IMG/VR virus record: IMGVR_UViG_3300042471_000170
Location: 1 to 25,653 of that record
Reading direction: 5' to 3' (one strand)
DNA length: 25,653 bases
DNA from: a virus
In this document: one piece after another, positions 1 through 25,653 of the stretch
Position numbering within the stretch: position 1 is the stretch's first letter
Layout: each line of letters begins with the position of its first letter
Notes under the pieces: generated by a model
What the model was told of the DNA's origin: nothing
The model's input: the letters and a program-made list of their open reading frames with translations, nothing else
Databases searched by the model: none
Made by a program: the position numbers and the translations under genes

Positions 1-14
1 TTGAGCTTTTTCAT
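1..14 (-). CDS. Start of a gene running off the left edge
   Basis: An ATG at 12-14 begins a reading frame (M-K-K-L) that continues beyond the window. It is preceded by a strong ribosome binding site, AAGGAGACAACAATG, nearly identical to those of the next two genes upstream, which supports a real start. Nothing can be said about the product. Confidence 0.6.
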
Positions 15-88
15 TGTTGTCTCCTTGGTTGTGGTTATTGAATTGCGTGAATTGTTGCAGTCAAACGATGTTGCAGTCCGAGTTCTCA

Positions 89-583
89 TTAGGCGACCTT
101 CTTGGTGTTCTTGACGTACTTGCCTGTACCTCCGCATCGGTAGCACCTGCCACCGTCGGTGCGCCAGATGGCGTTGTAGCCGTGACCGAAGCAACGCGGG
201 CAGCAGTCCTTTTCACGAAACTCTTTGTCCTGTTCGTGTTTGATGCGGGCGTTCTCACGTCGTGCCTCGGCACGGTTGGCTGCGATTTGTTCTGCGCTCA
301 ACGGCGGGAACTTGGCGAGATGTTCGGCGTGTCGTGCCGTGCGCAACGCTGCCGAGTTGGCGAACTCGGTTTTGCAGGCGGTGTTGTAGCGATGCAGGCA
401 GGTGCATCCCATGCCAGTTTCGTAGGTGGTGAACTGTGCGTCGGTTTCCCACGAGGAATCATTGTCGTTGATGGTGACGGTTTCGGTGCAGGTGACTGCG
501 TCCCAGCCTGTGTCGTAGATACCTTCGCCCGCTTCGACGTGGCGGTTGCAGAACTTGCAGGTTGTTGCGTATCGGTTGTTCAT
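89..583 (-). CDS. Putative zinc-binding protein with DnaJ-like CxxC pairs
   Basis: A 164-residue protein of unknown role. The ATG at 583 is chosen because AAGGGG lies at the right distance (AAGGGGCAACAATG); a longer frame to 646 has no such signal and overlaps the next gene. Cysteines form probable metal sites: C9-x2-C12 near the N-terminus, C60/C62/C70 in the middle, and a C-terminal pair C128-x2-C131 and C147-x2-C150 with following glycines (CYRCGGTGKY), which resembles one DnaJ-type zinc-finger module. Residues 96-126 are charged and probably helical. Zinc binding is inferred from cysteine spacing only. It may bind nucleic acid or act as a small chaperone-like accessory protein. It is the second gene of the left-end operon and ends about 75 bases before the next start. 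Confidence 0.75.
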   Translation of the reverse strand: MNNRYATTCKFCNRHVEAGEGIYDTGWDAVTCTETVTINDNDSSWETDAQFTTYETGMGCTCLHRYNTACKTEFANSAALRTARHAEHLAKFPPLSAEQIAANRAEARRENARIKHEQDKEFREKDCCPRCFGHGYNAIWRTDGGRCYRCGGTGKYVKNTKKVA

Positions 584-606
584 TGTTGCCCCTTGGTTGT
601 GAATGA

Positions 607-837
607 TTAGGCGTTGCGCTTGTTGTGGAAGTGGCAGGTTTCGCAAACCTCTGGGTAGTAGGTCTTTGTCTCTTCAACCTCTGCGTCAGTCAACAGATAC
701 CAGATGGTGCTGCTGGTGCGGACGGTCTTGAGGTTCGGCTTTTGTTCAACGATGTAGCGGAGTGAACCGCCTGCGTGTTCCATGCAAGTGGTTGCGCCGT
801 TGAGGTCTTGGTAGAACTTTGCCTTGGTGGTCTTCAT
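607..837 (-). CDS. Small hypothetical protein, first gene after the left-end promoter
   Basis: A 76-residue protein starting at the ATG at 837, which follows AAAGGAGC at good spacing. It has a basic N-terminus (MKTTKAKFYQ), a hydrophobic core with SSTIWYLLTD, and a C-terminal CETCHFHNKRN motif that could bind a metal ion, although only two cysteines and two histidines are available. I do not recognise the family. It is the first gene downstream of the candidate promoter at 881-909, so it is probably expressed early and strongly. Its stop lies 23 bases before the next start. Confidence 0.7.
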   Translation of the reverse strand: MKTTKAKFYQDLNGATTCMEHAGGSLRYIVEQKPNLKTVRTSSTIWYLLTDAEVEETKTYYPEVCETCHFHNKRNA

Positions 838-856
838 TGTTTGCTCCTTTGTTGTC

Positions 857-872
857 TGGGGCTTATTCCCCA
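857..872 (-). promoter_or_regulatory. 5' leader stem-loop (TGGGG/CCCCA)
   Basis: In the leftward transcript TGGGG-AATAAG-CCCCA can form a 5-bp GC-rich stem with a 6-base loop. It begins almost at the start site predicted from the -10 box at 881-886 and ends about 10 bases before the ribosome binding site. A 5'-terminal hairpin of this kind could stabilise the mRNA. That role is inference. Confidence 0.35.
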
Positions 873-902
873 TGTATGACAAGGTAGTGCCTATGTCAGA
901 CA
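873..902. promoter_or_regulatory. Paired 9-bp near-palindromes, candidate operator
   Basis: On the minus strand TGTCTGACA (894-902) and TGTCATACA (873-881) share the pattern TGTCNNACA. Each is close to self-complementary, and their starts are exactly 21 bases apart, about two helical turns. They bracket and overlap the candidate -10 element, so a dimeric repressor bound to both on one DNA face would block initiation. No binding protein is identifiable in the window. Confidence 0.4.
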
Positions 903-909
903 AATGCAA
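881..909 (-). promoter_or_regulatory. Candidate sigma-A-type promoter for the left-end genes
   Basis: On the minus strand TTGCAT (904-909) and TACCTT (881-886) are separated by exactly 17 bases. They lie in an AT-richer patch upstream of the first gene with a strong ribosome binding site. An A/T-rich stretch with a tandem AAGATTTT-type repeat lies just upstream, as an UP element might. The hexamers match the consensus only moderately, so the call rests on spacing, position and the embedded operator-like repeats. Confidence 0.45.
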
Positions 910-976
910 GCCTTTTCGGCAAAAATCTTGAAAATCTTGCCAAATGGCGTGGTTATTGGGTTTCGTGGGGTGTCAT

Positions 977-1023
977 GGGGGCGGGTGGGGTGTGGCGGGT
1001 GCAGGTTGGGGGGTGGGTGGGGG
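977..1023. promoter_or_regulatory. G-tract block: quadruplex-capable on + strand, C-rich and G-poor in the transcript
   Basis: The 234-base gap between the genes ending at 1072 and starting at 837 holds no credible gene. In it the + strand carries G runs with short loops: 977-999 has runs of 5, 3, 4 and 3 G with loops of 1, 1 and 6, and 1008-1023 has runs of 6, 3 and 5. This fits the G-quadruplex pattern. The leftward RNA is correspondingly rich in C and poor in G immediately after a stop codon, as at Rho-loading sites. Either property could end transcription of the longer operon before the left-end promoter. Confidence 0.4.
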
Positions 1024-1071
1024 TGATGTGGAGGGTGATGTGGTTGGGGCAGCGTGGGCAGCGCCAGACGG

Positions 1072-1308
1072 TCACTCTTCGTCGGTTTCGGCTTGTATCC
1101 ATGCGTGGGCAATTTTGGCTTTCTGGATGTGGGAGACGGCTTCGCAGAGGCCGATGGTTTCGGCTGCGGTTTGGTCGGGTGAGCATTGGATGATGAAGTT
1201 TTGTTCGCCGTCGGCGTCTTCGACGATGGCAATCATGACGTACCGGATGCACCAGCCTGCACCGAGGCTGTTGACGTACTGTTCGAGGATGTCAGTCTTC
1301 TTCGTCAT
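1072..1308 (-). CDS. Small hypothetical protein
   Basis: A 78-residue acidic protein starting at the ATG at 1308, inside the end of the preceding gene (17-base overlap). Overlaps of this kind run through the whole segment and support translational coupling. The central part (WCIRYVMIAIVEDADGEQNF) looks like beta-strands, followed by a helical C-terminal half ending DEE. Two cysteines are present but no recognised motif. I do not recognise the family. It is the last gene before the C-rich region at 977-1023 and is probably the end of the long leftward operon. Confidence 0.6.
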   Translation of the reverse strand: MTKKTDILEQYVNSLGAGWCIRYVMIAIVEDADGEQNFIIQCSPDQTAAETIGLCEAVSHIQKAKIAHAWIQAETDEE

Positions 1309-1510
1309 CGTCGCCGCCTTCGCATGTCGGGTTGGCGGGGATGATGGGGTTGCAGGCGCAGGTGCGTTGCGGGTCGTCTGGGTTCATGGTGTCCTCCATC
1401 CATGGTCGCTGGTTCGGTAGGTAGATGTCAATGCCGTGCTCTACTCCGCAGGGTTGGAGTACGCCGCGTCCGACTTGGATGGCGAGCCATTCGTCGAGTG
1501 TGAGCTTCAT
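1292..1510 (-). CDS. Small hypothetical protein with acidic tail
   Basis: A 72-residue protein. The ATG at 1510 is chosen over the longer frame because it overlaps the previous stop as ATGA and because the upstream extension is arginine/histidine-rich out-of-frame shadow of the next gene. The N-terminus (MKLTLDEWLAIQ) is helical, the middle carries CGVEHGIDIYLP, and the C-terminus has two further cysteines (CACNP) and a strongly acidic end (GGDDDEED). No family is recognised. Confidence 0.6.
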   Translation of the reverse strand: MKLTLDEWLAIQVGRGVLQPCGVEHGIDIYLPNQRPWMEDTMNPDDPQRTCACNPIIPANPTCEGGDDDEED

Positions 1511-1731
1511 CGTCTGTCGAGCGTAATCGGTGGCGACCAGGTCGCTTCCCAATGGCGGCCTGGCTTGAAGCCGACGGTGAGTTCGCCTTCTTCGTTGAGG
1601 GTGACGAGGATGTAGACGCCTCCGGTGCGGTAGGCGTTCATGATGTCGGTGCAGTCGATGGAGCCAATCCATCTGGCGTGGTTGTCGCCGTCTGCCATGA
1701 CGGTGACGAAGGTGGGGTCATTCACAATCAT
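1507..1731 (-). CDS. Small hypothetical beta-rich protein
   Basis: A 74-residue protein starting at the ATG at 1731, overlapping the previous gene by 14 bases and the next by the four bases ATGA. Alternating hydrophobic residues in TFVTVMADG and GGVYILVTLNEEGELTVGF suggest a small beta fold. The family is not recognised. Its only support is the intact frame, the coupling overlaps and the amino acid composition. Confidence 0.6.
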   Translation of the reverse strand: MIVNDPTFVTVMADGDNHARWIGSIDCTDIMNAYRTGGVYILVTLNEEGELTVGFKPGRHWEATWSPPITLDRR

Positions 1732-2077
1732 CGTTGAGGTCCGCTAGGTCTCGGAGTTTTTCTTGTTTGTGTTCGTGGACCATGCTGAGGCAGCCGAGGT
1801 ATCCGGCGGCGTCGACGATGCTGTCTCGGTGCCAGCGGCCTCGTTCGAGGTTGGTGTTGAGTCTGGCGAGTTTGACTGCGACCATGAATAGGACGGCTTG
1901 CTCGACGGTGAGCATGGTGCCTGTCATGGCGAAGAAGATTTCTTTGACTTTGTAGTAGTCGTCGAATGGGTGGCTGTAGGCGGCTTGGCGTGGCCCTGTG
2001 ATGAGTCCGTGTGCTTCGGTGAGTATCTCAGAGCCGCGCATCGGGTCTGGTTCAGGGAGTGCGTAGTCGTGGTTCAC
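1718..2077 (-). CDS. DUF6378-like phage protein
   Basis: A 119-residue protein from a GTG start at 2077, overlapping the previous stop as GTGA. It follows the pattern of small phage proteins assigned to DUF6378: an N-terminal ILTEAHGLITGPRQAAYSHP segment, then a helix containing MLTVEQAVLFMVAVKLARL and a C-terminal HRDSIVDAAGYLGCLSMV segment. The family is widespread in phages, usually among nucleotide and DNA metabolism genes, and its biochemical role is not established. Family assignment comes from remembered motifs and needs a profile search. Confidence 0.7.
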   Translation of the reverse strand: MNHDYALPEPDPMRGSEILTEAHGLITGPRQAAYSHPFDDYYKVKEIFFAMTGTMLTVEQAVLFMVAVKLARLNTNLERGRWHRDSIVDAAGYLGCLSMVHEHKQEKLRDLADLNDDCE

Positions 2078-2298
2078 AGTTCAACTCCTTGCTGGATGTG
2101 TAGCCGGAGGCGTTCGACGGTGGCGTTGAGTTGTGCGACGTGAGCCTTGTGCGCGTCAACTTCTCGTAGTGCTGCGGTGAGTGAGTCTTCGAGGTTGTCG
2201 CGTTGCTCGGTCACGTTGGCGAGGGCGGTTGATAGTTCGGCGATGCGTAACTGTGCCTCCTCGTTCATCTGCCGAAGGGCGTCGGGGTCGTAGGTCAT
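2074..2298 (-). CDS. Small coiled-coil protein
   Basis: A 74-residue protein that is almost entirely predicted helix, with heptad-like leucine and alanine spacing from about residue 8 to residue 70 (for example LRIAELSTALANVTEQRDNL). The ATG at 2298 follows AAGGAGAAACAAGAA at good spacing and overlaps the previous stop as ATGA. It probably forms a dimeric coiled coil. A partner or role cannot be named. It is short for a scaffold and does not sit in the structural region. Confidence 0.65.
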   Translation of the reverse strand: MTYDPDALRQMNEEAQLRIAELSTALANVTEQRDNLEDSLTAALREVDAHKAHVAQLNATVERLRLHIQQGVEL

Positions 2299-2426
2299 TT
2301 CTTGTTTCTCCTTGTTAGTTCTGCTCGTAGGGCTTGGATGGCTGCTTCCAAGCGGTCAACGTCGGCTGGACCGACGAAGACTCGTTGGAGGAACTCGATT
2401 GCGTCACGAATCTCTTGCTTGGTCAT
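2295..2426 (-). CDS. Very small helical protein (43 aa)
   Basis: The ATG at 2426 (MTKQEIRDAIEFLQ) follows the purine-rich GAGAAAGAG; a longer frame to 2486 is shadow of the small membrane protein gene in another frame. The product is amphipathic, with a basic C-terminus (LRAELTRRNKK). Its stop overlaps the next start as ATGA, which supports translation. No family is recognised. Confidence 0.55.
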   Translation of the reverse strand: MTKQEIRDAIEFLQRVFVGPADVDRLEAAIQALRAELTRRNKK

Positions 2427-2538
2427 TGTTTCTCTTTCTCGGGTTGCCCTGCCCTGGCTGACGCAGGGCCAGCCAGAGCAAAGCACACCACAGACTGGCG
2501 ACGCCCGCCAGGAAGATGAGCGTCACCGTGTCGGTCAT
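2404..2538 (-). CDS. Small single-span membrane protein (44 aa)
   Basis: A 44-residue frame begins at the ATG at 2538, sharing one base with the TAA of the preceding gene and following GGAGATG. Residues 5-25 (VTLIFLAGVASLWCALLWLAL) form a clear transmembrane helix. The C-terminal tail is hydrophilic and basic (RQPGQGNPRKRNN). It overlaps the next gene by 23 bases. The stop-start overlap, ribosome binding site and hydrophobic helix together argue for a real gene. The role is unknown; proteins of this size and topology occur as phage inhibitors of host membrane processes, but nothing here specifies one. Confidence 0.6.
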   Translation of the reverse strand: MTDTVTLIFLAGVASLWCALLWLALRQPGQGNPRKRNNDQARDS

Positions 2539-2945
2539 TACCACATCTCCGCTGATGCGTCGTTCTTCGGTGCTTCCACCTTGGCGGCGTACAGCTTCGG
2601 TGCGTTGAACGCAGCCGACTTCTTCTCGCCGTCCCCGGTGTATTTCACGGAGAGCGTGGAGCCGACGAGCGTTTTGACGCCTGCCTTCTCTGCTGCTTCG
2701 CGGATTGCTTTTATCATCTGGCCTCGCACCCAGATGTTTGCTGCCCCGGTGGGAGTGTCGAGGGTGAAGACGAACACCCAGCGCGGGTCGCCGTTGTCGT
2801 AAGTCTTCAGATTCCCTGCCGGGTCTTTGTCTTGCAGTTTCGTCACCTCTGTGACGACGCCCGTGTGGACGTCACCAACTTTGGTGAACTTGAGTGCAGG
2901 CAGTTTGGGGCCGCCTGCGGTTGATTCCATGAACTCATCGGACAT
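2538..2945 (-). CDS. Putative single-stranded DNA-binding protein
   Basis: A 135-residue protein from the ATG at 2945, which follows AAGGAGCATAAAA. The core (VGDVHTGVVTEVTKLQDKD, then WVFVFTLDTPTGAANIWVRG) has the strand pattern of an OB fold as found in actinophage ssDNA-binding-like proteins. A C-terminal tail with acidic and aromatic residues (DASAEMW) recalls the protein-interaction tip of SSB proteins. It would coat single-stranded DNA during replication and recombination. It sits beside a RecB/Cas4-like exonuclease and a resolvase-like nuclease, which fits that role. The identification is by fold pattern and context, not by an unambiguous signature. Confidence 0.6.
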   Translation of the reverse strand: MSDEFMESTAGGPKLPALKFTKVGDVHTGVVTEVTKLQDKDPAGNLKTYDNGDPRWVFVFTLDTPTGAANIWVRGQMIKAIREAAEKAGVKTLVGSTLSVKYTGDGEKKSAAFNAPKLYAAKVEAPKNDASAEMW

Positions 2946-3345
2946 TTTTATGCTCCTTGATGATGTAGTGGTTGCTTGCTGGGACGTATTCCAACTGGAC
3001 TCTGTCGGCGTAGATGTCGAGGATTGACGACCATACTCGTTCGGCGTCAATCCACGACAGGTCCGTCAGGGCCAGTCCTGCGTTGGGGTATTTCTTTCCT
3101 GTCCGCAACTCGCAGATGCTACGGACGAGGTCTTTGTCGATGTGTGAGTCCTGCTCGGCAATCTCGAGCAGGATTCGGGCGATGCCGACGCGACGCTCGG
3201 TAGGGGGATTCATGCTGATTGCCCCGAACGCCTCCTCACTTATCTCTTTGATGGTGGCTTTGCATTTGTCGTTGATGGCGTCGAATCGGCGTTTGAGGAC
3301 GGCGACGTTCTTGACGTCAACGAGTTGACCTTCAAGGCGGCTCAT
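2935..3345 (-). CDS. Hypothetical protein of the recombination cluster
   Basis: A 136-residue, mostly helical protein starting at the ATG at 3345, which overlaps the stop of the exonuclease gene as ATGA. It overlaps the ssDNA-binding-like gene by 11 bases. Segments such as VAVLKRRFDAINDKCKATIK and VGIARILLEIAEQDSHIDKD are amphipathic helices. It lacks an evident catalytic motif. Being translationally coupled on both sides, it is probably an accessory factor of the recombination or replication proteins, but I do not recognise it. Confidence 0.65.
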   Translation of the reverse strand: MSRLEGQLVDVKNVAVLKRRFDAINDKCKATIKEISEEAFGAISMNPPTERRVGIARILLEIAEQDSHIDKDLVRSICELRTGKKYPNAGLALTDLSWIDAERVWSSILDIYADRVQLEYVPASNHYIIKEHKNVR

Positions 3346-4469
3346 TTCTTGACCGCTTTCTTCTTCGGCGCAGACTTCTTTTTGACCGGAGCGCCGTCAC
3401 CGATTGGTTTCGGTGGCTTCTCTGGGTTCGGCATGAACGGTGCCGAGAACTCGGTCTCCAACTGGTCGATGCGCACCATCAACACATCCAACTGGAACTC
3501 GTCCATGTCAGGGAGCTTGACGCCTGGTGCAGGCCAGTGACGCTTCAGTAAGTCCTGTGCGGCGTCGGGGAGGTTGCGGATGCGTGCGAGTACGTCTGAG
3601 CGGTTGATGTCGGCAGAGGCGGCGACTCCGGCTGTGGGCGGAACCGTGTCGGTGGCCGCCGCCTCCGCATGCACCTTGATGTGCAGGTCTTTGCGCTTGC
3701 GCCAGGCACGCACATCCATCGCCATGAGGGCTGCTTCCCACCCTGCAACGAGGTCGAGTTCGTAGAGGTCGCATTGAGCTTTACCTGCGGGTAGGTGGAT
3801 GATGACGCCGCGAGTCTTGTCGAGTTCTGGCATCGGTGTGCGTTCCTTGGTGCGCCAGTCGTAGATGTATTCGGCGTTCGCATACATCGCCATCTGGACT
3901 GCGATGGCGTTGATGGCATAGTCAATGTTGCCTGTCTTTAGGTCAAAGACTTGTTTGCGTTTTCGGTTGGCGAACCGTGCGATGCGGTCGGCGGTGCCTG
4001 CGTACTCGTGTTTCTCGTTGACGAGGAGCACTTCGACGAGGCGTGGGTCGATGATGACGCCGTGTCGGGTCATGCCCGCGACATAGGCGTCGACGTCGGC
4101 TTGTAGACCTGGGAGGATTGCTGGCTTCTGGCCGAGGTCGATTGCTTGGGTGAGTTGGTGGAGTGCGGTGCCGATGTTCGCTTTGCTTGATGCACCTGCG
4201 GCTTCGATTGCCTGTTGGACGATGCGGTCGAGTGATGACTTGTCGTCGAGGCAGGTTGATGCTGCGACGAGGAGGTCGTTGCGTTGCACGACACCGGTGA
4301 GTGTCATGCGTCCTTTCCATGCGGTCAACGCACCTTCGTCGTCGAGTGATTTGGCGATTGTGGTGACGCGGGTGAACGACGTTTGTTTTCCGCTTGTTGT
4401 TTCGATGAGGTATCTGCCCCATCTGTCTTTGGGTGCTTCGGCGGTGGTGAAACCATCGGCGGTAGTCAT
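3342..4469 (-). CDS. PD-(D/E)XK exonuclease, RecB/Cas4-like
   Basis: A 375-residue nuclease of the type phages use to resect double-stranded DNA ends for recombination. The catalytic layout is visible: H104 in GTALHQLTQ, D161 in the YAGTADRIARF strand, D176-L-K178 in VFDLKTGN, and Q192-x3-Y196 in AVQMAMYA. This is the H...D...DxK...QxxxY arrangement of RecB-family nucleases. The last 15 residues are lysine-rich (KKKSAPKKKAVKK), possibly for DNA contact. The start at 4469 has a weak ribosome binding site (AAAGG about 15 bases upstream), so the true start could differ slightly. With the ssDNA-binding-like gene and the resolvase-like gene nearby it probably forms a recombination module. It could equally be described as Cas4-like; it lacks the cysteines of an iron-sulphur Cas4. 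Confidence 0.8.
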   Translation of the reverse strand: MTTADGFTTAEAPKDRWGRYLIETTSGKQTSFTRVTTIAKSLDDEGALTAWKGRMTLTGVVQRNDLLVAASTCLDDKSSLDRIVQQAIEAAGASSKANIGTALHQLTQAIDLGQKPAILPGLQADVDAYVAGMTRHGVIIDPRLVEVLLVNEKHEYAGTADRIARFANRKRKQVFDLKTGNIDYAINAIAVQMAMYANAEYIYDWRTKERTPMPELDKTRGVIIHLPAGKAQCDLYELDLVAGWEAALMAMDVRAWRKRKDLHIKVHAEAAATDTVPPTAGVAASADINRSDVLARIRNLPDAAQDLLKRHWPAPGVKLPDMDEFQLDVLMVRIDQLETEFSAPFMPNPEKPPKPIGDGAPVKKKSAPKKKAVKK

Positions 4470-4516
4470 GTGGCTGGCGGGCCTTTCTTGTTGTGGGCTT
4501 ATTGGGAACTCTGAAC

Positions 4517-4870
4517 TTAGCGTGGGGGTGTAGGACGGTCAAGCATGGCGAGCAGTTCTGCCCACACCTTGGCGGGCATCACTGCGTACCAGTCGTCGAC
4601 ATCTTCTGTGCCGCGACGCTTGACGATGACGGCACCTGTCCATGCTCGGGCGTTGCTCATCTCACGCTCAAGCTCTTTCAGGTAGCCAGGTATGTCAATT
4701 TTCTTCTCGTTTTTTACTTCGATACAGACCCCTGGCATTCCGTCGATGTCGCCTCGGTCGTCAGTCCATCCGGCGCGGGACCGTTCGGCGTTCACCCAAC
4801 CGTATTTGCGTAACCATTTGGCGACGAGAAGTTCGGCGCGGTTGCCTTTCCGTTTATTTGGGTGAGCCAT
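4517..4870 (-). CDS. Holliday-junction-resolvase-like PD-(D/E)XK nuclease
   Basis: A 117-residue protein that matches the compact layout of archaeal-type Hjc and phage resolvase-like nucleases: an N-terminal KRKGNRAELLVAKWLRK helix with E13, then GDIDG with D41, then the CIEVKNEK strand with E51 and K53. These supply the catalytic E...D...ExK set. It would cleave branched DNA during recombination or before packaging. The ATG at 4870 overlaps the WhiB gene by 17 bases. An alternative is a general VRR-NUC-like or restriction-type nuclease; the small size favours the resolvase reading. Confidence 0.75.
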   Translation of the reverse strand: MAHPNKRKGNRAELLVAKWLRKYGWVNAERSRAGWTDDRGDIDGMPGVCIEVKNEKKIDIPGYLKELEREMSNARAWTGAVIVKRRGTEDVDDWYAVMPAKVWAELLAMLDRPTPPR

Positions 4871-5156
4871 AGAGTTGAATCCTACGACGCCTGCGTGCTT
4901 CCTTGCGGCGCTCCGAAGTGGTCATCCCACCCCACACACCGATTTCCTCCGCCTTGATGGCGTAGTCAAGGCAGTTCACACGCACAGGACATTTGTAGCA
5001 GTACGACTTGGCTTCGATGACGAGGCGTTTGACGCCTTCCTCAAAGAACACGTCGCCGGATACGCCGACGCACGCAGCCTGCTTGTACCACTTGGGTGCT
5101 CGCAGGACGAATGCGTTGTCTTCGTTCGTCCAGTTAGCGATTGGTTCTTGCGTCAC
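4854..5156 (-). CDS. whiB: WhiB-family transcriptional regulator
   Basis: A 100-residue WhiB-like protein, a family essentially confined to actinobacteria and their phages. Four conserved cysteines, C29, C53, C56 and C62, would hold a [4Fe-4S] cluster. They are followed by the signature GVWGGMT at 73-79 and a very basic C-terminus (RRKEARRRRR) that would bind DNA. Family members bind sigma-A and change transcription, and the mycobacteriophage TM4 homologue affects host septation and superinfection. The start is GTG at 5156, overlapping the previous gene by 23 bases with only a weak ribosome binding site, which suggests coupled translation. This gene is the clearest evidence for an actinobacterial host. 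Confidence 0.93.
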   Translation of the reverse strand: MTQEPIANWTNEDNAFVLRAPKWYKQAACVGVSGDVFFEEGVKRLVIEAKSYCYKCPVRVNCLDYAIKAEEIGVWGGMTTSERRKEARRRRRIQLYGSPK

Positions 5157-5376
5157 GACGCTTCAACACTTTCTTGATGCGGTCAGCGTCACGCTGCTGG
5201 ATGTGTTGGCTGGAGTAGCGGACGAACTGCACGAAGCAGAACACGAGCACTCCTGCGAAGACGGCGAGTTCCCACGACGAGTATTTCTCTTCGGGGTTCT
5301 CTGGTCCTGTCATCCATAATCCAATCCACGCAGCCGTGCAGACTGCGAGCATCCAGATTTTCTCCATTGGTTTCAT
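5134..5376 (-). CDS. Small two-span membrane protein
   Basis: An 80-residue protein with hydrophobic helices at about residues 6-23 (KIWMLAVCTAAWIGLWMT) and 35-53 (WELAVFAGVLVFCFVQFVR), then a basic tail (ADRIKKVLKRRDARTNR). The ATG at 5376 has an excellent ribosome binding site, AAAGGAGG. The basic tail would be cytoplasmic. It is immediately upstream of whiB and downstream of the secreted lysozyme-like gene. It could be a superinfection-exclusion or holin-like protein, but position alone does not decide this. Confidence 0.7.
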   Translation of the reverse strand: MKPMEKIWMLAVCTAAWIGLWMTGPENPEEKYSSWELAVFAGVLVFCFVQFVRYSSQHIQQRDADRIKKVLKRRDARTNR

Positions 5377-5415
5377 TGTGGCCCTCCTTTATGGGTTGAG
5401 TTCGACCTTACGGCA

Positions 5416-5943
5416 TCATGGTGCGAGGGTGGTGGATGCTTTCTCTGCGGTCGTCCACTGTGTCCAGCCGCCGTACTGCCAGATGGCGAGCGCGGCTCGT
5501 GCCGCTGTCTCGGGGTCGAGGAGGTCTTTGCAGGTGTTCACTATTTGCATCGCTTGCAGATAACCGTCTGGCCAATATCGGTTGGGTCGGCACCACGATT
5601 TCGTGTGGATTTGGAAGGCAGTCCATGAGACTCCCTTATCGCCCCGAACCGAGTTGAGGCACCTGGACTCGAAGTAGGTGACTGCCCCGACCATCGGCAA
5701 CTCTGCCTCCGGCCAGCCGACGTCCCGAGCCACGTCCATCCAGCCTGGGCATGATTGCCCTTCAGACACTTCCAGAGCCCGTCTGGGCGGTGCTGCGGGC
5801 TTAGTGGGCTCGGTGACCGCTGGAAGCGTCTGGACGCTTCTGGAGGGCTGTGGCGTGGTCTCTGGGGCTTCGGCTGCCATCGCAGGCATGAGCCCTAGGA
5901 GGGTGGCGATTGCGAGGATTGCGGCGGCGGTGACTGCTCTCAT
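5416..5943 (-). CDS. Secreted lysozyme/transglycosylase-like protein
   Basis: A 175-residue protein with an N-terminal signal peptide (MRAVTAAAILAIATLLGLM, then an AMAA cleavage-type region near residue 24). A proline-rich linker (about 26-56) precedes a C-terminal domain at 65-163. That domain resembles a lysozyme-like fold: E92 in TYFESRC as candidate catalytic acid, AFQIHTKSW as the equivalent of the GxxQIN region, and AIWQYGGWTQW near the end. Four cysteines (C65, C95, C118, C138) suggest two disulphides, consistent with export. It is separated from the endolysin cassette and sits with early-type genes, so it may act on the host wall from outside or affect superinfection rather than drive lysis. 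Cleavage activity is inferred. Confidence 0.7.
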   Translation of the reverse strand: MRAVTAAAILAIATLLGLMPAMAAEAPETTPQPSRSVQTLPAVTEPTKPAAPPRRALEVSEGQSCPGWMDVARDVGWPEAELPMVGAVTYFESRCLNSVRGDKGVSWTAFQIHTKSWCRPNRYWPDGYLQAMQIVNTCKDLLDPETAARAALAIWQYGGWTQWTTAEKASTTLAP

Positions 5944-5971
5944 CGAGGTCTCTTTTCGTGTGTAGTTATGA

Positions 5972-5999
5972 CCGCACAGCCAAGGAGGAAACTGTGCGG
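5972..5999. promoter_or_regulatory. 8-bp perfect inverted repeat whose loop carries an anti-Shine-Dalgarno sequence
   Basis: CCGCACAG (5972-5979) and CTGTGCGG (5992-5999) are perfect complements around a 12-base loop. In the leftward transcript the loop reads TTTCCTCCTTGG, which contains CCTCCTT, complementary to ribosome binding sites. An AAGGAGG lies 70-odd bases upstream in the same transcript (complement of 6061-6067). No T-run follows, so a simple terminator is unlikely. It sits in the 142-base gap ahead of the secreted lysozyme-like gene. Confidence 0.45.
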
Positions 6000-6085
6000 G
6001 GCGGTCGACTCGTGACGCCCGCCGAGGCCGAGGACCTGCCGGTTCTCAGCCTAGTGGACGCCTCCTTGTGGTGTCCAAGAAAACC

Positions 6086-6364
6086 CTAGCGGAGGTCTGT
6101 TCGGGACACCAGCTTCACTTTCACAATCATTCCAACGGGTATGTGTGTCACGGAGTCGACCTGGTCGGTGCCTTCGATGCGTGATTGGTAGACGGTGACG
6201 TGGTCGGGTTTGCCGCCGTCGTGGGTGGGGATGAGCCAGCCGACGGTGTGGACGAGGCACGGTTCGTGGTCAAGTTCGCCGATGACGAGCCAGCCGTCTT
6301 TGTCGCCGTGGGTGTCGTGCCACGAGACGATGGCGAGGGTGCCGAAGTCTTCTAGTCGAGCCAT
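6086..6364 (-). CDS. Small hypothetical protein coupled to the metallophosphoesterase
   Basis: A 92-residue, beta-rich protein starting at the ATG at 6364 and overlapping the metallophosphoesterase gene by 13 bases. Strand-like segments include FGTLAIVSWHDTHGD, GWLVIGELDHEPCLVHTVGW and GMIVKVKLVSRTDLR. Several His and Asp residues are scattered through it, but no known metal motif is clear. It probably works with the gene it is coupled to. The family is not recognised. Confidence 0.6.
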   Translation of the reverse strand: MARLEDFGTLAIVSWHDTHGDKDGWLVIGELDHEPCLVHTVGWLIPTHDGGKPDHVTVYQSRIEGTDQVDSVTHIPVGMIVKVKLVSRTDLR

Positions 6365-7350
6365 ACGACGTACTCCCCTGTGACGCGACCCTTCTCAGGG
6401 TCGATAAAGTGGAGGCGTTGCGACGGGCGGGACTGTGCCGCCAGGTGCTCTGCCGCATACGCATTTGAGCTCTCGGGGCTGCCTGTTATGAATACGCGAT
6501 TTCCGTTGCCGATGGTTGCCGAAATTGGGTTGTGCCAGTGACCCATGTAGCAGTCGTCGAACGGTGGTACGACGCCTGCTGCCCATGCGGAGACTCGTTT
6601 GATGATGCCGAACAGTGGAGTGCCTGAGTAGGTGCGGATTTCGTCGCCGTGCACAAGCAGCACTTTGTATGCGCCGATGGCGAAGTGTTGGTACCAGTTG
6701 TCTGATTGTTGCCAGGTGACGTGCCCGATGTCTTTGGTGCGGTCTTGCACTATCCGGTACGCCATGCGGTCTACGTTGTCGCCTTTGGGCATCGTGCCGT
6801 ATTTGCCGATGCGTCCGTGGTTCCCGAACTCGCAGACGACACGCACCTGCTCAAAGTTCTGAGCGAGCGTCCGGACGAGTTGTTCGATGATTCGTGCGCA
6901 CTCAAATAACTGCTCAAACAGGTACGCCTCAATCTCGTACACCTGTGACTCGTAGATGCCGACGCCTTCCACCATGTCGCCACCCAACATCAGGACAGCT
7001 TCTTTGACGGGGTGGTCTTGGCGTTGGATGCCGGTGATTTGCACGACCTTGTCGGCGAACAACTCCATTCGTTTGCCGAGAGTGTCGATACCGAACGTGA
7101 CGGTCTTTTTACCCAACTGCCAGTCGGTGGCGTGAATCAGCGCAACTTCGGCTTTCTTGCGTCGCTTATCCAAGGGAGGGCGCTTGACAGCGAGTCCTCG
7201 CCCAGATGCCCGAGCCGCCTCATAGGCAGCCGTGTAGACGGCGTTGACGAGGTCGTCGGTGCGTCGCTTGTTCGCCGCCGCCTCCTGCTGGGCTTTCTTG
7301 AGAAGTCGTTGGAGTTCGTCGAGTTCTCGCTGGTGGTCATAGGCGCTCAT
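6352..7350 (-). CDS. Metallophosphoesterase (calcineurin-like, phage type)
   Basis: A 332-residue enzyme with the ordered motifs of the calcineurin-like phosphoesterase superfamily: D76-W-Q78 in HATDWQLG, GGD at 123-125 in LMLGGDMVEG, GNH at 177-179 in CEFGNHGRIG, VHGD at 233-236, and GHWH at 270-273. These would hold a two-metal centre for phosphodiester hydrolysis, probably on DNA or nucleotides. The first motif has Gln where many relatives have His, and the GNH motif is followed by Gly-Arg rather than Asp or Glu. The N-terminal 30 residues form a likely coiled coil. It is coupled by ATGA to an upstream putative DNA-binding gene, a pairing also found in actinophages. The substrate is unknown. 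Confidence 0.85.
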   Translation of the reverse strand: MSAYDHQRELDELQRLLKKAQQEAAANKRRTDDLVNAVYTAAYEAARASGRGLAVKRPPLDKRRKKAEVALIHATDWQLGKKTVTFGIDTLGKRMELFADKVVQITGIQRQDHPVKEAVLMLGGDMVEGVGIYESQVYEIEAYLFEQLFECARIIEQLVRTLAQNFEQVRVVCEFGNHGRIGKYGTMPKGDNVDRMAYRIVQDRTKDIGHVTWQQSDNWYQHFAIGAYKVLLVHGDEIRTYSGTPLFGIIKRVSAWAAGVVPPFDDCYMGHWHNPISATIGNGNRVFITGSPESSNAYAAEHLAAQSRPSQRLHFIDPEKGRVTGEYVVWLD

Positions 7351-7589
7351 TTGGTCGCCTGTTTCTGGACGTTTTCACGGATGCGTGAGAGTGCCGAATA
7401 GGAGATACTGAACCCTGTTGATTTGACGACACGGTGAATGACCGATGTTGAAAAGTTTGCGTCTAGGCACGCTTTCTCAAAATCTTTCCAGCGTTCCTTG
7501 CCGAGATGCGCAGAAAGTTTGTCCTCCGTCTTTGCGACGTTAGGACGCTTTGCGGCCTCTGCTCTTACTGCCTCGAATAACTCTCCCAT
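7347..7589 (-). CDS. Putative helix-turn-helix DNA-binding protein
   Basis: An 80-residue, all-helical basic protein beginning at the ATG at 7589, which follows AAAGGAGG at optimal spacing. It contains HLGKERWKDFEKACLDAN and then TSVIHRVVKSTG-x3-SYSALSRIREN, which has the spacing of a helix-turn-helix. Similar small proteins occur directly upstream of metallophosphoesterase genes in actinophages. It overlaps the preceding membrane protein gene by 50 bases but has its own strong ribosome binding site. It may guide the phosphoesterase to DNA or regulate transcription. Confidence 0.6.
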   Translation of the reverse strand: MGELFEAVRAEAAKRPNVAKTEDKLSAHLGKERWKDFEKACLDANFSTSVIHRVVKSTGFSISYSALSRIRENVQKQATK

Positions 7590-7797
7590 TAGCAGCCTCC
7601 TTTAGGTGCCAGTCAATGTGCGAATCTACCTTACCTTCGACCCTGTCCATCGTGTGGGATACCCGCTGCAAGGCATCCATGACGATGCCGTGGTCACGAC
7701 GGTTTTCCTTGCGGAACTGCTGGATGAGGGCGACGGTGATACCGCCGACGGCGGCCACACCAGCGGCGATGACAAGAGCCCAAGCCTCAGTCAACAT
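7540..7797 (-). CDS. Single-span membrane protein of the lysis cassette (DUF2746/holin-like)
   Basis: An 85-residue protein. The ATG at 7797 (MLTEAWALVIAAG) is preferred to the longer frame at 7839, which would extend far into the endolysin gene. Residues 5-26 form one transmembrane helix. The rest is a charged helix (FRKENRRDHGIVMDAL, then VSHTMDRVEGKVDSHIDWHL) with coiled-coil character and a basic end. The layout resembles actinophage DUF2746-type proteins and XhlA-like lysis accessory proteins. It overlaps the endolysin gene by 11 bases. A holin or holin-partner role is inferred from topology and position. Confidence 0.6.
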   Translation of the reverse strand: MLTEAWALVIAAGVAAVGGITVALIQQFRKENRRDHGIVMDALQRVSHTMDRVEGKVDSHIDWHLKEAANGRVIRGSKSRGRKAS

Positions 7798-8293
7798 CGG
7801 CTTCCTGCTTACCTGCGGCGATAGCGGCGAACTTGTCAATGTATGCCTGAGCGTCGTCGGCGAACTTCGGGCTTATCTCAACATGTATCCAGTCGCCCGG
7901 CACACCCGAGATGGTCTTGGTCGTGTAGTCCTGCCAAGTGCCGCGGTCGCATCGCCACCCTCGACCGTGACCGTGCTTGCCTGGTGCGTAGTCGAGGATG
8001 CATTCAATGTGCAGACGCTTCCAGTTGGCGACCAGAAAATCCATCATCGCTTCAGCGTGTTTGCGTCCATCGGCTTTGCCGAGTTTGCCAACCTTGCGGT
8101 AGGAGAGGTCGACGGCACGCCCTGTTGCGTGAACGCTCAACGATTCTTTGCCGCGCATGTTACGCACAACCCAAGTCCCGTTGTTCCAGAGCGCGCCGTC
8201 AGAAAGTTTCGTGACCTGACGAACGAACTCTTCAAGGCCTGCCCGTTTGCCGTTGGATGCACCGTCTTTGGTGCCGGTGTACGGGCGAGTCAT
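7787..8293 (-). CDS. Endolysin, M15-type peptidase
   Basis: A 168-residue protein starting at the ATG at 8293; a longer frame would add a low-complexity arginine stretch overlapping the holin gene. Metal-ligand motifs of M15/VanY-type peptidases are present: SVHATGRAVDLSY with H55 and D62, and DWIHVEIS with H137 and the likely catalytic E139. Such enzymes cut peptide bonds in peptidoglycan cross-bridges at the end of infection. No signal peptide or separate wall-binding domain is seen, so it depends on a holin for access. The preceding holin-like gene ends four bases before this start. Confidence 0.82.
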   Translation of the reverse strand: MTRPYTGTKDGASNGKRAGLEEFVRQVTKLSDGALWNNGTWVVRNMRGKESLSVHATGRAVDLSYRKVGKLGKADGRKHAEAMMDFLVANWKRLHIECILDYAPGKHGHGRGWRCDRGTWQDYTTKTISGVPGDWIHVEISPKFADDAQAYIDKFAAIAAGKQEADVD

Positions 8294-8297
8294 AGCG

Positions 8298-8570
8298 CTA
8301 CTTCTTCTTCGTCGGCGCTTTGCCGAACGCTTCAGCAATCTCATCGCTCGTCAACTCTCCGTCAGTGGATGCGGCTGCCAGCTTCTGCACGACCTGAATC
8401 ACGGCCATAAACCCAGCCAACGCCGCAGCCTTACCGACACTGACGCCGAGCACCGCGCCACCCGTCACCGCAGGAAGGGCGTTGGCAAGGAAGAGGGAGA
8501 AGAGGCGTTGCCCTAAGTCTAAGAACTTGGCCATCGTCGGGTTGGATTTGATGTTCACGTCAGTTGTCAC
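8298..8570 (-). CDS. Holin-like membrane protein
   Basis: A 90-residue protein from a GTG at 8570 preceded by GGGAGAGAACA. It has two hydrophobic stretches at about 22-40 (LFSLFLANALPAVTGGAVL) and 42-62 (VSVGKAAALAGFMAVIQVVQK), then a hydrophilic tail with LTSDEIAEAF and terminal lysines. Small size, two helices, charged C-terminus and position immediately before the endolysin fit a phage holin that opens the membrane at a timed point. An internal ATG at residue 13 could give a second, shorter product. That is possible but unproven. Confidence 0.7.
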   Translation of the reverse strand: MTTDVNIKSNPTMAKFLDLGQRLFSLFLANALPAVTGGAVLGVSVGKAAALAGFMAVIQVVQKLAAASTDGELTSDEIAEAFGKAPTKKK

Positions 8571-8727
8571 TGTTCTCTCCCTGTGAGGTCAGCCACAAGT
8601 GTAGTGAAACCACTATCGCCGTAACCACAGAAGCACGAAGCAACGTAGAACCAGTCAATGTCAACAACACCATCACCGTGCCAGCCCACGTCCACACGTT
8701 CTCCACCAAGTATTCACGCCACTTCAT
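8560..8727 (-). CDS. Small two-span membrane protein of the lysis cassette (55 aa)
   Basis: This 55-residue frame begins at the ATG at 8727, sharing ATGA with the stop of the preceding gene, and follows CCAGGAGACGACG. It overlaps the holin-like start by 11 bases. The sequence is dominated by two hydrophobic runs, about residues 11-26 (VWTWAGTVMVLLTLTG) and 28-47 (TLLRASVVTAIVVSLHLWLT), with a polar end. Such small hydrophobic proteins next to holins may be holins or antiholins themselves. The coupling at both ends is strong evidence that it is translated. Confidence 0.65.
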   Translation of the reverse strand: MKWREYLVENVWTWAGTVMVLLTLTGSTLLRASVVTAIVVSLHLWLTSQGENSDN

Positions 8728-8963
8728 CGTCGTCTCCTGGTCGCTGGTGCGACCACCGTCAACAACACAACCGCGTTGACGGTCTTTCGTTGTTCTTCAG
8801 TTATGCGTGACCCGTCAGGCAGCCACGAGGCTTTGCATTCATACGCCCACTCCCAAGGTGGCTGCGTATCAACCTCACGGCATTCGAGCTCTTGCGCTCG
8901 TGCCGGGGATGCAAAAAAGACTAGAAGGAGGGCGGGAAGGAGGACGAATGCCTTACTCGGCAT
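8724..8963 (-). CDS. Small exported protein of the lysis cassette
   Basis: A 79-residue protein with a signal peptide (AFVLLPALLLVFFASPARA, probable cleavage before Q24). A short polar domain with two cysteines (C28 and C43) follows, then a hydrophobic C-terminal stretch (TVNAVVLLTVVAPA) ending in four arginines. It may therefore be exported and anchored at its C-terminus. Phages of Gram-positive hosts lack classical spanins, and a small exported protein here could aid cell-envelope disruption. The function is unknown. It overlaps the previous gene by 11 bases. Confidence 0.6.
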   Translation of the reverse strand: MPSKAFVLLPALLLVFFASPARAQELECREVDTQPPWEWAYECKASWLPDGSRITEEQRKTVNAVVLLTVVAPATRRRR

Positions 8964-9201
8964 CCCCTACAACCGGCGAAACGAACTCGTCAAGCTCAGC
9001 GTCGTACTTATCGCCGATGCCTGCGTACTTTCCGCGTCGGCTACCCGTGTACGAAGTATCCAGCCAAGTGCCAGCCAACCCGATGCTGTTGCAGTACGCG
9101 GTTACCGCTTCGTGAGTATCGCCCTGATGTGGGATGACGATGACTTCACGAACGATTCCGTTCTCGTCAATTCGTGCTGCGTGTGCGTTGTGGTATGCCA
9201 T
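8953..9201 (-). CDS. Small phage protein with YAGIGDKYD motif
   Basis: An 82-residue protein with a good ribosome binding site (AAAAGGAAATAAACACATG). Its layout is an N-terminal HAARIDENGIVREVIVIP strand region, a middle GTWLDTSYTGSRRGKYAGIGDKYD-type segment and a short DEFVSP end. The RGKYAGIGDKYDAELDEF part is characteristic of a small protein found again and again in marine and freshwater phages near tail fibre genes. Its function is not established. The position after the adhesin-like genes suggests a virion or tail-fibre accessory role. Confidence 0.7.
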   Translation of the reverse strand: MAYHNAHAARIDENGIVREVIVIPHQGDTHEAVTAYCNSIGLAGTWLDTSYTGSRRGKYAGIGDKYDAELDEFVSPVVGDAE

Positions 9202-9221
9202 GTGTTTATTTCCTTTTGTAA

Positions 9222-10073
9222 TTAGACCCTGAACCGAACATAAACAATACCCGAACCGCCGTTGCCGCCGTTGCCGTTGTTGCCGCCGCCACCGCCACCG
9301 CCACCTTGATTTGCTGTTCCATTACTACCAGCAACATTTTGCGTATTGGAACCGTTTCCACCACCATTTGTTCCGCTTCCTGCAACGCCGCTATTGAGGT
9401 GATACGCACCGCCGCCACCGCCGCCACCTATCAGGGTTGATGCGCCGCCAATAAAACCGTTGATTTCAACACCTGCGCCACCATTGCCTGCCGTTGCTCC
9501 ACTTGTGTTGGCACCTGCACCACCGCTACCAGCGCCACCCGCCGCTGGTCTTCCAGCGTTTGCGCTTGCGTTTCCACCCGCGAAACCGATAGATGACCAA
9601 GTAGTTCCGCCACCAGTGTAGGTTCCATTGCCGCCTGCGCCACCGCCGCACAATCCCGCTAATCCATTTGCTTCTGAGGTTGCGCCGCCAGATGAACCGC
9701 CAATGCCAGTGTTATCGACACCAGAAAAGTTTCCAGCCCCACCCCACGTTTGAGTCGTTGAACCTGAGCCACCAGCACCAATCGTCACCGTCGCATTAGC
9801 ACTTAGGTACATGGTTTGTTGGATTTTTCCGCCACCTGCGCCACCGCCACCCATGTTGTAAGCCGCACCTGACCCGCCGCCAACAATGAAAACATCAAAC
9901 AGACCAGCCTTAGAAACAGTCAGGGTTCCTGATGCGGAGAATGTGAGAAGCGTGTAGTTGACACCGCTAACCGTCACGCTTGACGAACTACCACCTGTTG
10001 CTGTTCCGTAAGCCATCACAGGCACGGTGTCTGTTGTCTGCGATGAGACATAGCCAAGATAAGAACGAGTCAT
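9222..10073 (-). CDS. Glycine-rich adhesin-like virion protein, copy 2
   Basis: A 283-residue protein. The N-terminal 70 residues form a beta-rich head (LGYVSSQTTDTVPV, TLLTFSASGTLTVSKAGLFD, VFIVGGG). A long glycine-rich region with many GGGG and GGAG runs follows, ending in GGSGIVYVRFRV. The plan resembles the Gly-rich domain of phage tail adhesins, in which polyglycine helices can stack into a sandwich that displays variable loops. A receptor-binding role at the tail tip is inferred from the composition, the beta head and the position after the tail genes. It lies one base after a paralogue with the same head and the same C-terminal motif. Confidence 0.75.
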   Translation of the reverse strand: MTRSYLGYVSSQTTDTVPVMAYGTATGGSSSSVTVSGVNYTLLTFSASGTLTVSKAGLFDVFIVGGGSGAAYNMGGGGAGGGKIQQTMYLSANATVTIGAGGSGSTTQTWGGAGNFSGVDNTGIGGSSGGATSEANGLAGLCGGGAGGNGTYTGGGTTWSSIGFAGGNASANAGRPAAGGAGSGGAGANTSGATAGNGGAGVEINGFIGGASTLIGGGGGGGAYHLNSGVAGSGTNGGGNGSNTQNVAGSNGTANQGGGGGGGGNNGNGGNGGSGIVYVRFRV

Positions 10074-10074
10074 G

Positions 10075-10884
10075 TCAGTTAGTCCTCACTCGAACGATAA
10101 CGATGCCAGAACCGCCAGCCGCACCAGCAGTGTTGCCACCACCGCCACCGCCGCCTGTATTGGCTGAACCTGCTGTGCCTGTTGTCGTTGAGCCAGCACC
10201 ACCGCCACCTGTGCCACCAGCACCACCCGACGAAGTACCGCCGCCGCCGCCACCACCAGCACGAGTCGTTGCAGAGTTATTCAGTGAAGTAGAAGTTCCT
10301 GCGCCGCCAGCACCACCGTTGTTCGTCGTCGCATTTGTACCGACTGCTGATGCGCCGCCGCCGCCACCGCCGCCACCACTGATGCCCGTACCACCCGTGT
10401 TACCTTGACCAGAGATACCTGCGCCGCCGCCTAGACGACCACCGCCACCAGAACCGCCAGCCAAACCCACAGGGTCAGTGCTGTTAGAACTTGTACCGCC
10501 GCCGCCACCGACTGCGGTGTAAGAACCGATAAGCGAAGATGTGCCGTTGAAACCGAAACTTGTATCACCAGCACCGCCACTGCCGATAGTCACCGTCAAA
10601 GTGCCAGCAGGCAGATAAGCGTCAGTCACTTGTAGATGACCGCCAGCACCGCCGCCACCACGTTGAGAACCGCCACCACCGCCGCCAACGATGAGCAAAT
10701 CAGCAAGACCAGCACGAGTCACCGTCAAAGTACCTGACGCAGTAAAAGTCAGATACTTGTAGTCGATACTGCCCGAAGTGTAAGTACCCGTCGCCGTGTC
10801 AGAAAAGTTGGCGTTCGCCAGCGTAGAAACAGCCTGCGTCGTCAGCGACGACACATAACCGAGTTGCCGACGAGCCGTAGCCAT
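10075..10884 (-). CDS. Glycine-rich adhesin-like virion protein, copy 1
   Basis: A 269-residue paralogue of the next gene. It shares LGYVSSxTT near the start, YLTFTASGTLTVTRAGLAD, LLIVGGGGGG and the closing GGSGIVIVRVR. Between them lies a glycine-rich region with runs of up to eight glycines and short serine/threonine/asparagine insertions. The conserved N-terminus probably attaches to the tail, and the glycine-rich part probably forms the exposed adhesin. The two copies differ most in the inserts between glycine runs, as expected for receptor-binding variation. Function is inferred by analogy with glycine-rich phage adhesins. Confidence 0.75.
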   Translation of the reverse strand: MATARRQLGYVSSLTTQAVSTLANANFSDTATGTYTSGSIDYKYLTFTASGTLTVTRAGLADLLIVGGGGGGSQRGGGGAGGHLQVTDAYLPAGTLTVTIGSGGAGDTSFGFNGTSSLIGSYTAVGGGGGTSSNSTDPVGLAGGSGGGGRLGGGAGISGQGNTGGTGISGGGGGGGGASAVGTNATTNNGGAGGAGTSTSLNNSATTRAGGGGGGGTSSGGAGGTGGGGAGSTTTGTAGSANTGGGGGGGNTAGAAGGSGIVIVRVRTN

Positions 10885-10887
10885 CAG

Positions 10888-11250
10888 TTACGCCGTAATC
10901 TGATTGACGAACCCGTGGATTACAACAACGTCAGCCGTTGCCGCAAAGGCGCGGACGACGAGCGGAGTTGCGTTGCCTTTGATGACGAGACCTGGGATGA
11001 CAGTCACCAAACCTGCTTCAGGCAACACGGTCAATTCGATGAGGTCATCCGGAGAAGATGTGCTTCCCCACTCGATGGTCAATTTGACGTTTGACGCAGA
11101 GGTGTTCACTGCGTACAACCAGATTTCGTCGTAGGTCGTGGCCGTGGCCGAACCTGTGTGAATGGTCGTGCCGGCAGTTGCGGTTGCCGCAACTTTGATG
11201 CCGCGACCATCCGTTGAACCGCTCAATTTGACTTTGCCGTATGTTGCCAT
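10888..11250 (-). CDS. Small beta-rich virion protein
   Basis: A 120-residue protein with a compact beta pattern: VKLSGSTDGRGIKVAATATAG, EIWLYAVNTSASNVKLTIEWG and LVVRAFAATADVVVIHGFVNQ. It matches the general type of small structural proteins encoded beside phage tail fibres and adhesins. There is no catalytic motif. It ends three bases before the first glycine-rich gene and starts nine bases after the previous stop, so it is part of the same transcription unit. It is probably a tail or fibre component. Confidence 0.65.
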   Translation of the reverse strand: MATYGKVKLSGSTDGRGIKVAATATAGTTIHTGSATATTYDEIWLYAVNTSASNVKLTIEWGSTSSPDDLIELTVLPEAGLVTVIPGLVIKGNATPLVVRAFAATADVVVIHGFVNQITA

Positions 11251-11259
11251 GTTTCCTTC

Positions 11260-11523
11260 CTAACTGAATACTTGCACTTGGAGAATGTCTGCGCCGCCAC
11301 CGATAGCAACCCACGCTGAACCGTCGTAGACCTGCACTTGGTTCAAGTCCAGAAGGTACGAAACTTCGCCCTCTTCGAGTGTCGGTTCGCCTGCGCCACC
11401 GTAAGCGTTCGTTCTTGCTGTTGCGTCTGCAAAGACTTTGACGCCTCGCATCAAGTATTGGTTGACGTTTGCGGCTGTGACTACTTCGCCGCTCGTCCAA
11501 AGCTTGGTTCCTGTGTTGGCCAT
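11260..11523 (-). CDS. Small tail-fibre-associated protein
   Basis: An 87-residue protein. The sequence WTSGEVVTAANVNQYLMRGV, then F-x-DATART and the ending VSYLLDLNQVQVYDGSAWV follow a pattern very common in phage tail fibre or tip proteins, where the last motif forms a short beta hairpin. Here it occurs as a stand-alone small protein between the minor tail protein and the adhesin-like genes. It is likely a virion component or adaptor. The precise role is not known. Confidence 0.65.
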   Translation of the reverse strand: MANTGTKLWTSGEVVTAANVNQYLMRGVKVFADATARTNAYGGAGEPTLEEGEVSYLLDLNQVQVYDGSAWVAIGGGADILQVQVFS

Positions 11524-11531
11524 ACGGGTGC

Positions 11532-12782
11532 TTATCCTAGCCCAACGTCGACGTCGTCTAATTCGTCTTGGTCAAGAATAAACACGGTCAGGATTTGGGC
11601 TTGTCCGAGACCCAGGATGACTTGGTGGATTCCTGGGGTTATTTGGTGGGCGATGCGCTCAATGAACACGTCCTGTGTGATTGACGCTGGTGCTCCTGTC
11701 GTGAAGTTCTTGACGACGCTGATGACGTCACCAATCTCAAAGGAGTCGATGGTTTCTATCTGGCTTGCGCTCAGGCCGTTCATCGTGACTCCAATTTCTA
11801 CAAATCGGGAAATCGGGTCTTTGTATTTGTCGACGATGTTCTGGGCGAGGCTTGCTGCTTGAGCGGCGTCAGCGAGTGGCAGGTCGTTGAGGCTGTAGTC
11901 GGTGATGCCGTATTGGGTGATTGAGGCGGAGTCGGATGCGGTACCGAGCGAGTTGTCTTTCGTGGTGACGGTGACTGAGTTGTAGAGGGTTTCGGCACCG
12001 TAGAGGACGTCGAGGGTCTGATATGGGATGGCGGTGCCTGCGTCGGAGAAGGTGGCTACTGCGGTGGAGAAGGTGAAGTCGATGCGTGGTTGGAAGGTTG
12101 CGTTGCCGTTCTTGGCGATGAAGAATCGGCCGTCCTCGGATTCGGCGACCTGCTGCAATGCGGCTGCGACGCTGTCGCCGTCTTGGTAGGCGAACGTGCC
12201 GAGGGTTGCGACACCGGTGGAGATGTTGCGTGTGGCTGTCGAGTAGGCGACTTCTGGTCGGTCGAGGATGCGGTTGACTCGGTCAGAGGTGAGTTCTTGT
12301 GGTGGGGTGAACTCAAGGAGGGTGGTTTTGGCGAAGCTGGAGAGGTCGTCGATGCCGATGATGGTGCAGATGGATAGGTTCGGTTGTTCGTACTCAATGT
12401 CTAAGTCTTGGACTCGACCGACGAAGAGTGGCTCGTCACCGGCGGTGCCTGCGTAGACCTGGACGAAGCGTCGTGGGGCGATGCCGAGGTCGCCTTGGTA
12501 GTAGGGGGATGCGGTGTTGGCTGGGTCGAAGGAGCGTCCTGATGCGCGGTCGTCGAGGACGATTTGGCAGACGCCAGGTTGGAAGGTTGAGCGGAGTTGG
12601 TCGGTGCGGCCTCGTGTGATGCCTACCGATAGGACGTATTCGGTGACGTCAACGAACTCGGTTGAACCGTCGAGAGTGTCCCCGCCGTCGAGTGTGGAGG
12701 AGTCGAGGGTGAACTCGTCGGTGATGAAACCTGCGTCCAGCAGCACCTTGAGGGTTTCACCCCACGGCATCGTTTTCGCCAT
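11532..12782 (-). CDS. Minor tail protein (tail tip/hub)
   Basis: A 416-residue protein directly downstream of the tape measure gene, the usual place for distal tail or hub proteins. The segment IVLDDRASGRSFDPANTASP at about 74-93 and FVQVYAGTAG-x4-LFVGRVQDLDIEY are typical of actinophage minor tail proteins that build the tail tip. The second half has mixed alpha/beta segments with SVAAALQQVAESEDGRFFI, as in hub proteins. No enzymatic motif is visible. It begins one base after the tape measure stop. Residues 24-40 contain FTLDSSTLDGGDTLDG, also seen near the start of the repeat protein at 24200-24958. Confidence 0.8.
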   Translation of the reverse strand: MAKTMPWGETLKVLLDAGFITDEFTLDSSTLDGGDTLDGSTEFVDVTEYVLSVGITRGRTDQLRSTFQPGVCQIVLDDRASGRSFDPANTASPYYQGDLGIAPRRFVQVYAGTAGDEPLFVGRVQDLDIEYEQPNLSICTIIGIDDLSSFAKTTLLEFTPPQELTSDRVNRILDRPEVAYSTATRNISTGVATLGTFAYQDGDSVAAALQQVAESEDGRFFIAKNGNATFQPRIDFTFSTAVATFSDAGTAIPYQTLDVLYGAETLYNSVTVTTKDNSLGTASDSASITQYGITDYSLNDLPLADAAQAASLAQNIVDKYKDPISRFVEIGVTMNGLSASQIETIDSFEIGDVISVVKNFTTGAPASITQDVFIERIAHQITPGIHQVILGLGQAQILTVFILDQDELDDVDVGLG

Positions 12783-12783
12783 G

Positions 12784-14862
12784 TCAGGCCACGCGCATCA
12801 AAGTTTCAAGCGGACCAGCCACCGATGTGTATTGGTCCAGCACCTCAATGATTTCTTTCCCAACCTGATAGGCGTTGCCGCCGATACCTGCCGTCACGTT
12901 CACGACGACCGATGTGGCTGCTGTTTCTGGCATGATTCGCTGGTCGCTCACAGGGGTCGGCGGGATAGGGATGAGTCCTGTTACAGGGTTCGCTCCTGAA
13001 ACCTTCGGCACCGTGGCCGCGACCGCCTGCAACGCAGCCAGCGCATCCGTGTATTCCTTCAACGCCTCGGTCTGCTCCTCCAACGCATCCTTGTATCGTT
13101 TGGCTGCCTCTTCCTGCCGTTTCGTCAAATCCTCAACCGCTGACTGCAACGGAATCAACTCCTCGTCACCCTGACGCAAACCTTCGGTGGCGATACGCAA
13201 CTGGCGACGAGCCTCAGTCAAACCATCCGTCACCTCAATCTGGCGGTCCTCAGCATCAACCACCTGGAACTTCGCTTCGGCGAGACGAATCTCCGCCTTA
13301 CGAATCTCATCGGGAGAAGCCTCTGGGTCTTGACGCAACTCAGCCAACTCACGCTCAGCATCCCTCACCGCAATGACTGATTCCTCGACATCGAACTTGG
13401 CGCGAGCCACAGTGCGCTCAGCGGCCGCAACCCTGCGATTGGCTGCCGCTATCTGCTCCGGTGAACCACCCTGCTGAGCCTTCGCCAAATCCTCCTGCGC
13501 CTTCGCCAACGCCTTGTCTGCATCAGCCAACGAGACACGAGCCTCGGTCGCACGCTCTTGGCTGCGACCGAACGCATCCGAGGCAGACTTCGCCGACTTC
13601 ACCGCCGCCGTGTAATCCTTCAACCGCTCCTGAAACGTCTTCACATCATCGGCAGCCTTCTTTGTTTTGCCGCCAGTCTTGCCAGCCTCATCACCGAAAT
13701 CAGCCAAACCATTTGCCGCACCCTTGGCAGTGCGATTCACCTGAGCCAAACGACGCTCAACGACATCCATCGGACCCGCAGCAATGATGTCAAGACGCTT
13801 GGCTGCTGAATTGACCGAATCACGGAACCCGTCAAACGCACCCTGAACCTCCCTCGTGCGACGCGCAATACCAGCCTGAATCGACTCAATCGGCTTACCC
13901 AACGCAACAGCAGAACGCACCAGGTCTATCGCCGCAAACAACGGGCTCAACGTCGCAACGACACCCTCCATAAACTTGTAGATGCCGAGCGCCACCTGCT
14001 CCAAATTGTCAAGAATGGCGATACCAGCCTGACCGAACGCGGCCACGAACACCGCCAACGCAGACTTCACACCACTGCTGCGGAATTGTTCGATTGCGAC
14101 GCTCACCGCAGGAATCACCGTCTTCGTCAAATACTCAGTTACCCGCGTCAACGCAGGCAACAACATCTCACCAAACTGTTCACGCAACTCGTCAACCGCA
14201 ATACCGAACGCACGGAATCGACCCTGCGCAGAATCCGCCGATGCAGCCGCAGCACCCTCAAACGTGTCAGCCAACTGGCCGACGATTCGGTCAAAGTCTT
14301 TGGTTTTCACAGCCGCCTGGTCAAGCGGAATACCCAATCTCGTCAACGCCGTCACTTGACCTTGACTGGCACGGGCAAGAGCAATTGTGACAGCCTCCAA
14401 GTCGCGCCCCGACCCGGCAGACACATCAAGCGCCACCTTCAACAACTTCTGCGACTGAGCCATGTCGCCCGTCGCACGAACAAGCGTCGTCATCGCCGGA
14501 CGCAACTGGTCATCCGACACCGCAGCAGCCTGCGACATCGAACTAATGAACTCCTCCGTCGCAGCCACCAACTGCTTCGACTCACCAAACGTCGTATTCA
14601 ACGCCTGAGCCAAACGAGCCTGCGACTCAGCATCCTCAGCCGCAGCCTTCACCGACAAGCCTGCTGCGGCAGATACCGCACCGAACGCAGCAGTGCCAGC
14701 AATCGCAATCGTCTTGAACGATGGCAGCAGGCTCGTCAGTTTCCCGCCGAGACCGTCCTTGCCAAAGATGCCTTCAGAGGCTCGCTCAGCCTTGCCGAAC
14801 TCTTGAATGAGTTGCTTGGCGTCACCGACAAGCTTGACAAGGAATGAACGCTCAACGGCCAT
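12784..14862 (-). CDS. Tape measure protein
   Basis: At 692 residues it is the longest product in the window. It lies after the frameshifted chaperone and gp10-like genes, as tape measure proteins do. It has an N-terminal helical domain (1-260) with a hydrophobic stretch at 50-75, a hydrophobic central region at 266-325 (VFVAAFGQAGIAILDNL and later SPLFAAIDLVRSAVAL), a long alanine/glutamate/arginine-rich coiled coil at about 395-615, and a short proline-rich C-terminal part. The protein fixes tail length and is ejected at infection. With the usual rule of about 0.15 nm per residue, a tail near 100 nm would be expected. The start at 14862 lacks a strong ribosome binding site. Confidence 0.92.
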   Translation of the reverse strand: MAVERSFLVKLVGDAKQLIQEFGKAERASEGIFGKDGLGGKLTSLLPSFKTIAIAGTAAFGAVSAAAGLSVKAAAEDAESQARLAQALNTTFGESKQLVAATEEFISSMSQAAAVSDDQLRPAMTTLVRATGDMAQSQKLLKVALDVSAGSGRDLEAVTIALARASQGQVTALTRLGIPLDQAAVKTKDFDRIVGQLADTFEGAAAASADSAQGRFRAFGIAVDELREQFGEMLLPALTRVTEYLTKTVIPAVSVAIEQFRSSGVKSALAVFVAAFGQAGIAILDNLEQVALGIYKFMEGVVATLSPLFAAIDLVRSAVALGKPIESIQAGIARRTREVQGAFDGFRDSVNSAAKRLDIIAAGPMDVVERRLAQVNRTAKGAANGLADFGDEAGKTGGKTKKAADDVKTFQERLKDYTAAVKSAKSASDAFGRSQERATEARVSLADADKALAKAQEDLAKAQQGGSPEQIAAANRRVAAAERTVARAKFDVEESVIAVRDAERELAELRQDPEASPDEIRKAEIRLAEAKFQVVDAEDRQIEVTDGLTEARRQLRIATEGLRQGDEELIPLQSAVEDLTKRQEEAAKRYKDALEEQTEALKEYTDALAALQAVAATVPKVSGANPVTGLIPIPPTPVSDQRIMPETAATSVVVNVTAGIGGNAYQVGKEIIEVLDQYTSVAGPLETLMRVA

Positions 14863-14902
14863 GAGCGCCGATTCTACTTGCTTTGATTAGAGCGTTTGTC
14901 CG

Positions 14903-15421
14903 CTACTTCGCACCCGGACTGATTGTTTTGATTACCTTCTCAACGTTCGTCAAATACTGCTCAGCGATGAACGAGCGACTATCCCGAACGGCCTGCCAAA
15001 AGAAGTATCCCTGCCTCCCGCGATGACGCAAGAACTGTTGCGTCGTCTTTCTGCGACCGCCACCGAACTCCGCACCGAAGAACACATCGCCGGCCAATAC
15101 CTTCCGTTTGCGTTTGCTGTTCGGACGAGACTTTGACACGAACACGTTGCCCTTCGTGAAACCAATCTTCGGGATACGGTCACGTCGAGCCTTGATTGCG
15201 TCAGCCACAACCGCAGCCTGCGAACGCCCCGAACCACCAGACCGCACCCGACCGTGCGGACCTTGTGCCGCAGCACCAGCCTTCACGCGATTGGCAACAT
15301 GCACCGCAACATCGTTTGACGCCTCACGGATTCCCTTATCGAACTGAGGCACGGCACGAGCAGTCGCCTTGAAGAACTTGATGAGTCCCGGTGCGAGAAT
15401 CGCAATGTCTGGTTCAGCCAC
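14903..15421 (-). CDS. HK97 gp10-like tail component
   Basis: A 172-residue basic protein with an N-terminal helix pair (LIKFFKATARAVPQFDKGI) and a central region RVKAGAAAQGPHGRVRSGGS. A conserved-looking block follows (GDVFFGAEFGGGRRKTTQQF, then RGRQGYFFWQAVRD), as in the HK97 gp10-like family of head-tail or tail-completion proteins. It starts one base after the frameshifted chaperone extension. In many siphoviruses the gp10-like gene precedes the tail terminator and major tail genes, so its place between chaperone and tape measure is less usual. It could be a tail-assembly factor rather than a true connector. Confidence 0.65.
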   Translation of the reverse strand: MAEPDIAILAPGLIKFFKATARAVPQFDKGIREASNDVAVHVANRVKAGAAAQGPHGRVRSGGSGRSQAAVVADAIKARRDRIPKIGFTKGNVFVSKSRPNSKRKRKVLAGDVFFGAEFGGGRRKTTQQFLRHRGRQGYFFWQAVRDSRSFIAEQYLTNVEKVIKTISPGAK

Positions 15422-15422
15422 G

Positions 15423-15841
15423 TCAGCGATTGTACGGCGTGTTCGGGTTCTGTTTCACGAAACGCCAACGCAGATACGCCTGCATCGTGAACAACATTCG
15501 GGGGGACTCAGCCAACAGTTGGGAGGGGGCGATGCCCGTCTCGCACGCCAAATAGGCAATCAACCAGTGGGCTGAGTTCTCTCCAAAGGGCCAATCTTGC
15601 CCTCCTCGGCGCTGATGCTGATTGCTTCAACCGTTTCCGTCCAGGCATGGAACTCAAGCGATGTGACTTTGCGACGCTTCTCCGAATGCCAGGCAAGCCA
15701 AGCAAGGTCACGAACCTTCAGGTCGTCTTCAATCTTCGCCATTGAAACGTTGTGGATTTCTTCGTACTTGACGAAGTCCGCAAACTCGGCGACCGATGTG
15801 CGCACACCGTCAACGGTCGTAACACTCAACGCAATTTTCAT
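15423..15841 (-). CDS. Tail assembly chaperone, long -1 frameshift product (GT-type)
   Basis: Reading 86 codons in frame 0 from 15841, slipping back one base on CCCTTTG (15584-15590) and continuing to the TGA at 15423-15425 gives a 139-residue fusion. The 53-residue extension (WLIAYLACETGIAPSQLLAE, then PRMLFTMQAYLRWRF) has the typical features of the C-terminal T part of siphovirus tail chaperones and has no good start of its own. This follows the lambda gpG/gpGT arrangement, in which the long form recruits tail tube subunits to the tape measure. The next gene starts one base after its stop. Confidence 0.85.
15560..15575 (-). promoter_or_regulatory. Possible frameshift-stimulating hairpin
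   Basis: In the transcript TCAGCC (15570-15575) and GGTTGA (15560-15565) pair over a 4-base loop (5 Watson-Crick pairs and one G-T). They begin 8 bases after the slippery heptamer, within the range seen for stimulatory structures. The frame-0 TGA stop lies in the second arm. The stem is small, so its contribution is uncertain. Confidence 0.4.
15560..15841 (-). CDS. Tail assembly chaperone, short product (G-type)
   Basis: The frame-0 product is 93 residues, starting at the ATG at 15841 after a strong GGAGGT site. It has an N-terminal beta region (MKIALSVTTVDGVRTSVAEF) and helical segments (LKVRDLAWLAWHSEKRRKVT, then FHAWTETVEAIS), as in G-type chaperones that bind the tape measure during tail assembly. 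It lies between the major tail and tape measure genes, the standard position. The stop codon is reached seven codons after the slippery site, so most ribosomes would make this form. Confidence 0.85.
   Translation of the reverse strand: MKIALSVTTVDGVRTSVAEFADFVKYEEIHNVSMAKIEDDLKVRDLAWLAWHSEKRRKVTSLEFHAWTETVEAISISAEEGKIGPLERTQPTG
15584..15590 (-). promoter_or_regulatory. Programmed -1 frameshift slippery site CCCTTTG
   Basis: The heptamer C-CCT-TTG fits X-XXY-YYZ exactly in the frame of the chaperone gene: both tRNAs can re-pair on CCC and TTT after slipping back one base. The new frame runs to 15423 and encodes a typical T-type extension. Position, frame and downstream product all agree with the conserved siphovirus chaperone frameshift. 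Confidence 0.85.
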
Positions 15842-15872
15842 TTTCTACCTCCGCAGGTTAGGTGGATTGGAA

Positions 15873-16283
15873 TTAGGCTCCGACGGACTTGGTGATTGCG
15901 CCCGAGATTGGGAACGTCACGTCGGCGGTGGCGAGGTCGCCGACCGCACCGTTCACTGGAGTCCACTCGGTTACGAGAACCGAGAAGGTGTACGACGGGT
16001 TCGCCGAAGAAGCGGCAGCGGTGCCGTTCGGCTTGATGGTGCAGTTGACTGCGGTTGAGCCGACGAGCGGGAAGAAGATTCCGTCAATGGCGTTGTAGTC
16101 GTTGTGGATGCTGAACGTCACCGAGTTGTCAATGAGACCAGAGACGCGGGTGATTGCGCTCGAACCGAACGCAGTCGTCGCCACTTCAGCGGCTGTGGTC
16201 GAGAGCGTCACTGACGCAACGTTTGCCGAAATGTCGGTGCCTGCGAACACGATGTTTGCGTCTTTGAGGACCAGCTTTGCCAT
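15873..16283 (-). CDS. Major tail protein
   Basis: A 136-residue, alanine/threonine/valine-rich, beta-dominated protein just upstream of the tail assembly chaperone, as expected for the tail tube subunit. The ATG at 16283 follows AGGAGACAAATAGTC. Segments such as VASVTLSTTAAEVATTAFGS, SVTFSIHNDYNAIDGIFFPL and YTFSVLVTEWTPVNG are consistent with the tail-tube beta sandwich. It is rather short for a tube protein but within the known range. It would polymerise into rings around the tape measure. Confidence 0.8.
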   Translation of the reverse strand: MAKLVLKDANIVFAGTDISANVASVTLSTTAAEVATTAFGSSAITRVSGLIDNSVTFSIHNDYNAIDGIFFPLVGSTAVNCTIKPNGTAAASSANPSYTFSVLVTEWTPVNGAVGDLATADVTFPISGAITKSVGA

Positions 16284-16285
16284 GA

Positions 16286-16456
16286 CTATTTGTCTCCTGC
16301 CTTATCGGCTGTTGAGGTTTTCTTGGATTCTTTGACGGGCGTGATGATGCCTGCCGCAATCAACAACTCTACATTGTCGATTCCACTTCCGTCCACAAAC
16401 CCGCCTGGCAGTACGCCGCTAACGGGGAATGGGCCGGAGACGAGGTATTTCGCCAT
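16286..16456 (-). CDS. Small protein between tail terminator and major tail genes (56 aa)
   Basis: A 56-residue frame fills the gap between the stop at 16460 and the major tail protein start. The ATG at 16456 begins MAKYLVSGPFPVSGVLPGGF; the C-terminus is polar and lysine-rich (VKESKKTSTADKAGDK). It ends only two bases before the major tail start, and its last codons contain that gene's ribosome binding site. Small proteins at this position occur in other actinophages. It may assist tube assembly, but no family is identified with confidence. Confidence 0.65.
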   Translation of the reverse strand: MAKYLVSGPFPVSGVLPGGFVDGSGIDNVELLIAAGIITPVKESKKTSTADKAGDK

Positions 16457-16459
16457 GTT

Positions 16460-16870
16460 CTAAGCGTACACCGTGACCTTGAAATCGACCGCCAGATACA
16501 GCGTGTCGTTGGCGTCAATGTTCGTGAGGTTCTCGGCGTTGGTGACGATGAGGTCGTCGCAGACTCCGCCGAGTGTTCGGTCTGATTCGATTGCGGCACG
16601 AAGCGACTTTGCTCCGTCCCAATTCATGTATTGGTCAAGTTGGTCTTGAGCGGTGCGCTCCGATGAACGATTGACGATGAGTGTGATGGTGAAGTTCATG
16701 ACGACGCCACCGGATGCCATGCCTGTCTGGTGATAGGTGACCGTGTCAAGGGTTGGGAATGCGAACGGCGGGTTCACCTGGTCAGGCTGGTAGTCGAAAG
16801 CTCGCAAACCAGAGATGCTGTTGATGCGGGCTTTGAGGCCGTCTTTGACTTGGCTGATTGTGGCTGGCAT
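16460..16870 (-). CDS. Tail terminator-like protein
   Basis: A 136-residue protein in the position of the tail terminator or completion protein, between the head-tail connector and the major tail protein. The pattern of an N-terminal helix (ISQVKDGLKARINSI), VNPPFAFPTLDTVTYHQT, a strand FTITLIVNRSSERTAQDQLD, a helix containing AKSLRAAIESD and a closing strand YLAVDFKVTVYA fits the gpU-like fold. It would cap the tail tube and join it to the head. The start overlaps the previous stop as TGATG. Confidence 0.75.
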   Translation of the reverse strand: MPATISQVKDGLKARINSISGLRAFDYQPDQVNPPFAFPTLDTVTYHQTGMASGGVVMNFTITLIVNRSSERTAQDQLDQYMNWDGAKSLRAAIESDRTLGGVCDDLIVTNAENLTNIDANDTLYLAVDFKVTVYA

Positions 16871-17499
16871 CAGGCAAACATCCGCATGCGTCGATACGGC
16901 TCAACCAACTGAGCCATGTCAGGGTCGAGGAATCGAGAGACGCGGATAGCGCCCAGGTCGCCGAAGCCTGCGACACCGAGCGGCGAATCGTAACGCTTGA
17001 AGATGCGTGAAGACTGGATGATGCACGCCTGCTTCACAGGCTCAGGCACACTTGCCCAACCCCACTTTGCCGTCACCTGCACCAACGCCTGCTCACCATA
17101 GTTGGCGTTCACGGTCGGGAACAGGTAGTTGCCGATGGCACGAATCTTGTCGTATGACCAAGTGAGGCCATCAAGCACACCGTTCAACGGTTCAAGTTGG
17201 TAGTCGGTGGTTTGCCAAGTGGTGTCAAAGTTTCCGTCGGCGAACGACGATGTCTTGAGGACGAAACTGTCGGTGGTGTAGAAGTCGTCGCAGTCCGTCC
17301 AGTATTCGTTGTTCGCTTGAAACACTCGTGGCGTCGCAGAGGAGACCGCCCAGAACTGGCGGTTGCAGTAGCCGTCAATCAGACGAGATGCGGCACCGAC
17401 ACAGTTCTCCAATAGGGCGTCGTCGACGGTGTCTGCCGTCCCGATACGGAGAGCAGCCTTGACTTCTGCGAGCGTGCAGTACCCGTTGGTGATGGCCAT
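16870..17499 (-). CDS. Head-tail connector (gp6-like adaptor)
   Basis: A 209-residue protein with the arrangement of gp6-like head-tail adaptors. The N-terminal region CTLAEVKAALRIGTADTVDD is followed by ENCVGAASRLIDGYCNRQFW, the classic helix pair. A beta region follows, then the C-terminal helix VPEPVKQACIIQSSRIFKRY and the tail MAQLVEPYRRMRMFA. It would form a ring below the portal. It starts 12 bases after the methyltransferase stop and is the first standard structural gene after the glycan cassette. Confidence 0.82.
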   Translation of the reverse strand: MAITNGYCTLAEVKAALRIGTADTVDDALLENCVGAASRLIDGYCNRQFWAVSSATPRVFQANNEYWTDCDDFYTTDSFVLKTSSFADGNFDTTWQTTDYQLEPLNGVLDGLTWSYDKIRAIGNYLFPTVNANYGEQALVQVTAKWGWASVPEPVKQACIIQSSRIFKRYDSPLGVAGFGDLGAIRVSRFLDPDMAQLVEPYRRMRMFA

Positions 17500-17511
17500 G
17501 ACGGGTCAATC

Positions 17512-18189
17512 CTAGTCTCTGCGGCGAATCGCCCACTGATTACCGAACGTCAAAACCTCGCCATTCACCTCAGATGAGAACCGTTCAACGTCACGACGCA
17601 CCGCAACCCAATCCAAATCATCACCCAGCAACAGGCCACCGGCACGAACGACCGCCCAAGCCGTCCGCAACTCGATGAGAGTTTCACCCTCCTCATGCGC
17701 AGAATCCACATACACCACATCAGGACGAGGCACCACGTCACGCTGAACCAACCTGTCCAAATACCTCAACCCGACAATGCTTGTCGCCTGCATCGGCACA
17801 ATCACATCCGTGAACCCTGCCGCGACTACGTTCGCCAAGAACCTCTGCCGAATCGTCGGCGCACCATTCACCAACCTCAGAAACCTCCACCGGTTGTTCA
17901 TCGCCAAATCACGCTCCCAATCCCACATGTTGACGTCACCTGTGAAAGGGTCAATACACAACACGTCAACCCTCCGAGCGAGCCGCTTGGCCGTCTCAGC
18001 AACGAGCAGCGCCGACCCTCCCAGCATCGTCCCCGCCTCAACCCAGAACTTGCAATCCGTCTCAGCGAACGCCCACTCGACAACCTCTGCAGTTAGATGA
18101 GTATGTGGATACCAAGGGTCTGTTTCCGTTGCGTCACGGTACGGGTCCTGACCGAAGAACATCTCTGCCCTCAGACGGTCGCCAATCAT
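17512..18189 (-). CDS. Class I SAM-dependent methyltransferase (Methyltransf_24-like)
   Basis: The ATG at 18189 gives 225 residues. It is preferred to the GTG at 18195 because it overlaps the previous stop as ATGA and lies 8 bases from AAGGGA. The SAM-binding loop is FWVEAGTMLGGSALLVAE at about 48-65, followed by VLCIDPFTGD and then VVYVDSAHEEGE with D162 and H165. GGLLLGDDLDW is at about 184-194. This is the pattern of small-molecule and sugar methyltransferases of the Methyltransf_24 or cephalosporin-hydroxylase-like group, not of DNA methylases. As the last gene of the glycan cassette it may methylate the sugar added by the glycosyltransferases. The substrate is inferred from neighbours. 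Confidence 0.75.
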   Translation of the reverse strand: MIGDRLRAEMFFGQDPYRDATETDPWYPHTHLTAEVVEWAFAETDCKFWVEAGTMLGGSALLVAETAKRLARRVDVLCIDPFTGDVNMWDWERDLAMNNRWRFLRLVNGAPTIRQRFLANVVAAGFTDVIVPMQATSIVGLRYLDRLVQRDVVPRPDVVYVDSAHEEGETLIELRTAWAVVRAGGLLLGDDLDWVAVRRDVERFSSEVNGEVLTFGNQWAIRRRD

Positions 18190-18704
18190 CCCCACGTTCC
18201 CTTGAACTTGCGCAGATAGTCGTTCTCCAGAACCATGTTTATGCGGCCGTGATGCTCAACGAAGCCACGATTCATCGAGTCACGCAAATCAGGGAACACG
18301 ACTGGCACATCACCAGCGGATGCCGCATAGGTAGTAGTCCACTCAATCTCGGCACGAATCGAATCCCTTTGCGTCACCGGAGAATACAACTCCACCCGCG
18401 ACAGATGCTCGCGCGTGTAGATGCCCATGAACATCCCAAAGATGCGCGGGTCGTCCGTCACCGAAACTGAACCGGGATGCTCAAACATCTTGTCAAAGAA
18501 CGCTTGGTCTTTCACGACCACCGAATCATGCAGAAACAAGAACCTGTCAAACGTCGTGTTCTCGTACATCCATTTGATTTTGCCGAGTTCCCATGTTCCC
18601 GACTGACGCAAGACCAGCACCTCACGCTCGATGGAAGCCAGACACTCCTGCAACCACGCCTCACGACCAGGCGTAGAAGCCACCACCACAACGTCTAATC
18701 CCAC
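18186..18704 (-). CDS. Small GT-A-like glycosyltransferase or related protein
   Basis: The GTG at 18704 follows AAGGAGTTGTC and gives a 172-residue product; the longer frame to 18752 has no signal. The first strand (DVVVVASTPGREAWLQECLA) and FDRFLFLHDSVVVKD with D60 near a strand end resemble the nucleotide-binding half of a GT-A fold. HDS would stand where DxD motifs occur. It is shorter than typical GT2 enzymes and may be a minimal or partial transferase. It is coupled on both sides to other cassette genes. An alternative is a non-catalytic partner of the preceding transferase. Confidence 0.55.
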   Translation of the reverse strand: MGLDVVVVASTPGREAWLQECLASIEREVLVLRQSGTWELGKIKWMYENTTFDRFLFLHDSVVVKDQAFFDKMFEHPGSVSVTDDPRIFGMFMGIYTREHLSRVELYSPVTQRDSIRAEIEWTTTYAASAGDVPVVFPDLRDSMNRGFVEHHGRINMVLENDYLRKFKGTWG

Positions 18705-19348
18705 GACAACTCCTTGCGTCGAACCAAATCCCAATCCACCAGATTCTCCCACGGCTGATTCAATCTCGCATTGAACCGCTCAAGATTCGCCTGAAACGTG
18801 AGAGAGTTCCGTTGCTGAAACTTCTCACTTGATGCAAGAGTGCTTGAGTTGCGGTGGTTGATTGCGGCCGTTGACGGAACCACCTCAATCCCTGCCCGCT
18901 GCGCCCGCACCTCATAGTCATTGTCCTCAAAATACGCAGGGTGAAAACCCTCATGAAATAAGCCGATTCGCTCGACGACCTTTCCCCCAATCCAGACGCA
19001 CGACCAGTTCGGTTTGCCACCCAACACGATGTTGTCCTCTTTCGCCGCAGCAAAGAACTCGGCAACAGCACCCTCACCGAACTGCACATCATGGTTCACA
19101 ATCATCCACCCAGGCGAGAACGGCGTCGCCTTGATACCAAGATTCCACGAAGCAGCCACACCCAAGTTCGACGGCATACGCCACACGAACACATCCGACG
19201 CCTTATGCGTCCGAGGCATCCACTCAGAATTGCCATTGTCGATACAGATGAGATTGCCGATACGACCCTCAAACGAAAGCAGCATCGCATCAACACGCCA
19301 ATGCTCAGTGAGCACCGGAACTATCAGGACTGGGACGATTGGCACCAC
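18695..19348 (-). CDS. GT2-like glycosyltransferase
   Basis: A 217-residue protein with GT-A features: an N-terminal strand PIVPVLIVPVLTEHW, CIDNGNSE, the segment NLGVAASWNLGIKA at about 61-74, VNHDVQFGEGAV with NHD at 85-87 in the place of the metal-binding DxD, and YFEDNDYEVRAQRAG with the likely catalytic E141-D142. These are the GT2 motifs in their usual order. It would transfer a sugar from a nucleotide donor. The start is GTG at 19348 after GGAG, 25 bases inside the preceding gene. The sugar and acceptor are unknown. Confidence 0.8.
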   Translation of the reverse strand: MVPIVPVLIVPVLTEHWRVDAMLLSFEGRIGNLICIDNGNSEWMPRTHKASDVFVWRMPSNLGVAASWNLGIKATPFSPGWMIVNHDVQFGEGAVAEFFAAAKEDNIVLGGKPNWSCVWIGGKVVERIGLFHEGFHPAYFEDNDYEVRAQRAGIEVVPSTAAINHRNSSTLASSEKFQQRNSLTFQANLERFNARLNQPWENLVDWDLVRRKELSWD

Positions 19349-20625
19349 TCAACAATCTCCTTCATCGCCGGCTTCCAATGAGACTCATAGACCGTGTCCG
19401 CCTCATACTGCTTGGCAAACTCCACCGCCTTCTGCGATGTACCACGTCCCCGCTGATACGCCTGCTCCAACGCATTCACGATGGAAGCCACATTCGGGAT
19501 GACAAAGAACGCGCCCTGTAGCGGGTCCCACCACGGCTGACCCTCAACAACCCAACCATCACCCACAAGCTCAGGCTGAGCCGTGAAGTTAGAGACGATG
19601 ACGGGCGTACCGCAAGCCTGCGCCTCGATGACAGGGATACCGAAACCCTCACCCATACTGCACGCCAATAGCACATCGGCGTCCGAATACAGCGCAGCCA
19701 TCGCATGATGCGGCAACCCCATCCGGTACAGGTAAGGGTCAGCCCACTTGATTTTGTCTTCAGGAATACCGACAGCCAACGCCAACGACTTCAAGTCAAT
19801 GCCGCCCATCGACTTTGATGCCTCGGTGTGCATGTAGAGAACTGCGTCTGGATGCTTTGAGGCGAACATACTGAACGCCATGAAGTTCTCCGCAAACGAC
19901 TTCCGCGTCGGAGCCACCCCCTTATTGGCTGCGGTCATCATCACAACGAAACGGTCATCGTCCCAACCCATGATTTTGCGGCCATTCAACACCTGGTTTG
20001 CGTTATCGCGGATTTCTTTCGTCGGCTTGTAGACCGACTCAATGGCGTGAGGAACATACACGTTGCGAACACCAGACTTGTCCAACTCACCTTTGCCGAA
20101 CTTTGACATCGCAATCGGCATCACATTCGGACGCTTGCACCACTTCAACACATCAGGCGGAATCGGCGCATGGTCAATAGGAACCCACGACGCAATGTTC
20201 GGTACCTTCTCCAGATTCGGAGCCTGCAACACCCACACATCAAACAGAGTGATGATGAGTTTTGGCAAATCCGACGACTGCGTCCACTCCATCCAGTGTG
20301 CGACGATGATGTCGTCGCTGTAAGGGTTCAGTCCTCGCGGGTAGATTTTGACGCCGTTCCACGCCGACGTCGACCCTTCGAGGCCGTAGTTCGAGTGGAT
20401 TGCGATTTCGTGCCCGTCTTTGATGAGCCTTTGGACCGCTTGCTGGGTTTGTTGCCCGTAGCCCGTCCCGCACCACGGCGCGTTGGAGTACCAGAGCGCC
20501 CTGACCGGGTTCGAGGTTCGACGACTGACTCCTCCCACAAGTGAGCCACGCCCGCCTGCAAGAGAAGGGTCGCCTCCAATTCCGGTAGGTCCACCGGCAC
20601 GTTTTTGATTACGACTCGCATTCAC
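19324..20625 (-). CDS. GT4-type (GT-B) glycosyltransferase
   Basis: A 433-residue protein beginning at a GTG after AAGGAGGTTTGC. Residues 1-40 are glycine/arginine-rich and probably disordered. The two-domain GT-B core follows: an N-terminal part with LWYSNAPWCGTGYGQQT and VAHWMEWTQ, and a C-terminal nucleotide-sugar domain with GEGFGIPVIEAQACGTPVIV. The latter carries the EX7E pair E326 and E334 typical of family GT4. It is the first gene of a four-gene cassette between the capsid gene and the connector genes. Possible acceptors are a virion protein, modified DNA or a host surface glycan. The location in the structural operon slightly favours a virion protein, by inference. Confidence 0.85.
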   Translation of the reverse strand: MNASRNQKRAGGPTGIGGDPSLAGGRGSLVGGVSRRTSNPVRALWYSNAPWCGTGYGQQTQQAVQRLIKDGHEIAIHSNYGLEGSTSAWNGVKIYPRGLNPYSDDIIVAHWMEWTQSSDLPKLIITLFDVWVLQAPNLEKVPNIASWVPIDHAPIPPDVLKWCKRPNVMPIAMSKFGKGELDKSGVRNVYVPHAIESVYKPTKEIRDNANQVLNGRKIMGWDDDRFVVMMTAANKGVAPTRKSFAENFMAFSMFASKHPDAVLYMHTEASKSMGGIDLKSLALAVGIPEDKIKWADPYLYRMGLPHHAMAALYSDADVLLACSMGEGFGIPVIEAQACGTPVIVSNFTAQPELVGDGWVVEGQPWWDPLQGAFFVIPNVASIVNALEQAYQRGRGTSQKAVEFAKQYEADTVYESHWKPAMKEIVEWCQSSQS

Positions 20626-20673
20626 GCAAACCTCCTTAGCAGGTTCGCGTCAACACTAGCCGATAAATGTCAA

Positions 20674-20713
20674 AGCGGCCCGACACCACCCTGCGTGTGG
20701 GTGTCGGGCCGCT
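20674..20713 (-). terminator. Strong hairpin terminator after the major capsid gene
   Basis: AGCGGCCCGACACC (20674-20687) and GGTGTCGGGCCGCT (20700-20713) form a perfect 14-bp stem with a 12-base loop. In the leftward transcript it is followed by TTTGACATTT, a short T-rich run. It lies in the 128-base gap 40 bases after the capsid stop. A weak or partial terminator here would set a high capsid level relative to downstream genes. A second, 5-bp stem (20723-20738) precedes it. Confidence 0.75.
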
Positions 20714-20753
20714 CGACTTTTAGTCCCCGTCAAGGGACTTCATCTCACGAAGT

Positions 20754-21935
20754 TCAGTTCGTGTTGTTGATGAAGTATTTGACGTGGCTGGTCTGCGGCA
20801 GGTTGCCGTCGACGCGCATCGTCGCACGGAACGTGACGAGGTCCGCATTGAATGCGTAGTCGTCGCTCCGGTCGAGACGGAGTCCGCCAGCCTGACGGAC
20901 GTAGTACGAGGGCAGATGCCCGAAGATGACCGACTTCTTCGCCGAGCCCTGCGAGTCCATTGCTGGGTTCTCGTAGACCGGGAAGTTCAGCAACTGGTCG
21001 TTGCCATCTGCCAGCGCGGGGCTGAAGATGTAGTAACCAGCGGTGTCCTTCAACTTGCGGACCGCACCGAGCGAGGCGGTGTTCATCATCCAGCCAACGC
21101 CGGGGAGACGACGCGCCGCACCGTCGAGGCTGTACGCCAGGTCGATGAGGTTGTCTGCGGTGAACAGGCCACCAGCGGTCGTGCCGAGCACGCCCGAACC
21201 AGCGGCGGCCACGATGCCCTTGGGCTTGTTCGTGCCGTTGCCTGTGGTGAGGTCTGCGTTGACGGCGTAGCCGATGGCGTTGCCGGTCTGCTCCGCGAGG
21301 AAGGAGAGGATGTCCACTCCCGAGTCCTCGATGAGTTCACGCGACAGTTGCACCAGGAACGAATACTTGTACGCGCTCAAGGTGATGAACTGGTTGAACC
21401 CTGGGTCGGACTCGCCGATTGCGGTGCCTTCGCCAGTGACCGTGCCGGTCGACCAGGATGCCTGCGACGGAATCTGGAGGTTCTCTCCGCCAGCCGTGCG
21501 CAGCACCGTCGAGGTCTCCAGCATTGGGCCGACAAGTCGGGCCTGCATGATGACCTGGTCGTAGAACGACGTCGGAACCGGTGCGCCCGTCGACGTCTTC
21601 ACAACGTCACGAGTCTCGAAGTTGAACGAACGAACTTCGCCGCGGGCCATCGAGCGGATGACGTCGGCATCGCTTGCCGCCGCCTTCGCCGCTGGACGAA
21701 CCTGGCCAGCGATTTCGCGGGTTGCCGCTTCAATCTTGGCCTCGCGCTCGGCATCAGCCTTCAAGGCTTCGATGCGAGCAGCGCGCTCGTTGAGTTCGGC
21801 GTTCATCTTCTGATAAGACGCCTCTTCTTCAGTGGTGAGGTCGCGCTTTTCGGATGCAGCCTTGTCGAGAAGGGCTTTGGCCGCTTCCCAAGCACGCTGA
21901 CGCGCCTCGACCTGTTGGTCGATGTATTGCTTCAT
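20754..21935 (-). CDS. Major capsid protein, HK97 fold
   Basis: A 393-residue protein. The ATG at 21935 lies 8 bases after GGAGG and is preferred to the in-frame GTG at 21950 that includes the ribosome binding site. Residues 1-90 are a charged coiled coil (for example RQRAWEAAKALLDKAASEKR), the delta domain that scaffolds assembly and is removed by the protease. The HK97-fold region follows, with PVPTSFYDQVIMQARLVGPM, LSAYKYSFLVQLSRELIEDS, GYAVNADLTTGNGTNKPKGI and the C-terminal FRATMRVDGNLP. It follows the prohead protease, the standard order. It has its own candidate promoter upstream and a terminator downstream. Confidence 0.95.
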   Translation of the reverse strand: MKQYIDQQVEARQRAWEAAKALLDKAASEKRDLTTEEEASYQKMNAELNERAARIEALKADAEREAKIEAATREIAGQVRPAAKAAASDADVIRSMARGEVRSFNFETRDVVKTSTGAPVPTSFYDQVIMQARLVGPMLETSTVLRTAGGENLQIPSQASWSTGTVTGEGTAIGESDPGFNQFITLSAYKYSFLVQLSRELIEDSGVDILSFLAEQTGNAIGYAVNADLTTGNGTNKPKGIVAAAGSGVLGTTAGGLFTADNLIDLAYSLDGAARRLPGVGWMMNTASLGAVRKLKDTAGYYIFSPALADGNDQLLNFPVYENPAMDSQGSAKKSVIFGHLPSYYVRQAGGLRLDRSDDYAFNADLVTFRATMRVDGNLPQTSHVKYFINNTN

Positions 21936-21973
21936 GATGTGTTCCTCCACGGAACTTGTTGGGGTCGCAGGGA

Positions 21974-22002
21974 TTTTTATTCCACCTGGCGAGGCTCCTC
22001 AA
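21974..22002 (-). promoter_or_regulatory. Candidate promoter for the major capsid gene
   Basis: In the 111-base gap after the protease, the minus strand reads TTGAGG (21997-22002), 17 bases, then TAAAAA (21974-21979). Each hexamer matches the sigma-70-type consensus at four of six positions. The ribosome binding site of the capsid gene follows about 30 bases later. A capsid-specific promoter with a terminator behind the gene would explain high capsid output. A GC-rich hairpin (CTGCG/CGCAG) lies just upstream. Confidence 0.4.
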
Positions 22003-22046
22003 CCAGCACCTTCCTGCGGCTCCGCAGCGAAGACTCTTGACGAAGT

Positions 22047-22748
22047 CTAGACGAGCTTCGACTGCAGTTCAAGTTGCTTCGCCAACAGCGAAGCAGGAAC
22101 CTGCTCGGGCTTCTTACGCAACTTGCCCACCACATCAAGCAGCAGACTCGCCTGCTCTTCGCTCAACTCTGAACCAGCCTCAAGCACCGTGATTGCGTCA
22201 GCAAGCTTGTCAACGTCAGAAGCGGTGCGTTCAGCAAGAATGTCAAGGCTGCGCACCGACGCAGTCGTCGCCTGATAGGCGGGGAAACCAGTCACGACCG
22301 ACACTTCGTACAGGCGTACTTCTTTGAGTTCACGCACCGAACCATCATCCGACCACGAGTCACCCTTTGGCGGAACGGAGAAACCGAACGACATTGAATC
22401 CACGTCGCCACGCTTGATGAGCGTCGACAAATCACGTCCGACAGTTGTGTCGGGCAGGTCTGCCTCAACCTTCAAGCCACGCTCATCCTCCATCAGACGC
22501 AAAGTCTTGGCGCGAGTCGTCGCAAGAAGCATCGACGAATCATGGTTCAGATACATGCGAATGTTGTTGCGTGCCTTCAACGACTTGCGGAACGCACCAG
22601 GAGCGATGCGCTCAATGAACGGCAACGGCTCCGAATCAGAATTGAACACTGCGGCGTAGCCGCTGAAAGACATGCCGTCACCGGCTGGACCTTGCCTGAC
22701 CTCGAAATCGTTGACTGTTAGACGACGGGTCTCAATTTTCTCGGTCAT
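22047..22748 (-). CDS. HK97-family prohead protease
   Basis: A 233-residue protein. The ATG at 22748 is chosen; a TTG at 22757 would add three residues. Motifs of the U35 prohead protease family are present: FSGYAAVFNSDSEPLPFIER, IAPGAFRKSL, MYLNHD with the likely catalytic His at 69, and GDVDSMSFGF with the likely catalytic Ser at 118. The C-terminal 60 residues are helical and charged. The enzyme would remove the delta domain of the capsid protein and then itself during head maturation. It lies directly before the capsid gene. No obvious ribosome binding site precedes the start. Confidence 0.92.
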   Translation of the reverse strand: MTEKIETRRLTVNDFEVRQGPAGDGMSFSGYAAVFNSDSEPLPFIERIAPGAFRKSLKARNNIRMYLNHDSSMLLATTRAKTLRLMEDERGLKVEADLPDTTVGRDLSTLIKRGDVDSMSFGFSVPPKGDSWSDDGSVRELKEVRLYEVSVVTGFPAYQATTASVRSLDILAERTASDVDKLADAITVLEAGSELSEEQASLLLDVVGKLRKKPEQVPASLLAKQLELQSKLV

Positions 22749-22776
22749 GGTCGTCAATGCTAGTGCGTTGAGGAGA

Positions 22777-23925
22777 TTACTTGTCCACGAACAATCTTGA
22801 CAACCGAGCCAACGTCACCAGATACCCGAGTCGACCTTCCGCTTCTCGCACACGCTCAGCCTGACGCTCAAACCATCGCATAGCCGGTGACGGGTCAAGC
22901 GGGTCAATTCCCCACAAGTAGAACGCAACAGCACCAGCACCAGGGAACCTGTCGTTGTCGGCGTCACTGTTCTGCGGAGCCTCAAGGTCTACCAGGTGTC
23001 TTGCTCCCCAAGCGTTTGCACGAATGACCTTATCCTCGCTGATTCTTCCCGCAGCCATCTCACGGGCCTCACGCACAGTTCGAGCCACAAGACCATCACC
23101 AGCGAGCCCCTGCCCGTAATAGTCCAAACCTTTGCGGGCCGCCTCACGAATGTAGACGGGGACATCAAATGAGAGTTGCCTGTCCATGACGTTGTTGTAG
23201 CCCGAGTATTGCGGGTCTTCATCGTTCACGTCTCCCGTCTGAACCGTCTGCCCAGGATTGTCGTTCGGCAAACCAGCGACAGGTGCCCAAGCGTTGCAAT
23301 AGTAGGCGGGAGAAACTTCGGCGTCCCACCGCTTGCAGTAGAAGTTCTTGAAGTACCCGCAGTTCCCGCAGTTACGGTTCGCCGGCACGTCAGGATTTGC
23401 TGCGGGACGATAGTTATCTGGCAGTTCGCGGTCTTCGGCATCGTCATCGTCGGGCGTGTCGCCGTACGAAGCATCTTCCATGTCCTCGGACTCAGGCTCA
23501 TCCTCAGGTTCCTCAAGTTCGCCAATGCGGGTCAGCGTTGAGAACTTATGGCCGACGATAACGTCGGTATCTTCCCAACCGCCCTCGACCTGTTCATAAA
23601 TCTGGATTAGGGCCACCGGGTCATCTTCGGAGGCTTCCAACTCGAAGTCGGTACCTGGCACGCGCACCGTACCTGAGCGGAAGATTTCCTGAATCTCACC
23701 ACGCGCACGACCACCCGAACTATTCCACGAAACATAATCACCCACCATCAACTCATCAGGACGAGCACGCTCACCACCCGGCTCCATCTCCTCAGCAATA
23801 CTCACCGCAACCATCTGGTCAATAGCGGCCTGCTTCGTCGCATGGCAACCGATAACTTCCCCATCATCTTTCTCAACTGCCCAACCTGAGCAGTTGCTGT
23901 TGGAATCAGAGATGAAGTACGGCAC
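22777..23925 (-). CDS. Multidomain head-region protein (Tudor-like, Cys4 cluster, C-terminal helical phage domain)
   Basis: A 382-residue protein from a GTG at 23925, overlapping the previous stop by one base. Four parts are visible. Residues 1-47 form a small domain with NCSGWAVEKDDGEVIGCH. Residues 58-134 resemble the HVA1/DUF2945 Tudor-like domain (VGDYVSWNSSGGRARGEIQ, ASEDDPVALIQIY, GHKFSTLTR). Residues 135-175 are a very acidic linker. C186, C189, C197 and C210 form a likely metal site (NCGNCGYFKNFYCKRW). Residues 255-365 carry a helical domain (VYIREAARKGLDYYGQGL, KVIRANAWGARHLVD, GAVAFYLWGIDP) that I associate with other phage head-region proteins. It precedes the protease and may be a minor head or maturation protein. 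The exact job is unknown. Confidence 0.75.
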   Translation of the reverse strand: MPYFISDSNSNCSGWAVEKDDGEVIGCHATKQAAIDQMVAVSIAEEMEPGGERARPDELMVGDYVSWNSSGGRARGEIQEIFRSGTVRVPGTDFELEASEDDPVALIQIYEQVEGGWEDTDVIVGHKFSTLTRIGELEEPEDEPESEDMEDASYGDTPDDDDAEDRELPDNYRPAANPDVPANRNCGNCGYFKNFYCKRWDAEVSPAYYCNAWAPVAGLPNDNPGQTVQTGDVNDEDPQYSGYNNVMDRQLSFDVPVYIREAARKGLDYYGQGLAGDGLVARTVREAREMAAGRISEDKVIRANAWGARHLVDLEAPQNSDADNDRFPGAGAVAFYLWGIDPLDPSPAMRWFERQAERVREAEGRLGYLVTLARLSRLFVDK

Positions 23926-24188
23926 TAGAGACTTTGCGCAATGTAGGAGACGACGTGACCGGTCTTGGTTGCGACGACATACAGTCGTTCGCCGCCAAAT
24001 AGCGTGAACGTGATTCTTTCCTGCTTTGACAACAGCAAACCTCCATTTGGGACGACTCCTTGGCCGCCGAGATACACAGCGTCGGTGTTGTCGTTGTTGG
24101 AGATTGTCAAGACGATTGGGTTGCTTGAAGAACCATTGATAGGGAGTGCAGCCGTACCAACCGCAACCGTACCGCTAGAAAGAGTCAT
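23925..24188 (-). CDS. Small beta-rich head protein
   Basis: An 87-residue protein with a compact beta pattern (NPIVLTISNNDNTDAVYLGG, LLLSKQERITFTLFGGERLY, VATKTGHVVSYIAQSL). The arrangement of NDNTDAVYLGGQGV, then an LxxxxxITF strand and a YVVATK strand, is typical of small phage virion proteins found near portal and capsid genes. It may decorate the head or sit at the vertex. The ATG at 24188 follows GAGGTAAAACATC. Confidence 0.65.
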   Translation of the reverse strand: MTLSSGTVAVGTAALPINGSSSNPIVLTISNNDNTDAVYLGGQGVVPNGGLLLSKQERITFTLFGGERLYVVATKTGHVVSYIAQSL

Positions 24189-24199
24189 GATGTTTTACC

Positions 24200-24958
24200 T
24201 CAGAGCATCAACAATACTTGCAAGTCATCATCTTCGGCGACGAAAGTGACACCCGCTTCCGCGTTCGCTTTCACTGACGCAACAATCGGCACACAATACG
24301 CCTGCACAGTTTTCGGATTCAACACAACAACTTCAGGCACAACCTCAACAACTGGTTCAACCTTCTTACGTCGAGGCTGACGATACGGACTCGGTCTACC
24401 ACCCGCACCGCCAGCAGGTATCGGAGTCGGTTGCGGTACGACCGTCCCAACGGCAGACGCATCCAGACCGCCCAGGTTCGCCGTCATCGTCCCAATAGGC
24501 GTCACGACACCATCTGCCGCCGCTGACACGCCTCCGAGCCCCGCAGAGGCCGATGCGACGATTCTGACGACACCAACCGCCGAGGCAGTCACCCCACCAA
24601 CCGACGCAACAGCCGAACCGGATACCGTCAGGTCAGCCGACGCACTCGCCACAAACCCACCAAGCGAAGCCTCCGCCGATGCCGGAGTCGTGATTCCACC
24701 AATCGCCGATGCGACAATTCCACCAAGCGTCGCATCCGCATCTGCCGCCACCGTCACCGTTACCTGACTGACCTCCGCCAACATTTCGCCGAGCGGAGCG
24801 TCAGCAGACGCAACCTTGATTACAACAGCAACAGCGGCAGCCGTAGCAGAACCGAGCGGCGCAGCCGCAGTTCCGTTGAGTGGGAAGTTCGGGCCGTCTA
24901 GCCCGACCGTTGAATCGTCAAGTTGGCTCGTGTCGAGCGTGAAGCGGCTGAACGCCAC
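24200..24958 (-). CDS. Alanine/glycine-rich repeat protein of the virion region
   Basis: A 252-residue protein from a GTG at 24958. Residues 1-30 contain FTLDTSQLDDSTVGLDG. Residues 31-178 are seven tandem repeats of about 21 residues with the pattern A-x-A-x-L-G-G-x-x-A-S-A-x-G-x-V. A proline/glycine hinge and basic patch (YRQPRRKKVEP) follow, then a C-terminal domain of about 50 residues (VVVLNPKTVQAYCVPIVASV, ending DDDLQVLLML). Regular short repeats with a conserved glycine turn suggest a beta-solenoid or fibre. It lies among small virion genes, so a head fibre or spike is plausible. No family is recognised. Confidence 0.65.
   Translation of the reverse strand: MAFSRFTLDTSQLDDSTVGLDGPNFPLNGTAAAPLGSATAAAVAVVIKVASADAPLGEMLAEVSQVTVTVAADADATLGGIVASAIGGITTPASAEASLGGFVASASADLTVSGSAVASVGGVTASAVGVVRIVASASAGLGGVSAAADGVVTPIGTMTANLGGLDASAVGTVVPQPTPIPAGGAGGRPSPYRQPRRKKVEPVVEVVPEVVVLNPKTVQAYCVPIVASVKANAEAGVTFVAEDDDLQVLLML
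24425..24868 (-). repeat. Seven tandem 21-residue (63-bp) coding repeats
   Basis: Within the repeat protein the aligned Leu/Val positions fall at residues 35, 56, 78, 99, 120, 141 and 162, a spacing of 21 with one unit of 22. Sample units are ADATLGGIVASAIGG and AEASLGGFVASASAD. The DNA copies have diverged, so the repeat is conserved as protein rather than as recently duplicated DNA. Confidence 0.75.
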
Positions 24959-24965
24959 GGCACGC

Positions 24966-25349
24966 CTACGAAGCGAGCGTCAGAGAGACGGTGAGAGAAC
25001 CAGACGAAATCGTGAACGTGTCGCCTGCGTTGTAGGCGTTCGCTGTGACTGTCCCCGAGAACAGGAAGTTTCCTGCCGACACGTTGTCCCAAGCGGTGAA
25101 GTGAGTTGCGTCCTGTGAGCCAGCGATGTTTGTCCAAGTGACGTCGGCATCCGAAGCAATCGAACCACCAGAGGCGGCAGCGAACGACACGGACTTGCGT
25201 GTCGTTTCGGTTGCCGGAGAAGCCGTACCCGCCGAACCAGGGTCACCAACATGCAGTTTGACGTACACGGTCGCCACAGCGAAAGACGTGTTATTGCCGG
25301 TGGCATCAAGCCACGCATTCGCCAAATAAGAAGAAATGCCCGTTGCCAT
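24966..25349 (-). CDS. Small virion structural protein
   Basis: A 127-residue protein beginning MATGISSYLANAWLDATGNN and continuing AVATVYVKLHVGDPGSAGTA. Later segments include VTWTNIAGSQDATHFTAWDN and GNFLFSGTVTANAYNAGD. This order matches a widespread small phage structural protein family that forms a beta sandwich and is often annotated as a minor virion or fibre-associated protein. The start overlaps the previous stop by one base (TGATG). The function within the particle is not known. Confidence 0.7.
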   Translation of the reverse strand: MATGISSYLANAWLDATGNNTSFAVATVYVKLHVGDPGSAGTASPATETTRKSVSFAAASGGSIASDADVTWTNIAGSQDATHFTAWDNVSAGNFLFSGTVTANAYNAGDTFTISSGSLTVSLTLAS

Positions 25350-25642
25350 CAGCCCTCAACCCTTTCCACGATTTCAGTGATGCGACCGTCATCGCCACGC
25401 ACCACCTGACGCACCACGGTGCGCTGCTCAGGGACGTTGACGTTGACGACTGTTTCTGGCACGTTCACCACAGGCGCATCAACGTGAACCGAAGGCGGTG
25501 CAACATGAATGACCTGCTCAGGCATGTTCAGATTGAGTTCTCGTGTTCCTGCGTCATAGACGCTTGCTGGGGCGATTGGGTTGATTGCGGCCACAGGCTG
25601 AAGCGCAGACGTCGGAACACCAGTGTGCTCAATCGGTGGCAT
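25349..25642 (-). CDS. Small proline/valine-rich protein near the head genes
   Basis: A 97-residue reading frame from the ATG at 25642. The middle is a repeat-like proline/valine series (VIHVAPPSVHVDAPVVNVPE, then VVNVNVPE) and the end is VVRGDDGRITEIVERVEG. The DGRI-type ending resembles the C-terminal end of proteins encoded beside phage portals. No stop codon is seen in frame between the ATG and the window edge, so this may be the C-terminal part of a longer gene. A TGA in another frame at 25644-25646 could end the upstream gene and would favour a start here. An extended, rod-like segment is likely. Confidence 0.55.
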   Translation of the reverse strand: MPPIEHTGVPTSALQPVAAINPIAPASVYDAGTRELNLNMPEQVIHVAPPSVHVDAPVVNVPETVVNVNVPEQRTVVRQVVRGDDGRITEIVERVEG

Positions 25643-25653
25643 GTCAAGAGCTT

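Follow-up and report, generated by a model that had tools for sequence, protein, structure and literature searches.

Why should a phage keep genes for sugar-transferring and methylating enzymes among those for its head, and on what might these enzymes act? The question arises from one virus record in IMG/VR, 25,653 bases long (which we refer to as the window), from a phage of freshwater actinobacteria, in which four genes, all on the minus strand, separate the gene for an HK97-type major capsid protein upstream (20754..21950, minus strand; PF05065, 1.7e-57) from that for a gp6-like head-tail connector downstream (16870..17499, minus strand; PF05135, 2e-5; phrog_442, 2.8e-18). These neighbours confirm the location given in an earlier note on this DNA, as the gene junctions confirm the coupling by overlaps that it described: reading from capsid to connector, the first gene (GT4) overlaps the second (GT2) by 25 nt, the second overlaps that for a small GT-A-like protein by 10 nt, and this overlaps the methyltransferase gene by 10 nt, or by 4 nt (ATGA) if an ATG start is used. 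A fifth open reading frame (20328-20621, 97 aa) overlaps the start of the GT4 gene in another frame, and no sigma-70 promoter was found upstream of the cassette.

The families or folds that the note had proposed for the four products are supported. The GT4 product (19324..20625, minus strand) is a GT-B glycosyltransferase with an EX7E motif: it matches PF00534 (2e-14; 53.9 bits against a cut-off of 26.4), PF13692 and phrog_2170 (3.7e-36), its closest PDB match by sequence is chlorovirus B736L (3oy2), and the two glutamates of E-x7-E, E282 and E290 in the C-terminal domain, are invariant in an alignment of relatives. The product of GT2 (18695..19348, minus strand) matches phrog_29879 (2.4e-32) and nothing in a Pfam search; as modelled by AF2 (pLDDT 85.7) it has a GT-A fold, with 197 PDB matches at E<=0.001 (Foldseek best E 9e-8) that, among the matches listed, are GT-A type glycosyltransferases or synthases. 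The small protein of family C5 (18186..18704, minus strand) found no match in Pfam or PHROG, and its model (pLDDT 71.6, pTM 0.72) is GT-A-like at moderate confidence, the top Foldseek matches being GT-A enzymes (WrtF, TarS, glycogenin) at a TM of about 0.5. It has no DXD metal-binding motif: at the expected place stands HDS/QDT, in which the D is the sole invariant residue of the motif. Its gene probably starts at a conserved GTG (18704), because what the listed open reading frame (from 18752) adds upstream merely re-reads the end of GT2. Distant C5 relatives in other phages adjoin genes for TagD-like proteins, methyltransferases and glycosyltransferases. The last gene (17512..18195, minus strand; family C3) encodes an S-adenosylmethionine (SAM) methyltransferase of the Methyltransf_24 type (PF13578, 4.2e-11; 44.1 bits against a curated cut-off of 26.3), with a weak resemblance, below cut-off, to the rhamnosyl O-methyltransferase family RMNT_CmcI (PF04989, 9e-4). 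None of the four proteins has a clear transmembrane segment (maximum KD19 1.52).

Are the four genes a unit? The note had taken them for a discrete insertion, and comparison with related phages does not sustain this. Three scans of viral contigs having a GT4, a connector and a capsid gene (the records being metagenomic and for the most part fragmentary) yielded 69 distinct capsid-connector intervals, and these contain an essentially fixed core (GT4 in 69/69, GT2 in 67/69) followed by contents that vary: 17 payload types were distinguished in 66 genomes, their families, as clustered, including GT2-like, GT17, Methyltransf_24/11/25 and MptE-like proteins, a rare 2OG-Fe(II) oxygenase (3/66 genomes) and some that were unmatched. 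The window's own payload families, C3 and C5, are linked in 15 of the 66 intervals. On the GT4 tree the payload has changed at least 30 times (about 30, against 46 with shuffled labels). The sharpest case is a pair of genomes, L156 and L157, whose GT4 proteins are 99.7% identical and whose payloads are C5-C3 and C2-C7, respectively; with 97.7% DNA identity upstream, they differ solely between the GT2 stop and a point 17 nt before the connector gene. Pairwise DNA comparison gave these same two positions as the borders of exchange, the first of them lying instead at the GT4/GT2 junction where GT2 has been swapped too. Because payload types vary and the borders are sharp, the last two genes of the window are one of many cassettes in a fixed slot. 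At the DNA level a search of the phage collection for homologues gave a single 58-nt match.

Nor does the cassette as a whole appear to be a recent gain, an idea that we rejected on finding the GT4-GT2 pair also in a second clade, whose capsid protein is only about 33% identical. This clade, found by querying with the divergent capsid of the phage L063, keeps the order capsid-GT4-GT2-payload-connector. The same query gave a few phages with GT4 alone, and in more distant phages without GT4 other small genes lie between capsid and connector. The slot is, moreover, already annotated in two phages, so that the earlier description of the location as unusual was only half right. In the Pontimonas phage phiPsal1 (MG835450), which has a region ordered MCP-GT4-MTase-GT2-neck, GT4 and GT2 are respectively 44% and 42% identical to the window's and occupy the same slot; the methyltransferase matches payload family C10 (6e-71) but, unlike the arrangement in the window, lies on the opposite strand between GT4 and GT2. 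The Microcystis phage Mae-JY09 (PP395641) has in its head operon a GT4 39% identical to the window's, between the genes for the major capsid protein and the head-tail adaptor, although its host is a cyanobacterium and its other neighbours differ. For the window's lineage the hosts are most likely actinobacteria, as WhiB is encoded in 15 of 16 records (the window included); a host search among genome contigs gave only two MAG matches, which were not informative.

The start of GT4 most probably holds a second gene. Each of the 82 distinct GT4 genes in the window's clade has, 4 or 7 nt downstream of its own start (GTG or ATG), an ATG in the +1 frame. In the window this start region (20619..20643, minus strand), conserved in relatives, comprises CCTGC (20639-20643), the Shine-Dalgarno sequence (SD) AAGGAGG (20631-20637), the GT4 GTG (20623-20625) and the ATG of the small frame (20619-20621). 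The open reading frame is the 97-aa one mentioned above, and its conserved part covers about 39 codons (20505..20621, minus strand), with a conserved peptide that in the window begins MRVVIKNVPVDLPELEATLLLQAGVAHLWEESVVEPR; this DNA encodes residues 1 to about 41 of GT4, a variable extension of the enzyme. When substitutions were placed on a tree built from GT4 codons 60 onward, changes in codons 3-42 numbered 197, 93 and 91 at GT4 positions 1, 2 and 3, i.e. they fell mostly at the wobble position of the +1 frame, and from codon 43 they shifted to the wobble position of GT4. An identical switch is seen in a separate 18-member clade with the 7-nt offset. At the same time the GT4 frame itself stays open: among 28 diverse sequences the overlap contains 0 stops in frame 0, where about 37 would be expected from codon usage, and 60 in the third frame; T occurs at 0/210 stop-capable positions and at 54/826 elsewhere (Fisher p 5e-6, which, the sequences being related, is indicative). 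The overlapping pair thus shows selection in both frames, and from the wobble switch, the open frame 0 and the conservation of both starts it is most likely that both are translated. Beyond codon 40 or so the +1 frame probably just follows GT4, unselected.

Two other ways of accounting for the stretch were considered. The GT4 extension might have been a misannotation, the enzyme starting internally; this was rejected for most of the 82 genes, as 66 have no in-frame ATG, GTG or TTG between the GT4 start and the domain and the other 16 (the window and its near relatives) have a single GTG, at codon 30, although the count does not test members with the 7-nt offset, in which the anchor string of the domain could not be located. 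Alternatively, the conserved +1 stretch (37 aa) might be no separate gene but be joined to GT4 by programmed frameshifting to give a fused enzyme, as could be suggested by the abruptness with which constraint on the one frame ends where that on GT4 begins. We rejected this, as no slippery site (a conserved X XXY YYZ heptamer) was found at the boundary; with frame 0 open throughout the stretch and having its own GTG or ATG start in 82/82 genes, we hold a fusion to be quite improbable. Overprinting looks specific to the window's clade, because the GT4 proteins of phiPsal1, L063 and the second clade have no N-terminal extension (phiPsal1 has no small nested frame either). Comparison of the small frame with Pfam and PHROGs gave nothing above noise. 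Small proteins encoded in the same position after the capsid gene in HK97-type actinophages without GT4 (e.g. that of L317, MRVRMNVAMSGTVDGEPWPPLGGDIDLPDVVAAKLVAAGHAEPV) share with the nested peptide, as judged by eye and with no profile support, an ending of the form VDLP..A..LL..G.AHL.E, but the nested peptide is shorter and shares its DNA with GT4.

Between the capsid stop and GT4 is the strong hairpin reported in the note (20674..20713, minus strand), consisting of a 5' arm (20700-20713), a loop (20688-20699, CACACGCAGGGT) and a 3' arm (20674-20687). The loop core, CGCAGGG (20689-20695), is complementary to the CCTGC at 20639-20643. Stem sequences are wholly different among clades, yet in 37 divergent sequences 479 of 481 pairs are formed (a count flattered by choosing the best-pairing register for each sequence), compared with 280 +/- 15 when arms are exchanged; in a fixed alignment of 24 sequences the covariation score is 0.58, against 0.19 when shuffled and at most 0.14 with slid partners. 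This stem, stem 1 of the structure considered here, is therefore supported by covariation. The loop core is identical in 36/37 sequences, and its complement, CCTGCG or CCTGC, lies directly before the SD in 34/37 (4% in shuffles); the exception, L176, has lost both. The second stem would be complementary in most sequences but is invariant, so that there are no two-sided changes and no covariation. With a loop 1 of 3-6 nt and a loop 2 of 0-1 nt, the geometry fits an H-type pseudoknot, for which the hairpin and CCTGCG are a candidate. Scanning all viral contigs for the exact pattern yielded 110 newly fetched loci, all at capsid-GT4 junctions where the context was readable, and an Rfam search gave no family (and one chance miRNA match). 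H-type pseudoknots occur in phage leaders, as in that of T4 gene 32, where a loop is paired downstream near the translation start. The candidate here has in common with it a stem and a putative downstream loop pairing near a start, but is unrelated in sequence, and its proposed stem 2 is directly before the SD.

Might the hairpin be a mere intrinsic terminator that lowers transcription past the capsid gene? The note had suggested that the genes behind it are transcribed by read-through. The stem is followed in the window by TTGACATTTA, some relatives have T-rich tails there, and at the same place hairpins of the ordinary terminator-like kind are seen in phiPsal1 (which lacks the CGCAGGG hairpin) and in the second clade. 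Many members, however, have no T tract, the loop is invariant though the stem around it changes, and its conserved complement stands ahead of the SD. In L059 and L060 a separate terminator-like hairpin is found upstream and the CGCAGGG hairpin follows, which suggests that the latter is more than a terminator. (Our scan for intrinsic terminators admits loops of 3-8 nt only, so it cannot detect the CGCAGGG hairpin.) A terminator and nothing else seems to us an unlikely description, though one that keeps appreciable weight.

We turn to what the enzymes might modify. The proximity of capsid and glycosyltransferase genes does not by itself prove the acceptor, even though a phage-encoded glycosyltransferase accompanies the structural genes in every one of the 69 intervals and in the second clade too. 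Mycobacteriophages (Che8 and others) likewise encode glycosyltransferases, and glycans are reported on their tail tube and capsid (Freeman et al., 2023, as cited in PMC11256854 and PMC12619734); in the F1 phage Maravista the genes are near the genome end (PMC11256854), and the excerpts of these papers describe neither a payload slot open to exchange nor a nested gene or a conserved hairpin. The enzymes could instead have the host envelope as their target (teichoic acid or glycans of the cell wall), bringing about superinfection exclusion or receptor masking, with the late operon just a site of expression. Such a role has been proposed for aquatic actinophages (PMC10202952), the models of the small protein and of GT2 have TarS/TarP and other wall-polymer glycosyltransferases among their many matches, and one distant C5 relative adjoins a TagD-like cytidylyltransferase. 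No membrane flippase or GtrA-like partner was found, however, the four proteins lack clear transmembrane segments, and no tyrosine integrase was detected in 14 records (the lineage is probably lytic); the absence of integrase and membrane partner disfavours host-surface conversion. The same GT4 slot, moreover, occurs in phages of both actinobacteria and cyanobacteria, and by the time late genes are expressed exclusion would be of little value. We consider the envelope a rather improbable target.

Phage DNA is a third conceivable acceptor, glycosylation of hypermodified bases giving protection from nucleases: cascades of phage glycosyltransferases acting on modified DNA are known, in so far as the study is cited in PMC12619734 (Pyle et al., 2024), and the rare oxygenase payload (C11) might be seen in this light. 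But no thymidylate synthase/dNMP hydroxymethylase homologue (PF00303) was found in the 14 records of 25-34 kb (which may be incomplete), the genes are located in the head operon, and the oxygenase is confined to its three genomes; a role in DNA modification is thus very improbable. Taken with the mycobacteriophage precedent, the missing integrase, membrane partners and thymidylate synthase favour a virion acceptor, as does the persistence of the head-region slot though host phyla differ, and the role in virion glycosylation suggested in the note accordingly seems plausible from the genes.

The explanation that we think best, with rather more confidence than doubt, is that this is a modular virion-glycan locus with a compact leader, set in the late structural operon; its acceptor, the order of reactions, the pseudoknot, the regulation and the function of the small protein are what we infer. 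The fixed GT4-GT2 pair would start and then extend a short glycan, and the exchangeable payload (here the GT-A-like protein and the O-methyltransferase) would set the outer sugar and methyl cap, the likeliest acceptor being a virion protein encoded in this operon, whether of capsid, connector or tail. A stretch of about 120 nt would be read in both frames, giving the small post-capsid protein in one and the N-terminus of GT4 in the other, with a single ribosome-binding site serving two start codons that lie 4-7 nt apart. Beside that site the CGCAGGG loop may fold onto CCTGCG, and the pseudoknot leader would probably tune the amounts of the small protein and GT4 relative to capsid. More tentatively, and falling somewhat short of an even chance in our judgement, the whole might be a serotype-like virion glycan switched by cassettes, together with a compact expression device of a kind not previously described, in which an RNA pseudoknot, its stem free to change and its loop invariant, gates one ribosome-binding site for two frames and so sets the ratio of small head protein to GT4, both made from overlapping codons.

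While the glycosyltransferase slot as such is already known from single annotated genomes, the literature searched seems to contain no description of the sharply bordered exchange of payloads, of the nested gene or of the RNA element, and nothing was found in it on a capsid-gene pseudoknot or on dual coding in a glycosyltransferase. The nested gene illustrates overprinting where two genes join, the statistics being clear in two clades, and in the hairpin we have a candidate for a new RNA element, one missed by annotation pipelines and by Rfam. If the outer glycan on the virions of these freshwater actinophages is indeed swapped by cassettes, then their particles would come in something resembling serotypes, and it would become testable what selects for them, be it protist grazing, host receptors or decoys.

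Upstream of GT4, one of the core glycosyltransferase genes between capsid and connector, lies a hairpin (window 20674-20713, - strand) with a covarying stem and an invariant CGCAGGG loop, for which no match was found in Rfam. In the window, this loop is complementary to the CCTGC directly before the Shine-Dalgarno sequence of GT4. The start of GT4 is overlapped in the +1 frame by a small ORF (window 20328-20621, - strand) that is kept in 82 of 82 relatives.

Relatives also show variant arrangements of GT4 and of the payload (the exchangeable genes behind GT2, the other core glycosyltransferase gene). In Pontimonas phage phiPsal1 (L002), a methyltransferase of payload family C10 is located between GT4 and GT2 (8237-8755), inverted with respect to its operon. 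A 605-codon open frame in contig L383 (7543-9358) contains GT4 and overlaps the start region of the connector gene, and a separate small ORF follows the capsid gene, ahead of this frame. The payload of L059 and L060 differs (families C17-C18-C19): it comprises glycosyltransferase-like proteins and, from a look at the sequence only, a putative NAD-dependent sugar epimerase-like protein. The small GT-A-like protein has distant relatives in two unrelated phage contigs (L410, 2503-3540; L413, 2512-5216), where they adjoin a TagD-like cytidylyltransferase and, in L413, also several glycosyltransferase-like and methyltransferase-like genes.

Two very glycine-rich, Ser/Thr-rich tail-region proteins (window 9222-10073 and 10075-10884, both - strand) would be further candidate glycan acceptors. 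The window encodes a WhiB-family regulator (4854-5156, - strand; PF02467, 2.7e-18), and WhiB was found in 15 of 16 related records, which argues for actinobacterial hosts.
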